DNA from: a bacterium
Lineage (GTDB): Bacteria; Patescibacteriota; Saccharimonadia; Saccharimonadales; UBA4665
Assembly: GCA_021799575.1 (NCBI GenBank)
Contig: JAJZAD010000001.1
Location: 1-64,000, forward strand
DNA length: 64,000 nucleotides
Direction: 5' to 3'
Shown: piece by piece, positions 1 to 64,000 of the stretch
Numbering within the stretch: position 1 is the stretch's first letter
Layout of the letters: each line of letters opens with the position of its first letter
Translations under genes and position numbers: made by a program
The notes under the pieces: generated by a model
Database searches by the model: none
What the model saw: the letters and a program-made list of their open reading frames with translations, nothing else
Told to the model about the DNA's origin: nothing

Positions 1-82
1 CCTCGTTGCGCAGCCGTTAGGTGCTTCATAGTTAAATCCTCCTAGATTTAATATTATGAATTTATTCTAACGGTTGCGTTTG
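1..82 (-). mobile_element. IS30-family element, truncated by window edge (transposase start MKHLTAAQR and terminal end)
   Basis: Minus strand of 1-29 encodes MKHLTAAQR, the same N-terminus as the IS30 transposase at 15189; 1-82 aligns with 15150-15225, including TAACGGTTGC(A/G)TTTG end sequence. Confidence 0.6.
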
Positions 83-149
83 ATGTTAGAAGTTTCGTGA
101 TTGTGATTTGTTATACTTAATTTAAATAATCAATCGGGAGTAAATAAAG

Positions 150-827
150 TTGAGTAAGTCTTTTTGGGGAGTTATAGCGGCAATAGTGATAATTTTCGGC
201 ATCGTATTTTTTGCTACTCGCAGTAACAATACTGCCGGCGGTAGCGGTTCGACAGGATCATATAATGTTGAAGGTTTAGGTAAAGCCGGCGTAAAGCTGG
301 TCGAATACGGGGATTATGAATGTCCGTACTGTGAAGAATATTATCCGATCGTCAAACAAGTGGTAAGCGACGAGTTTAACAATATTACTTTTCAGTTCGT
401 TAATTTTCCCCTGACTTCAATTCACCCCAATGCTTATGCCGGTGCCAGAGCCGCTCAAGCTGCGGCCTTAATGGGCAAGTTCTGGCAAATGCATGATGCG
501 CTATATAATTCCGGCAACTGGCAGGTTTGGAGTACTTCATCCAACCCGATACCGTATTTCAAGCAATATGCTAAGAGCTTAGGTTTAAACGTCAACACCT
601 TCATGAAGGATTTCAACTCCAACCAGGTAAACAACATCATCGAGGCGGATATGAACAAAGGCAACAAGTTAAATATCCAGGGCACACCGACTTTCTTCCT
701 GGACGGCAAACAAATCTCCGTCGCGCCTCAAGTTAGCGCCTTTGAGAAGTTAATTAACCAAGCTATCGCCGCTCACGGTAAGGTCACCAACACTAAGAGC
801 GGAGCTACGGCCCAGACTAAGAAATAA
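150..827 (+). CDS. DsbA-family thiol-disulfide oxidoreductase, N-terminal TM anchor
   Basis: 225 aa, TM helix then thioredoxin-fold motif YGDYECPYCEEYYP and GTPTFFLDGKQI; TTG start. Confidence 0.88.
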   Translation: MSKSFWGVIAAIVIIFGIVFFATRSNNTAGGSGSTGSYNVEGLGKAGVKLVEYGDYECPYCEEYYPIVKQVVSDEFNNITFQFVNFPLTSIHPNAYAGARAAQAAALMGKFWQMHDALYNSGNWQVWSTSSNPIPYFKQYAKSLGLNVNTFMKDFNSNQVNNIIEADMNKGNKLNIQGTPTFFLDGKQISVAPQVSAFEKLINQAIAAHGKVTNTKSGATAQTKK

Positions 828-828
828 A

Positions 829-921
829 TTAGTAATAGATAAACTGCTGCCAGCTGGGGCGGCGTACCTTTACTTCTATAGTCTGAGCTTCGGGATTATC
901 CGTTTTAACCGATATTGACAT
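829..921 (-). CDS. possible 30-aa small protein
   Basis: MSISVKTDNPEAQTIEVKVRRPSWQQFIYY, with AAAGGA ribosome-binding-like sequence 8 nt upstream of ATG. Confidence 0.3.
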   Translation of the reverse strand: MSISVKTDNPEAQTIEVKVRRPSWQQFIYY

Positions 922-1190
922 TTATTTAATCCTTTCTTTTGTTTTTTTTGGCGCCAGAATAGTTACCCATCCTTTATGCGCAGTTTTTGTTTTGGTTGTT
1001 TGTTTATCTTTCTTTCAAGGCTTCTTGGTTCCGGTCGCCTTGGATCAGATTGCCAAAAATTGTAGCGGCCTCTAACTCCTATGTCAAGAAGTTAATTTGT
1101 GTATTCAGAAAAATGGTTATTTCCCACTCTCTAATACACCTTAATGTTCAGCTGTCCTTAAGATCTGAACAAATAATCTTAAAGGTTTAT

Positions 1191-1781
1191 TCAGGCAATT
1201 GAAATATACAGCCAATTCTGATCACTATACTTGCGCACGCTTGGCAAAATACCATCCGTTTCCTGTTGCCTTCTGAGCGCTTCACGAACTTTAGTGGAAG
1301 AGGCACCGGGAACAAAACTGTTGATGAGCTGTACTTTCTGTGGTTGGACAGGTAACTGGTTAAGCCATAACCGAACATAGTCCTTATCTCCTTCCCTGAT
1401 CCCGACGATTAATTCCGAAGATCTAAGCAGGCTCTCGACTTTAGGCCATTGTTTAAGTCTGGCCAATGTGTCCGACCCGATCAGGAAGACCAGAGTAGCT
1501 CCTTTAAACCGATAACTAAGCTTGGGTAAGGTATGTTCGACACTAAAACTAATAGAGCTGTCTTCTATTAGCCCCAACCGTTGATGCGGCCTAATAGCCT
1601 GACGTACCATAGCCACCCGATGAGCAAAGTGAGCCACGTCGGTTTTATTCCGGCGATAACGTTCCGGCATAAAATACACCTTGTCTAACCGTCCCAGATT
1701 AACCGCCTGTAAGGCAAAACCGATGTGTCCGGTATGAATCGGATTAAACGTACCGCTGTAGATTCCGATTCTCGCTTTCAT
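1191..1781 (-). CDS. nadD: nicotinate-nucleotide adenylyltransferase
   Basis: GIYSGTFNPIHTGHIGFA nucleotidyltransferase motif and C-terminal SSTKVREALRR. Confidence 0.88.
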   Translation of the reverse strand: MKARIGIYSGTFNPIHTGHIGFALQAVNLGRLDKVYFMPERYRRNKTDVAHFAHRVAMVRQAIRPHQRLGLIEDSSISFSVEHTLPKLSYRFKGATLVFLIGSDTLARLKQWPKVESLLRSSELIVGIREGDKDYVRLWLNQLPVQPQKVQLINSFVPGASSTKVREALRRQQETDGILPSVRKYSDQNWLYISIA

Positions 1782-1957
1782 TGATCCTGAGGTCCTCCTT
1801 CACAGCATTTAGTGATATAGCGACACTTAGGGCAGACATAATGGCCATGCACCGGCTCCAAGGGATAGGCACCGCATTTATCGCAAATTAGATATTCTGA
1901 ATAAGCGGGCTGACTAGGATCTTGGACTGGCTCAGGGGCTATATTTTCTCCGTTCAT
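1778..1957 (-). CDS. small zinc-ribbon protein (59 aa), ATGA overlap with nadD
   Basis: Hand translation MNGENIAPEPVQDPSQPAYSEYLICDKCGAYPLEPVHGHYVCPKCRYITKCCEGGPQDQ; CxxC..CxxC. Below the length cutoff of the ORF track. Confidence 0.65.
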   Translation of the reverse strand: MNGENIAPEPVQDPSQPAYSEYLICDKCGAYPLEPVHGHYVCPKCRYITKCCEGGPQDQ

Positions 1958-1986
1958 GATTTATATTTTACGCTCGTTGGCTGACT

Positions 1987-3330
1987 TTAAGCTGCACATT
2001 TAACGCTAATATTGCAAACTCGGCACTTTTCTATTAGTCGGTTTCTGGGCCTGGTGTTTAAATGACCTTTGGGACAATAAAAGGTCAGCGAACCGTACTT
2101 GTCTTCGTCCGCTAACCCCTCACTCGTTTGAACGTTCTGTGAACTGACTTTATTGACCGGCAGTCCGGGACATGAATGCGAGTCCGCGTATCTCAAAGCC
2201 TGGTTGAGCTCTTTAACCTCCATAGTGTAATCGTTGACTGCGTTTGCCAGCCTTGCTTGATAAATATGCCATGCTGCTTTGGAGCCGAACACCAACGGGT
2301 CAATATCCCTGTCCGAAACCGACCGCACTACGGCGTAGCGCTGAGACAATTCGTGTAATTTGAGAACGGCATCCATCGGCGATTCAAGCTCGTCCGCCGA
2401 CGCAATCAGCTCATCGGCTATATCTGCGCAAATGTGTTTAAGCTCCAACTCATAGCGTTCACACTGAGCCTTATGGGCAATATAATCTTGTCCGGTTTGA
2501 TTGGTGCCGTAGAACGTACCGCCGGCGATCTCGTCATATAGACGCACTATATCTAAAGCACCGTTGGGTAACAAGCTGTTATGAATTAAGAGCGGCGTGT
2601 CAAGTATGCCTGCCTGATCAAGATCGGATATATCCACCCCAACCAGTCTTTTATATATCTCATTAACCGTGGATTTATCGTGCTGACGACCGGATTCGTC
2701 TTTGCCGGCAACAAAGGCGGTTTCGGTTCCGATACCGTTGTCATCCTTACTGGTTACTTGGATGGACAAGCTCATGGTAGAAGTAAAAAATCCGTATTCA
2801 GGCATATCCTCGGCCAAGGAGAAGACCACAAACGAATAATCATCGATTGTACCATGCCTTACCAGATCTTCGAGCCGAAAACAATTGTTATTCTCAGCTA
2901 ACATACGCCTACGCAGCACTCCCTTTTCATCTCCACCGATAAACTTAAGGCTATTGGCCTGTATGGAACGATCGCTCTGACCGTACTGGGCTAATGAGCC
3001 GTCCGCTTGTATCTGCCTATAGGCCTTGGGTCGTATGAAGCCGGATTTAAAGATCCGTTCGCTGAAATCCGCTTCCACATTTGAAATAACTAAATTCTTT
3101 CCGGTTTCGTCTCCCGCTCTCGCCCCCTTTAGAGCATCCAATAGCGAGTGAAACGGTTGATTGTCCGCCAGCTCTACTGTGCAGGCTTCAAGCGTAATTG
3201 CGCCGGCAAAGCTAGCAGCCTTAGCTAGTGAAAATTTATCGTCAGGAATTTCGCTGGCCAGCAGGACCTGAGAAGAAGGATAGGCTGCTAACTGCTCCGA
3301 ACCTTTTACTAATAAACTCTCTCCGTTCAA
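1987..3330 (-). CDS. conserved hypothetical protein with C-terminal Cys-rich segment
   Basis: 447-aa ORF; C-terminus FYCPKGHLNTRPRNRLIEKCRVCNISVKCAA looks zinc-binding. Confidence 0.75.
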   Translation of the reverse strand: MNGESLLVKGSEQLAAYPSSQVLLASEIPDDKFSLAKAASFAGAITLEACTVELADNQPFHSLLDALKGARAGDETGKNLVISNVEADFSERIFKSGFIRPKAYRQIQADGSLAQYGQSDRSIQANSLKFIGGDEKGVLRRRMLAENNNCFRLEDLVRHGTIDDYSFVVFSLAEDMPEYGFFTSTMSLSIQVTSKDDNGIGTETAFVAGKDESGRQHDKSTVNEIYKRLVGVDISDLDQAGILDTPLLIHNSLLPNGALDIVRLYDEIAGGTFYGTNQTGQDYIAHKAQCERYELELKHICADIADELIASADELESPMDAVLKLHELSQRYAVVRSVSDRDIDPLVFGSKAAWHIYQARLANAVNDYTMEVKELNQALRYADSHSCPGLPVNKVSSQNVQTSEGLADEDKYGSLTFYCPKGHLNTRPRNRLIEKCRVCNISVKCAA

Positions 3331-3560
3331 AAAACCCTCTCTTTGTTCAGCGTCTCGAGAGAGGGGTAAAATACCGTGTCTTACGCTCTTGCTCGAGAGG
3401 CATGTGTTAGGTTAAAAAGCTTCGTATCTGGCTTGCTTTTGAGTAAATACTCAAGCTTACAGTTGCGGCACAGCTCAGGAATTACACCTGATTCCGAATA
3501 TTTTGGTTTTTAAGGTAAGTACAGTTTAGCATAAAAAAACTGTCCTGAGAGCCAATATGT

Positions 3561-4034
3561 TTATTTTAATCCTGGTCGTTGGTTTAATGCGGCCAGCCGG
3601 GACTGAAAACTCTGCGCCGCACCTTCCAGGCCGAGAACTTTTAGCGCACCGATCAGCACATACAAATTATCCACGTCCTGTTTAGGCAAAACAGCAGAGC
3701 GCTCAGCCTCGCGGAACAGATGTTCAACTTTTTCCACCAGCCATTTTTCCTGATTGGGTGTAACTTCGTTAGTTAGTAAGTGTTCTTTGGGTTTTTGTTC
3801 CACCACCTCTAACGAACGCGCGGAACGATCACGTTTTTTTAAATGCCCGCGTTTAATCAGGCTGTTAACATGCATAGCGACTGTCGCTACAGAATTGTAG
3901 TTTAATCCCAGCATAATCTCTCTATAGCTCGGACTGTATCCGTGCCTCTCTATGAAGTCGGTAATAAATGTCAATAGTTCCCGCTGTTTCTTGGTAGGCC
4001 TGATAGTTGCCTGGTTCGGTAATTGGGGAGGCAT
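3561..4034 (-). CDS. LexA-type winged-helix DNA-binding protein lacking the S24 peptidase domain
   Basis: TKKQRELLTFITDFIERHGYSPSYREIMLGLNYNSVATVAMHVNSLIKRGHLKKR matches LexA N-terminal HTH. ORF track starts at 4112; start at 4034 (MPPQLPNQ) avoids overlap with the upstream ORF. Confidence 0.75.
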   Translation of the reverse strand: MPPQLPNQATIRPTKKQRELLTFITDFIERHGYSPSYREIMLGLNYNSVATVAMHVNSLIKRGHLKKRDRSARSLEVVEQKPKEHLLTNEVTPNQEKWLVEKVEHLFREAERSAVLPKQDVDNLYVLIGALKVLGLEGAAQSFQSRLAALNQRPGLK

Positions 4035-4059
4035 AAGCAACAGTTCTTTTTTAGTCAGC

Positions 4060-4368
4060 TTACTGATTAGTGTTTCTAGACTCGTCGATTCGTTCGATAA
4101 GCTGACCGGCATTTAGCACGCCTTCAAGAAAACTTAAATCCGATCGGTCGTGCGAGTTCATACCGTTTAAGCGGTTGCATTCAGTTTCGGGTTTTAGCGC
4201 ATCATGCGAGGCAGGATGCGTATGTCCAACGGTGCCAAAATGGTTTTCTCTTGGCGAAGCCCAAGATTTACCGCCGCCGTTGTTGCCGAATTGAATGATG
4301 GCCTCGTCCAGCCAGTGGACAATTCTGCGTGGCAAAGAGGGATTCGACTGTTCAAAAAATTGTTCCAT
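4060..4368 (-). CDS. hypothetical protein
   Basis: 102-aa ORF in the same orientation between the HTH gene and the polymerase gene. Confidence 0.45.
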   Translation of the reverse strand: MEQFFEQSNPSLPRRIVHWLDEAIIQFGNNGGGKSWASPRENHFGTVGHTHPASHDALKPETECNRLNGMNSHDRSDLSFLEGVLNAGQLIERIDESRNTNQ

Positions 4369-4376
4369 AATTTAAT

Positions 4377-5738
4377 TTATCGGTTTGGGACCGCGGTTTT
4401 AATAGTAGTAGAAGTGGTTGTCTCTTTCTCCGGCAAAGTCATTGCCAGCCCCGCAAGTCCCCACCAGACATATGACAGTGTATCATCTGTCCACGCAAGT
4501 GTTAACAGGTTAACGAATGTTATGCCGATAAAAGATACCAGTAAAGTCAGTGCGAAAGGCGAGCGACGGCGTCTCCAGAGCATATATCCTACCCAGACGT
4601 TGATGCCGATAAACATTGTAAAACCCAGCCAACCCGATTCCTGACCGATCTCTAAAAAGTAATTTTCGGGAATACTGGCCGGGAGGTCATGGTTGTACAC
4701 ACTTCCCGGACCGGCCGTACCCGGCCCGTCACCTAAAGGATGATCAGCCATTTGTTTAAGACCCTGCTTGATAGCGCTTAAGTGCGCTTGGTCGGATCCG
4801 ATAGTTTTAGACCCGGTTTGAGTATGGAATATGATGTTCTGGAAATGCTTGCTGCTGCCTAAAACGGCGGAGGCTCCGACTAGGCATAAGACCAGGGCAA
4901 CCGTTAGCAGCATCAACGGCCGCTTGTATTTGTTCAGCCTATCCCTATTGAACCATACCGCACCGGCACCTAGTAGCGACAGCAGCGCGCCTATCCACGC
5001 ACCTCTTGAGTAACTGCCGTACAACACGGTTAGAGCACCGACTAGAAATAATATTTTTATCCAGGTCTGACGCTTGGGAAACCTAACCAACAAAACCGCC
5101 AGCGCCGCTATGGGTAGAATTAGGTAGGCACCGAGTGGATCAGCTCCGCGCAAGGTAGACAGAATGCGTACGTAGTTAGGGTTATTGTTGATAGTCTGAA
5201 AAGGGGCGATTGTGGTCTTAGCGTTGTATCCGAAATGGGCCAGCACGTCTTTTGGCAGCACGCTCATTTGCAACAGGCCGAACCCGATTACTAATACCGC
5301 CGGCCAGAGGATGAGCTGCATCCAGTAATGGTTCAAGTTTTTAGCCTTAATAGAAGCTGCCCAGCAGATAACAAAGAAGGCCAGAAAGCGCAAGTCGTCC
5401 AATAAGCCGTAGGCCAGGGCTTTAGTACTGACCCTATGCGCCGAATGAGCCCAAAAACCAATACTTAAGTCTAAGGCAGCATATGCAAATATGAGCCAGA
5501 CCAATTTAGAATTCAGTACGCCTTTTCTAACCTTGGGATCGAATACCAGCCATCCGATTACAATCAGACCGCAAATCAGTACTAGAAACTCTTTCCATAG
5601 TCTAACCAGGGTATAGTGGCCGAAATTTGAAGCAATCCAAACGGTTAGAAAAGCATGGAAAGGCAAAAGTAAAATTACGATTGCAATCAGACCAAGCACA
5701 AGACTGGCGAGCCTAGATTTAGCGGCCAACACTTTCAT
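4377..5738 (-). CDS. O-antigen ligase/polymerase (Wzy/WaaL-like) membrane protein
   Basis: 453 aa, ~10 TM helices, SYSRGAWIGALLSL and PLGDGPGTAGPGS...ENYFLEIGQESGWLGF motifs. Confidence 0.8.
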   Translation of the reverse strand: MKVLAAKSRLASLVLGLIAIVILLLPFHAFLTVWIASNFGHYTLVRLWKEFLVLICGLIVIGWLVFDPKVRKGVLNSKLVWLIFAYAALDLSIGFWAHSAHRVSTKALAYGLLDDLRFLAFFVICWAASIKAKNLNHYWMQLILWPAVLVIGFGLLQMSVLPKDVLAHFGYNAKTTIAPFQTINNNPNYVRILSTLRGADPLGAYLILPIAALAVLLVRFPKRQTWIKILFLVGALTVLYGSYSRGAWIGALLSLLGAGAVWFNRDRLNKYKRPLMLLTVALVLCLVGASAVLGSSKHFQNIIFHTQTGSKTIGSDQAHLSAIKQGLKQMADHPLGDGPGTAGPGSVYNHDLPASIPENYFLEIGQESGWLGFTMFIGINVWVGYMLWRRRRSPFALTLLVSFIGITFVNLLTLAWTDDTLSYVWWGLAGLAMTLPEKETTTSTTIKTAVPNR

Positions 5739-5942
5739 TTCATTCCATTATACCGATTTTAAGCCAGGGCTGATTTACAGTTATGAGCCACGGATATGAT
5801 CAACTGTACTTTCGAAATCTGTCTGGAAAAACCAAACGGCTGTACAAATCAACTCCATCCAATGTATCCTTAGGATATCGGTTGATCATCTGCTATCTTA
5901 ATAGCCGCCAGTTTCCGCGCGGATCAATCTTAGCTTAATTCA

Positions 5943-7379
5943 ATGAAGAACAGTTCGTCCCTGGTTTACAATGTCTTTTTGGTAGTCGGCGATTTCTTAG
6001 CATTGGTGGGGGCATTCTCAATCGCCTATATTTTACGTGTCAGTATCAGCCACGTGGCTATAGCTACCCCAATACGGGCTAGAAATTACCTTGAAACTTT
6101 TTTGGCTCTGCTGCCATTCTTTATCTTGTTCTTCGCTCTGCTGGGACTGTACTCGCAGGAAACTTACGAACAGAGGTTCAAAGAAGTACAGCGGTTAGCA
6201 GTCGGCGTATTTATCGGCATCCTGTTTATTATTAGCTACGGCTACGTCTTTAACGTACCGATCTTCCCTGCCAGACTGGTGATAATATACGGTTATATTT
6301 TGGCGTTGTTTATGATCATCGTCTTTCGCAACGTTACCAGATGGGGAAGACGTATACTGTTTAAGAATGGCAGCGGGATCAATAATGTGCTCATTGTCGG
6401 CGATACTAAAATCAGTCGCGAATTGATAGAAGTATTATCCCCGGCAGATAAAACTGGATACCGGGTACTGGGGGTAGTCGGCGGCGTTAAACACCCTTTA
6501 AAAACCTCATCTCCCTATGCCCTGTTCGCTAGTTTCGAACAAGCTTGTAGCAAGATAGGCCCAGGTATGCATACAATCATTCAAACCGAACTATATAGCG
6601 ATGAAGCTAAAAACAGCCGGATACTTACCTATGCTCAGGAAAACCATATCGAGTACCGATTCGTACCCGGTAATAGCGAGTTGTTCGTTGGCAATTTGGA
6701 GGCGCAAATCTTTCACGGCATTCCGGTAATCGACGTCCATCAAACGGCCTTAATCGGTTGGGGGCGCATCGTAAAGCGAACAACGGATTTACTGATCAGC
6801 ACTTTATCACTGATCATTTTCTCACCGTTAATGCTATTGATCGCTTTGGCCATTAAAATCTTCGACCGCGGACCGATCTTTTTCAGACAGGTCCGCCTGA
6901 CCAGGTTTAACCAGGAATTCAGGGTCTATAAGTTCCGCACCATCCATATGAAATACAACGGTCTGACACCTGAGGAGGCATTTACTAAAATGGGTAAGCC
7001 GGAACTGATTAAGGATTTCCGTAAGAACGGGGACTTTATTGACAACGATCCTCGGGTTTCCAGAATCGGCAGAATCCTCAGAAAAACATCTCTTGATGAA
7101 CTGCCCCAACTCATCAACGTGTTAAAAGGTGACTTGAGTCTGGTTGGCCCGAGAGCCTTGATACCGGAAGAACTGGAGTTATACACTAAACGTCACGCCA
7201 TTTTAAGCGTCAGGTCGGGTATCACCGGTCTGGCCCAAGTCTCAGGCAGAAAAGATATTTCCTTTGATGAACGCAGAAAACTCGACCTCTACTACGTTCA
7301 GAATTGGACTTTCTGGAGCGACCTGGTGATACTGTTTAAGACCATCTGGGTGGTATTAAACCACAAGGGAGCGGAGTAA
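5943..7379 (+). CDS. polyprenyl glycosylphosphotransferase (WbaP/CpsE-like sugar transferase)
   Basis: TM N-terminus; C-terminal KRTTDLLISTLSLIIFSPLMLLIALAIKI...RVYKFRT...SLDELPQLINVLKGDLSLVGPRAL. Confidence 0.93.
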   Translation: MKNSSSLVYNVFLVVGDFLALVGAFSIAYILRVSISHVAIATPIRARNYLETFLALLPFFILFFALLGLYSQETYEQRFKEVQRLAVGVFIGILFIISYGYVFNVPIFPARLVIIYGYILALFMIIVFRNVTRWGRRILFKNGSGINNVLIVGDTKISRELIEVLSPADKTGYRVLGVVGGVKHPLKTSSPYALFASFEQACSKIGPGMHTIIQTELYSDEAKNSRILTYAQENHIEYRFVPGNSELFVGNLEAQIFHGIPVIDVHQTALIGWGRIVKRTTDLLISTLSLIIFSPLMLLIALAIKIFDRGPIFFRQVRLTRFNQEFRVYKFRTIHMKYNGLTPEEAFTKMGKPELIKDFRKNGDFIDNDPRVSRIGRILRKTSLDELPQLINVLKGDLSLVGPRALIPEELELYTKRHAILSVRSGITGLAQVSGRKDISFDERRKLDLYYVQNWTFWSDLVILFKTIWVVLNHKGAE

Positions 7380-7381
7380 CA

Positions 7382-8518
7382 ATGGCTAAGAAGTTAAAAG
7401 TAGCGATCGTTTGTGATTGGTTAACCGGAACCGGCGGTGCCGAAAAAGTCGTTTTTGAACTGCACAAGATGTTTCCAGATGCCCCGATATATACTTCCCA
7501 ATACGACTCGAGCCCTAAAGTCTGGTACGGCTACAACTGGTTTGAAGACGCTGACATACGCACTTCTAAACTGCAGAACCTACCCAAAGGACTGAGGAAG
7601 TTCCTGCCGGTCTGTAGGGCCTTCGTATTCTCAAGATTAAACTTAAGCGAATACGATCTGATTATTTCATCATCAGGAGCCGAAGCTAAAGCCATACATG
7701 GCGGGCCGAACACATTGCACATTTGTTATTGCCACTCGCCCACTCAATACTATTGGTTCCGCTACGAAGAATACTTAAAACACCCCGGTTTTCCCTATGG
7801 TGCCAACTGGTTGGCCAGGTTAGGGCTCAAACTGTTGGTTACGCCTTTAAGGGCCTGGGACCGTCATGCCGCCAAACAGCCGGATATTATGGTTGCCAAT
7901 TCAACCCATACCCAAGCAATGATCAAAAAATACTACCGGCGAGATTCGGAAGTAATACATCCGCCCATAGATGTTGAACGGTTCAAGATCAAAGGAACCC
8001 CGCTCAATCGGCACGGTTTTGTCGTTGCCGGCAGGCAAACTCCGTATAAACGTATCGATCTCGCGGTACGGGCATGCAGCGAACTCAAGCTGCCTCTCGT
8101 AGTCATTGGTAACGGTCCGGAACATAGAAAGCTTGAACACCTTGCAGGACGCAGTGTTACTTTCTTAACCTCAGTTAGCGATGAAGACCTGCCCAAGCAC
8201 TTCAGCTCCTCACTAGCTTTAATCTTACCTTCCAACACGGAGGATTTCGGGGTCACGGCGATTGAAGCCATGGCTGCCGGCACACCGGTAATTGCTTATG
8301 CTAAGGGCGGTCCAAGAGACTATATTACTCCCAACAAAACAGGTCTATTCTTTGACAGGCTAACTGTTAAGTCGTTAGCTAAAGTGCTATCGGAGTTTAA
8401 CCCTGCTCGTTTTAACGCCAAAGAGATAGCCGCTTTCAGTGAAAACTTTTCGTCGGAAAAATTCATAAAGAACATGCGTACACTAATCAAAAGTAAGCTC
8501 GCGGAGTTTAACAAGTAG
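7382..8518 (+). CDS. GT4 glycosyltransferase
   Basis: DWLTGTGGAEKVVFEL, LPSNTEDFGVTAIEAMAAGTPVIAYAKGG. Confidence 0.9.
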   Translation: MAKKLKVAIVCDWLTGTGGAEKVVFELHKMFPDAPIYTSQYDSSPKVWYGYNWFEDADIRTSKLQNLPKGLRKFLPVCRAFVFSRLNLSEYDLIISSSGAEAKAIHGGPNTLHICYCHSPTQYYWFRYEEYLKHPGFPYGANWLARLGLKLLVTPLRAWDRHAAKQPDIMVANSTHTQAMIKKYYRRDSEVIHPPIDVERFKIKGTPLNRHGFVVAGRQTPYKRIDLAVRACSELKLPLVVIGNGPEHRKLEHLAGRSVTFLTSVSDEDLPKHFSSSLALILPSNTEDFGVTAIEAMAAGTPVIAYAKGGPRDYITPNKTGLFFDRLTVKSLAKVLSEFNPARFNAKEIAAFSENFSSEKFIKNMRTLIKSKLAEFNK

Positions 8519-8519
8519 C

Positions 8520-10349
8520 ATGTGCGGCATTATAGGCTACATAGGCAACAAGTCAGCGTGCGACGTGGTACTTAATGGTTTACGAGCTTTAGAATACCGC
8601 GGATACGATTCAGTAGGTATAGCCTATATGGACAACCATGGAGCAAGCAAAGTCGTTAAGCAAGCCGGCCGTGTAGAAGGCATTTATCCTCTTATCAACA
8701 AAGCAAACCTCCAGTCTCATGTAGCAATCGGCCATACACGTTGGGCAACTCACGGTTCGCCCAACATCATTAATGCTCATCCTCATATCAACGGAGACGG
8801 TTCGATTTTAGTAGTTCACAATGGGATTATAGAAAACTACCTAGAAATTAAACAGGAACTGACTAAAAATGGATACACGTTTATCAGTCAAACTGACACT
8901 GAAGTCATTCCTCATCTGATTGATTACTATTCTAAGCACTTAGGCACTTTCGAAGATGCGTTAACCGCCGCCTTAAATGATCTGAAAGGAGCATATGCTG
9001 TAGCCGTTATAACTACTAAAGAGCCGGATAAAATTTATGCAGCAAAACTGTCTAGCCCTCTGGTAATAGGTGTCGGTAAGCACAACGAATATTTCTTAGC
9101 TTCAGACCCTAATGCAATCTTGGAACATACCAAGAAAGTAGTCTTTCTGGAAGATTATGACCTTGCGATCATAAGTCGAGATAAATTATTTCTTAAAGAT
9201 TTGCACAAAAATATACCCAAACACCCTAAGGCTGAGCTGTTGGACTATGATCGAGACAAAGTTGTTTTGGGTGACTTTCCTAACTTCACCCTCAAAGAGA
9301 TTTTTGAAGCACCGGTTGCTATCAAAGCCGCTACTTTGGGTCGCATACAGGCAGACAAAGGAATAGTTAAACTTGGAGGCTTAGAAATAGTAGCTACCCA
9401 ATTGAAATTAATTGATCGTATTGTGATCGTTGCCTGTGGTACTTCTTATTATGCAGGTTTAGTCGGTGAATACCTTATTGAAGAGTTTGCCAGCATTCCT
9501 GTTGAGGTGCAATTGGCTAGCGAGTTTAAGTACCGCAAGGAGCCATTTTCTCGATCCAGTGTACTGCTTACCATATCCCAGTCAGGTGAAACGGCCGACA
9601 CTATAGCGGCATTAAATAAAGTCAAAGATTACGGTTGCCTGCGTCTCGGTATAGTTAACGCCACCGGCAGTAGTGTAGCCAGGCTAACTGATGCTGGAGT
9701 ATATTGCCATGCCGGGCCTGAACAGGCAGTAGCCTCAACTAAAGCCTTTATTTCCCAAGTCACAGTACTAATCTTAATAGCATTATATCTTTCAGACGGT
9801 ACAAACAGTTACAGAAAACTGCTCAAAGAACTAGAGCTGTTACCCGGTAAAGCTCAAAAAGTCTTGGACCAAGCTGACAAAATTAAATCAATCGCTTTAA
9901 AATACAAAAACTATAAAGATTTTATGTACGTTGGTCGAAAATACTGTTATCCTTGCGCTCTTGAGGGTGCGCTTAAGCTTAAAGAAATCTCCTACATTCA
10001 TGCCGAAGGGTACGCTGCAGGTGAAATGAAGCACGGTCCACTGGCTTTAATCGATAAAGATTTTCCCACGCTCGCACTCGCAACCGACTCGCCAGAACTG
10101 GATAAAACTATATCCAATCTGGAGGAGATCAAAGCTCGCGGCGGGCCGCTTGTTATTATTGCAAGTGAAGGTAATAAAAAGATTACTAAACTAGCTGACG
10201 ATTTAATCTACCTACCGGAGACTATGGAACAAACCCAACCTATACTAAGTGCGATCGTCCTACAGTTATTTGCCTATTTTATTGCTGAAGCCAAACAAGT
10301 AGATATTGACCGACCGCGTAATTTAGCCAAATCGGTAACAGTTGAATGA
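8520..10349 (+). CDS. glmS: glutamine--fructose-6-phosphate aminotransferase
   Basis: MCGIIGYIG N-terminal glutaminase and two SIS domains. Confidence 0.97.
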   Translation: MCGIIGYIGNKSACDVVLNGLRALEYRGYDSVGIAYMDNHGASKVVKQAGRVEGIYPLINKANLQSHVAIGHTRWATHGSPNIINAHPHINGDGSILVVHNGIIENYLEIKQELTKNGYTFISQTDTEVIPHLIDYYSKHLGTFEDALTAALNDLKGAYAVAVITTKEPDKIYAAKLSSPLVIGVGKHNEYFLASDPNAILEHTKKVVFLEDYDLAIISRDKLFLKDLHKNIPKHPKAELLDYDRDKVVLGDFPNFTLKEIFEAPVAIKAATLGRIQADKGIVKLGGLEIVATQLKLIDRIVIVACGTSYYAGLVGEYLIEEFASIPVEVQLASEFKYRKEPFSRSSVLLTISQSGETADTIAALNKVKDYGCLRLGIVNATGSSVARLTDAGVYCHAGPEQAVASTKAFISQVTVLILIALYLSDGTNSYRKLLKELELLPGKAQKVLDQADKIKSIALKYKNYKDFMYVGRKYCYPCALEGALKLKEISYIHAEGYAAGEMKHGPLALIDKDFPTLALATDSPELDKTISNLEEIKARGGPLVIIASEGNKKITKLADDLIYLPETMEQTQPILSAIVLQLFAYFIAEAKQVDIDRPRNLAKSVTVE

Positions 10350-11350
10350 ACCCCAAGGTTGTTGTCATTGGTGGAGGTACAGGCAGTTTTACGCTTCTTC
10401 AAGTACTTAAATTTTGGACTCCTGATATTACAGCCATAGTCAACATGAGCGACGACGGTGGATCAACCGGCATTCTAAGGGACGAGCTCGGAGTACTACC
10501 TCCCGGCGACATCCGTCAATGCCTAGTCGCTTTAAGCAATTATCCCCAGGCTAGAGACCTATTCAGTTACCGTTTTGGCAAGGGTAAGTTAGCCAATCAT
10601 ACCGTCGGCAATATCGTGCTATCCGCGCTTGAGTTGCAACTAGGTAACTTTACTAAAGCAGTGGAGCTGGTATCCGATCTCTTAAACATTACGGGAAGAG
10701 TATTGCCTATAACTGAAGATAAACATGAGCTGGTGCTGCAAGACGGCAAAGAGTTAGTTCGCGGTGAGAACACCATCTCAAAACATGTCATAAGCAGCCG
10801 GGATGCAAGGCTATTCTTAAAGCCCAAGTCCAGAATCAACAATCAGGCCAAAACGGCAATCTCAAAAGCTGATCTTATTGTGATTGCTCCCGGCAATTTA
10901 TACGGATCACTGCTACCGGTTTTCTGTGTTAAAGGAACTGCTAACGCACTTAGCTCGAGCCCTGCACCCATAGTTATGGTAGCTAACCTAATCAACAAAC
11001 CTAACCACACTCTAAATTGGCACGTAGCCGATTACGCTAATGAAATTGAGCGGTATATTGGAGCCGATGCAATTGATTACATTTTATATAACAAAGTCTT
11101 ACCTTCAGCAGAGCTTCTGCAAAAATACGCGGCGGATAACGAGTTGCCACTTAGAATAGATAAGAGAGGATTTGAAAACATTAAAGCTAAAATAATTGGT
11201 GCCAACCTGCTTGCAAAAGAAATATATAAATCTGACCCGAAGGATAAGTTAATAAAACGAACGTTGATACGGCACGATGCACTAGCCGTAGTCAAACAAT
11301 TAAAGCGGCTGCTAAACACAACCAAACAACAAGATAAAATTAATGCCTAA
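10346..11350 (+). CDS. YvcK/CofD-family gluconeogenesis factor
   Basis: VVVIGGGTGSFTLLQVL...VNMSDDGGSTGILRDELGVLPPGDIRQCLVAL. Confidence 0.92.
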   Translation: MNPKVVVIGGGTGSFTLLQVLKFWTPDITAIVNMSDDGGSTGILRDELGVLPPGDIRQCLVALSNYPQARDLFSYRFGKGKLANHTVGNIVLSALELQLGNFTKAVELVSDLLNITGRVLPITEDKHELVLQDGKELVRGENTISKHVISSRDARLFLKPKSRINNQAKTAISKADLIVIAPGNLYGSLLPVFCVKGTANALSSSPAPIVMVANLINKPNHTLNWHVADYANEIERYIGADAIDYILYNKVLPSAELLQKYAADNELPLRIDKRGFENIKAKIIGANLLAKEIYKSDPKDKLIKRTLIRHDALAVVKQLKRLLNTTKQQDKINA

Positions 11351-11570
11351 AAGCTTACTTAATCTAAATTTTGAGGTGTTAGGTGTTGGTTTCAGACCAT
11401 TCGGCTTTGTCTTAAACATAGGTTAACCTAGATCAACTGATAGTGAAACTTAAGCACAGCTTGCTCAAATGGTAGATAATAGTTTAGCGCGGAGAAAAGT
11501 TATATATGAGTGAAACTTATCCCACTAAATTTGTGATCAACCGTCAGAAATTCCAAACAAGATTGATCAG

Positions 11571-11972
11571 ATGAGTTTGCGCAGTCAGGGCTACCGAGTT
11601 GTAACTGGTCTCAACCTCGACTTAGCACAGCAGCAGATTAAAGCCTCGCATGAAGACCATATCGTAGCCAATTGCCCTAAAGATGCGGAAGAACGATTTA
11701 CTTCTACCGAATCCATTGATACTAGGCTACGCAAAGGTCGCCTGGTTCTGCCTTTAGTTAAAGACACTGGTTATGGCAATCTAAAGCTCGCTGGTGTGAC
11801 TGACTACTAGAAGCGAAACATCCCAGCTATCAAGACATACGAACGGGCAGGATTTGTGAAAGCGGCTGAAGTGCCAGCTAAGTGTGACGGCACCAGCTGC
11901 TCTAGACTATATATGATACTGGGCAAATGGGCGTTAGCTTGGATAGAAGGCCCTCAAAAAATACTAGCCTAA
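11571..11972 (+). pseudogene. GNAT acetyltransferase remnant with in-frame TAG
   Basis: ORF 11571-11810 stops at TAG; same frame continues KRNIPAIKTYERAGFVKAAEVPAKCDGTSCSRLYMILGKW, a typical GNAT C-terminus. Confidence 0.6.
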
Positions 11973-11990
11973 AAAGTGCACTGTTTAAAT

Positions 11991-12764
11991 TTAAATGACG
12001 TGGACGATAGCTTTTAGAGCGATAGCTGTATCTTGCCAGCTGGAGACGGCAATGCATTCTATCCCCAACGCTTTCACAGGATAGTCGTTCCCGCCTTCCT
12101 GAAGTTTATCGCCAAAGAATAAAATGTCGTCTTTGGCTACTTTAAGCTGAGCTATCAGCTTCTGTATGCCATAAGCTTTGTCTATTCCCTGCTTAGTAAT
12201 GTCGATGGTGGTTGTACCGCCGCTTCTGACCTCAAATTCCGGTAATAATGGTGCTAATTTGGCTCGAATCCGTTCTTTCTTGGTTCCTTTCGGATCCCAG
12301 GCTTCTTTCTGCCTGATGCCTTCCGTTCCTAAAACATCGACTATATCCTGACCCAGCGCCGACCAGGAAATCTGACTTCCCCGATCCTCGATCTGCGCGC
12401 CGTAAGCCTTAACTTTGTCCAAACCCAAAGCGTGGGTTACTTCCTTAACAACCTTAACTATCTTAGCTTTCTGTGCTTTGCTAAAATCTTCAGCATAAAC
12501 TTTTTCCCATGACATGCTGTCTTTGGAAAACAAATAATACCTGGTGCCGCAAGTTGGCATAATATGCAGTCGCTTAAGTTTATCCGGTTCTACTTTTAGA
12601 TTGCCAAGCAGCTGATTATTAAACTGCTCAAACTTGCCTCCAGACATCACACATATTTGAAAATGCCCCAGTAACTCATCTAAAAGTTCAGCAATAGGAT
12701 CAGGTAGGGGTGACTTACTTGGCGCTAAAGTCCCGTCTAAATCAAAGGCCAGAACTTTCTTCAT
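11991..12764 (-). CDS. HAD-family phosphomannomutase (eukaryotic PMM-like)
   Basis: MKKVLAFDLDGTLAPSKSPL, MSGGKFEQF, DILFFGDKLQEGGNDYPV; overlaps mannose-1-P guanylyltransferase gene by ATGA. Confidence 0.82.
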   Translation of the reverse strand: MKKVLAFDLDGTLAPSKSPLPDPIAELLDELLGHFQICVMSGGKFEQFNNQLLGNLKVEPDKLKRLHIMPTCGTRYYLFSKDSMSWEKVYAEDFSKAQKAKIVKVVKEVTHALGLDKVKAYGAQIEDRGSQISWSALGQDIVDVLGTEGIRQKEAWDPKGTKKERIRAKLAPLLPEFEVRSGGTTTIDITKQGIDKAYGIQKLIAQLKVAKDDILFFGDKLQEGGNDYPVKALGIECIAVSSWQDTAIALKAIVHVI

Positions 12765-13801
12765 TGACTACCTCGAGCCGCTATCTTCTTAGCAATATCG
12801 CCGACTTTCTGAGACATATCTTTTCTAGACACTAAAATACCGTCTTTAGTGTTAATCACTACACAGTTATCCAGACCGATTACGGCAACCGGCTTGTCCT
12901 CATAATTTTCAATGTAGGAGTTGTTAACTTCATCGATTTCAACATCTCCCCTTAGATAGTTGCCTGCCTCATCAAGCGTTACTGCACTTGCTAAGTCCAT
13001 ATATGAACCAAGATCCAACCAGTCGAAACTGGCTGGGACAACCAATAGATCATCCACCTTTTCTATCAAGGCGTAATCAATAGCTTCATTTTCTAGACTT
13101 AAATAAACTTTCTCAAACTCTTCACCGGCATCACTTAGTTTTTTAAAACTGGCTAGCAAATCCGGCGCAAAATGCTCCATTTTCAGCTTAAACGTATTTA
13201 GGGAGCCGACAAAGTAACCGCAATTCCAGAGATAATTACCGCTTAGTTGGTAAGTTTGGGCTGTCTTAAAGTCAGGTTTCTCCTTAAAAGAACCGACTTT
13301 GTATATAAAATGCTCCTCGTCATATAGCCCGTCTTTCTCAATGTAGCCAAACCCGGTGGCGGGATAGGTAGGTTCTACCCCGACAAGTACAATTTTTTGT
13401 TCTTTAACAGATGCAGTAGTAGCTATCTTAAAACTGTGCGCAAAACCTTTGTGGTCACGAACAAAATGATCAGCATGAATAAAGGCAATTGGTTCGTTCG
13501 AATCATGAACACCGGACAGTTTCACCATGGCCGCAATAATGCAGTTGGCTGTACCCTTTCTAGCCGGCTCCACATAAAACTGATCGTCAGTTAGATTAGG
13601 AAGCTGGTGCTTAACCTCATTAATATGGCTCTGCTCAGAAACTATGTATATTTGATCAGTTAGGCTAGAAGCCCTTTCATAGGTTTTCTGAAGAATGGAC
13701 TGAGTGTCACTATTAATCTTCAGCAGATGCTTGGGATACTCTGAGGTTGATAGTGGCCACAGCCTAGTTCCAGCCCCTCCGGCTATAATAACGACAATCA
13801 T
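12761..13801 (-). CDS. manC: mannose-1-phosphate guanylyltransferase
   Basis: VVIIAGGAGTRLWPLSTSEYPKHLLKI; FKEKPDFKTAQTY; NYLWNCGYFVG. Confidence 0.92.
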   Translation of the reverse strand: MIVVIIAGGAGTRLWPLSTSEYPKHLLKINSDTQSILQKTYERASSLTDQIYIVSEQSHINEVKHQLPNLTDDQFYVEPARKGTANCIIAAMVKLSGVHDSNEPIAFIHADHFVRDHKGFAHSFKIATTASVKEQKIVLVGVEPTYPATGFGYIEKDGLYDEEHFIYKVGSFKEKPDFKTAQTYQLSGNYLWNCGYFVGSLNTFKLKMEHFAPDLLASFKKLSDAGEEFEKVYLSLENEAIDYALIEKVDDLLVVPASFDWLDLGSYMDLASAVTLDEAGNYLRGDVEIDEVNNSYIENYEDKPVAVIGLDNCVVINTKDGILVSRKDMSQKVGDIAKKIAARGSQ

Positions 13802-13888
13802 TAGTTAAATAATAACAACTTTGAATAAAATCATTAATTAACATGGCCTTAATATAGGCCAAATATGATGTAGTAGTATTAGTCTAAA

Positions 13889-14111
13889 CAATGACAATGC
13901 TCACATTTAAAGATTCAACCACGCTATCTAGCAAGAAGGGCTCAACTACACTTTCCCGGATTCTAAGACTATACAGAGACAACTAGAAAACTATCTTGCT
14001 TACTACAACGAAGAAAGACTACACTTTCTCTTGCAGTGCAAGACACCATTAGAAATGTTCAAAGGTGTTGAGCTAATCACGATATACGACTCGGTGACAC
14101 CTGCACCCTGA
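13889..14111 (+). pseudogene. C-terminal half of an IS481-like transposase
   Basis: NDNAHI*RFNHAI*QEGLNYTFPDSKTIQRQLENYLAYYNEERLHFSLQCKTPLEMFKGVELITIYDSVTPAP*; two in-frame stops; no N-terminal half upstream. Confidence 0.75.
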
Positions 14112-14166
14112 ACCAATATCACTGTGTGATCTCAAACGAACACAATAGTGTTCCTAAATTCTAGAA

Positions 14167-15225
14167 CCAAACTCAACCTGCGTTAAGTCTAGCTGTTCGT
14201 CAGGGTTTTGCAAACACCAATCGTAAACTTTCCTTGATGGGTATGCCAGTTAAGCATTCTCCGAGGCTTGTTGTTTAACTCCCGGGCAATGTTATCTAGT
14301 TCTTTTTGGGTAAGATTTTGTATGTCACTACATTTTGGTAAGTAGGCTTGCAACCGACGGTTAGTGTTTTCGTTAGCACCACGTTGCCATGAAGAGTATG
14401 GGTCAGCAAAATAACCAGGTATACTAAGCGACTCAGTGATGAGTCCGTGTCGGCTAAACTTAAACTCAGATCCATTGTCAAAAGTAATGATGTAGGCAAT
14501 ATAACGGCTCAGCTTGGTAATAACGTCTTCTGCTGTTTGTAGAGCTGTCTTTCTAAGTCAGCTTGGTATAGGCAGCCAGACTATTGACTCGCTCATTAAC
14601 GGTGTTAATAGCATGTTTGTGGGTATAGACTATACTATCTTCCTCCCAGTTACCTATACGGCTTTTCTTGTCTACTAGTAGTACCCGCTCATGAATAGAC
14701 ACCCGGTTAGGTATCTTGGATCTCTGAGCTGATCTACCTTTATGCTTAGTCCGATGTTTCTTACCTTGGCGTAAGTATTGGTACAACTTCTCCGCAATAG
14801 CCCAAGCGCTGCTATATATCCACTTGAAGATAGTTTCGGCACAGACCACCAAGTTAAAGCCCTCGGCTTTTAACCGGTCGCAGATCATTGATGGATCCTA
14901 AGCCTTTTTTGCAAGCCAGCAACAATCCAGGACCTTAGTCTGTAATTAGCTCTGGATGATTCAGTTTCGGTATCTGCTTACAGTGTTTTGGGTTACTTTC
15001 ATAGGTTACCTGGGCTACCCAGGCATGGTAAACACCATTACCGTCAAGGCCTTTCTTAATCTCTCGGCTAATGGTACTAGGATATCTGTCCATTCGCCTA
15101 GCGATCTCGTTATTTATATACTTCTCTTGGAGCAATGTTTCAATATTGCCCCGTTGTGCAGCCGTTAGGTGCTTCATCTTAACCTCCATGTTATTGATGA
15201 TGTTATTTTTAACGGTTGCATTTGG
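14167..15225 (-). mobile_element. decayed IS30-family insertion sequence
   Basis: Transposase in three disrupted pieces (15189-14935, 14888-14553, ~14545-14190): LTAAQRGNIETLL..IARRMDRYPSTISREIKK; VDKKSRIGNWEEDSIVYTHKHAI; TFDNGSEF..PYSSWQRGANENTNRRL. Imperfect terminal inverted repeats CCAAACTCAACC(TGC)GTTAA / CCAAATGCAACCGTTAA. Confidence 0.85.
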
Positions 15226-15265
15226 AAATGGAACCTAAAGTTATATAAAATACTCTATACGTATA

Positions 15266-15847
15266 TTGCGATACGATATAAAATATCTATGGGTGAATAA
15301 AAAGCAAAAAATACTAATAACAACCGCTTTTATCATACTGGCCGTCGCAATCGGCGTTGTTAGTTATTATTCATTTACTTCAAAAAAAACATATACATCC
15401 ACAGCGCCAGCAACTCCAAAAAGCACGCCAGCTATCAAAAGCAAAGGAACTAATTCATCGAATAGTCAGCAGGCGCCTCCTACTATTACAAATACTCAGA
15501 CCAGCCCTTCTTCGGCCAAATCTGCGCCTTTTAGCAACGAAGTAAGCGGATCACTTGAAACACCATATGGCCAATTCGTCAGCAACAACAGTCCCTCTAT
15601 GGGCTCCTACGAAGAATCAGAGTGTGAAACAACGCCTGGAGCAAGTTGTTATATAGATTTTGTAAGCTCTAGTGGCAAAACAATATCGCTACAGACAGAA
15701 ACTACCGATAGCCAAGGCGTAGCTGCTTGGAGCTGGTATGTAAGCAGCCAGATGGGCTTTAGCCCTGGAACCTGGAATATACAGGCGATCGCAAGTTTGA
15801 ACGGCCAAACAAAAACAGCCAGTTCTACAATGAACGTACAACAATGA
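15266..15847 (+). CDS. membrane-anchored Ser/Thr-rich protein with C-terminal beta domain
   Basis: N-terminal TM, low-complexity S/T/P linker; stop overlaps start of next gene (ATGA). Confidence 0.6.
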   Translation: MRYDIKYLWVNKKQKILITTAFIILAVAIGVVSYYSFTSKKTYTSTAPATPKSTPAIKSKGTNSSNSQQAPPTITNTQTSPSSAKSAPFSNEVSGSLETPYGQFVSNNSPSMGSYEESECETTPGASCYIDFVSSSGKTISLQTETTDSQGVAAWSWYVSSQMGFSPGTWNIQAIASLNGQTKTASSTMNVQQ

Positions 15848-18800
15848 ATAACACCAAGCACAAATTCAGAAACATAGGAGTATTCTTTGGAGCTCTAATC
15901 TTTATGGCTAGTTCATTTATGCTCATGACAAGAAGTGCGGGCGCCTCCTTTAATGCAAACAATATAATGGATGACGGCGTTTTCGATAACGTCAATACGA
16001 TGAATGCCTCGCAAATTGACGCATGGTTAAATAACAACTTCGGTAGCTCAAGTTGTATTAGTACGGATCATGGTTTTTCAGCTCCTCAACCTATCGGCTA
16101 CTCGCCAACCGGTCCTACGGCCACCGGTGGATTCAGTTATGGTGGAAACGTATCTGCCGGAACAGTAATTTACGATGCTGCAAAGGTTTACGGAATTAAC
16201 CCTCAGGTTCTCTTAACGACCTTAGAGGCACAAGAAGGATTATTGGATGGAACGGGTTATTATGGTTGCACGCCAACCGCTTATACGCAAGCTATGGGTT
16301 ACGATTGTCCCGACGGAGGTTCAATTTACCAATATTCAGGTTTTGAACTCTACGCCATAAATGGCACCCCAGTAACATCCACCGGTTCAACTGGCACTTG
16401 TGTAGACAATGCGGCTACTGCGGGATTTTCCAGACAGGTTGTGGTCGCAGCCTGGCAATTAAGTTATGATCAACAGCGGTCAGAAGGAAACGTCAACTGG
16501 AATGTACAGGTGTCTAACTTCCCTCTCAGCGGAGATATTTGGGACAACTCGGACGACCCGCCAAGCTGTTATCCATACTTGATGACCCAGGGCACATTTG
16601 AGCGTTCTACGAGCTCCAATTATTGTCCCTCCAGCTCCACCACGCCAGGCAACCAGGCTGTGTATTACAGCGGTAACGCAACAATCGATGGCACAAACAT
16701 ATATCTAGACAACGGTGCGACAGCTGCATTATATGATTACACCCCGCATTTTGCTGGTAATGAAAACTTTGACTCATTGTTCGAACAGTATTTTGGAGGT
16801 ATTTATGCATCGCCATATGTGGCTGTTTATTACAATCAGTCAAGCTATCCTCAAATTAATCAAGGACAACAAGCAACAGTATTTATATCTTACCAAAATG
16901 TTGGCAGTATGCCCTGGTATGACGATAACAGTTTAAACAGTGCACCCGCGGGTACAGATCCTGTTCATCTAGCTACCGCAAATAGTCTGAATAGAATTAG
17001 TGAATTTAGTGCAGGATGGCCCTCACCAAATAGGCCAGATGTTAACTTTTCTGCAGTTTATTTATCTGATGGATTAACATTAGCTTCTAATCAAAATATC
17101 GTAGAGCCAGGTCAGATTGCTGAATTTAGTTTCACGGTTACCGACCCCACGTTCTTATCTGCAGGCACCTACCAAGAATATTTTCAACCAATAGTCGAAG
17201 GTACTACAGACGGTCTGTTTCCAGACACAAATACCTTCTTAGATATTACCGTCAACCCTGCAACATCAGTAACTCTAACATCACAAAGTGCTAATCCCAC
17301 GCTATACGATAATGTTCCTAGCGCCGCATACGTTGAATATCAAAATACTGGTAACGTTCCTCTCTACGACAATATCAGCTTACCTACAGCACCAGCAGGA
17401 ACCTACCCTTTACATCTAGCTACTACAAACCCATTAAATAGCTGCAGCGCCTTTACTGGAAGTGATTGGTCTTCGTGTAGCAGACCATCAACGAACTTCG
17501 CGGCAGTATACGAATCTGATGGAACCACTCTCGCGTCAAACCAACACGTAGCTCAACCGGGACAGATAATTAAATTTATATTCAGCTTTTTAGCCCCAGA
17601 CCAATACGCCTCTGGGAGTTATCAACAGGAATTTCAGCCCATTCTTGAAGGAACTTCTAGTGGCGGGATTAGTCCATCGGTTTCTTCCTATAGTCTTACC
17701 GTTGCTTCATCGCCCTCGATAAGCTACACAGATACACCCCCTTCAAGCGTTGTTGCAAACGAACCTGGTCAGATTAGCATAAATATTACAAATGAAGGTA
17801 ACACTAGTTTGCCTTCGACGTCCGAAGTATACACATCCAATGGTGGAGCTTTCCAAGCTAGTAGCTGGGTCAGTAACACAATAATAGAAAATCTGGGTGT
17901 AAGTCTATCACCGGGCCAATCTATTAATCTAACCGTCCCCTTTTTGTCTCCAGCTATTGGTGGTAACTATTCCATAGAAATTTCTCTTGTAAGCTCGGGC
18001 TCTACTACTCCCCTGCCGGGATCTATTAGTTCATTTAGCGAAGTTGTTGCAAACGTCATAAATCAATTAACCTATATATCTCAAAGTAGTTACCCAACGT
18101 TAACGTATGACACACAAGGGTTGGTCTATTTTGAGTATCAAAATAGCGGAAACCAACCGTTTTATGACAATAATTCTATTGGGGCTGCAACATGGAGAAA
18201 TCCAGAACTTGTCCATATGGCAACAGAAAATCCATTAAATCGATGCAGTGGTTTTGATGATGGGTGGAGTTCATGCAGCAGGCCAGATGTTAACTTTTCT
18301 GCGGTTTATGATTCCAATGGGACAACCCTGGCCGCAAACCAAGACATTGTTATGCCCGGTCAGATTATGAAATACACCTTCTTGGTTCAACCAGAGTACT
18401 GGGTCCAGCCAAACATGTATAGGGAGTATTTTCAGCCCGTAATCGAAGGTAGTGTTTATGGCGGTTTTAATTTTATTGGTACATATATGGATATAAATGT
18501 ACAGACACCAATATATGCGGCTAAGTATATATCCGAAAGTCCCTACCCCACTATTAATACAAATGGCAACACAACTATATTTTTTAGGTTCCAAAATATT
18601 GGAAATTTAAATTGGTACGACAACAACTCTGTACCAGTTGGTAGATACCCAACACACCTTGCAACATCTAACCCAATTAACAGAATAAGTCCTTTTGGTG
18701 GCTTATGGCCTAGCCCCAATAGACCTAATTTAAATTTTAGCAAAGTATATCTATCCAATGGGACAACCCTGGCCGCAAACCAAGACATTGTAACTCCTGG

Positions 18801-18945
18801 AGAAATAGTTGAATTTGATATTAGCCTAAACGCCAACGTGGGAGCCGGAACTTATTATGAATATTACCAACCCATACTAGAAGGTGCCCCAGGATTTGAC
18901 TGGAACATCGGAGGAATAGTCTGGACGAAAATAGTCGTACAATAA
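15844..18945 (+). CDS. large secreted surface protein: lysozyme-like N-terminal domain plus ~150-aa Ig-like repeats
   Basis: 1033 aa, signal/TM N-terminus, VYGINPQVLLTTLEAQEGLL, then repeats containing RPDVNFSAVY.S(D/N)GTTLA.NQ.IV.PGQI...EYFQPI.EG. Confidence 0.82.
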   Translation: MNNTKHKFRNIGVFFGALIFMASSFMLMTRSAGASFNANNIMDDGVFDNVNTMNASQIDAWLNNNFGSSSCISTDHGFSAPQPIGYSPTGPTATGGFSYGGNVSAGTVIYDAAKVYGINPQVLLTTLEAQEGLLDGTGYYGCTPTAYTQAMGYDCPDGGSIYQYSGFELYAINGTPVTSTGSTGTCVDNAATAGFSRQVVVAAWQLSYDQQRSEGNVNWNVQVSNFPLSGDIWDNSDDPPSCYPYLMTQGTFERSTSSNYCPSSSTTPGNQAVYYSGNATIDGTNIYLDNGATAALYDYTPHFAGNENFDSLFEQYFGGIYASPYVAVYYNQSSYPQINQGQQATVFISYQNVGSMPWYDDNSLNSAPAGTDPVHLATANSLNRISEFSAGWPSPNRPDVNFSAVYLSDGLTLASNQNIVEPGQIAEFSFTVTDPTFLSAGTYQEYFQPIVEGTTDGLFPDTNTFLDITVNPATSVTLTSQSANPTLYDNVPSAAYVEYQNTGNVPLYDNISLPTAPAGTYPLHLATTNPLNSCSAFTGSDWSSCSRPSTNFAAVYESDGTTLASNQHVAQPGQIIKFIFSFLAPDQYASGSYQQEFQPILEGTSSGGISPSVSSYSLTVASSPSISYTDTPPSSVVANEPGQISINITNEGNTSLPSTSEVYTSNGGAFQASSWVSNTIIENLGVSLSPGQSINLTVPFLSPAIGGNYSIEISLVSSGSTTPLPGSISSFSEVVANVINQLTYISQSSYPTLTYDTQGLVYFEYQNSGNQPFYDNNSIGAATWRNPELVHMATENPLNRCSGFDDGWSSCSRPDVNFSAVYDSNGTTLAANQDIVMPGQIMKYTFLVQPEYWVQPNMYREYFQPVIEGSVYGGFNFIGTYMDINVQTPIYAAKYISESPYPTINTNGNTTIFFRFQNIGNLNWYDNNSVPVGRYPTHLATSNPINRISPFGGLWPSPNRPNLNFSKVYLSNGTTLAANQDIVTPGEIVEFDISLNANVGAGTYYEYYQPILEGAPGFDWNIGGIVWTKIVVQ
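16813..18945 (+). repeat. five tandem ~440-nt repeat units (third diverged)
   Basis: Units approx. 16813-17260, 17267-17710, 17711-18060 (diverged), 18061-18505, 18508-18945; exact 38-nt identity between 18313-18350 and 18754-18791. Confidence 0.8.
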
Positions 18946-18956
18946 AAATCAACTCT

Positions 18957-20267
18957 CTAAATAACTGAGCTGATAGCCTTGTATGTATCATGCCATGATG
19001 TGATTTTGTATTTTTGTATTATATCCGTTTCTTTTTTTCGCAACAAACTTGTATTGTTATAGTATTTTAAAATAAGGCTTAAGCACTGATTAGTATCATA
19101 AGGAGAGAAATATTCAATTAGGTCTCCTGCTATTTCTGGAATTGAAGATGAGTGAGATGCAATACAGAACTTACCATTAGCAAGTATCTCAGCAACAGGC
19201 AGACCCCATCCTTCATACATACTAGGATAAATCGCGAATGAACAGTTTTTGTATACCCAAGCTAAACTGTTATCTCCAACATTATTCAATATAAAAAGTT
19301 TGTCCTTAAGCACTGGATCATTATCAATTAGGTATTGGATATCGTCACTTAACCAACCTTTAGAGCCTATAATTACAAGTTGTGGCAAGTCTAGGCCCTT
19401 TTCAAGACCTAGTTTATAAGCATAATATAGCTCGGTATAGTTCTTCCTTATCTCAATAGTACCAATGCTGGCTACGAAAGGCTGAATAATTCTGGTGTCA
19501 GGGCATTGAGGATCATTTTTTGTTTTTATGTTGTCTCCTAATCTAATTACTCTAATCTCTGGCGGTTGAATTGCTAATAGATTGGCGAACTTAAGAATAT
19601 CGTTACGGGTATTCTCAGATATGGCTAGTAAAAGATCAGAATTTGACACAGCCTCAAACATATTTTGGGTGTATTGTTTAAAAATACTCGGGTGGTGAAG
19701 TTGTGGATTGAAGGGAATTACTAGATCATAAACTAACTGCACTAACTTAAATTTTTTTTTATAGTGTTCTTCAATGAGCTTATCTTGAATTTTAATATTA
19801 TCCCAAGGCTTACCCATTACTAGTACTATGTCGTCTTTTTCAAAGTCTATTGGTATGAGCTTAGGCTGTTTGTGGAGGGATATGGTTTTCAGGATACTCG
19901 TTTTGTGTTTTATGGATTTCGTAGTTACTAGGATTTTGGATAAAAGAAATTTGGCTTGCTTATTTTGTTTTATGTTTGGTGGTATATAAGGGGATAATGC
20001 GTTTTTGATTTTTTGTTCAAAACTTTCTGCTACTTTTATATCATCTGTAACACGACCAGCTTCTTCCACCCTCTTAATTATAGGCTCAAAACTGCTCTCA
20101 AAAAAACTATTACGCTTTTCATTATAAGACATGAATCTTACATCGAAGTTCGAATCTTTGTCTGAAAAGAACTCTTTAGCAACACCATATACTACCCTCT
20201 GAGTACCCCCATGTATCCCGTGCCATTGCTCTAGGTCAGTAAGGTCAATGTATATAATTTTACTCAT
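18957..20267 (-). CDS. GT4 glycosyltransferase
   Basis: FVASIGTIEIRKNYTELYYAY...AIYPSMYEGWGLPVAEILANGK. Confidence 0.88.
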   Translation of the reverse strand: MSKIIYIDLTDLEQWHGIHGGTQRVVYGVAKEFFSDKDSNFDVRFMSYNEKRNSFFESSFEPIIKRVEEAGRVTDDIKVAESFEQKIKNALSPYIPPNIKQNKQAKFLLSKILVTTKSIKHKTSILKTISLHKQPKLIPIDFEKDDIVLVMGKPWDNIKIQDKLIEEHYKKKFKLVQLVYDLVIPFNPQLHHPSIFKQYTQNMFEAVSNSDLLLAISENTRNDILKFANLLAIQPPEIRVIRLGDNIKTKNDPQCPDTRIIQPFVASIGTIEIRKNYTELYYAYKLGLEKGLDLPQLVIIGSKGWLSDDIQYLIDNDPVLKDKLFILNNVGDNSLAWVYKNCSFAIYPSMYEGWGLPVAEILANGKFCIASHSSSIPEIAGDLIEYFSPYDTNQCLSLILKYYNNTSLLRKKETDIIQKYKITSWHDTYKAISSVI

Positions 20268-21475
20268 AAATTTTTTACCGCATTAATTAACTCTTTAAGG
20301 CTATGCTCCCATGTTACTGATGCTGCTTTATGATTTTCTTGGTCTGTTCTTTGCCTAAATGGTGCTACTAAAGCGTCATTAATACTACGCCGAAAGTTTT
20401 CTGAGTCATTCGCAATCCATAGATTAGGAAAGGTATTGTACCACTCAAAAGATCTAAGACCATACTGAGTAGTAACTACCTTTTTGTTTGCCAATATGGC
20501 CTCAGCTGTCTTTAAGTTTGAACCGCCACCTTCTGTTATAGGTAAAATTATAATATCACTTAATTTAATTAGAGCGCCGAGACCTTCGTCGTTTATACGA
20601 CCAACTGTAAATGCTCTACGCCAAAAAGTTGCGTCATATATGGAGCGGTTATCGTCTTTAATATCGTTTTTGAAATAATCTCCGATGCTACCCGCTAAGC
20701 ATATTCTAGTATCATAAGGAATGAACCCTAGACCCTTGCCAACCATATTATAAAAACCGGTCCAGTTTGGCGGATGGGCACTGCCTATAAACATAATTAA
20801 GCGATATATATTCCTGCTAACTAATTTTTTTTTCCAATAATCTAGTTCTTTTTTAGACGTTTTTATGGGATTTATGCCGTTAACGGCCAAGACCGTAGTT
20901 TTGGCGCCGTATGACTTTAGCACTGCAACATCTTGTTTTGTACAACCAACCGATAGATCACTATTTTTTGTTAAATCCATCTCTACATTTTTTATCTTTT
21001 CAATACAAATAGTAATATCTTTGATGGGCAAATTTGCCCCTTTTAGAATAGACTCCTTCATAGGAGCCTCTATATTATAGCTATTGTAAATCAGCTTATA
21101 GTGGTGTCCTATTTCATTTAATATGCTTTTCAGACCCAGGTATATAAATGGTTGGTGGATATCTATAATGTCAGGATCAAAATCAAGTAGCTCTTTTGTG
21201 AGCTTCTTTTTTACGACAAGATCAAGATTAATAGCCTCACCGCTGACAATATCGCTTGTATACGGAGATTGTGACACAATAGGGTCATATCTGCTGCCTA
21301 GAGGGATGTCGGATTCCGAATAATCACTGTAGTATCCCTTATAAAAAACAGCTACGTGTCTAACATGAAATCCATTCGCGTTATAACTGTCAACAATTGC
21401 TTTTAGGCGTTTTTGGCCGCCGTGTTGAGCGTTTTTTATAGGGAAAGTTGATATAACAAATATTTTTTTAGTCAT
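20264..21475 (-). CDS. glycosyltransferase
   Basis: FIGSAHPPNWTGF...LSDIIILPITEGGGSNLKTAEAILANKKVVTT. Confidence 0.8.
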   Translation of the reverse strand: MTKKIFVISTFPIKNAQHGGQKRLKAIVDSYNANGFHVRHVAVFYKGYYSDYSESDIPLGSRYDPIVSQSPYTSDIVSGEAINLDLVVKKKLTKELLDFDPDIIDIHQPFIYLGLKSILNEIGHHYKLIYNSYNIEAPMKESILKGANLPIKDITICIEKIKNVEMDLTKNSDLSVGCTKQDVAVLKSYGAKTTVLAVNGINPIKTSKKELDYWKKKLVSRNIYRLIMFIGSAHPPNWTGFYNMVGKGLGFIPYDTRICLAGSIGDYFKNDIKDDNRSIYDATFWRRAFTVGRINDEGLGALIKLSDIIILPITEGGGSNLKTAEAILANKKVVTTQYGLRSFEWYNTFPNLWIANDSENFRRSINDALVAPFRQRTDQENHKAASVTWEHSLKELINAVKNL

Positions 21476-23201
21476 AATGCTTATTAAATGAAAGACGATT
21501 ACGCATTGTCCTCTTAAAAACTTTGGAAGAATTGTTTATGAATTGGATTCTTTGTCTATCATTTAAACAATTGTCTACCATTCTCTCTATCTTATTGATT
21601 TGTGATACATTATAATTCTGCAGTCTAACTGTGGCTAATTGATTGCTCATAACAATATTTTTCAATTTTTTATAGCTATTACCTGAGCTTAGGTTGTATG
21701 CTACTATACCAGGAAATAAAAAAGCTCTCTGCATAGCTCTAGAGGGGAAAGCAGCATCATCTATAAGATAAAGGATAATATCATAGCTTTGATAGTTTGC
21801 TATAGTTAGTTTAGATATGTCCATAACTTTGCATCTTTCAACAAAATCCAAAAAAGTGGGTCTCTCCATTTCCCATGGCATATAACCATTACCATCAAAA
21901 AAATAATCGATGTAGTATTTATGAATAAGCTTGTTGTACAGTGGTTCCGCAAGCCTCCCAATCTGATTTGGTATACCCGGATTTAGTGATACAATGGCTA
22001 TTTTTTGACCCAAGTTTTCTGGGCTAATTGGTGAATATCTGGTTTTTGCTAAACTGTTAATACTAGACATAAACTGGTCTACGGTATTCTCCCAACGGTA
22101 TTTATCCATAATGAATCTATACTGAGCAGTTTTCTGTTTAAACCCTCTGCCATTAATAGCCGCTTTGATAGATTTGGCTAATTGGAGAGGGTTATCGGGT
22201 TCAAAGAAATAGAATGCAGAATTAGACATTTCTTTAAATACGTCTACCTCGGACACTACTATAGGTTTATTGTTGGCCACAGCATCTAATACTGGTAACC
22301 CAAGGCCTTCATATAAAGACCCGAACACAATAACATCAGCGTGTTGATATAGCCACTCCAGCTCTTCATCCGGTACGTTGTTGCTAAAAATAACGCCCCT
22401 TGATATGTTTCTTAATTGATCTTTTGACCTTGAGCTGAAAGAGGAGGTAATGATGAGCTTAAGGCCAGAACCATTTGTCTTAATATATTCTTCGAACCCC
22501 CGTACCACATTAGCATTATTTTTATGAGGCAAGTCTCCGCTGGGAAAAAGAATATATCTCATGCCCTCTTCTATGCAGTTTGGACGTTTTGGTGTATCCG
22601 ATATCTTTGTATACCCACCGTTGATTGTACTTACTTTATCTGTACTTAACCCGAAAACCCTCAAAAAATCCTGTTTAGTGGTTTCTGAAATAGATAAGAT
22701 TAAGTCAGCTGTGTAAATATTATTAAATCTTGTCATGTATAGCTGTTGGGGGAAGTACCCGCCAAGTTCTTTCCAGAAGAGTAGAGGAATGATATCGTAG
22801 GCCAGTAGAACTTTTTGTGACTTATCATAGAATTCTGCAAAAAAATCAAAACTAAATATCGATGGTAGCAGGTGTATTGTTGCCTCGTTGTCCTTAGCTA
22901 TTTTTGATATATAAGTATTCTGTGCAGTGACAAAATCCTCCTTTTTGTAGTTTTTATTCTTAGCTACTGGCAACTCAACAAACATCAACTCAATATTCGG
23001 GCAAAGCATTTTTATGACGTTAATACGATCTTTATTGCAGTCTAGGCTTAAATTCAGCAACAATTTTATGTCAAACAAAGTGTGTGCTTTTTCGTCTAAA
23101 TACTTCAGTAACTGAAGGGTATATTTACCCATACCTCTATACCAAGCGTCTGTCTGAAAAATTTGACCATCAATAATTAAAAGTTTCATCACTATTAGCA
23201 C
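21468..23201 (-). CDS. GT4 glycosyltransferase with C-terminal extension
   Basis: RYILFPSGDLPHKNNANVVRGFE...VIVFGSLYEGLGLPVLDAVANNKPIV. Confidence 0.85.
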   Translation of the reverse strand: MLIVMKLLIIDGQIFQTDAWYRGMGKYTLQLLKYLDEKAHTLFDIKLLLNLSLDCNKDRINVIKMLCPNIELMFVELPVAKNKNYKKEDFVTAQNTYISKIAKDNEATIHLLPSIFSFDFFAEFYDKSQKVLLAYDIIPLLFWKELGGYFPQQLYMTRFNNIYTADLILSISETTKQDFLRVFGLSTDKVSTINGGYTKISDTPKRPNCIEEGMRYILFPSGDLPHKNNANVVRGFEEYIKTNGSGLKLIITSSFSSRSKDQLRNISRGVIFSNNVPDEELEWLYQHADVIVFGSLYEGLGLPVLDAVANNKPIVVSEVDVFKEMSNSAFYFFEPDNPLQLAKSIKAAINGRGFKQKTAQYRFIMDKYRWENTVDQFMSSINSLAKTRYSPISPENLGQKIAIVSLNPGIPNQIGRLAEPLYNKLIHKYYIDYFFDGNGYMPWEMERPTFLDFVERCKVMDISKLTIANYQSYDIILYLIDDAAFPSRAMQRAFLFPGIVAYNLSSGNSYKKLKNIVMSNQLATVRLQNYNVSQINKIERMVDNCLNDRQRIQFINNSSKVFKRTMRNRLSFNKHYD

Positions 23202-24637
23202 AGCCTTTTCAATATGTGTTTAACAGGACTCGCGATAATATGTCTTAGTCGCAAATAAATCACAAGACCACTTTTTTGAATTAGGTTAGGCTCTTCATCA
23301 ATATAATCGGATACAAGTCTTGCTTTTATTTCCTCTTTGTTATCAAGATTACTGCCCAAACGGTATGGCTCCAGCTTATTTTCGCCTAATAGCTTCCTTA
23401 TGGATAAGTCACATTTATTATAAATAACAATTAATCTTCTTATAATTGGTCCTCTTGTATCAATGTTGGTGGCGACCAAATCTAGTACGTTGAATAATTG
23501 TTTGGCAGTATTTTCCCATGTAAAAATTTCACTACGCTTAATTCCTAGTGATACTTTTTTTTGAGTTTGAGCATAATTTGCAATAGCTTTCTTAATCTCA
23601 TTGGTCATTTCTTTAGCTGATTCGGGTCTAAAATAATAGCCAGCATCACCAACTACTTCACGATGTGGTGGTATATCAGAAACCAGAACAGGGACAGAAC
23701 ATGACATTGCTTCGAGTGGAGTCATACTAAAACCTTCATAATAAGATGGTTGAATAAATAAATCCGAGCCACTATATATCGCTGGAAGATCTTGATTAGA
23801 AATGATTTTGTCTGGAATAAATATTTTTTCATCTAAACTTTTAAGTTTTTTAATTGTTTTTATTATCTGCTCATTAAGCCAGCCATCACCGCCTACTAGA
23901 ACCAACCCGTACGTTTTTTTAAGTCTTTTTGGTAAATTAACGTAGGCGTCCACAAGACTCTCTAGGTTTTTCCTAGGTTCTATATTGCCCACAAAAAGCA
24001 AATATTTGTCATAGGTTATGTTATATTTCTTTTTAGCTGTCTCGATTTCTTCTTTCGACCGCCTGTAAAAATGGCTCTTATTCACACCCAAATAAACCAC
24101 ATTGATATTGTCGTATGGGTACCCAATTAGTTTTGCAATCTCTTTCTTGGTGAATTCCGAGATTGCTATAATAACTTGTGTTCGGAATGCCCACGTTTTT
24201 ATATATTTTTGTAAATACTTTAGATTCTTCGGTTGAATATATTGCGGATACCTCATAAATGCGAGGTCGTGAAAATACGTTACTGAGGGTGATTTCCAAA
24301 GCGGCCAATTTTTATAATTAGGAAATACGTATATGCCTTCTCCTACAATCAAATCAATAGGCAACATTAATCGTAATCTTAGGAGTGCCTCCATAATCTT
24401 AGCTGGGAGTGGCAACGTTTTAACAGAAACATTTTTGTAGTTATCATATTCTGCTAGATATCTCTTTTTGAATAGTGTTACAAGGATTTTTATTTCACAA
24501 GTGTCATCGATTATATTACTTAAGGATTTTATTGTGTTATCAAGTGCAACGCCAACACCGCTTTTAAAGGGAATAACTAGGCTCATCCCATCTATAAATA
24601 TGCTCTTCCCTATATTATTTTTTTGGCTGGCTGACAT
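23195..24637 (-). CDS. GT4 glycosyltransferase
   Basis: YLLFVGNIEPRKNLESLVDAY...LFIQPSYYEGFSMTPLEAMSCSVPVLVSD. Confidence 0.9.
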   Translation of the reverse strand: MSASQKNNIGKSIFIDGMSLVIPFKSGVGVALDNTIKSLSNIIDDTCEIKILVTLFKKRYLAEYDNYKNVSVKTLPLPAKIMEALLRLRLMLPIDLIVGEGIYVFPNYKNWPLWKSPSVTYFHDLAFMRYPQYIQPKNLKYLQKYIKTWAFRTQVIIAISEFTKKEIAKLIGYPYDNINVVYLGVNKSHFYRRSKEEIETAKKKYNITYDKYLLFVGNIEPRKNLESLVDAYVNLPKRLKKTYGLVLVGGDGWLNEQIIKTIKKLKSLDEKIFIPDKIISNQDLPAIYSGSDLFIQPSYYEGFSMTPLEAMSCSVPVLVSDIPPHREVVGDAGYYFRPESAKEMTNEIKKAIANYAQTQKKVSLGIKRSEIFTWENTAKQLFNVLDLVATNIDTRGPIIRRLIVIYNKCDLSIRKLLGENKLEPYRLGSNLDNKEEIKARLVSDYIDEEPNLIQKSGLVIYLRLRHIIASPVKHILKRLC

Positions 24638-25841
24638 GTTGTACCGTTAGTTTATATTGTGGGAAAATTAAGTATGGGTTTTGTTCTCTTTTTTCTACAC
24701 TAAACTGGACGGCCTCTTCCCACCAATCATATACGTCCTCATAACTTTCATTTTGTATCGCTAAATCAATATAATACAGCCCCGTGTTTAGTATGTTCGG
24801 AACTTGCCAAACAAGCTCTATTTTTTGGCCTTTAGTGAATTTACTAAACGAATGATTTTTGAGTTTTGTGTTGGTTCCCATAATAGCCTCGTCTTTTTCA
24901 TTTCGAATTTTAAAACCAAAAACACACTCATTATTAATATAATCAGAAGCTAAAGCCAACGTTTCAAGAATAAAGAATGTTTCTTTGTCGGTCAGTTTTG
25001 TACAATTTATAGAAACGCTTGTGTACTTAACGCGCCAATCGCCCCATCTTTTTTTTCTATTATAGACATCTCCTTTGGATTCTTTACCTTGGTTTTGTTC
25101 TATAAACATTCTTGTGTAGGCCATTGATACATCATATGCCGCCCCTGTGATTACGGGCCTGCTTCCCTCTATTAACATGGCTCGGTCGCAATATTCTTGA
25201 ATGGCATTCATATCATGACTAACAAAAATAACAGTCTTTTTTTCTTTTTTTAAATTCTTGAAGTAACGAAAACATTTTTTTTGAAAATCAGCATCACCGA
25301 CAGCTAATACCTCATCAATTAATAATATTTCAGCTTTTGCTCGAATAGCCAAAGAGAACGCTAGCCTGACCTGCATCCCTGAAGAGTAGTTTTTAAGCTT
25401 CTGGTCCATGAATTTTTCAAGTTCTGCGAAACTAACAATGTCCTTATACATAGAATTTATCTCAGCTCTACTGAATCCTGTCATCGCCCCATTGAGGTAT
25501 ATGTTTTCTCTGCCAGTCAACTCACCATTAAAGCCAACGCCTAGCTCGATAAACGGCATTAATTTGCCGTTTATTTGAACTTGCCCTGTAGTTGGCTGGT
25601 AAATTCCGGCAATAATTTTAAGCAAGGTGCTCTTGCCGCTGCCATTGCGGCCCACAATCCCAAAAAATTCCCCCTTTTTTATCTCTAGGTTGATATCGCT
25701 AAGAGCATGTTGTATTTCAACTGGACCCTTACGCATTTTTAACATAGACGTGAAAGTACCTTTAAGAGTATTGGCTCGTTCATGTGGTAATTTAAAGACT
25801 TTGCCTACATTAGTAACTTTGACCGCTAGATTATTGTCCAC
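24615..25841 (-). CDS. wzt: polysaccharide ABC transporter ATP-binding protein with C-terminal Wzt-like domain
   Basis: GIVGRNGSGKSTLLKIIAGI, NYSSGMQVRLAFSLAI, LLIDEVLAVGD; ~150-aa C-terminal extension. Confidence 0.92.
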   Translation of the reverse strand: MDNNLAVKVTNVGKVFKLPHERANTLKGTFTSMLKMRKGPVEIQHALSDINLEIKKGEFFGIVGRNGSGKSTLLKIIAGIYQPTTGQVQINGKLMPFIELGVGFNGELTGRENIYLNGAMTGFSRAEINSMYKDIVSFAELEKFMDQKLKNYSSGMQVRLAFSLAIRAKAEILLIDEVLAVGDADFQKKCFRYFKNLKKEKKTVIFVSHDMNAIQEYCDRAMLIEGSRPVITGAAYDVSMAYTRMFIEQNQGKESKGDVYNRKKRWGDWRVKYTSVSINCTKLTDKETFFILETLALASDYINNECVFGFKIRNEKDEAIMGTNTKLKNHSFSKFTKGQKIELVWQVPNILNTGLYYIDLAIQNESYEDVYDWWEEAVQFSVEKREQNPYLIFPQYKLTVQHVSQPKK

Positions 25842-25843
25842 TA

Positions 25844-26647
25844 CTAAATCTCCTCAGCAAAATTTCTTGATCTTTTTTTAAAATAAAGCATAGACAAAAC
25901 CGTAAGTATCAATGTTATTCCTATTGGTACTAGCCATACATAACCTGAATGATAGAGCTGACCTATTGTTTGTGTTCTTCTTGTAACTAAAACATATCTT
26001 GCATCTTGAATTATTTGTGCAAGCGGGTTCAGTATTGCCAATACAGCATATTTATGAGGTAATCTGCTTAGTGGGTAGAAAATGGGGGTCGCATAAAACC
26101 CAAGTTGAAGCAAAACCTCCCACACATAGGAAAGATCACGAAACCTTACATAAAGAGTGCTAAGAAAAAATGACAGCGCGATTGAAACAAAAAACAACTC
26201 TACAATAAGAGGTATCAGCCACAATGCTCTTATTGTCACTCCTACATGACCTACTATCATAAACACAGCAATAATAATAAAGTTAAGGAAAAGGTTTATC
26301 AGCGCCGACATTGAACCCGACAATATCACAGTATATCGAGGGAAGTTGATTTTACGCAGCAAATCTCCCCGCCCCACAATAGCCCCAACACCACCTCCAG
26401 TTACTTCTGTAAAATAATTCCATAAAACAATGCCTAGTAGTAGATAGACAGGATAGTGTGGTACAGCGTTTCCTACCTTAAGCAGTTTAGTAAATACCAC
26501 GTATAAGATTAAAAACAATAGGAGTGGACGCAAAAGAGACCATATATACCCTAAAATAGAATCTTGGTATCTCAGTTTAAAATCGGTCCTGACTAGCTCT
26601 CTCAACAAAATAACGGAATATCGATAGCGCTCGCGAATTTTTCTCAT
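25844..26647 (-). CDS. wzm: polysaccharide ABC-2 transporter permease
   Basis: LVRTDFKLRYQDSILGYIWSLLRPLLLF, six TM helices, adjacent to wzt. Confidence 0.92.
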   Translation of the reverse strand: MRKIRERYRYSVILLRELVRTDFKLRYQDSILGYIWSLLRPLLLFLILYVVFTKLLKVGNAVPHYPVYLLLGIVLWNYFTEVTGGGVGAIVGRGDLLRKINFPRYTVILSGSMSALINLFLNFIIIAVFMIVGHVGVTIRALWLIPLIVELFFVSIALSFFLSTLYVRFRDLSYVWEVLLQLGFYATPIFYPLSRLPHKYAVLAILNPLAQIIQDARYVLVTRRTQTIGQLYHSGYVWLVPIGITLILTVLSMLYFKKRSRNFAEEI

Positions 26648-26747
26648 TGTTTAACCTATTTTACCCTGAATGGTACCACTCAACAATTTGATTAATTAAT
26701 CCTTTAAGGTTGTTGTGACTTCGACTAATCTAATATAGCCTATAAAC

Positions 26748-27665
26748 ATGAATACCGTATTAGTCACCGGCGCCAACGGCTTTGTTGGCAGTCATTTAGT
26801 TCAAGATTTAACTGAAAATGGTTATAGGATAGTTGGGGTTGGCGGTAAGGGTGGCATACAGGCAAAGTCATCGCACATCAGTCAGCATCTTGTTTTGGAC
26901 TTAACTCAGGCTAGTGAAGCTCAAACTATAGACTTTAAAAGGATTGACTATGTTGTCCATTTAGCCGGCCTAGCTGCTGTCGGAGATTCTTTGAATAAAC
27001 CGATGAAATATATTCAGACCAATATGGGTATTGAGCTGAACCTGTTTGAAGTTGCACTATCACAAAACTGTTTCCCGAAGTTTTTAATTATCAGCAGTGG
27101 CAGTTTATATGATCCGCAAGACCCGTTACCTCTATCTGAAAATTCTAAAATATTACCGACCTCTCCTTATGCCGTGAGTAAGATCGGGCAAGAAGAGCTG
27201 TCAAGGTATTACATGAGCCGAGGTTTTGAGTGCATCATTGCCCGACCCTTTAATCACATCGGTCCTGGCCAAGGACCGGGTTTTATAGTGCCTGACTTAG
27301 CCAGACAAATCATGGCAGCTAAAAGACATGACAAAAAAGACATAACTGTCGGTAATCTCGATACAAAGAGGGATTACACCGACGTAAGAGATATAGTGCG
27401 GGCGTACCGGCTGCTACTAGAAAAAGGTAAGCCTGGAGAAATATACAATGTCTGCTCTGGTAAGTCGATGAGTGGTAACGAAATATTTGAGATCCTAATG
27501 GCTACGGCTGGCATAAGATTAAAAGCCGTGGTAGACAAAACTAAGCTAAGACCAACCGAAGCAACAGATATATTCGGATCACATGAAAAAATAACCAGAG
27601 ATACAGGTTGGAAGCCGGAAATCCAAATTAATAAAACTTTAAAGGACGTTCTACAAACTATTTAA
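26748..27665 (+). CDS. rmd: NAD-dependent epimerase/dehydratase, likely GDP-6-deoxy-D-mannose reductase
   Basis: VTGANGFVGSHLV, YAVSKIGQEELSRYY, ARPFNHIGPGQGPGFIVPDLARQI. Confidence 0.8.
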   Translation: MNTVLVTGANGFVGSHLVQDLTENGYRIVGVGGKGGIQAKSSHISQHLVLDLTQASEAQTIDFKRIDYVVHLAGLAAVGDSLNKPMKYIQTNMGIELNLFEVALSQNCFPKFLIISSGSLYDPQDPLPLSENSKILPTSPYAVSKIGQEELSRYYMSRGFECIIARPFNHIGPGQGPGFIVPDLARQIMAAKRHDKKDITVGNLDTKRDYTDVRDIVRAYRLLLEKGKPGEIYNVCSGKSMSGNEIFEILMATAGIRLKAVVDKTKLRPTEATDIFGSHEKITRDTGWKPEIQINKTLKDVLQTI

Positions 27666-28653
27666 GCTTTGCAGGATCTTCTAAACCTAGGTCGTAATCT
27701 ACCATCATATTAACCAGTCCTGTGAAGTCTACCTTACGCTTCCATCCTAGTACTCTTTCAGCTTTTTCCGGATTTCCTAGCAATATATCAACCTCTGCCG
27801 GCCTTAAGAACTTTGGGTTTTGTTTAACATATGGGTGCCAATCATTTATACCTATCTTTTTGAAAGCCAGCTCAAGGAAGTCCTGTATTGAGTGTGTCTC
27901 TCCGGTAGCCAGAACATAATCGTCTGGTTTTTCTTGTTGAAGCATTAACCACATGCCTTCGACATAATCTCCTGCATATCCCCAGTCTCTTTTTGAGTCC
28001 AGGTTTCCAAGCTCTATATGTTCTTGCAAGCCCAGGTGAATTCTAGCTACCGCATTGCTTATCTTTCTAGTAACAAACTCTATGCCTCTTCTTGGTCCTT
28101 CATGATTGAACAAAATTCCACAGCTGGCATGCATACCATAGCTTTCACGATAGTTCTTTGTGATCCAATGCCCATAAAGCTTGGCTACGCCGTATGGGCT
28201 ACGCGGATGAAATAAAGCACTTTCATCGTAACCTTTTCCCGGACGGTTATAATCAAGGCCTCCAAACATTTCAGAAGTAGACGCCTGATAAAACCGGACC
28301 TTCTTTGTACCACCCACTACTCTTATGGCTTCCAAAAGGTTAAGAACGCCTTTGCCTGTAACTTCAGCAGTTAGTATTGGATTTCTAAACGAATATCCGA
28401 CGTGACTTATAGCAGCAAGATTATATATCTCATCAGGTTCAGATACTTCAATAGCATTAACTAAAGATGATTGATCTGTTAGGTCTCCCTCAATAAGCTT
28501 TATATATGGTTGTTCTTGTTCTACCCTAAGCAGCTTAGGGTTTTGCTGTCCTCTTATTAAACCGTAAACATCATAGCCCTTATTGTTTAATAGTTCGGAT
28601 AAGTGATAGCCGTCCTGGCCGGTAATTCCAGTTATGAGTACCTTTTTGGCCAT
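27658..28653 (-). CDS. gmd: GDP-mannose 4,6-dehydratase
   Basis: KVLITGITGQDGYHLSELL, ASTSEMFG, SPYGVAKLYGHWITKNYRESYGMHASCGILFNHEGPRRGIEFVTRKI. Confidence 0.95.
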   Translation of the reverse strand: MAKKVLITGITGQDGYHLSELLNNKGYDVYGLIRGQQNPKLLRVEQEQPYIKLIEGDLTDQSSLVNAIEVSEPDEIYNLAAISHVGYSFRNPILTAEVTGKGVLNLLEAIRVVGGTKKVRFYQASTSEMFGGLDYNRPGKGYDESALFHPRSPYGVAKLYGHWITKNYRESYGMHASCGILFNHEGPRRGIEFVTRKISNAVARIHLGLQEHIELGNLDSKRDWGYAGDYVEGMWLMLQQEKPDDYVLATGETHSIQDFLELAFKKIGINDWHPYVKQNPKFLRPAEVDILLGNPEKAERVLGWKRKVDFTGLVNMMVDYDLGLEDPAKLK

Positions 28654-28664
28654 ATGATCTCTGT

Positions 28665-28889
28665 TTAAATTAATACTTCTGCTTGTTCTTGATTGGTAGT
28701 AATCGCCAGTTTACTAGTATCCCTGGGAAAATCACCTTCGTGAAGCTGATCTTTTGTAATACCCAAAATAGACGCTAAATTTTCTCTGTACTCATCCAAA
28801 AGACGAGAATAAGAGCTACGCGCCATTTCTATAGTCAATCCGTTATTTTCTGCAAATTGAGTAAGTGAACCTGGTTTCTCGATAGCCAT
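28665..28889 (-). CDS. small hypothetical protein
   Basis: 74 aa, same strand directly upstream of gmd. Confidence 0.55.
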   Translation of the reverse strand: MAIEKPGSLTQFAENNGLTIEMARSSYSRLLDEYRENLASILGITKDQLHEGDFPRDTSKLAITTNQEQAEVLI

Positions 28890-28937
28890 TTCAAAATTCT
28901 CCTTTTATTAACTTTCTCCAATATAATATAACTGACA

Positions 28938-30026
28938 ATGCCTAGAATAGTAATTGACGCTAGAGAATACTCCACTTCAACCGGCAGATATACATCAAAA
29001 CTAATTGATAATTTGCAACGGATTGATAACAAGAATGAATACGTTGTTTTGCTTAGAGAGAAAGATTTTGAGTCGGTTAGGTTTTCTAACCCTAATTTCA
29101 GCAAGGTATTAACTCCGTATAAAGAGTTTACCTTCGGTGAACAAATAGGGTTTGCTTGGCAGTTATATAGACTGAGGGCAGACTTGGCTCATTTTTGTAT
29201 GACTCAACAACCCTTGTTTTATCTAAAACGCTCAGTTACAACCATACACGACCTTACTACCGCCAGGTTTACCAATCCAGATAGAGATCCGCTGGTGTTT
29301 TTTGTCAAGCAGCAGATATACAAGATTGTTATCTGGTACGCTGCACACAAGTCAAAACACATAATTACCCCTAGTGGCTACGTTAAAGACGATCTCGTAA
29401 AATTCACAAGGATCAGACCAAAAAAGATTAGTGTTATATATGAAGCAGCCAACCCAATTGAAGACAATCCTAAACCCATCAAGAAGTTAGAGGGTAAACA
29501 GTTTATTATGTATATCGGCCGACCTACGCCACATAAAAACCTCTGGCGGCTTATAAAAGCGTATGACGCTCTAAAAGGTATGCACCCGGATTTACTGTTG
29601 GTCTTAGCCGGTAAGTTTGATGGTAACTATAGCCATATTGAGAGACGTGTAAGTAGCAACGGTATATCCGGCGTGGTGTTCACCGACTATATCAGCGATG
29701 GCGAGCTTAGGTGGTTATATGAAAACTGCCAGGCATACGTCTTTCCTTCCTTAAGTGAAGGCTTTGGTCTACCGGGACTTGAAGCTATGGCTCATGGTGC
29801 GCCGGTAGTATCTTCAAACGCAACCTGTTTGCCTGAGATATACGGGAATGCCGCCCATTATTTCGACCCGCTAGACAAACAATCTATGGTTAAGGCTATT
29901 GCCGAGGTTTTGGGAGATGCCAAACTTAGGTCCCGGTTAACCGCAGAGGGCAAAAACCGGGTAGATAAGTATTCATGGCGCAAAACGGCTGAAGAAACAC
30001 TTAAAGTATACGAACGTTGGACTTAG
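28938..30026 (+). CDS. GT4 glycosyltransferase
   Basis: MYIGRPTPHKNLWRLIKAY...VFPSLSEGFGLPGLEAMAHGAPVVSSN. Confidence 0.92.
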   Translation: MPRIVIDAREYSTSTGRYTSKLIDNLQRIDNKNEYVVLLREKDFESVRFSNPNFSKVLTPYKEFTFGEQIGFAWQLYRLRADLAHFCMTQQPLFYLKRSVTTIHDLTTARFTNPDRDPLVFFVKQQIYKIVIWYAAHKSKHIITPSGYVKDDLVKFTRIRPKKISVIYEAANPIEDNPKPIKKLEGKQFIMYIGRPTPHKNLWRLIKAYDALKGMHPDLLLVLAGKFDGNYSHIERRVSSNGISGVVFTDYISDGELRWLYENCQAYVFPSLSEGFGLPGLEAMAHGAPVVSSNATCLPEIYGNAAHYFDPLDKQSMVKAIAEVLGDAKLRSRLTAEGKNRVDKYSWRKTAEETLKVYERWT

Positions 30027-30496
30027 TCTTTGCCGTTACCGGGTGTAAGTACAATATGCCTGCTCCTACCCTCACCCGCGGACTCGCTTGTAAGTCCATA
30101 CTCAGATGCCAACTGGTGCACTACCCTTCTGTCCGCCGCATTCATCGGCTCAAGTTCAAGGGGTTGTTTGCTGTCTTTAACTTGTTTAACCCAGACTTCG
30201 GCTTTTGCCCGCAGTCTATCGGCACGCTGTTTTTTGTAGTCCGCAATGTCTACATTGACCCTGTTATAATCATAGCCGTTATTTCTTAGGGCGGTTGAGG
30301 TAAGATACTGCATTGATCTCATGTTGTCGCCGCGCTGGCCAATTAAAAAACCGTTTAGGTGTGTACTAGGTACACTGAGTTGGATGACTTCGTCGTCGCT
30401 AGTGGCATATACATCAGTGTTTAAACCAAAAAAGGACAATAAGTCCTCTAGATATTTTTTTGCAAACACGATCGCTTTCTCCATTGACTCGTTCAT
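30023..30496 (-). CDS. jag: Jag/KhpB-like KH-R3H RNA-binding protein
   Basis: GFLIGQRGDNMRSMQYL KH motif, R3H-like PMNAADRRVVHQLA; adjacent to yidC. Confidence 0.88.
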   Translation of the reverse strand: MNESMEKAIVFAKKYLEDLLSFFGLNTDVYATSDDEVIQLSVPSTHLNGFLIGQRGDNMRSMQYLTSTALRNNGYDYNRVNVDIADYKKQRADRLRAKAEVWVKQVKDSKQPLELEPMNAADRRVVHQLASEYGLTSESAGEGRSRHIVLTPGNGKD

Positions 30497-31479
30497 TTCT
30501 TCTTCCTCCTTTTCTTAGCCTTGTTTTTGGAAGAAGGTTTGGTTTTATTATTGGTCAAGGGTGGTGTATTTTTAAGCGATTCTTGCTTGGAAACAAAGGC
30601 TGGTTCGGTAACCACTTCACCTTCCGGAATTTTGGCCAGGTCTTTTGATGGCGTATCAGCAATGGCTTCAAGTTCAGTCTCGTCCCTTGAAAGCACTCTC
30701 CATTGTTGAATAAAGGCTATGGTACCACTGGCTAGCCAATACAAACTTAAGGCTGCCGGAAGGCCGACAGTTACAAAAAAGATCATAACCGGCAATAAGT
30801 AGCGGGTACTTCTGGAAACTGCCGCGTTAACCTCAGACTGATCAGCTTTCTGGCCACTGGTGCCCGCTTCTTTTAGGATGTCCCTGAGTTTACGGGCGTC
30901 TTTTGATGTCGGCAGAAGTTGTTTGCTCTGGTAATACTGGGCTATTGCACTGCCAAGTACTATAATCATGGCCGGCCAGTAAATATGTCCTCCTGAGGTG
31001 GCACTTTTAGTTAGATTAATAAACCCGAATAGTGTGTCGTCGAAACGGTGTATGTTGTGAGCTAGTGTTTGCATCCACGACAAGTGATGGATACCGCTGT
31101 AAGAGAGAGTAAGTAAGGACTTAGGGTTTGAAGCTACTTGCCTAAGCGCATCATATAATCCCCAAAGAATAATGAATTGGGGTATTAGGATTCCGATTGA
31201 GCCGATCGGATTGACCCCTTTTTCTTTATACAGCTCCATTAGCATAACCGATTCTTTTTGTCGGTCTCCAGCGGCTTTCTTTTTAATCTCTTTAAGCTGT
31301 GGCTGCAGTTCCCGCATAATCTTGGCTTGCCGGAGTTGTTTTTTAACCAGCGGCCACATCAACAGACGAACTATAAGGGTAAATATTATAATCGCTAGTC
31401 CAAAATTGTGGCCAGGAATTAAAGCATAAATTAAGACCAATAGATTAAACAGTGGTTTGACAATAATGGTTGTAAACAT
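30493..31479 (-). CDS. yidC: membrane protein insertase YidC/Oxa1
   Basis: IPGHNFGLAIIIFTLIVRLLMWPLVKKQLRQAKIMRELQPQLKEIKKK; synteny. Confidence 0.94.
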   Translation of the reverse strand: MFTTIIVKPLFNLLVLIYALIPGHNFGLAIIIFTLIVRLLMWPLVKKQLRQAKIMRELQPQLKEIKKKAAGDRQKESVMLMELYKEKGVNPIGSIGILIPQFIILWGLYDALRQVASNPKSLLTLSYSGIHHLSWMQTLAHNIHRFDDTLFGFINLTKSATSGGHIYWPAMIIVLGSAIAQYYQSKQLLPTSKDARKLRDILKEAGTSGQKADQSEVNAAVSRSTRYLLPVMIFFVTVGLPAALSLYWLASGTIAFIQQWRVLSRDETELEAIADTPSKDLAKIPEGEVVTEPAFVSKQESLKNTPPLTNNKTKPSSKNKAKKRRKKK

Positions 31480-31564
31480 GTGTAAGTAACTAAGCTTAAC
31501 TTTCTTCTTAAATAACTATAGCAGACGTGCTTTTAAACATGCCTAATAAGTTTATAAAAAGAGT

Positions 31565-31909
31565 TCAAATAATCTTCGCCTGTTTTAACAAAACACCTAT
31601 CAAATCAGAGACTTGGTTTATGTCCATATTGGCTATTTCGTCGCTGTATACGTTAAATATTAAATCAAAACCGCCTTCGATTTGTTTATCGTACTGCCTG
31701 ATAGTTTCGTATATTTTTCTTCTGATACGATTCCTGGTCACCGACGATTTATTGATTTTTCTGGATATAACCACCGCCGCCCGGTAACCAGTCCTCTTGG
31801 GGTTAGGTGCAAACTTTAGTGTTAAGAGTTGGCTACGAACGGTTTTGCCATACTTATACGCCCGGTTCAAAGAGGTCCTTCCGTGAAAACGGTGAGCCCT
31901 GTTTAACAT
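31565..31909 (-). CDS. rnpA: ribonuclease P protein component
   Basis: AAVVISRKINKSSVTRNRIRRKIYETIR; synteny with rpmH. Confidence 0.93.
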   Translation of the reverse strand: MLNRAHRFHGRTSLNRAYKYGKTVRSQLLTLKFAPNPKRTGYRAAVVISRKINKSSVTRNRIRRKIYETIRQYDKQIEGGFDLIFNVYSDEIANMDINQVSDLIGVLLKQAKII

Positions 31910-31922
31910 CTTCTAGGTATTT

Positions 31923-32060
31923 TTAAGCTGATAGTTTAACTCTGCCTTTGTTGCGGCGCCGTTTTAAGACGTTATGACCGTCTTTGGTACTCATGCGTTT
32001 TAAGAATCCATGTTCTTTGGCACGGTGAATTTTTTTGGGTTGGAATGTTCGTTTGGGCAT
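31923..32060 (-). CDS. rpmH: 50S ribosomal protein L34
   Basis: Hand translation [45 protein letters not shown] (45 aa; below ORF-track cutoff). Confidence 0.97.
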
Positions 32061-32099
32061 AGCTCTCCTGGAAATTTAGTGAAAATAACAATGTTTAAC

Positions 32100-32303
32100 C
32101 TATTAATCTTAGCAAGTTTTCCACGTTGGTGCCAGTTTAATCCACAATTTTATAGATGTATATATTACCTGTGTATAAATCCACCTCAGTTTAGTAGAAT
32201 GGTTATTATAACGATTTTTACAATCGATTAGGGTGTGGAAAAAGGTCGATTATGGGTTTAAACTAAGTGTCACTAAGTTAGAGACAGAGAGTTTAAAAAA
32301 GAA
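32100..32303. promoter_or_regulatory. oriC: oriC region, left part (DnaA boxes upstream of dnaA)
   Basis: Perfect DnaA box TGTGTATAA (32170-32178), near-match TGTGGAAAA (32234-32242), additional one-mismatch sites (TTTTCCACG, TAATCCACA); AT-rich rpmH-dnaA gap. Confidence 0.75.
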
Positions 32304-33653
32304 ATGAATAGTCCTTTGTGGCAGGCGGTTTTGGGAGAAATCGAACTTTCGGTGTCCCGTGGAAACTACCTAACGTGGTTTAAAAACACCCAGCTTGTTG
32401 AACAGACTGATGAAATGGTAGTAATCGGTGTACCGAATGTATTTATAAAACAGCAGCTTGAGAAGAAATTTAATGACATTGTCAGCCAGACACTGAAGAA
32501 AAACGGCGTAAACCCAAAGGTTATAGAGTATCGGATTGTGGCTATGGATATTAAGAAACACGACGATCCTGATCCGATCCTAACCCAAAAACCCCAAACC
32601 TCCACCTTTACAGGGGTTGAGACTATTAATCATTCTTATCGGCAAGGGTTAAACAACCGCTATAATTTTGATAATTTTATTGTCGGATCATCGAATGAAT
32701 TGGCTTTTGCAGCCTGCCAATCAATAGTTGCCAACCCGGGCAGTAAATACAACCCGTTAATGATTTACGGCGGTGTCGGTATAGGTAAGACTCATCTTAT
32801 TCAGGCGGTAGGTAACGCTATCCTGGCCAGTAACCCTGATGCTAAGGTGTTATATATTACTACCGAGCAATTTGTTCAGGAATTCGTGGACGCCTTAAGA
32901 TACAGAAAAACCACCGGTTTTGCCAACCATTATCGTTCAGCGGATGTTTTAATTGTTGACGATATTCAATTTATAAGTGGTAAGGAAAAGATTCAGGAAG
33001 AGTTTTTCCATACTTTTAACGCCCTATACCAGGCAAATAAGCAGATTATTATTAGCTCAGATCGGTTGGCTAGAGAAATTCCGATTGAAGAAAGGCTCCA
33101 AAGCCGCTTTGCTCAAGGTATGAGTATAGATATGCAGACACCGGATTTTGAAACCAGGTGCGCGATAGTGCAATCTAAAGCTAATAGTAGCGACATAGCT
33201 CTACCTAACGATGTGGTGGAATATTTGGCTACAAATATTAACACTAATGTACGGGAGTTGGAGGGGGCTTTAAACCAATTGCTTGCTTTCTGTGAAATGC
33301 GCGGGTTATCTCCTAATTTAGATATAGCTGTAAGTGTTTTAGGAAACAGTAAGAATCGGCCGAAACACTTGTCTGCTAAACAAATAATTGAGCGGACTGC
33401 AAAACATTTTCAAGTATCAATGGAGGATATTTTAGGTCCTAAAAGAGATAAAGACATTGTAGTACCGAGACAAATCGCTATGTATATGTTAAGAAGTGAG
33501 CTTCATTTAAGTTTTCCTAAAATAGCTAGGGAACTTGGTCGCAAAGACCATACTACGGCTATTCATTCGGTTGAGAAGATATCTAAAGAAACACAACTTG
33601 ATGCTTCGTTAAGGTCGGCTATATCCGAGATTAAGGACAGGTTATATGCTTGA
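32304..33653 (+). CDS. dnaA: chromosomal replication initiator DnaA
   Basis: YGGVGIGKTHLIQAVGN, VLIVDDIQFISGKEKIQEEFFHTFN, C-terminal REL.RKDHTTAIHS. Confidence 0.98.
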   Translation: MNSPLWQAVLGEIELSVSRGNYLTWFKNTQLVEQTDEMVVIGVPNVFIKQQLEKKFNDIVSQTLKKNGVNPKVIEYRIVAMDIKKHDDPDPILTQKPQTSTFTGVETINHSYRQGLNNRYNFDNFIVGSSNELAFAACQSIVANPGSKYNPLMIYGGVGIGKTHLIQAVGNAILASNPDAKVLYITTEQFVQEFVDALRYRKTTGFANHYRSADVLIVDDIQFISGKEKIQEEFFHTFNALYQANKQIIISSDRLAREIPIEERLQSRFAQGMSIDMQTPDFETRCAIVQSKANSSDIALPNDVVEYLATNINTNVRELEGALNQLLAFCEMRGLSPNLDIAVSVLGNSKNRPKHLSAKQIIERTAKHFQVSMEDILGPKRDKDIVVPRQIAMYMLRSELHLSFPKIARELGRKDHTTAIHSVEKISKETQLDASLRSAISEIKDRLYA

Positions 33654-33711
33654 GCAAAAACCTACCTATATTTGTTTATATATCTACTCAGGTTGTTTAA
33701 AACCCTTATAT

Positions 33712-33736
33712 AAAACCACAATGGGGTTGTGGTTTT
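33712..33736 (+). terminator. hairpin after dnaA (intrinsic terminator or origin structure)
   Basis: 10-bp perfect stem AAAACCACAA-TGGGG-TTGTGGTTTT followed by T. Confidence 0.6.
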
Positions 33737-33922
33737 TACTTAAGGCTGTGGTTTTTAATAAATTTTTCACACACTTTAAACTTCAATTAAACACATATAG
33801 AAAGTTTAATTTAACAGTTGTTTTTTATAATTTATACACATTAACCACAGGATTAACTATAAATATAAAGTTAAATACTTAATTTTTATTATTTTTGTAA
33901 CCATGGAAAGGATTTAAATCTC
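33737..33922. promoter_or_regulatory. oriC region, right part (dnaA-dnaN gap)
   Basis: DnaA boxes TTTTTCACA (33763-33771) and TTATACACA (33832-33840), highly AT-rich. Confidence 0.65.
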
Positions 33923-35014
33923 ATGAAACTCCAAGTCACACAAGAAAATCTAAACCAAGCCTTGAGTTCAATCGGTAGAATCGCTAATAGCCGAAATACT
34001 CTTCCTATACTCTCAAACGTGCTAATCAAAACCTCTAACAACCGGCTTAGTTTAACCGCAACTAACCTGGATATTGCGATAGTACACTACATTGGAGCTA
34101 AAATCAGCGAAGAGGGTGCTATAACCGTACCCGCTAGGTTAATGCAGGATTTCATAGGTAGTTTACCTCAAAGTGTTATTGATCTCGAATTAACCAACAC
34201 AAAACTTAAAATCACCACCGATAAATACCACTCAATAATAAACGGTATAATTGCCGATGATTTTCCGGTAATGCCGACAATTAAAGACGCTAAGAATATA
34301 AAACTTAATAACGGTTTATTAAAAAAAGCCTTAAATCAAACGGTTTTTGCAGCTAGTAGTGATGAGGCTAGACAAGTGTTAACCGGTGTTTATTTACACA
34401 CTAAAGATGATAAGTTGTTTATAGCAGCAACCGACAGTTTTAGATTAGCGGAAAAAGAACTAGGTAAGAATAACCAACAAATTGCTATTTTAATTCCAGC
34501 TACTGCTATGCAGGAACTGTTAAGAGTAACACCAGACCAAGAAGGAGAGGTTGTTATTTCTTATAACGAGCAACAGGTTTTATTCCAGACCGGAGATATA
34601 GAATTAACAGCCAGGCTAATTGAAGGAAATTATCCGGATTACCAAAAACTAATACCCACAATATTTAATTCCTCAATCCAACTTAAAAGAAACGACCTAA
34701 TAAACATAACTAAAGTGTCTAATTTATTCGCTAAAGAAAGCGCCGGTAGTGTGACAATTGAATTAGATGAGAAAACCAATAAATTGAGTATTAACTCTAT
34801 TGCCTCACAAATAGGTGAGAATAACGCCACGGCTGAGGGTAAAGTTATTGGCGGGGGTAGTATTACTATTAACTCACGTTACCTACTAGATGTCCTTTCG
34901 GTTTTAAATGGTGACGAAGTTTACTTCGGTTTCAATGGTAAACTTGAACCAACCATCATAAAAGACCCCAAAGACCCGAGCTATAAACACATAATCATGC
35001 CTTTAAAAAGTTAA
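33923..35014 (+). CDS. dnaN: DNA polymerase III beta subunit
   Basis: MKLQVTQENLNQALSSIGRIANSRNTLPILSNVLI; C-terminal IIMPLKS. Confidence 0.97.
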   Translation: MKLQVTQENLNQALSSIGRIANSRNTLPILSNVLIKTSNNRLSLTATNLDIAIVHYIGAKISEEGAITVPARLMQDFIGSLPQSVIDLELTNTKLKITTDKYHSIINGIIADDFPVMPTIKDAKNIKLNNGLLKKALNQTVFAASSDEARQVLTGVYLHTKDDKLFIAATDSFRLAEKELGKNNQQIAILIPATAMQELLRVTPDQEGEVVISYNEQQVLFQTGDIELTARLIEGNYPDYQKLIPTIFNSSIQLKRNDLINITKVSNLFAKESAGSVTIELDEKTNKLSINSIASQIGENNATAEGKVIGGGSITINSRYLLDVLSVLNGDEVYFGFNGKLEPTIIKDPKDPSYKHIIMPLKS

Positions 35015-35017
35015 ACC

Positions 35018-36052
35018 ATGATTGCCGAAATCCGGCTACAACAATTCCGATCCTACCCAGATAAAACCTTTAAACTCTCATCTGGTTTAAATGTGGTTGT
35101 CGGACCGAACGCAAGCGGTAAAACCAATCTATTAGAAGCGATTATGGTTATATGTACAGGTAATTCATTTAGAGCTCCAGACAATGAACTGGTTATGTAT
35201 GGTAAACAGTGGTCTAGAATTGATGCGAAAACCTCCCAAGGCAACAGAACACTTAAACTAACTACAACCAACAAAGAGTTTCTATTAGAAGGTAAATCAC
35301 ACAAAAACCTAAACCATAATACCCAAATACCATTAGTGTTATTTGAGCCCTACCACTTATTAATGATTTCTGGCGCACCGGAATTAAGAAGAAACTACCT
35401 AGACGGAGTCTTGGATTCCATTCAACCAGACTATAAAAAGATCCGGAAAAATTACCACAGAACCCTTAGGCAGAGAAACACACTACTAAAAAAGGGACAT
35501 ATTAACAATAATGAACTTTTCCCTTGGAATGTACGGTTGAGTCAAATAGGAGGTATTATAGCTAACTCAAGAGCAAAACTAATAACCAAACTAAATGAAA
35601 CCCTAACCGAGTCATATCAAAAAATTTCAGATGGTAAAGAGAAGATTACATTAAAGTATAAAACCAACATAGATCTAAGTAATTATGAGAGCCAACTGGT
35701 CAGGAAATTAGAGCAAACCATAGATCTCGATTTGATCAAAGGATTCACTATGTACGGACCACACAGAGAAGACATGAAGATACTAGTTAATAACAAAGAC
35801 CCAAACCTTTTTTATTCTAGGGGAGAAACCCGAACACTTGTAGTAGCGCTTAAAATAAGCGAACTAAAAACCGTATCTTTAATCAAAAAAGACCCTATTA
35901 TTTTATTGGATGATGTATTCAGTGAACTTGATTCCAAGCGCCAACAAGCTCTAGCTGCTTTTTTATCAACAAACACCCAATCTTTAATAACAACCACGGA
36001 AATAAACAATAATAACTTACATAAAAAAGGAGTAATTATTAAAACCACTTAG
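35018..36052 (+). CDS. recF: DNA replication/repair protein RecF
   Basis: VVGPNASGKTNLLEAI; YGPHREDM; LLDDVFSELDSKRQQAL. Confidence 0.96.
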   Translation: MIAEIRLQQFRSYPDKTFKLSSGLNVVVGPNASGKTNLLEAIMVICTGNSFRAPDNELVMYGKQWSRIDAKTSQGNRTLKLTTTNKEFLLEGKSHKNLNHNTQIPLVLFEPYHLLMISGAPELRRNYLDGVLDSIQPDYKKIRKNYHRTLRQRNTLLKKGHINNNELFPWNVRLSQIGGIIANSRAKLITKLNETLTESYQKISDGKEKITLKYKTNIDLSNYESQLVRKLEQTIDLDLIKGFTMYGPHREDMKILVNNKDPNLFYSRGETRTLVVALKISELKTVSLIKKDPIILLDDVFSELDSKRQQALAAFLSTNTQSLITTTEINNNNLHKKGVIIKTT

Positions 36053-36075
36053 AAGTTTAGTTTGTTTAAAACCTG

Positions 36076-36768
36076 TTAAATTGGCTGGTTAGTAGCTGAA
36101 TTAATTAGTTGGTAAGAACTAAGATTATGTTGAGACAACCATTGTTTAGCGTTATTTATAGCTGCATTTTCAGCGCTATTGCCTTGAGTCGTGTCCCAAT
36201 AAGACGGCACATAGGTAAAATCAATACTTGGCGGGGAAGTACTATTAGAAATAGTTAATTGATAGTCTGTTCCTTCATATGGCAAATAAGACAAACCAGA
36301 TAAAGAAGGCTCTAAACTAGATTGAATACTTAGTATTTGGTTTTGTTGGTTTTGTGAAATTTGAGACCAAGTTACATATATGGGTTTAAAGTTTATTGTG
36401 GTTGTAGATGTAGCACTACTTTGAGAAGTTACAGAAATGTTAATAAAATAATTCTTACTCGCTTTCAATGGAGTCGCTAGTTGTAGGGACAACATTCTGT
36501 TTTTAACCACGGATTTATAAATTAAACCCTTGGAACCACTCACAGCTAACCTACTACTCCTAAGCGGTTGATTATATGAGACGTCTATTGTTGGGGTTAA
36601 AGTATTTATGGACGAAGGATTGGGATTTATAGAAACAACATCAAAAGTTTGGCGACTAAACAACCATAAAACAATCGCCATAATCAACACAATAGTTATT
36701 CCCAACACAAACAGAAACTTTCTGTTATGAAGTGCAACACTTAAACTCTGATTAGTTTGGGGAAACAT
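36076..36768 (-). CDS. membrane-anchored protein with Ig-like domain
   Basis: N-terminal TM; SINTLTPTIDVSYNQPLRSS.. beta-rich region. Confidence 0.6.
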   Translation of the reverse strand: MFPQTNQSLSVALHNRKFLFVLGITIVLIMAIVLWLFSRQTFDVVSINPNPSSINTLTPTIDVSYNQPLRSSRLAVSGSKGLIYKSVVKNRMLSLQLATPLKASKNYFINISVTSQSSATSTTTINFKPIYVTWSQISQNQQNQILSIQSSLEPSLSGLSYLPYEGTDYQLTISNSTSPPSIDFTYVPSYWDTTQGNSAENAAINNAKQWLSQHNLSSYQLINSATNQPI

Positions 36769-37999
36769 ATCCTATTATTCCATCTGATGTGGATGGCTCC
36801 GGTCCGACTTCACTTACAACACTGGTGTCAAGCGTCCAATAACCAACCACCGGGTTTGTCTGGTCGCCACCTATTAATGTTACATTTCCGCTTGAATCTA
36901 CCGACACCACAATATTCACATGCCCCATCCAATCATATCCATTACCTGAATGTATAGCTAGATCTCCAGGTTGAGGAGTATATGTGCCGCTTGGATGCCA
37001 AGAAAACCCCTGCCCGCTTAGCCCCAAGTTGTATATCTCGTCCACCGCAGGAAGATCCCAACCGTCATTACCACCACTGAACGGATAACCCGCCTGTTTA
37101 TAAACCCAACTGACAAAATCAGCGCACCATTCTTCGTCAGCACCGTTATAGTCATAGATGGGGGCTCCAGGAGGCTGAACCGAACCGATTTGCCAGCAAC
37201 CTAACTGTTGTTCGGCTATAGCCACAATCCGCTGCCTCAAACTGGAAGCAGAAATATTGGAGTCACAACTAAGAGCGACTGCCGCTGTAGCATTTCCATA
37301 ACTTACAGTCACACTATTGCCAGCTGCTGCAATCATGGCATTAATTTCATTGGTTAGATAACTTATGTAACCACTAGGATTATTACCCTCTCCCGCGGGA
37401 GCGTATTTATTAACAAACTCGGGTATAGTATTAATGCCTTGGTCAATATAACCAACTTTCAAGAATTCTTGTTCATCAGTGTTTGGGTCACTGACACTTG
37501 CCAACCACGAGGGCCACGCATACCAATCGGTTGTCTTGTTTGTTCCTGCAGCTGTAGCTGCTACAAAGGGTTGTCCCGAAGCAGCAGTACGTCCGAACGT
37601 ATTGTATGAGCCTGGCGGCGGCGTTACAGTTCCTAAACCTTGTTCGTGCCAACCTATAGCAACCACCAAAAAAGGGTTAACATTCTCAGCAATAGACCCG
37701 CTAACGATTGCCTGCGCCATCTTTGTACCATCGAATGGAGAAGAACTACTAAGGTTTTGTATAAAGTTCGCTATTGCGGCAACAAGTGCATTTTCATTAT
37801 TAACAGTAATACACGACATTGATACACAGATACCGTTGTAAGGAGAGCTTACGCCACTATTATTATTGTTTTGTGAACCGTTATAGTAAATACTATCGTT
37901 ATACAGGCTAAATAAATCTTGGTTGGAAAGAGCGGAAACCCGTCCAAAGTAAAAGACGTTAACAATAGTTACCAAAGCTATTACTACAACGCGCTTCAT
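36752..37999 (-). CDS. secreted peptidoglycan hydrolase: lysozyme-like domain plus C-terminal CHAP domain
   Basis: AENVNPFLVVAIGWHEQGLGT; CHAP-type DEEWCADFVSWVYKQAGYPF...PGDLAIHSGNGYDWMGHVNIVV. Confidence 0.83.
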   Translation of the reverse strand: MKRVVVIALVTIVNVFYFGRVSALSNQDLFSLYNDSIYYNGSQNNNNSGVSSPYNGICVSMSCITVNNENALVAAIANFIQNLSSSSPFDGTKMAQAIVSGSIAENVNPFLVVAIGWHEQGLGTVTPPPGSYNTFGRTAASGQPFVAATAAGTNKTTDWYAWPSWLASVSDPNTDEQEFLKVGYIDQGINTIPEFVNKYAPAGEGNNPSGYISYLTNEINAMIAAAGNSVTVSYGNATAAVALSCDSNISASSLRQRIVAIAEQQLGCWQIGSVQPPGAPIYDYNGADEEWCADFVSWVYKQAGYPFSGGNDGWDLPAVDEIYNLGLSGQGFSWHPSGTYTPQPGDLAIHSGNGYDWMGHVNIVVSVDSSGNVTLIGGDQTNPVVGYWTLDTSVVSEVGPEPSTSDGIIGYVSPN

Positions 38000-40632
38000 G
38001 ATGCAGTACTTTGGAAGTCGCTTATAAAGTTCGTTACTTCGTCATCAAGAATATACTGTCTGTAGCGGGTTATAATATCATTCTGGTTAATAAAATTCGT
38101 GACAGTACTATTGCAATTCTGGTTGTTTGTACCATAACCCATACCATTACAAATAACATTAGAAGCTACGTTTGAGGCTTGAATCGGCTGCACGGGTATG
38201 TCGGTAGAAAGGTTACCCATAGTGCCACATATTGGGTCAGGAGCACTTTGGCCGCTTTGCTGTTGCCAAAGGAGAGATGATGACATTTGCCCATTTTGAC
38301 CATATGGGCTTAAAGCAAAACAATGTAATAGATCATTCTGGTTATTGTCATATGATCCATAAGGATAGTTATTTGGATTACCCAGCAACTGGATCAGCGT
38401 TTTGCTGTTATTTTGATATGGCACAACAGTGTGAAATAGGTAATATTCGTTGTTAACCGGATCATATTTAGTAATATCATTGGTAGTAAAACCATATTGC
38501 GTGATGTCATAAGGGGCTCCAGGGTCAGTAGTTTGTGCTGCAAACGCTCTAGCGTCAATTAAATCTGCAAACGAATGAGCCAATAAAACCGGAGCCTTAA
38601 TTATGTCACTAAACATTGAGTTTATAATCCCCATTCTTGACAAAGGCAAATTGACTGCTAGCTTGGAAACCAAGGATTCGGGATTACTGAACGAGAAGGT
38701 TCTGTTTATGAATGATTTATTGCTTTCTTCGATATTGGCCAATTGGGTACCCTTTGAGTATAAAGTGGCTGATTGAGTGGATGTTAGGGGCACACCTCCG
38801 AGTCGTTGCATATACATATTGTTAGCAATATTAGTGCCTGCGTCCGCGTTGTTCATCCACTGTACAGAATTCTCGAGACCATCCATCGCTACGGGTGTAA
38901 AGTACTTAACTATATCCGGAATAATAATGTGCTGAGCCACTTGCTGCGTTCCTACAACCGCTCCACCAATAAGAATTTGTGCTGCCCCGAGTGAGGCAAA
39001 ATCTATAGTGGCGGTAGCGAGAGCGCCAACAACCATAAATATATGTCCAAAAATAGAGTTATTTAAGAGGGAGCATAAGAACTTGCCACCAGTGATGCTT
39101 AGTATGTTGTTTATGTCTCGAACAATATAACTGCCAGCATTTTGTACTGGTAGCAAGGAAGAACTAAAATCAGGATTATACCCAGGACTGCTTTTGTCCG
39201 AATTTACCGGTTTGCCTTCTATTCGCTGCCACGCAGCAGAACTCGAAAACGGCAAGGAGGCATCCTTAAGTGTTTGATCAGGAACTTTAGACTTTGTGCT
39301 GGTTTTTATAGTTGGATTTCCGTTAAATAAGCTAGTTACCTTACTAATCTGTTTACCAGACAGTTTCCCAGGGACCTTCATCTCATCCGCAAAACCTAGT
39401 AGCGTAGAGCTATGACGAACCAGAAAAGCAAGAATTGTCGGTATCCTGTCCTTTGATGCGGTGGTAGCGGCCTTATCTATGGAACATAAAGTAGAAACAA
39501 TAGAAGCTACAGTTAGTGAGTCAGCCAACTCAGGCTCAGCAGCAGCTTCGGTTTTTTGTAAAACTACGGCTTCTGAATCCCCTGAGGCGATTGCTTGATC
39601 TGCTGTGTTGATAATAGTATTGTCTTCAGCCGCTGTAAGAGCTTCGGAAGCAGCTTGAGCATTTGGTTCGTTTTTCGGCGCCTGCCCATCTTCTACTTGG
39701 GCGTCAGCAAGCTGTTCTGCCTCGTTTGTGGCGGTACCGTTAATATCATCTTCAATGTCATTTTCAGGTTTGGGATCTTCAGGGCTTGGTATGGGATTCC
39801 AGTTAGCCCCTTCGTCGACAGTAAGCAGGCTTCTATAGGCTTTAAGTTGCCCGATATCAAAATCTGGTATGGCAGCTTGAAATCGAGCTATCATTTCCGG
39901 TGTTTCGAGATCACCATAAGTAATAAGCTGCCCGGTGTTTTCATCTTCGAAGCTAATCTGGTTACCTTCGTCATTAACTTTAATACCTTGATTAGACAAA
40001 CTTTTCTGCACTTGGGGATCAGTGAACTTAAAAGCATCGATTTCAGCCGTCATAGGATCTTGATCTTGAGCGAGCTTCTCTGCTTCATTTTCAGTTCCAT
40101 CTTGATTGGCTATTTTCTCATCTGCGTTTGAGTTGGAACACCCCGTAAGAGTCGCCGTAGTCCCGGAAAGACCTCTACAATATATACGTGAGATAATACT
40201 GTTAGCAGCTTTCTTTACTACATAAGAAACTGCCTTGTCCTCATATCTGAGCATATCCTTCTCTATTGTGATCAACTCATAAGAAGCAAGAAAACCAAAG
40301 AAAAAAACCAGAGAGACAATAAAACCAATTAGGCCCCCACCTCCTATACCAATTCCCTTTTTATGTTTGCTGGCAAACTTAAGCGCTTTGCCAGCCGGTG
40401 TGAGGCTGGCTGCGGCCATTAGCCCCTTGGAGGCTAATCCGGAACCACTTTCTGCTCGATATAAGCCCCCTCTATCTATGGACGCTGTTTCTTGTTCCCC
40501 GGCTTGTGACCCATTGCCGTTATTGAAAGACCGCTCACTGTTTTGTAAGTCTTCTGAAGAAGCAGATGCTTTTTGATCTTCTTCCGTATCTCGATGATAG
40601 AAGCCGCTATCCGACATGTTTGTTATATGCAA
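37996..40632 (-). CDS. large membrane protein in secretion locus
   Basis: 878 aa with TM segments near 105-125 and 525-560; ATGA overlap with the CHAP gene. Confidence 0.7.
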   Translation of the reverse strand: MHITNMSDSGFYHRDTEEDQKASASSEDLQNSERSFNNGNGSQAGEQETASIDRGGLYRAESGSGLASKGLMAAASLTPAGKALKFASKHKKGIGIGGGGLIGFIVSLVFFFGFLASYELITIEKDMLRYEDKAVSYVVKKAANSIISRIYCRGLSGTTATLTGCSNSNADEKIANQDGTENEAEKLAQDQDPMTAEIDAFKFTDPQVQKSLSNQGIKVNDEGNQISFEDENTGQLITYGDLETPEMIARFQAAIPDFDIGQLKAYRSLLTVDEGANWNPIPSPEDPKPENDIEDDINGTATNEAEQLADAQVEDGQAPKNEPNAQAASEALTAAEDNTIINTADQAIASGDSEAVVLQKTEAAAEPELADSLTVASIVSTLCSIDKAATTASKDRIPTILAFLVRHSSTLLGFADEMKVPGKLSGKQISKVTSLFNGNPTIKTSTKSKVPDQTLKDASLPFSSSAAWQRIEGKPVNSDKSSPGYNPDFSSSLLPVQNAGSYIVRDINNILSITGGKFLCSLLNNSIFGHIFMVVGALATATIDFASLGAAQILIGGAVVGTQQVAQHIIIPDIVKYFTPVAMDGLENSVQWMNNADAGTNIANNMYMQRLGGVPLTSTQSATLYSKGTQLANIEESNKSFINRTFSFSNPESLVSKLAVNLPLSRMGIINSMFSDIIKAPVLLAHSFADLIDARAFAAQTTDPGAPYDITQYGFTTNDITKYDPVNNEYYLFHTVVPYQNNSKTLIQLLGNPNNYPYGSYDNNQNDLLHCFALSPYGQNGQMSSSLLWQQQSGQSAPDPICGTMGNLSTDIPVQPIQASNVASNVICNGMGYGTNNQNCNSTVTNFINQNDIITRYRQYILDDEVTNFISDFQSTAS

Positions 40633-40876
40633 AGTCCTTTAATCCAGATTATACTCCATAGTTTAAATGGTTAATTAGGACGTTTCTTGTTAGTTTTAGT
40701 ATACCAAAAACTAAAAGCCTTATAATAAACTACCTTCTTAGTTACATAAAGCCTAGAGTCTTTCGGTAAAAGAACTATACACTATTTAGAATAAATACAA
40801 TGGACTTAGGCACAATAAAGTACCAACCAGACACCTTACCCCCTAGGGTATTTAGAAACAAATAGATCATATGAGA

Positions 40877-41749
40877 TTAGCGTAAGCGTCTAGCGTACGC
40901 CACTTCGGACATTAGTCCACCGTGACGTTGCATACGGTCGTGATTTTTGATTATTCGGTAGACAGCACGGTTTCTACGCTTATCCCGCCAAAAAGCAGCC
41001 GGAGAGGACACCGTCTGATGAAGCATCCATTTTTGACCAGGTTCAGGATCATTGGTGTAAATATGCCTTATAGAAGAGCGAAGTGCTGACCCTTTACTTC
41101 TAACCTCATTAATTACAGGTACGTAAGTTGATCTACCTTTCTGATAAGGCAAAGCATCAATTTCTATCCTTGCTCTCCTGGCTTCTCTTACAGTATATTC
41201 CCCATCTTTGGTTTGTTCCTTAACTATTCTCTTGAATTCTTTTTTATCGCGCTTATTAAAACCTTCAAGCTTTGGACCGTGGATCTTCTCATCCAATCGA
41301 CTTGAAAGGACACTTCTTCTTCCCAGCGACTCAACCATAGGATCATGCCCCAGGATAATTTCTCCAACAGAAAGTACCGACTCCTGTTCATACGGACCGA
41401 ATACTTTGTCAAACCGATACTTGCGGGTATTAGCCCATTCAACTTTCTGTGCTCTTTTATCAAGATGCCTATCTACCATTCGCTCTAATCTTGTTCTAGG
41501 CTTTGCTGGAACAAAGTCAAACTGACCACTTTGGGAATTATAGTCTCCTCGATGACTTGTGGGAGTAGGTACTAAGTTTTGACCCAGAGCCACCTGGCCC
41601 AGGTCATGATAGAGTGCATCTTTGTGGTCCATTTTTTCTAAGATGTGCCCGGCACTCTCCATGCGCCGAATAGCTAAATTAGCCATGGCTTTATGATATT
41701 GACTAGTGACTTGCTGGGGTATGTCTTTTATAGACTCAACAGATACCAT
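40877..41749 (-). CDS. hypothetical basic protein in secretion locus
   Basis: 290-aa ORF, same strand, charged, between two secretion genes. Confidence 0.7.
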   Translation of the reverse strand: MVSVESIKDIPQQVTSQYHKAMANLAIRRMESAGHILEKMDHKDALYHDLGQVALGQNLVPTPTSHRGDYNSQSGQFDFVPAKPRTRLERMVDRHLDKRAQKVEWANTRKYRFDKVFGPYEQESVLSVGEIILGHDPMVESLGRRSVLSSRLDEKIHGPKLEGFNKRDKKEFKRIVKEQTKDGEYTVREARRARIEIDALPYQKGRSTYVPVINEVRSKGSALRSSIRHIYTNDPEPGQKWMLHQTVSSPAAFWRDKRRNRAVYRIIKNHDRMQRHGGLMSEVAYARRLR

Positions 41750-41796
41750 ATAATTATATTAGCATAATTTGTTATTTAATCAAGTTGTTGTTTTAG

Positions 41797-44700
41797 CTAT
41801 AATTCGCTTGGATTAGGACGCTGCCAACCTCTGGCCCTTTCTCTAACAACATCATAGTTTGTTTTTTGTGGAGGAGGAGGTGGTGGTCTCATCTCCATTC
41901 TATAACCTCTTGCTATATCATTACGATCCCAATCAGATATGTTTGTCACTCCTTTAATATAATCTACACGAGTTGGAATAGGTGCGGGAGGAGTGGCTGT
42001 GGACGGTGGAGGTGTTGATACCACTGTTGTTAGGTATTTTGTTCTGTCGTTACCGTAAGTGTTTCCGGTTGATGCATTAGTTTTTGACAGTTCAGCATCA
42101 AATTTAGCCAATGCTTCTAGGGCCGCTTTTTGGTTAGATCCAGTAGCATTTTGCGCTACAGACTGTAGTTCTAAACGATGTACTTCAGCCTGTTCAAAAT
42201 TGCCACTATGAAGAGCCTGCATCATTAGGCTACCTTTGGCTTTAATTGCCGGAGGTTTAGCTCTATTACCTAGAGTCCAAGGATCGGCTTTTGCAAGACC
42301 AGCCTCAGGATCATAAAAAGCTCCATCATTAATTCCAGCTAGGTCATATCTACCAGCTTCCTTAAGGAAGTACTGTGCTGTATTCATTGCTGATGCATAA
42401 GCGGCATCATCATCTCCAACTATATTTCTAACACTGCTGGCCAATTCTTTATATCCTGCCTCTCCATCACTGAACTGATAGCCCGTTCTAGCAAGTGCCT
42501 GTAAAGCCATAAGTTGTGTCCCCCGAGATCTCCTAGACTTGACTTGATTTGCTAAGTTCAGCCCATTTTGCCGCGCTTGAATCTCAGCCTGGTATAGAGC
42601 TTTTTCATCCGAGTTGGGCGCTGCAGCTTCATACTTAGCTTGGGCCTCACGGAGCTTATCTTCAGCCAACTGCCTGTTCGTCATAGCAACTAAAAACTTG
42701 TCATCGTTTTGATGAAGTTGATAAGTTTGATCATCTTTAAGCTCTGCGGCTCCCTGAGCAAGCGTGCTAGTATATCGTCCGGCATTAATACCAGCTCGAC
42801 CACGTCTTAAATCGCGCATAGGATGAGTAGCAGCTCCTAACATAGTATTTATGCGACGGGTTACGGCGTTTCGGTCGCTAAAACGATTATAGTTTCTGGT
42901 CTTATTCCAACCCTTACCTAACTCTCTTGTGGCAGCCCTCTTTAACGGTTTATTTGCACTTGAAGTAAGCTTGGAAACAGCTCCTTGTACAGCCCCTATA
43001 ACACCGCCGGACATTTTGAAAGCGAATGGCACTAGGAACAATGGTGCAACTACAGCCAAAACAGCAATCGATTCAGACAACATTTTATCGTTTCCATTAT
43101 TTGCAAGATTACTCATAATAATGCCGGAGATGAAAGATATTCCAAATACGGCCATTACAATCGGATAAACTGCTAAAGTTTTTACCAATAGATCCCACCA
43201 TTTCTTAAAATACTTCTCGGTGTTTGGTAGTACGTATAAAGCAAACGCTACTGGCGAGATTATCAAAAGAAAAACTAATAGACCCTGTCTGATGGCAATT
43301 GTTACCAATATTCCTAGGGCAGCTATAAAACCTGCCAGTACCGCCATAAACAAGATGCCGATAACACCCGGCAAAACAACTACCAGTCCAGCAAGTCCTA
43401 CCAAACCCAAAGAAAATGGCAGAGCACCGCTGTTTGATAAATGGATATGACTCGTTAAACTTCCAGCACTCTTAAACGGATCCTCCAAAAGGTTAACTAT
43501 GCCAGAACCTAATATATTGAATATGTCTTCCAGCCCTGCGATTATATAGATAGAAAGGTTAATTAAAATGGCCGCCGCCAATATGCGGGGCAAGACCTTC
43601 CTGACGGTATAGGCATCTATTAATCCACCCCCGGCCGCCTCACTAAACACAACTATCAACAAGGCAATAACCAGTACAATGTCACCGTATGTCCTAAAGT
43701 TTGACCATACGCTATAAATCGCTGCACTAACCTTTTGATTACTACAGCTTGTACTGTTACTAGTACAGTTAGCGTTAGCGTTGAACACGAACGGTTGGGT
43801 TTTTAGCAGGTTGCCTATTATTCCTTCAATACTGTTTTCAGCACTACTTATTAGATTAATAGCTCCACACACAATCCAGGATATTACAAAACCAGAGGAT
43901 TCGCAGGTTGGAGGTGTTGCTGTGCCTTGAGTTTGGGTTGATTGTTGGGGTAAAGGTGAAGGATTACCGCCTAGAGCATAGGTTAAGGTGACGGGGATAG
44001 TCATGTCCTTTGTGGAATTAAGTGTATGTGTGGCTTCAGATGCTGCTACTGCATACGGTGCATTTCCTAGATCAGCGTCGTAAGTAAGCACTATGTTGTA
44101 TTGATCATTATGTTTGCTGAAAGGCACATCATTCGCAACAAAAACACCGTCACTAGTTGGAGTTAGGGTTATACTACCGTTAGCACACCCCTTTGACGTA
44201 TTAGATGGATTGGAGGTGTCATAAGGAACTAAACATGCCTGAGTATTACCAGTTTGCGAATATGCAGGAACTTTTTGGGTTCCGGTGCAGGAAGACGTAC
44301 AACCGATAGGGGTAGTATAAACTGCGTCAACAGTGACTTTAGGCACGTATTGCTGATTACTAGAACTTAACGTAATACTAGAGGTTTTATGGACCATTCC
44401 GTATTCTAATCCGCATAAGTTTACACTGGCAATCGCAGAATACGAGCCATCTCTAACCCTTATGGTATAAACATTTTGAGGTTTATCCTTATCCATTCCA
44501 GCGAGACAATTTGTCGGTGGATCCAAACCTATAATTCCGTCTGTAGTATCAAGCGTTACGCTGGGTGAACTGGGTATTTTATTGGTCAAAAAACAATTAT
44601 TCGAACTATCGTATTTCTGAATCGTAGTAGATGTTCCGGCATTTGATGTGATTGAAAAGCTATATTTAGATTGATTTGATGAGTTTGCACCGGATACTGG

Positions 44701-44901
44701 TATGCATAACTCGATACCACTTGTATAGTTGTCCAGCCCATAGACTTCCGAGCCCCCCATCGGACCAGTACTTACGCTAAGATTCTGAACATTGCCCGAT
44801 GAACTCGCAGCATTAGCTGAAACGGGGATTTGAGAGGTTACTATAGAAGTCAATAGAACAGCCAAAGATAATAACCAGAAAAGTACTTTTGGTTTTTTCA
44901 T
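41797..44901 (-). CDS. VirB6/TrbL-like polytopic membrane protein
   Basis: 1034 aa, signal peptide, central TM cluster, soluble C-terminal domain; adjacent to VirB4. Confidence 0.8.
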   Translation of the reverse strand: MKKPKVLFWLLSLAVLLTSIVTSQIPVSANAASSSGNVQNLSVSTGPMGGSEVYGLDNYTSGIELCIPVSGANSSNQSKYSFSITSNAGTSTTIQKYDSSNNCFLTNKIPSSPSVTLDTTDGIIGLDPPTNCLAGMDKDKPQNVYTIRVRDGSYSAIASVNLCGLEYGMVHKTSSITLSSSNQQYVPKVTVDAVYTTPIGCTSSCTGTQKVPAYSQTGNTQACLVPYDTSNPSNTSKGCANGSITLTPTSDGVFVANDVPFSKHNDQYNIVLTYDADLGNAPYAVAASEATHTLNSTKDMTIPVTLTYALGGNPSPLPQQSTQTQGTATPPTCESSGFVISWIVCGAINLISSAENSIEGIIGNLLKTQPFVFNANANCTSNSTSCSNQKVSAAIYSVWSNFRTYGDIVLVIALLIVVFSEAAGGGLIDAYTVRKVLPRILAAAILINLSIYIIAGLEDIFNILGSGIVNLLEDPFKSAGSLTSHIHLSNSGALPFSLGLVGLAGLVVVLPGVIGILFMAVLAGFIAALGILVTIAIRQGLLVFLLIISPVAFALYVLPNTEKYFKKWWDLLVKTLAVYPIVMAVFGISFISGIIMSNLANNGNDKMLSESIAVLAVVAPLFLVPFAFKMSGGVIGAVQGAVSKLTSSANKPLKRAATRELGKGWNKTRNYNRFSDRNAVTRRINTMLGAATHPMRDLRRGRAGINAGRYTSTLAQGAAELKDDQTYQLHQNDDKFLVAMTNRQLAEDKLREAQAKYEAAAPNSDEKALYQAEIQARQNGLNLANQVKSRRSRGTQLMALQALARTGYQFSDGEAGYKELASSVRNIVGDDDAAYASAMNTAQYFLKEAGRYDLAGINDGAFYDPEAGLAKADPWTLGNRAKPPAIKAKGSLMMQALHSGNFEQAEVHRLELQSVAQNATGSNQKAALEALAKFDAELSKTNASTGNTYGNDRTKYLTTVVSTPPPSTATPPAPIPTRVDYIKGVTNISDWDRNDIARGYRMEMRPPPPPPQKTNYDVVRERARGWQRPNPSEL

Positions 44902-45020
44902 TTCCGATTCGTATTGTTTCCTATCTTAATGTGTATGTGCGACGATCCGCTTCTCTTACCATTGAATTATAAACAAAAGCGTTAAAAAAGACATTACCCT
45001 TTAATATATTTTATAAACCT

Positions 45021-46949
45021 CTATGAACTGGGGGTAAGTCGATTTTCCAGGTCTATAGTTCCGGCTACAACTTCTGATCCGTTATTCTGTAAATCAATAT
45101 TACTTTCAATAACATTAGTGCCGGTTGTTTTAGGGTTAGTTGTTATTAAAGATGTTTCAGTAGGGCTGGCAATGACCTGTATGTGAACGTGGTTTTGTCC
45201 GGCAAAGAACAATCCCTGTCCAACGGGGAACTGACTTAAACGTTTCTTTTCCTCAGAAGTCAGTTTGAACACGTCGGTTAAAACGTCAACCGCTGAGGTT
45301 GACTGCTTCATTAAGAACTGCATTGAGGCGTTGGCTACGATTGCCCGCCCCATCCGGCTGCCCATAAAGTCCTCAACATCCTGAGTTACGGTAGTTATGC
45401 CGAGCCCGTATTTTCTGGCTCGTTTGGCCACACTAAACAAAAAGTTTGCAGAATCTTCATATTTCATTAACTGCCAAGCTTCGTCCACGATCAAGATACG
45501 TTTTTTCAGGTCAGTTTTAGTTTTATTCCAGATGTAATTTAGAACTATATACATCGCCACTGGACGCAATTCGTCTTCCAGGTCGCGGATATTAAACACT
45601 ACCATCGGGTTATTAATGTCAACGTTTGATTGCTGACTGAATATCCCAGCAAAGGTGCCGGAGGTGTATTTACGCAGTCGCTGCGCCAGTTGGGGCCCCG
45701 TACCGCCCATGTGCAGCAAAGTATCATACAAATCGTTTATAGTCGGCGGCACACCAGTGTGTGTCAAAGGGTCGTTAGTTATCCCCACCTTGGCGTAGGT
45801 GTCGATCAGTGCCGTGTCCAAATCGGATTCCTCGGCCGGTGTAAGTGCTGGCATAAGTGTCGCGTTACCTCCGACTAGCTGGGCTTGTGCACCACCCATC
45901 ATTAACCTAAGCAAGCCGTGCAAAGTTATTATATTGGACCGCAGTGCATTGTCGGCTTCCTCACTGTCTATAACCTTCGGCAAATCAAATGGATTAATCC
46001 TAACCGAACTGTTTAGACTTAGACGCACATAGGCTCCGCCTACCGCTTCGCACAAACGTTGGTATTCATTCTCCGGATCAACAATAAAAATTTCCGTTCC
46101 CATCATCATGGAACGTAACGCTTCAAGCTTTACACTAAAAGACTTTCCAGCTCCCGACTTGGCAAATACTACGGAATTACCGTTTTCCAAACTAAAACGA
46201 TCGAAAATGACTAATCCGGAATTATGCATGTTTATGCCATATAAAATACCGTTGTCCTGACTTAAGTCCGCCGAAGTAAACGGAAAGCTAGTGCTTAATG
46301 CTCCGGTACTCATATTGCGCCTGATTTGTAACTGATCTGTTAATTGCGGCACAGTGGAATTAAAGGCTTGCTCCTGTTGAGATGTAGCTGGTTTAGAATA
46401 TACCAGTTGCTGCCCAAGCAAAGACTCGACTTTATTAGACACGAACTCCAATTCATCCTTGGATTGGGCATAAATCGTGAAATATAAGGCAAACCGAAAA
46501 AAACGCTCTTCGCCGACCTGTAACTTGTCTCTTATTTCCTCTGCATCCATAACCGCCGCCTGTTTACCCGGGTCTCGAACCTTGCCCTTTTCGGCATCCA
46601 GTTGCAGCCCCGCCTCGAGCTGAGTTACTTTTTTACGCAGATTTTCCAATACTACCTGACTTTCAACCGGGTATATGTACATGCTGATATCCATAACTTC
46701 GTCCAGGTTCACCATACTGCTTAACCAACCGGTATATACCTGTCTGGGATACCCATATACATAAAAGGTACGAGCAAAACGGGTACCGATCTGAAAGTAG
46801 GAACTGTTAAACTCTACCGAACTCGGCGCTATAAAGTCTCTAAGTGCGGTGATACCCTTCTGGAATGCGGCATTAACCTGATTAGCTTCTTGAGCTTGTT
46901 GGGCTTGAGCGATTGCTATGGGATCGGTTGCTGGTTTTCTAAAGGCCAT
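45021..46949 (-). CDS. virB4: VirB4-family conjugation/secretion ATPase
   Basis: NSVVFAKSGAGKSFSVKLEALRSMMMGTEIFIVDPENEY; RILIVDEAWQLMKYEDSANFLFSVAKRARKYGLGITTVTQDVEDF. Confidence 0.93.
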   Translation of the reverse strand: MAFRKPATDPIAIAQAQQAQEANQVNAAFQKGITALRDFIAPSSVEFNSSYFQIGTRFARTFYVYGYPRQVYTGWLSSMVNLDEVMDISMYIYPVESQVVLENLRKKVTQLEAGLQLDAEKGKVRDPGKQAAVMDAEEIRDKLQVGEERFFRFALYFTIYAQSKDELEFVSNKVESLLGQQLVYSKPATSQQEQAFNSTVPQLTDQLQIRRNMSTGALSTSFPFTSADLSQDNGILYGINMHNSGLVIFDRFSLENGNSVVFAKSGAGKSFSVKLEALRSMMMGTEIFIVDPENEYQRLCEAVGGAYVRLSLNSSVRINPFDLPKVIDSEEADNALRSNIITLHGLLRLMMGGAQAQLVGGNATLMPALTPAEESDLDTALIDTYAKVGITNDPLTHTGVPPTINDLYDTLLHMGGTGPQLAQRLRKYTSGTFAGIFSQQSNVDINNPMVVFNIRDLEDELRPVAMYIVLNYIWNKTKTDLKKRILIVDEAWQLMKYEDSANFLFSVAKRARKYGLGITTVTQDVEDFMGSRMGRAIVANASMQFLMKQSTSAVDVLTDVFKLTSEEKKRLSQFPVGQGLFFAGQNHVHIQVIASPTETSLITTNPKTTGTNVIESNIDLQNNGSEVVAGTIDLENRLTPSS

Positions 46950-46952
46950 ACT

Positions 46953-47810
46953 CTATCCTAATTCTCTTTGTAAATGAGGTTGGGGTGCAACTCCTGTTCC
47001 TTTGGTAATTACATCAGCGTTTAAGTTATTGAAGTCTCGCAATTCCTGTCTTGTAGCGGTGTCCGGATTATAAACGTCGTAGTATAGTTCGATCAGCTCC
47101 TGGGTGTCTAATGGTAAACCTTGTATTCCCGCCTGGATTAAGCCGCTTAACACCGACTGAACACGATTGCGCAATTCGGTTTTAGCGGTTTCCAGTTGCG
47201 CCTCATTAATAACTACATGTTTCTCATTCTTGCTAAACATCTGCACCAAACCAGTTACAAAACTCTTGCTTTGAGCGATGGTTTTGGATTCATCACCAAG
47301 GGTAATATAGTAAGGGATTACCACATAGAACTTCTTATCCATTATGTTAGTCTGTTGACTGAGCTGATAAATGTAATTGATATAATCGTCCATTAATACC
47401 GCCAGCAGCATGTTGTCATGCTCGCTGCGAATTTTATCCAATTTTTCAATGTATGGCTGCATATCTACTCTTTGAGTACGAATACAAATTTGTACCGGAA
47501 ACCCAAGAGAGTTTAAAAAACCTTGGTAAGAAAACTCTACACTTTCTTGCTCCTGCGGACTCATAAGATCGAAATTAATACTCTTTACCATAACCACACT
47601 TCGGAAACTGCCATCATTCATGATCACTATGCCATCACGAATCTCTGCTACATCCAGCATGTTTTGGGTACTGTTAGGGTTGGACTTAATAGGCGGCTTC
47701 CCTGGTGGAGCTTGAAAAACCTGTGGACCATAAATAAGAGTGCGCAGTTTCCCCGGGGAACTGTTGGTTGGGGTTTGGTTTTGACCGACGCTGATATTTT
47801 GCGGATCCAT
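46953..47810 (-). CDS. TraC/VirB4 N-terminal-like protein
   Basis: DGIVIMNDGSFRSVVMVKSINFDLMSPQEQE..FLNSLGFPVQICIRTQRVDMQPYIEKL. Confidence 0.75.
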   Translation of the reverse strand: MDPQNISVGQNQTPTNSSPGKLRTLIYGPQVFQAPPGKPPIKSNPNSTQNMLDVAEIRDGIVIMNDGSFRSVVMVKSINFDLMSPQEQESVEFSYQGFLNSLGFPVQICIRTQRVDMQPYIEKLDKIRSEHDNMLLAVLMDDYINYIYQLSQQTNIMDKKFYVVIPYYITLGDESKTIAQSKSFVTGLVQMFSKNEKHVVINEAQLETAKTELRNRVQSVLSGLIQAGIQGLPLDTQELIELYYDVYNPDTATRQELRDFNNLNADVITKGTGVAPQPHLQRELG

Positions 47811-47823
47811 AGCTCTTGAATTA

Positions 47824-48765
47824 TTAATGATGTAGGTTAATCACTACTTCGTTGTTATCGTTTGTTGTTCTCGCTTCCTTAGCCAGAGTCTGAATACTTA
47901 GCCCTGGATTATTAAGGGCGAAATTAAGTTTAGCATGATCTATAGGCGGTGTTTGATCGGTTTTAGGTTTGCTATTAACTTTATGTTGTGCCGCAGAATG
48001 TGTAGCTATGGTGTGGAGATTAGATCTTGCAAGATTGGAAGCGGATATATTGTGTTTAAGAACCTCGCTTAATGCTTTCTCTTTGGTTTTATTAGTATAC
48101 GACTGGCCGTCTGAGCTATTATCTAAACTGTTTAACAAGGAAACTAAATCCTGTCGGTTTGCTGTAGAAGTTCTAGATATGATATCCGCGATATGTACCG
48201 ATTGCGGGTTTTGGTCGTCCAATATGTCTTCTTCGGGAGTTACGTTATAATCTGGTACGGGGCTAGGTATAGTCCCCAAACCTATCAACCGGTCGGAATC
48301 TGGAGTATAGATTTGCGCTTCTTCAGGCGTCGCTTCCAAGTTCTTTATCGCCCACCCCCTGGTATCCAAAGTCAAAGCCAGAGCTTGCAATCTGCTTTTG
48401 ACCTCCGTTTCAGACAAGCCGTTGGTTAGATTATGCTCAAGTTTTTTAGGAGCGGTGATGGTTACTAGTTCTTTAACACCGCTCTGGCTCCAGATACGCC
48501 TTCGCGGCTTTAACATAAATTGCAGCCTGGCCAATGCCCAAACTTCAGTCGGCTGGTCACGTTTAAACGGAAACGCAAAAAACGTAGCTAAAAGTGCAAG
48601 CGGTAGAAACAAAACCAGCAGTACTTCTACGTGTTTGGTAATCAGGATAAAACAAACATAATAAAAAAAGGCTGCTATCATCCCGTAAATAAATTGTCTT
48701 AGCGTTAAAGGACCGAGAATATGGTCCTCTGCCTCAATATCTTGGATCAGTTTGTATGTTGCCAT
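47824..48765 (-). CDS. PrgI/VirB3-like membrane protein
   Basis: MATYKLIQDIEAEDHILGPLTLRQFIYGMIAAFFYY, two N-terminal TM helices. Confidence 0.78.
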   Translation of the reverse strand: MATYKLIQDIEAEDHILGPLTLRQFIYGMIAAFFYYVCFILITKHVEVLLVLFLPLALLATFFAFPFKRDQPTEVWALARLQFMLKPRRRIWSQSGVKELVTITAPKKLEHNLTNGLSETEVKSRLQALALTLDTRGWAIKNLEATPEEAQIYTPDSDRLIGLGTIPSPVPDYNVTPEEDILDDQNPQSVHIADIISRTSTANRQDLVSLLNSLDNSSDGQSYTNKTKEKALSEVLKHNISASNLARSNLHTIATHSAAQHKVNSKPKTDQTPPIDHAKLNFALNNPGLSIQTLAKEARTTNDNNEVVINLHH

Positions 48766-48782
48766 TTAGTTTTAGTATACCA
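48766..48782 (-). promoter_or_regulatory. extended -10 promoter (TGGTATACT) abutting ATG of 48765
   Basis: Minus strand TGGTATACTAAAACTAA|ATG; identical 17-mer at 40690-40706; first 14 nt also at 52282-52295. Confidence 0.5.
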
Positions 48783-48883
48783 GAGTAAACGGCTTGGGTA
48801 TGAATTAGAAGGATTTAGAACGGAATTTTATTCTAGATGAGAACTGGAGTATATTTAATGCTAAACTGTAACTTGGAAACAAG

Positions 48884-49372
48884 ATGTATAAAATCAAAAA
48901 GATTGTTAAATACCTAGCAATTATGCTGCTTGCATTATCTGGTGTTATGATTGTTGCTCCAGCAGCTTCCGCTCTTCCGTTAGGCATCAATAATTTTGCA
49001 ACTTACCAATGCGGGAGCGAGGGAACCGGAAGCAACAAAGTTAAAAGCGATAAAGTAATAACCAGCATCGACTTCGGATGTTATGGCAACCAATGTGTTT
49101 CTAATAGTAATAGCGCTTATTGTCAAACTCCACACAATCCAATTATTGACCTAATGTTTGCCATTATTCGTTTTCTGTCCGACGGTGTTGGGTTAGTGAT
49201 CATTGCCTCATTAATCATAGCCGGCATTCAATATACCTTTTCGGCAGGAGAGCCTCAAGCGGTGGCTAACGCCACTAAACGCATTCATAGTTCAGCGCTA
49301 GCTTTGTTGCTATTTATTTTTGCCTATGCCTTACTTAACTTTGTAATTCCTTACGGAGTTTTTGGACAATGA
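48884..49372 (+). CDS. VirB2/TrbC-like pilin paralog 1
   Basis: Signal peptide, two TM helices, YTFSAGEPQAVANATKRI. Confidence 0.72.
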   Translation: MYKIKKIVKYLAIMLLALSGVMIVAPAASALPLGINNFATYQCGSEGTGSNKVKSDKVITSIDFGCYGNQCVSNSNSAYCQTPHNPIIDLMFAIIRFLSDGVGLVIIASLIIAGIQYTFSAGEPQAVANATKRIHSSALALLLFIFAYALLNFVIPYGVFGQ

Positions 49373-49854
49373 GTATATTATCTTTTGCTGCAAAACGGAT
49401 ATCTGTTATAAGTTTTGTTATTTTACTGACCACTTTTATTATGCCTATTATGCCGGGATTGGTTTATGCCAGTAGTTCGTCAGGTAGCGGTTCGTGTAGC
49501 CTCCCTTCACGCACCTTTTTCGGAATACCGACATGGTATGAATACCTGCAAGGGCAGCCAACACCACCTACAACCGGTTCAACCGGATCCAGCACGTCAT
49601 GCCAACCCAAGTTCGATAGTCTGAGCGATGTTTGGTTAGTAGTTGCAGCGGTGATTGACATGCTGTTGTATGTAGGCGGTATAGGAGCAGTTGTCATGGT
49701 TATTTACGGCGGAGTCAAGTTTACTACCAGTATGGGTAGTCCGGAGGCTACCGCTTCAGCCAGAAAGACGATAATCTACTCAATTACCGGACTTATAATT
49801 GCCATATCTGCGTCTTTTCTGGTGACCTTTATAGCTAAAAGTGTAGGAGCATAA
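49369..49854 (+). CDS. VirB2/TrbC-like pilin paralog 2
   Basis: VVMVIYGGVKFTTSMGSPEATASARKTIIYSITGLIIA. Confidence 0.75.
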   Translation: MSILSFAAKRISVISFVILLTTFIMPIMPGLVYASSSSGSGSCSLPSRTFFGIPTWYEYLQGQPTPPTTGSTGSSTSCQPKFDSLSDVWLVVAAVIDMLLYVGGIGAVVMVIYGGVKFTTSMGSPEATASARKTIIYSITGLIIAISASFLVTFIAKSVGA

Positions 49855-49858
49855 ACTT

Positions 49859-50182
49859 ATGCATTTGCTGATACGCATTTTTGCTGCCTGTAGCGGAAGC
49901 CAGCTTTACGCTGGAGCTAACGAGAGTTGTTATAGCACCAACCTACCTACGGTTAGCGCCTCATCATCTACTCTGCACACGATGTTGCAAATTTTCTTTG
50001 CCATATTAGGTGCGCTGGCGGTTCTGTTTGTCGTGATCGGCGGATTAAGATATACCGCATCCGGAGGGGATCCTAAGAGTATGCAAGAGGCGAAGAACAC
50101 CATTCTCTATGCCGTTGTAGGACTAGTTGTCGCTATTTTAGCCGAAGTAATAGTAACTTTCGTGCTGGGGTATGTTAAGTGA
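49859..50182 (+). CDS. VirB2/TrbC-like pilin paralog 3
   Basis: GGLRYTASGGDPKSMQEAKNTILYAVVGLVVAILAEVIV. Confidence 0.78.
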   Translation: MHLLIRIFAACSGSQLYAGANESCYSTNLPTVSASSSTLHTMLQIFFAILGALAVLFVVIGGLRYTASGGDPKSMQEAKNTILYAVVGLVVAILAEVIVTFVLGYVK

Positions 50183-50568
50183 GGCGGGCAATGTTGGTCA
50201 TCGGGCTATTAGTTCTATTTATAGCCAGTCTTATGTCAACGACTATCCCCTCTGCGGAAGCCAGCTTTATACCGGCGTGTGGCCCTACCGGCATAGCCAA
50301 GCAAACTAGTGTGTGTCATGACGTACAAAGCCAGTCAGGTAATCCGGTAATTAGGATAATTAAAGACGGCATAGACATTTTATCCTTTGTTACTGGAGTT
50401 GTAGCAGTCATCATGATTATTGTCAGCGGTATCCGCTTTATTGTATCCGGCGGAGACTCTAACGCGGTAGCAGGTGCTAAAAAAAGCTTAATCGGTGCAT
50501 TGATCGGAATCGTAGTTGTAGTGCTGGCCCAATCAATAGTAATATTTGTATTGGATAAAATAAAATAG
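50179..50568 (+). CDS. VirB2/TrbC-like pilin paralog 4
   Basis: SGIRFIVSGGDSNAVAGAKKSLIGALIGIVVVVLAQSIV; GTG start overlapping the previous stop. Confidence 0.78.
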   Translation: MRRAMLVIGLLVLFIASLMSTTIPSAEASFIPACGPTGIAKQTSVCHDVQSQSGNPVIRIIKDGIDILSFVTGVVAVIMIIVSGIRFIVSGGDSNAVAGAKKSLIGALIGIVVVVLAQSIVIFVLDKIK

Positions 50569-50573
50569 GTAAA

Positions 50574-51110
50574 ATGAAAAAAAACCTTTTACTATTACTT
50601 CCGCTGCTGGTCTCGTTTGTGTCAGCTACCTCCTATGCTTATACGTATCAAGCGTCAGGTAATATAACTACTCAGGGGCAAAACTACCAGTCGTCTTACC
50701 GGGACACTACCATGACTTTAGCCTCAAGCCAACCTCCATCGAGCGGTACGAGTTATTCATCCGCCGAAAACAGCGCCTGCAGCGGTATATCCCAACTGAA
50801 TTTAAATGGTTCACAGAATTGTACTTCGGGCTCAGTATCATTAACCAAGGTCATCAGAACCGTTATTCAAATTTTAAGTCTAGTCCTGGGCGCACTTGCC
50901 GTCATCATGATTATTGTCAGCGGTATCCGTTTTGCCACTTCCGGAGGCGATGCGAATAGCGTAAGTGCCGCTAAAAAGACATTGATCTATGCTCTAATCG
51001 GCTTAGTGTTAGCCTTTTTAGCCCAGGTTATCGTACGTCTGACCTTGTCTACGGCCAACGGAGTTACTAGCAGTATCCTACCAATATTTATGAGCAACAT
51101 CTTTTTATGA
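50574..51110 (+). CDS. VirB2/TrbC-like pilin paralog 5
   Basis: SGIRFATSGGDANSVSAAKKTLIYALIGLVLAFLAQVIV. Confidence 0.78.
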   Translation: MKKNLLLLLPLLVSFVSATSYAYTYQASGNITTQGQNYQSSYRDTTMTLASSQPPSSGTSYSSAENSACSGISQLNLNGSQNCTSGSVSLTKVIRTVIQILSLVLGALAVIMIIVSGIRFATSGGDANSVSAAKKTLIYALIGLVLAFLAQVIVRLTLSTANGVTSSILPIFMSNIFL

Positions 51111-51128
51111 TTGATTTTATACTGATGC

Positions 51129-51650
51129 GTGATAATATTAAGTCTAAGGAATAAAAAGAAAGGTATAGAGAATCGAATGCGCCAAAAAATAAAACAACAC
51201 CTGGCTATTATACTGAGCATGATAGCACTTATATTTCCTATGTCAGTGCCCATAACCGTGTACGCTGATTCTTGCGGCAATGCACTTCAGTCCGGCATAA
51301 ACACAGGAACTAGCACTGGGGGCGTTAGTGTGTGTAGTACAGGCAGCTCTGCATCCCTTGCGGATACGGTTAAGAACATCGCTAAATTAGCAATCAATAT
51401 ATTGTCAATTATAGTTGGAGCGGCCGCGGTCATCATGCTAATTTACGGAGCATTCAAGTACATAACTTCCGGAGGGGAGAGTAATAGCGTATCATCCGCT
51501 AAGAATACTCTACTCTACGCAATCATAGGGCTAGTAATTGTTTTCCTAGCGCAAGTTATTGTCCACTTAGTATTAAATACTGCAAATTCTGTAGTTACTC
51601 AGACTTATACAGCACCCCAAGGTGTAATCATTCTCCATGTTTTTAGGTGA
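51129..51650 (+). CDS. VirB2/TrbC-like pilin paralog 6
   Basis: GAFKYITSGGESNSVSSAKNTLLYAIIGLVIVFLAQVIV; start may be the internal ATG at 51177. Confidence 0.76.
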   Translation: MIILSLRNKKKGIENRMRQKIKQHLAIILSMIALIFPMSVPITVYADSCGNALQSGINTGTSTGGVSVCSTGSSASLADTVKNIAKLAINILSIIVGAAAVIMLIYGAFKYITSGGESNSVSSAKNTLLYAIIGLVIVFLAQVIVHLVLNTANSVVTQTYTAPQGVIILHVFR

Positions 51651-51672
51651 ACAACCTAGGGCTTAAGTTACT

Positions 51673-51708
51673 TAATCACACCCCTCGTTGATAGTAGAGG
51701 TGTGATTA
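51673..51708. terminator. hairpin between pilin cluster and hsp20
   Basis: TAATCACAC/GTGTGATTA stem with inner CCTC/GAGG between convergent genes. Confidence 0.65.
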
Positions 51709-51738
51709 TTGGTCTCTTCCTATATAGCTTAAGTTGCC

Positions 51739-52227
51739 CTAGAGAACCTGTATCTTCTTTACAGTGTCTTGCTTAACCTTACCAAAACTTATGGTTAGGA
51801 CACCGTCTTGGAGTACGGCTTTAATATCATCCTCTTTGACTGGAACAGGCAGAGCGATAGTGCGTGAAAATTCTCCCCAATAGCATTCCTGAAGGAAATA
51901 ATTCTCAACATCATCCTCGTTTCCGGCGCTCAAAGTACCGCGTATAGTCAGTTGGTTGTCAGCTATACTGACATCAAGCTCGTCCTTTTTAACTCCCGCA
52001 GTCCTGGCTTTAACGACCAGTCTTTCTTTGGTTTCATATACATCTACAGCTAACTGTCCCGGAACATTAGCTGCGTCTTCGTCGTCCCACTGCTCATCTT
52101 CGGGCCTACCTGTAGGCTGCTGGACGTTACCTTCACTAGCTGCTGTTTCTTGCGTGTCGTCACCTAAAAAGGCAGTCAACTCATCTTCTTCTAATAATAG
52201 GTCATCGTCGTGATTTCGGCGTGCCAT
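51739..52227 (-). CDS. Hsp20/alpha-crystallin family small heat-shock protein
   Basis: LVVKARTAGVKKDELDVSIADNQLTIRGTLS...VLQDGVLTISFGKV. Confidence 0.88.
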   Translation of the reverse strand: MARRNHDDDLLLEEDELTAFLGDDTQETAASEGNVQQPTGRPEDEQWDDEDAANVPGQLAVDVYETKERLVVKARTAGVKKDELDVSIADNQLTIRGTLSAGNEDDVENYFLQECYWGEFSRTIALPVPVKEDDIKAVLQDGVLTISFGKVKQDTVKKIQVL

Positions 52228-52406
52228 TTCTTACCCTCCATTAGAGTTAATTTGTCTGTTGGCTCAATTTGCCTTTTTGTCTTAGTTTTAGTATAGCTAT
52301 AACCATCACTCTTAGCAACCAGCTATACCTTTATTTACAACACAAAAAAGACAACAGCGACTTTTATTTCCTATACTGGTATAATCTCATCTGTTATCCA
52401 CTGACT

Positions 52407-52495
52407 GGAAGGGTGTCCGAGCGGTTTAAGGAACTGGTCTTGAAAACCAGCGTGCCCATAAAGCACCGTGGGTTCGAATCCCACCCCTTCCGCCA
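52407..52495 (+). tRNA. tRNA-Ser(UGA), CCA encoded
   Basis: GGAAGGGTGTCCGAGCGG...CTGGT-CTTGAAA-ACCAG anticodon arm, long variable arm, GGTTCGAATCC, ...CTTCCGCCA. Confidence 0.95.
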
Positions 52496-52499
52496 ATTA

Positions 52500-52745
52500 C
52501 TAGCTTCCACTGTGTCTTTAAAGCATCAAACGGTGCTTTATAACGATAAGCTAGCTTTTCACCATCTAATTTCAATTTAGGAACTATGAAGTCTAGGAGT
52601 AAGCGTTTTTGAAGAATTTCATACGTTCATCATTAAAGATGTCTAGGCTATATTACAAACCTCAAGAATATAACTTGCACCCAATATAAAGACTTTGTTA
52701 GCATTATAAATGATTCTCTAGCTTCTGAAGTATAATTTTATGCTT
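52500..52745 (-). pseudogene. decayed 3' end of a large serine recombinase abutting tRNA-Ser(UGA)
   Basis: With frameshifts: LE.LENHLYNANKVFILGASYILEVC..D.FNDER...LKLDGEKLAYRYKAPFDALK; homologous to 56695-56950. Confidence 0.5.
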
Positions 52746-52899
52746 TAATTCAATCTAGTTTACCAACTTTTCCAATACTGACCTATACTACCGACTGTAG
52801 CTACCACAAAGATAGGAAAATTCCGGAGGCGCTAAGAGCGACAGTAAACAGTAAGAGACCAAGCTCGATCCAATACTTCAGATTAACTTTAGTGTAGAG

Positions 52900-53640
52900 T
52901 GTAAACCTGATAAGCCAGACCACTAGGTAAGGAATAGTCTGCGGAGGAATATAAAACATCTCCACTCAGCTATTTCAATATGGATTTTAGGATCGAATGA
53001 CATTTGAGTGATTTCCCGGTTAAGATTTATACCATACGGGGTGATTAGAGGTTACACCGATCATCAAGAATAAAACGCCTAGCAGTACTCTGCTTTGTTT
53101 AATAACTGCATAATAGATAATCAACGCTATACCGGCAATAAAACCGGCATGCAGATTGGCCCAGACTAAAAAATAATCAGCAACAACCAAACCAAGCTTA
53201 TCTTAACGCTTCGCAATACTTTTAGGGTGACAACGAATAAAAGAACATTCCAAGTAACCGGTCTAATACCTGCATAAGGAGCAATAGCTGAGACCACTAA
53301 AAATAATACTCAATTTTTTTGTTTCCTTCCCAGGATCAGTACGGCAACTGTCCGGATCAAGGAAAAAATATGGCCTCCTTCAGGTAGCCATCGATAGATA
53401 CAAAACTGCCATGATGATTCCCCTCTCATGGTCTACCATGGTAATCCTTAAGTGACAAAGGTATAAGTATCGTGTCGCGGCATCCCGTGTGTACCAAAGT
53501 TTCCGGTAACCAGATGCCAGCCGACCAGGTCCAATCTATTCCGGGAGCAAACGAAAAAGATTGCCAACTCAGCCAGAGCGGACAATATCCATAGCTATGA
53601 TAGATGTTGTTTTCGGAATTGATTGTAACTCTTAATCGGG
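52900..53640 (-). pseudogene. decayed polytopic membrane protein
   Basis: Fragments such as NLHAGFIAGIALIIYYAVIKQSRVLLGVLFLMIGV and AIAPYAGIRPVTWNVLLFVVTLKVL interrupted by stops/frameshifts. Confidence 0.3.
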
Positions 53641-53716
53641 CTGTTTATCATTTCACCCATCAATGCTTTTACTGATATAATACGACATCGATCATTCCCC
53701 ATTACCAAACAGATCT

Positions 53717-53809
53717 GGAGAGGTACCCAAGAGGCTGAAGGGGTCGGTTTGCTAAATCGATAGGGGGGAGTAATCCCTCGCGAGGGTTCGAATCCCTCCC
53801 TCTCCGCCA
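53717..53809 (+). tRNA. tRNA-Ser(GCU), CCA encoded
   Basis: GGAGAGGTACCCAAGAGGCTGAAGGGG, TCGGT-TTGCTAA-ATCGA, long variable arm, GGTTCGAATCCCTCCCTCTCCGCCA. Confidence 0.94.
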
Positions 53810-53949
53810 GGTGGACTTTGGAGTTTTCACACTTTCTCGAGCCATATCCTTACTTATATAATTGAAAGTAAAAGCACTTACACTGAAACTCAGGAAGACA
53901 AATCCAAATGGCTGTGTTTCAAAAGCTATCTGAGGATGATTCATAACTC

Positions 53950-54355
53950 AATCGGCTCAATTTGATTTCATGACTTCTATGTAGCCACTCCGGATAAAGG
54001 TGAGTTTGACGCGTTAGACAATGGATTCAACTCTTGTGCCTTCTACGTTAGTGCCATGCTGGTTATATTCAAAAAACTGAATGGAATATTCAGGTACTGT
54101 CTCGGAAGCACAGTTAAAGATTTGCAAGCTTCAGGGTGGACTGACGAAGATCAAGCCCAAGCCGGAGATATATTGGTATGGGAAGCGCTACAATTTAAAG
54201 ATGGACTTAAGGAACATACAGGCTTCTCGGTTGGTAACAGCCAGGCGGTCAGCACTTCTGAAAACGCCAAAGTATCGGTTGAGCATGACGGACATTTTGG
54301 TGAAACAAATTGCAAAGTGATTAACAGCTATAGAATGGCAAACTGGGATGATTAA
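53950..54355 (+). pseudogene. NlpC/P60-like cysteine peptidase remnant
   Basis: FHDFYVATPDKGEFDALDNGFNSCAFYVSAMLVIFKKL...STVKDLQASGW...GDILVWEALQFKDGLKEHTGFSVGNSQAVSTSE; in-frame TGA just upstream, no start. Confidence 0.45.
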
Positions 54356-54678
54356 GTCTAGAAATAAATATATTGGACTAACGGCTCTCAGTAGAGCCTG
54401 GAGTTCATTATTATAAGTTATGACCTATCAAGGATAATGCACAATTTTTATCTATTTTGCACCGATCCATCAAGTCTAAAGTATACGTCTAGGCGGGCTT
54501 TAATTTTCGAAAACGACAAAATAAAGTAGTGTTTTTAAGACCCGTTAATACCTTAATCCATGTCAGTTGTCCGCCATAACCAAACTATAAATGCATATAT
54601 AAAATCAATTCTTTATCAGAAAAAGATACTCTTGACTCGTGTAGCACAAAAACAGTGCTATAAGGTAAAATACTGCTA

Positions 54679-55257
54679 ATGGAAAATAACAAACCGGAAG
54701 AACCTAAGACCGTCGAGACCGCTGTCGTTCAACCAACGGGACTGGATAAGAGAACTGGCGTTCATCCTCAATCGACCGCCATACCGCCAACTGGTTCCGA
54801 AGGATCGATTACTTGGACGGCAAGCGAGTTTATAGCCCACAATAAAGGACCGTTATGGTATATAACTCTCACGGCAGTATCGGTCGTTGTGGCATTTTTA
54901 GTTTGGCTTATTACCAAGGATAAAATTACGGCAAGCGTTTTCGTGGTAGCTGGGGTAGTTCTGGCTATCTTCGGAGCCAAAAAACCGCGTAACCAGGAAT
55001 ACCGCATCGACCGTCACGGTATACGGGTCGGCGCTAAGCAATATGATTTCAATAGCTTCCGGTCCTTTTTGATTGTTAAACAAGGCGCCTTTTCGAGCCT
55101 TGTGTTTTTGCCCCTCAAGCGTTTTTCATTAACCGTTTCAGCATACTACGACCCCGAAGATGAACAGAAAATTATCTCAATAATATCGAATTATTTGCCG
55201 TTAGAAGAACGTAAACAGGATATTCTGGACAATCTGATGTGGAGGATTCGCTTCTAG
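54679..55257 (+). CDS. hypothetical membrane protein, two TM helices and PH-like C-terminus
   Basis: 192-aa ORF, TM hairpin GPLWYITLTAVSVVVAFLVWLI..ASVFVVAGVVLAIF. Confidence 0.72.
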   Translation: MENNKPEEPKTVETAVVQPTGLDKRTGVHPQSTAIPPTGSEGSITWTASEFIAHNKGPLWYITLTAVSVVVAFLVWLITKDKITASVFVVAGVVLAIFGAKKPRNQEYRIDRHGIRVGAKQYDFNSFRSFLIVKQGAFSSLVFLPLKRFSLTVSAYYDPEDEQKIISIISNYLPLEERKQDILDNLMWRIRF

Positions 55258-55260
55258 ACA

Positions 55261-55300
55261 ATTTAATAACCGTGCACTTTTTCACGCACGGTTATTAAAT
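55261..55300. terminator. bidirectional intrinsic terminator
   Basis: 15-bp perfect inverted repeat ATTTAATAACCGTGC-ACTTTTTCAC-GCACGGTTATTAAAT between convergent ORFs. Confidence 0.8.
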
Positions 55301-55329
55301 CTCCTCTGAGTTGCTTAAAGTATGTTCTT

Positions 55330-55464
55330 TCAACGACCTCTATGAAGGGATTTTTCGCGTTTAAACATTTTCTTTTCCATTCTGGATATGAAGTCGTGTT
55401 TGGCTCGTTTTTTGTCCCATTTTTCAAAATTTTCGGCTATTAGTTCTGCTTCTATTTCAGACAT
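55330..55464 (-). CDS. small basic hypothetical protein (44 aa)
   Basis: MSEIEAELIAENFEKWDKKRAKHDFISRMEKKMFKREKSLHRGR with AGGAGGG SD upstream (below ORF-track cutoff). Confidence 0.5.
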   Translation of the reverse strand: MSEIEAELIAENFEKWDKKRAKHDFISRMEKKMFKREKSLHRGR

Positions 55465-55645
55465 CTTAAGCCCTCCTTTTAGTTGTCTAATCTACGGTGC
55501 TACCGTGATTTAAAGTATCCCACTTATGGCTGGAAGATAGCTGTAAGCTTTGCTACAACCAACCCTGAAAGTCCAAACTTTTTACCCGCTGTTTGTTACT
55601 ATTTAGTTATAGTGAGCCGTTAAGATTTTAAAACCACGATTAACC

Positions 55646-56503
55646 ATGAATTTAGTAAAAACCTTTGACAACCTCCAATACAAACACTCAAGCCTAAGTT
55701 TTATAGTGGCAGTAATAAAACGCTATAGTGAAAATCGGGGAGGCAGAAATGCTGCACTCATAACCTATTATTTGTTTTTATCGCTTTTCCCTTTGCTGTT
55801 TTGGCTATCTCTGATCGCTAATTTACTAAATTCTCATTTTCCAGGTGCATCATCAACCTTAATTCACGGTGCGACCAATTATTTCCCCGTTTTAGGCCAA
55901 CAGCTGGATAAAATCGTCCACAGTACACACGATTCAACGGGAGGAATTATCGTCTCCGGCCTGGTTACTCTCTACGGTGTTAGGGGTTCAGCTATGGTTT
56001 TTAAGGAAATTGTCAATGACATGTTTATGATTCCACTTAAAGAACGTGACTCTTTTCCCGGTAACTGGCTGAGAAGCGTTGGCATCGTAGTTATCGGAGG
56101 AGGAGGGTTTGTTTTAACGGCAGTCGGATATAGTTGGGCATTGGCGCGCGGACATGGGATCGGGTTTAAGTTGCTTATGGGTATCACCGGTATTGTTTTA
56201 CTGACATTGGTATTCATGGCAATCTTAAAGCTCAGCCTGCCGGCTAAAGCTAAGGTACATAGAATACTTAGCGGGGCTTTGTCGATGGCAATAGGCTTAG
56301 GTCTGCTCCAGCTTGCAGGAGGATGGATTGTAACCCATAGCCTTAAACACTATACCGATTTTTATACGGCGCTGTTCGCGACCACTCTAGGTCTCTTAGC
56401 CTGGATATACTTAGAGGCTCAGATCCTACTCTATTCAATCGAGATCACCATAGTTGCGGAACGTAAACTTTGGCCCCGACACTTATTTGGTTCCGGGGAC
56501 TGA
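55646..56503 (+). CDS. YihY/BrkB-family inner membrane protein
   Basis: SENRGGRNAALITYYLFLSLFPLLFWL; DFYTALFATTLGLLAWIYLEAQILLYSIEI. Confidence 0.88.
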   Translation: MNLVKTFDNLQYKHSSLSFIVAVIKRYSENRGGRNAALITYYLFLSLFPLLFWLSLIANLLNSHFPGASSTLIHGATNYFPVLGQQLDKIVHSTHDSTGGIIVSGLVTLYGVRGSAMVFKEIVNDMFMIPLKERDSFPGNWLRSVGIVVIGGGGFVLTAVGYSWALARGHGIGFKLLMGITGIVLLTLVFMAILKLSLPAKAKVHRILSGALSMAIGLGLLQLAGGWIVTHSLKHYTDFYTALFATTLGLLAWIYLEAQILLYSIEITIVAERKLWPRHLFGSGD

Positions 56504-56694
56504 TCAATCGTTATTCCTCCACAGGCGCTTATCTATTGACTACAATTGCTTGTAGTCAAGCTAATCAAGATCTCGAGACAAAAAGTTGGATCATGAAGGA
56601 ACTTTCTGTCCTCTTTGATTGTTCTGGTGCTTTTACTGAACCCTGTAAAAGTTTCACTTTCAATCTGGCGGGCCGTAGCAGTTAAGTTACGACT

Positions 56695-56950
56695 ATATCG
56701 TTCCGCAAATTATTAGATTCCACCATATCTTTAGTAGCACCAAACGGTTCTTTATACTGATAAACTAACTTTTCACCGTCTAATTCCAGATTAGTAACTA
56801 TGAAGTTTAGTAGGAAGCGTTTTTAAGGGAGTTTCGCACGTTCATCATTAAATAAGTCTAAAGCTCTACTACAGACTTTAAGAATATAACTTGCGCCAAG
56901 TACAAAAGCCTTGTCACCATTAGAGTGGTCTTCTAGCTCTTGGGTACTGT
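56695..56950 (-). pseudogene. decayed 3' end of a serine recombinase, second copy
   Basis: ELEDHSNGDKAFVLGASYILKVCSRALDLFNDERAKLP*KRFLLNFIVTNLELDGEKLVYQYKEPFGATKDMVESNN; aligns with 52500-52745. Confidence 0.5.
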
Positions 56951-57731
56951 CATTGGGCCTGTGTAATCTAGAATGTCTAGTTAGGATGGACTATGACTTT
57001 AGCCTTCTCTCGAAGTATCTACTAAACTCAAGACCATTGTCTGCTTGAACCATAGCAAACTTAAAGCCAAACTTAGCTTCAGCTCTCAGCACGACACCTG
57101 CGGCAATAACAGGACCTATACGGTCGTAACACTCGGCATAGGTCATCCTGGTATATATGTCTATGACCGTATAGACATATCTTCTTCTCTTGGTAATAGG
57201 GCATATGTAGTAGACGGTATCTGTTTGTATTAGCTCACCAGGAGCAGTCACGACCGGCCTCTTTGGATTATCTGGCCTAACTCGCTTCTTCCTGCCATTA
57301 ACCTCATGATGACGTTTTAAGATTCTATTGGACGCTACTAACACTAATTCTTATGCCATCTAGATGAACTAGATGCCACCAAATTACCTCGCCACAACGT
57401 TTGAGTGTCCGTCTCTGAGCTCTAGTACACGCTAAACAATTTCTGAACTAACAGCCCTAGGACTGACTCGTGGCCTAGAGCTAAGTGTAGGTATCCTCCA
57501 GGTACACCTAAGTAGATGGTTTGCTTGACTATACGTACGATTGGGTCGATTAGGGTTGTCGAACTGTACATTCTCGTTCAGCTTGCTCCATTTAGTCTTC
57601 CATCTGTAGATAGTAGACCGATTAACACCACACTTATTGGCTACTACTTGGACGGATAAACCCTCCATTAGTAGTAGCTTCATAGCTAAAGCTCTCGCTT
57701 TAGGTAGATTAGGGTTGATAGAATAAGCCAT
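56948..57731 (-). pseudogene. N-terminal and central part of an IS481-like transposase, truncated after RPND
   Basis: MAYSINPNLPKARALAMKLLLMEGLSVQVVANKCGVNRSTIYRWKTKW...; GELIQTDTVYYICPITKRRRYVYTVIDIYTRMTYAECYDR..VQADNGLEFSRYF...TRHSRLHRPND then non-IS sequence; frameshifted. Confidence 0.8.
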
Positions 57732-57856
57732 AGGTAGGCTCCTTTCCTTGTAATTATTGTTAGTAACTACAGTTTAGGACGCCTACCTTTTATGTTGCAA
57801 AGGTGGTGAGAGAATACGAATAACTTGTATATTGTTAAATAGTATTTCATAAAGTA

Positions 57857-57885
57857 TTGACAAAAAGATAAGCCTGTGTTATTAT
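57857..57885 (+). promoter_or_regulatory. near-consensus sigma-70-type promoter
   Basis: TTGACA (57857-57862), 17-nt spacer, TATTAT (57880-57885). Confidence 0.8.
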
Positions 57886-57891
57886 GTAAAT

Positions 57892-58486
57892 AATCGATTT
57901 GAGTGTAGAGGCTTCAATCGAGGATGTACCTTAACGGTAATGGAGTAACTAGAACACCTACGGTGTTAATCTGTTACGCACTCTAGTAGTCGAACGCCTT
58001 ACAGCGTTCCGGCAAAGAGACAGGTTACAGGAATGAGCCCCTGTTCTATCTGTTAACTTGCGATGTTGCCCCGACAAAGGGTCGGGACATTTCCGCGCTT
58101 TATCAGGCATGATAAGGAGTTAGCAAACAGGCTTGTCAACCGCTTATGCAGCGGAGCACTAACAGATGTACCTTAGGTGATACTAGCTATCTAATACCAT
58201 TTACCTCTATAAGATATGCAATGAATTCAGTCAGAGGTGCCACCTCAAGACTGGTAAGAGTGCCGATAGAAGGCTTATCTGTTATTCAGATGAGACATCA
58301 ATTGGGCATTCTTGCTCAAAGAATGTCCGTACATTGACAAGAGAAGATAGTTCCTCAAGATGGGATACCGATGTAGCTCGTGCAAGCTGCACCGATACCC
58401 CATCTTGAGAGAGAATGCTGTGCTCAAGCGAACGGATCATCCGTTCACAGGGGAGTCACGAAGACGCTTAGTCTTCAAAAAGGAGC
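57892..58486 (+). ncRNA. candidate large structured leader/noncoding RNA
   Basis: At least 11 local hairpins in ~530 nt, e.g. CTTTATCA/TGATAAGG, CAGTCaGAGGT/ACCTCaaGACTG, CTTATCTG/CAGATGAG, GGGCATTCT/AGAATGTCC, CTCAAGATGGG/CCCATCTTGAG, GAACGGA/TCCGTTC, GAAGAC/GTCTTC; no convincing ORF; behind a strong promoter. Confidence 0.65.
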
Positions 58487-58490
58487 CATC

Positions 58491-58841
58491 ATGGCCACCA
58501 TCCTGAACCTCACCCCGCACGCCATCAACCTGCTGGACGCCGAGGGCAACACCCTCGCCGTCTTCCCGCCCACCGGCACCATCGCCCGGGCGGCACAGCA
58601 GGATCAGCCGGTCGGCAAGGTCGAATCCGACGGTGTTGTCGTAGAGGTCGTACAGACCACCTACGGCGAGCCCGCCGACCTGCCGGCACAAGCCGAGGAC
58701 ACGTTCTACGTGGTGAGCATCCTCACCGCGCAGGCGGCCAAGGCCTACGGCCGGGACACGAGCGACTTGCTCGTGACCTCCGGACCCGTGCGGGACGAGA
58801 CCGGCCGGATCATCGGTTGCCGACAGTTCGCTGTCGTGTAG
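58491..58841 (+). CDS. GC-rich hypothetical protein (phage/plasmid-like NLTPHAI protein)
   Basis: MATILNLTPHAINLLDAEGNTLAVFPPTGTIARAA..., 116 aa, SD AAAAAGGAG; the ORF track extends upstream into the leader. Confidence 0.75.
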   Translation: MATILNLTPHAINLLDAEGNTLAVFPPTGTIARAAQQDQPVGKVESDGVVVEVVQTTYGEPADLPAQAEDTFYVVSILTAQAAKAYGRDTSDLLVTSGPVRDETGRIIGCRQFAVV

Positions 58842-58967
58842 CCGACCTGGTTGGGTTGGGGCGGTTGGACGAAACTTCGGTTTCGGTGGCACAAATGTGT
58901 CTTTACCAGCCGCCCCATGGCACCCCTAACCCCAGCATCTCCCGCTCACTCATCTATCTCTTGTCAA

Positions 58968-59023
58968 TAATCGTTCTGCGGGTGTAGCCCGCACTGATGA
59001 GTCCAAAAGGACGAAAACGATTA
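58968..59023 (+). ncRNA. type III hammerhead self-cleaving ribozyme
   Basis: TAATCGTT-C^ | TGCGGG-TGTAG-CCCGCA | CTGATGA | GTCC-AAAA-GGAC | GAAA-ACGATTA. All core nucleotides (CUGAUGA, GAAA, UUC cleavage triplet) and three fully paired stems present; predicted cleavage after C58976. Confidence 0.93.
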
Positions 59024-59024
59024 C

Positions 59025-59516
59025 ATGATATATCTAGAACAACAACTTGCGACTTTGCCCGAACCATACATTGTTATGGGAGTCGGCATACCCGGCAGTG
59101 GTAAATCCACCGCGCTTGAAGTTGTTGCTCAGCACCTTGAAATAGCCCGAATCTGTCCCGATGATATTCGGGAGGAAATGACTGGTTCAGCTGCCGACCA
59201 ATCGGTCAATGCTGAAGCGTGGGCAGAAGCCTACCGGCGTGTTGCCGTCAGCTTGCAGCTAGGGCATTCCGCCATCATAGATGGCACTCACACCGAGGCA
59301 TGGCGTCGTCCAAAGCAAGTTGCACAGTACCGTGAGCATGGCGCAGCAGCAGTTGCTGCGGTGGTTTTTGATACGCCACTCGCTGTTGCTAAGCGGCGCA
59401 ACCTTAGCCGGGAGCGCGTAGTGCCGGAATATGCACTTGATAAATTGCACACAGCCTTGCAGAAGGAGCCGGTTAGCCATAAAGAAGGGTTTGACGCAAT
59501 ATACGTTCTCCGTTAG
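59025..59516 (+). CDS. P-loop kinase, polynucleotide-kinase-like
   Basis: VMGVGIPGSGKSTALEVV Walker A; ICPDDIREEMTG; AIIDGTH; AKRRNLSRERVVPEYALDKL. Confidence 0.82.
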   Translation: MIYLEQQLATLPEPYIVMGVGIPGSGKSTALEVVAQHLEIARICPDDIREEMTGSAADQSVNAEAWAEAYRRVAVSLQLGHSAIIDGTHTEAWRRPKQVAQYREHGAAAVAAVVFDTPLAVAKRRNLSRERVVPEYALDKLHTALQKEPVSHKEGFDAIYVLR

Positions 59517-59526
59517 GGCATGACGG

Positions 59527-59890
59527 TTCACAAGCGGGAAAAAAGTTTCCTGGTTGTGAGCTTTCATCCGTAAGGTTGGTAGCTCAGAACATTTACAAAA
59601 GCTTTGGAGTAGTTTTTGAGAGGCGTTGTCATCAAGCGACGTAAAAGTCCTCTACACTCACCTTTACTCCGGTAAAGTTACACTTTTGCTTGATGAGTCT
59701 GTCATAGACTGCATAAGCTTTTGCGATGGGTACTGTGTTTATACGCAGTTCCCGGGCAAAGGCTGATGCTTTGACTGGCTCTCGAAAGAGAAACTACTCA
59801 TATAAAGCTATCGGTTCTTTGGTAGGTATGTGTCATGGGTTCAGATAACCCGCCGACTTAAAGGGATTGTCCCTCATACCGCGTTTCCCT
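59527..59890 (+). ncRNA. hairpin-rich intergenic RNA candidate
   Basis: Nested stems TCATCAAGC..AAAAGT/ACTTTTGCTTGATGA (59629-59696) enclosing CTTTAC/GTAAAG; GGGtACTGTG/CGCAGTtCCC (59728-59753); CTCT-CGAA-AGAG; GGGTT/AACCC. Confidence 0.5.
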
Positions 59891-59901
59891 AAGGAGGAAA
59901 C

Positions 59902-61481
59902 ATGTCCAAGTCCATCACCATCGACGCAACCAAGCGGGGCATCCCGGCTATCTGGGAAACCGGTGGCGGTCTGACGTCCGGTGGCTCGGCGACAATCATT
60001 GCCAAGGCTGACGGCACAAAGCCCCGTGCGGTCTACGTCCGCACCCGAGGTCACCTGTCGAGAGGTCCCCACGCACTGGTCTGTGTGCACGAGGGATTCT
60101 ACCTCGTCCACGCTGGCGTCGGCCGCGGTGTTCGCCAATCGGCGCGCATCGAGCGCATCGTCAAGACGTCCGTCAAGGACATTCACGGTGAGAAGTTCGA
60201 GGCGACCGCTGAGGTTGAGGTGGTAAACACCTTCAGCCGTGGCGAGTGGGACAAGCCGCTCGAAGCCAAGTTCGAGGCCGCCGTTGAGGCTGCCTTCGGC
60301 AAGGCATTGACGTATCACTGTCGCAGGGCGGTGTACATCGACACGAGCGAGCGTTCCGCTGAGACGCCCGAGCAGCGCAAGCACCGCGAAGCCGAAATGG
60401 CCAAGCAGGACGGCGAGCGAGCTCGTCTGCGTGCCGACAAGGCAGCCGCTGACGCACAGGCGAAAGCCGAAGCAGAAGCTGCCAGCCGTGAGGCCAAACA
60501 GAACGGACTCGGTGCTCGTCTCGAAGCCGCTCAGGTTCGGCTGAACGCGCTGCAGTCGAGCAACCCGACCACCAGCTACTCCAAGCTGGAGCTGGGCGAG
60601 TCGTACTTCGTCTTCGGATGGGGCAACAAGCTCTACACCGAGGAGAACGTGCGGAACGTCGAGCACAACGTCGGGTACTGGGAGGAGCAGGTCGTCGAGT
60701 AGCTGCGCAAGCAGATGGCTCGGGCCGAGTTCCAGCCCCAGCTCGAGGCGTTCATCCTGCGTGTCGAAAACCTCGGACTGACTCTGAGCTTCGGCGAGGA
60801 TAAGGTCAACTGGGAGGGTGGCAGCTACTACGGTAGCTTCACCTATACCCAGGAGGGGCTCGAGTCCTTCAAATCCGACCTCATCCGCAAGGAGGAGGAA
60901 GCGGCTGCAGCTGCTAAGGCTTCGGCCGAAGCGGAGGCAGAGGTGCTCGGACTGCCCCAGAACATCCGTATCTGGAAGCGCACTGGTGGCGCAACCGGCT
61001 GTGGAATGGGCTGGGTCATCACGCCTGACGGTTTCGACCGCGAGCGTGACGGGCTCGAGAACGACAACCCGCGCAGGGCTGCTCGCTACGATGAGGGCAA
61101 CCTCGTCCTGGAAGCAGGTACTGCCGGGTGAACTCGTTCTAGCTTGGCGCAAGGCCTTCACGGCTGCCGAGCACGAGTTCGAGGTCGTTCACATCCCATC
61201 CGAGGGCGTGACCGAGGCACAGCTCGAGCGTGTCGCCGAAATCCAGCAGGAGCTGGAAGACACTTGGGCTGGCCGTCGCGGTCTGGCTTCGGGTCTCCCG
61301 AGTCCGGCTGTTGGCCGTGGTTGGGGGTCTTGGTGACTTCGAGACGCCTCCTGCACCGCCGCAGGTGTTAGAGACCAGTGAGTCTGACTCGTTTGACGAC
61401 GACACCCCGGCACCCGCCGAACACGTCAACATGGAGAACGCCTTGCAGCGTCTCCAGGACAAGTTCGGTAAGAACCGATAA
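59902..61481 (+). pseudogene. GC-rich ~525-codon gene interrupted by TAG and two single-nt frameshifts (or sequencing errors)
   Basis: SD AAGGAGGAAAC-ATG; 59902-60702 ends TAG then same frame continues LRKQMARAEFQPQLEAF to 61131; next frame GELVLAWRKAFTAAEHEFEVVHIPSEGVTEAQLERVAEIQQELEDTW; then FETPPAPPQVLETSESDSFDDDTPAPAEHVNMENALQRLQDKFGKNR. Confidence 0.65.
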
Positions 61482-61484
61482 CAG

Positions 61485-61745
61485 CTACCCTTGCACCCAG
61501 CAAGGTAAAAACTCTCGCAGGTAACTGTGAGCATGAAGCCGTCAGGCTTTGTGAGGGAATGCTCGACGCGGTACGAGCTTGAGTGTACATTCCATTGCAA
61601 GATGGAACATGGCACAATACCGACTGGCCTCTCTCGAGCCCGGATTTTGACCAGTTCAAGGTCAGAATAAGTCGAGAGACACAAGCCCCAACCAACGCTC
61701 ACCAGCTCAGGTGAATTCCGAAAGGAGTAAAGTTTGGTTGGGGTG
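61485..61745 (+). ncRNA. hairpin-rich intergenic RNA candidate
   Basis: CTCGCAG-GTAA-CTGTGAG (GNRA loop), AAGCC-GTCA-GGCTT, GCTCG/CGAGC, TTCCAT/ATGGAA, CTCTCGA(..TTTTGACC/GGTCAGAA..)TCGAGAG, CCCCAACCAA/TTGGTTGGGG then T-rich. Confidence 0.5.
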
Positions 61746-61800
61746 TTTTCTTTGGTTTTACGCTGGACTTTGTAGGCAGTCGCGGTACCTTGTTCTTGAT

Positions 61801-63159
61801 ATGGATCAACCACCGATACAGTTCACCAATACCGCACCGCATTTGCTGCCTGAAGAACAAAATGGCAAACCTATCCAACTACCGGAAAGCAAAGCAGCTC
61901 GGGTCAATTATTGTCTCTATGCCCGTAAATCAAGTGAAGATGACGAACGCCAAGCTTTGTCCATTGACTCGCAGATCAAGGAAATGGCATTGCAGGCGGA
62001 GGCTCAAAGCCTGCGGGTTACTGAAATTAGAAAAGAAAGCCATTCGGCCAAGGATTCCGGTAAACGACCGGTCTTCAACCAGTTAATCGCTGATATTAAG
62101 AACGGCTTATTTAATGGTCTACTAGCCTGGAACGCATCGCGGCTGTCGCGCTGCGGTGGCGACTTAGGGTCAATCATCGACCTTATGGACCAAGGTAAGC
62201 TAGTGGAAATCAGAACTCATGGCCAGGTATTCACCAATTCGCCAAATGACAAGTTCTTGCTCATGATCTTATGCTCCCAAGCCAAATTCGAGAACGACAA
62301 CTGGGGTATTAATGTCAAACGGGGCATGAAAACCAAGTGCGAACTGGGTTTTCGGCCAAACATGACGCCACTTGGTTACGTTAACGACTATCGTTCAGGC
62401 AAAGGCCAAAAGAAAGTGTTCGTCGACAAGAAGCGAGCGCCTGTTATTAAGGAAGCCTTTGAGAAAGTAGCTTCCGGTGCTCCCGGCAGGGATATTTATA
62501 ACTGGTTCGCCGAAGTTAGCTTTAAGACTAAGCGAGGTAAGCTAGTCACACTTAGTATGGCTTACCGAATGCTCAATAATCCGTATTACTGCGGTATCTT
62601 CGAGTTTCCAGTCGGCAGCGGCAAATGGTACAAAGGTTTATATAAGCCGATTATTAACCGTGAGCTATTCGATGCCGTACAGCAAAAGATGGTGGTAGCA
62701 CCAAAAAGCAAGCCGGGCACCAAGCAATTTGACTATACCAAGCTTCTAACCTGTGGTGGCTGTGGCTCGGGCATTACGGCTCAGGAAAAATATAAGCAAA
62801 CCAAGAAGCATGGTCGGGTACGGTATGTGTATTATCATTGCACCCAATCCAGAAACTTTGACTGCCCCCAACCATACCTGCGGGAAGAAAAGCTGACGGA
62901 AGTTTTTATCCGCCTGCTAGCGGGCATAACGGTACAAGAAATTCAGAATAAAGATACTCTACGGACTGAGTTGGATAGGTTTAGACGATTATCCGCAGCA
63001 GTACTAGGCGATGCCCAGAGTGATGGACTGGGCATAGATTTGCATAACTTTGCGAAGTACATTCTGACGCAAGGCACCAGAGCCGAGAAACGAGCCCTAA
63101 TAGCCTGCCTCGAGCAAACGATTTACCTGAAGAACAAAGAAGTTACGACCGAAATCTAA
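61801..63159 (+). CDS. large serine recombinase (site-specific integrase)
   Basis: NYCLYARKSSEDDERQALSIDSQ resolvase catalytic motif; recombinase domain; CGGCGSGITAQEKYKQ...YYHCTQSRNFDCPQ zinc ribbon. ORF track extends to 61711. Confidence 0.93.
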   Translation: MDQPPIQFTNTAPHLLPEEQNGKPIQLPESKAARVNYCLYARKSSEDDERQALSIDSQIKEMALQAEAQSLRVTEIRKESHSAKDSGKRPVFNQLIADIKNGLFNGLLAWNASRLSRCGGDLGSIIDLMDQGKLVEIRTHGQVFTNSPNDKFLLMILCSQAKFENDNWGINVKRGMKTKCELGFRPNMTPLGYVNDYRSGKGQKKVFVDKKRAPVIKEAFEKVASGAPGRDIYNWFAEVSFKTKRGKLVTLSMAYRMLNNPYYCGIFEFPVGSGKWYKGLYKPIINRELFDAVQQKMVVAPKSKPGTKQFDYTKLLTCGGCGSGITAQEKYKQTKKHGRVRYVYYHCTQSRNFDCPQPYLREEKLTEVFIRLLAGITVQEIQNKDTLRTELDRFRRLSAAVLGDAQSDGLGIDLHNFAKYILTQGTRAEKRALIACLEQTIYLKNKEVTTEI

Positions 63160-63269
63160 GCCAAAAACAGATGATCAGCCACAAGAGGCTGATTGTTCTT
63201 TGAGCCAGAATCAAAAAGCTCCATAATTTTATGCATTCAAGGAGTATTTAAGCAGTTCCAGTTTCTAGC

Positions 63270-63360
<91 letters not shown>

Positions 63361-63452
63361 ATTAACGTTTAAGATGTCTACATCATTGTAAGCTCTTAAT
63401 TTCCATTGTGGAAGCTATCATTAAAAGATGTTAAACTAACCTGTTGAAATGT

Positions 63453-63529
63453 GCGCGTGTAGCTCAGCTGGATAGAGCGTTGGCTTGCGGAGCCAAAGGT
63501 CGTAGGTTCGAATCCTGCCACGCGTACCA
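63453..63529 (+). tRNA. tRNA-Arg(GCG), CCA encoded
   Basis: GCGCGTGTAGCTCAGCTGGATAGAGCG TTGGC-TTGCGGA-GCCAA GGTCGTAGGTTCGAATCCTGCCACGCGTACCA. Confidence 0.93.
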
Positions 63530-63657
63530 TACAGGAATTTAGTTTCTAATACATCTTTCAGATTGGTTCTGATATTTTCGTAAGTTTTGGTTTAACTTTA
63601 CAAAAACAGATTAAAATCGTTTCTAATCCTGTTCAATTAATCTGTTAGTATAAATAT

Positions 63658-64000
63658 ATGTTAGGAATTAAAGACTTAAAGCAGACTTTACAGTCTATTA
63701 AGGTTATTTGTGATGATGTAGAGTACGGCTTTGCTAGTATTGAAGACGAAAAGCTAGTATCTAGAGATAAGGTCTTAGCCACATTTCATGAGAACGGAAG
63801 GCTAGCAGTTATCGCACCGAAATCATATCTTGATTCAATGAGTATCGATAACGAAGGCCCCTACGCAAAACTAACAATTGACGTCAATACATCACTAGAG
63901 CTAGTTGGACTAACAGCTGTAATGGCGACTAAACTTGCAGACCACGGTATATCAGCGAATTTTGTAGCTACTTTTTATCATGACCATGTTTTCGTTCAAT
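63658..64000 (+). CDS. ACT-domain-like protein, truncated by window end
   Basis: MLGIKDLKQTLQSIKVICDDVEYGFASIEDEKLVS...ELVGLTAVMATKLADHGISANFVATFYHDHVFVQ. Confidence 0.7.
   Translation, partial: MLGIKDLKQTLQSIKVICDDVEYGFASIEDEKLVSRDKVLATFHENGRLAVIAPKSYLDSMSIDNEGPYAKLTIDVNTSLELVGLTAVMATKLADHGISANFVATFYHDHVFVQ

Follow-up and report, generated by a model that had tools for sequence, protein, structure and literature searches.

Why does a self-cleaving ribozyme stop one nucleotide short of a start codon in a genome of the Saccharimonadales? Could it govern the gene that follows, or does it belong to the gene that precedes it? The locus lies in the window, by which we mean the whole 64,000-nucleotide stretch of DNA analysed here.

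The initial annotation proposed a complete type III hammerhead directly upstream of a start codon, and a check of the sequence finds every helix and core letter at the positions claimed (Table 1). The core follows the type III pattern (CUGANGA...GAAA, with an NUH triplet), reading CUGAUGA, GAAA and UUC; of the three helices, stems I and II are closed and stem III is open, as in type III. Judged by its sequence, the window ribozyme is a member of the type III hammerhead family. The Rfam covariance model RF00008 matches positions 58969-59022 over its full length (47.4 bits, E 9.9e-9), 1.1 bits short of the gathering score of 48.5, which is a curation cut-off and not a biological criterion. Because of this shortfall a default Rfam scan is silent on the locus. 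Local folding is stronger than expected (z = -3.3), and the sister species G054 retains the hammerhead, with a compensatory change in stem I. No further hammerhead was found in the source genome (805 kb, 16 contigs), the window copy being the sole one. Chance was assessed by a pattern scan of the genome collection for the core and stem II only, with the window copy left out: a stem III of at least 5 bp and a stem I of at least 4 bp accompany 88 of the 125 listed sites, as against 0.4% with shuffled flanks. The window hammerhead is above chance expectation. Its position 1-2 nt ahead of the ATG at 59025, which opens a kinase gene, was also correctly described, and the adjacency is kept in G054. 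The purine run AAGGA had been taken for a Shine-Dalgarno-like (SD-like) element inside stem II; it lies partly in the stem II loop. Because the stem-loop GUCC-NAAA-GGAC is the common form of stem II in the ribozyme family, also in copies remote from start codons, AAGGA is weak evidence for a ribosome binding site.

Table 1. Features of the window around the hammerhead ribozyme; positions count from the first letter of the window.
Feature	Position	Strand	Description	Basis or remark
Promoter, strong, sigma-70-like	57857..57885	+	TTGACA-17-TATTAT with TG; could drive the region	
Hairpin 1	58302..58328	+	just 5' of left arm	fold; hairpin in the same place in other units
Left arm	58333..58344	+	ATTGACAAGAGA, perfect complement of right arm	covaries with ATTGACAAGATAAA of G054
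Hairpin 2	58354..58409	+	CTCAAGATGGG...CCCATCTTGAG	other units: AAGATGAG/CTCATCTT type
Gene A, unit ORF	58491..58841	+	116 aa	GC 67.5%
Hairpin 3	58858..58916	+	between gene A stop codon and right arm	
Right arm	58957..58968	+	TCTCTTGTCAAT, directly 5' of stem III, shares 58968	
Type III hammerhead ribozyme, 3' border of unit	58968..59023	+		Rfam RF00008, sequence, fold
Stem III	58968-58975/59016-59023		8 bp	sequence
Stem I	58977-58982/58988-58993		6 bp	sequence
Stem II	59001-59004/59009-59012		4 bp	sequence
Core CUGAUGA	58994-59000			sequence
Core GAAA	59013-59016			sequence
Predicted cut	between C58976 and U58977		C17 = 58976	
AAA_33 kinase, outside unit	59025..59516	+	163 aa; 1 nt after ribozyme	Pfam

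Is such a ribozyme unusual in this lineage, as had been supposed? The genome survey says otherwise: hammerheads are widespread in Saccharibacteria and other bacteria of the Candidate Phyla Radiation (CPR). RF00008 matches occur in 22 of the 94 genomes of the window's family, with up to 12 per genome. At wider ranks the counts are 63 of 393 genomes for the order, 63 of 394 for the class and 26 of 384 for the phylum; with the thresholds used for these three ranks, 14 control genomes gave no match. Nearly all CPR copies score below the gathering cut-off, and 3 of the 393 order genomes have one above it; since the scores fall just under this line, default Rfam settings hide almost all of them. A pattern scan of all prokaryotes returned at least 120 stretches. 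Among the matches listed, 98 carry a lineage name, and about 91 of these (counted by hand) come from CPR bacteria, including Saccharibacteria, Parcubacteria, Shapiro-, Nomura-, Kaiser-, Taylor- and Dojkabacteria, among others. Copy number is patchy, with 12 copies in G089 and none in most of its congeners. The open-access literature, to which our search was confined, holds no paper joining the hammerhead with Saccharibacteria, the Candidate Phyla Radiation, Patescibacteria or Parcubacteria.

The position of these copies relative to genes is uniform. With genes called by a simple codon model, in genomes that are mostly MAGs, a same-strand gene lies upstream of 164 of 178 CPR hammerheads (p = 1e-33), and the distance from stop codon to hammerhead has a median of about 98 nt (126 nt in the window). 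Hammerhead-bearing gaps are convergent in 46 cases and divergent in 11, compared with 40 convergent and 129 divergent among the other gaps of the same loci; between convergent genes the ribozyme cannot be part of a 5' leader. The upstream gene is also marked by its composition: its GC3 is 0.688 vs 0.518 for the other genes of the locus (n=139, p = 1e-21) and is the higher in 90% of cases, whereas the GC3 of downstream genes shows no shift from the other locus genes (p = 0.14). A Pfam search with 61 upstream proteins found almost all of them to be orphans, with no shared family.

What ends transcription of these genes? Intrinsic terminators follow 6 of 146 hammerhead genes and 38 of 240 controls (p = 4e-4), a 4-fold depletion, and the 3' end in the window is not an intrinsic terminator, a hairpin being present and a U tract absent. 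The stretch from stop codon to ribozyme (at most 90 nt) is strongly folded, with a median z of -4.0 vs -0.9 in controls (p = 4e-18), and a hairpin of at least 8 bp lies within 3 nt of stem III in 51% of cases vs 23% of controls; the 70 nt 3' of the ribozyme fold no more strongly than controls. The units seem to use the ribozyme in place of a transcription terminator. No Rho scores above the family cut-off in 21 relatives, where weak hits cover the ATPase part alone and resemble other ATPases; we accordingly rejected a role of the pyrimidine tract as a Rho (rut) site, although the tract is real. A promoter directly 3' of the hammerhead was likewise discarded: the enrichment of TATAAT-like motifs at this place is matched on the reverse strand and nearly so in shuffles.

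A subset of the units, including those of the window and G054, shows a second trait. Here a stretch of 12-22 nt, in direct contact with the ribozyme, is complementary to a segment that lies before the upstream gene. G054 has its arms at the matching place (TTTATCTTGTCAAT next to stem III, ATTGACAAGATAAA before the gene) and GGAGGGTGGTTAG...CTAACCACCCTCC at the position of hairpin 3. Upstream complements are present in 32 of 159 CPR loci, compared with 2 and 4 for shuffled arms and 0 for arms swapped from other loci; the controls within the loci gave 8 complements in the downstream region and 14 direct repeats, with arrays of repeat units contributing to both. By the strict run score, perfect arms belong to about 20% of CPR hammerheads, and the rest may have imperfect arms or a local hairpin alone. 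The tabulated arms mostly lie 0-4 nt from stem III and outside genes. Of 35 units, 24 have one gene between the arms, 8 have none and 3 have two. Covariation was assessed in units of the Saccharibacteria type that share the anchor GACAA/TTGTC: all of them (17/17) have Watson-Crick pairs at arm positions 5-8, and each of these positions shows 3-4 pair types. The closing helix appears in the minimum-energy fold of 27 of 32 full units, again including the window and G054. The order of elements is hairpin 1, left arm, hairpin 2 (often AAGATGAG...CTCATCTT), ORF, hairpin 3, right arm and hammerhead, and identical arms flank different ORFs inside one genome. Compared with their own synonymous shuffles, the ORFs themselves have more structure (median z of -1.3, with neighbours at -0.1; p = 7e-5); by this measure gene A of the window reaches about -4, and that of G054, at +0.26, has no extra structure. 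Promoter signal just 5' of the left arms is modest, at 22 of 33 vs 15 shuffled, with the reverse strand equal.

Three loci of G089 (L032, L033, L038) offer a choice of partners, the right arm pairing either with a near arm, which also absorbs the stem III strand, or with the far arm before the gene; this alternative pairing could be a switch. A strand swap in which a 5' hairpin captures the stem III strand is clear in some G089 copies (L032, L038). As a general feature it was rejected, with overall values of 0.39 vs 0.34 and 0.35 vs 0.36 for swapped-tail controls.

In the window, the arms enclose gene A; the GC3 of the kinase gene is 0.47, and that of gene A is 0.889. In PADLOC it matches 'Unk_01' (E 1.7e-19), which denotes a small protein that in some cases is fused to CARF; homologues of gene A occur in Paenibacillus and Microcystis phages. 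The pair of gene A and hammerhead recurs in G162 ahead of a helicase gene, without the kinase. Can such units move? In G016 a unit sits between atpC and a convergent mscL-like gene; a perfect TTGACA-17-TATAAT promoter opens it, and 2 nt separate the end of its ribozyme from that of the neighbour. In G015, a congener, atpC and the same convergent neighbour are separated by an intrinsic terminator and no unit. This one empty site, together with the patchy copy counts, suggests that the units are mobile or insertable. Ribozymes end at most 5 nt from the next gene in 9 of 74 whole-genome CPR cases, and 6 of these 9 neighbours are convergent. Since flush contact thus also occurs with convergent genes, the contact with the kinase ATG is most simply read as the 3' border of the unit.

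About 400 nt of hairpin-rich non-coding DNA without an Rfam match (57890-58300) separate the promoter from the unit, and another hairpin-rich non-coding stretch (59520-59900) separates the kinase from GC-rich ORFs at 59902-60702 and 60715-61131, which look like one TAG-split gene and match no family. A large serine recombinase similar to SCCmec Ccr recombinases (61711-63159) adjoins genes for tRNA-Ser and tRNA-Arg (63270-63529). Given a recombinase beside tRNA genes, the region is probably an integrative island. As to a location in a phage or prophage, the window copy shares this probable island with the serine recombinase, and CPR copies are mostly found beside chromosomal genes.

The protein encoded directly after the ribozyme resembles the 5'-OH polynucleotide kinase domain of CthPnkp (PDB 4gp7/4jst/4mde, E 5e-13 to 1e-11), the best structure match being 4gp7 (E 5e-13, residues 9-162). 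It is also close to phage polynucleotide kinases (phage PNK family), and matches the kinase part of TIGR04075 at 1.6e-14, far below the equivalog cut-off; the protein is a kinase domain alone, not a full kinase-phosphatase-ligase Pnkp. Hammerhead cleavage leaves a 5'-OH, and 5'-polynucleotide kinases use a 5'-OH. A link between kinase and ribozyme, present in two genomes, is attractive. We nevertheless rejected the kinase as a conserved hammerhead partner: the pairing is found in G000 and G054 alone, and more distant kinases are without a hammerhead. Among viral contigs, a search for kinase relatives gave one weak match, without a hammerhead.

Taken together, we consider it probable that the ribozyme forms the 3' end of a CPR unit that is self-contained, mobile and built around a single gene, and whose panhandle mRNA would receive its 3' end by self-cleavage. 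Such a unit would consist of a promoter followed by the elements in the order given above, around one high-GC3 ORF. After transcription, the right arm would pair with the left arm and bring both ends of the mRNA together. The hammerhead would then cut after C17 and leave a 2',3'-cyclic-phosphate 3' end against a closed, hairpin-protected panhandle, self-cleavage substituting for an intrinsic terminator. An mRNA of this form would probably be long-lived. Cleavage of read-through RNA would release a kinase mRNA with a 5'-OH end, headed by stems I and II.

Could the ribozyme instead be a 5'-UTR riboregulator of the kinase, its folding and cleavage deciding whether the ATG or a sequestered SD is accessible, as the initial annotation implied? 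The ATG does follow stem III by 0-1 nt in the window and in G054, the strand covering the bases before the ATG would leave with the 5' cleavage product, the segment is predicted to be open after cleavage, and a few further CPR copies directly adjoin an ATG (L090, L152, L182). The HHphage hammerhead of haloviruses HF1/HF2 lies 13 nt before a helicase start and has a variant core (PMC3088659); like the window copy it is just upstream of a start codon, but it is not flush and no unit arms are reported for it. An effect on kinase translation is possible. As an account of the locus, regulation of the kinase is nevertheless unlikely and mostly unsupported: across the family the ribozyme follows the upstream gene and in many cases lies between convergent genes, the GC3 mark falls on the upstream gene alone, the window arms enclose gene A and not the kinase, AAGGA derives from the common stem II sequence, and in G162 the same gene and ribozyme precede an unrelated helicase. 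A more specific proposal, that the kinase phosphorylates the 5'-OH left on its own mRNA and so feeds back through 5'-monophosphate-dependent decay, draws on the likeness to CthPnkp and on a pairing conserved between two species, with 64% identity between their kinases. We regard it as very improbable, with two genomes concerned, nearly all other units lacking the kinase, and homologues in G083 and G068 having no hammerhead nearby.

The arms might also be terminal inverted repeats of a DNA element, with the hammerhead as cargo or border and the pairing of RNA incidental. Patchy copy number, the empty site, the same arms around different ORFs in one genome and hammerhead 3' ends flush with neighbours would all suit such an element. 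It is an improbable reading, however, for the units contain no transposase, their orientation relative to genes is fixed, and hairpins 1-3, the abutting ribozyme and the extra structure of the ORFs point to RNA. Obelisks, circular RNAs with a structured single ORF and type III hammerheads that are mostly antisense (PMC13096302), raise the further thought that the units are viroid-like or Obelisk-like RNA replicons of about 0.5-1.3 kb, or DNA copies thereof. Size (about 1 kb), one structured ORF in coding RNA and a type III hammerhead are indeed traits common to both (PMC13096302). Yet the CPR units are not circular RNAs without a DNA counterpart; they are encoded in chromosomal DNA with promoters, each carries one sense-strand ribozyme, and their ORFs are unrelated to one another. 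Circularisation by RtcB was rejected as well, RtcB being absent in 21 relatives. A replicon origin is thus most unlikely.

How does a mobile single-gene unit closed by a ribozyme compare with known systems? Integron gene cassettes are mobile single genes with a structured 3' element; in the CPR units, by contrast, the 3' element is a ribozyme. The CPR ribozymes resemble the RF00008 family in full-length match, invariant core, closed stems I and II and open stem III, and differ from it by scores just under the gathering cut-off. Perreault et al. (2011) described several hammerheads around single prophage genes and proposed that they split long transcripts (PMC3088659). Unlike these, the CPR copies are chromosomal, beside housekeeping genes and fixed 3' of one gene, and their units add panhandle arms, hairpins and a terminator-like role. 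We give about even odds to the broader proposition that CPR bacteria possess a new kind of transcription unit, a mobile GC3-rich single-gene panhandle mRNA with a hammerhead-made 3' end, phylum-wide in genomes without Rho. The composite unit may deserve a category of its own if cleavage is shown. What bacterial hammerheads do in nature has been an open question from their discovery onwards, the splitting of transcripts being no more than a suggestion for the phage copies; given a widespread, fixed position 3' of one recognisable gene class, it can now be tested directly. If true, our proposal would explain how some mRNA ends are formed in the largest and least understood bacterial radiation and would give a handle on many orphan genes common to episymbionts.

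Several further loci deserve mention. Hammerheads on viral contigs (L249-L368) lie about 33 nt after a stop codon; where a start codon is close, it mostly follows by 21-25 nt. A GTGTCTTTAAAGACAC-type palindrome flanks many of these viral hammerheads on the 5' side; viral long-range complements proved to be mostly palindromes and were excluded from the arm counts. A contig of Parcubacteria (L147, JANLIU010000041.1) holds a tandem array of at least 8 hammerheads, most about 140-440 nt apart and each with a 9-10 bp hairpin directly 5'. In two genera (L042, L044), hammerheads lie between dprA and topA, behind unrelated ORFs. Elsewhere in the window, the minus strand carries a cobalamin riboswitch at 3401-3541 (42.2 bits).
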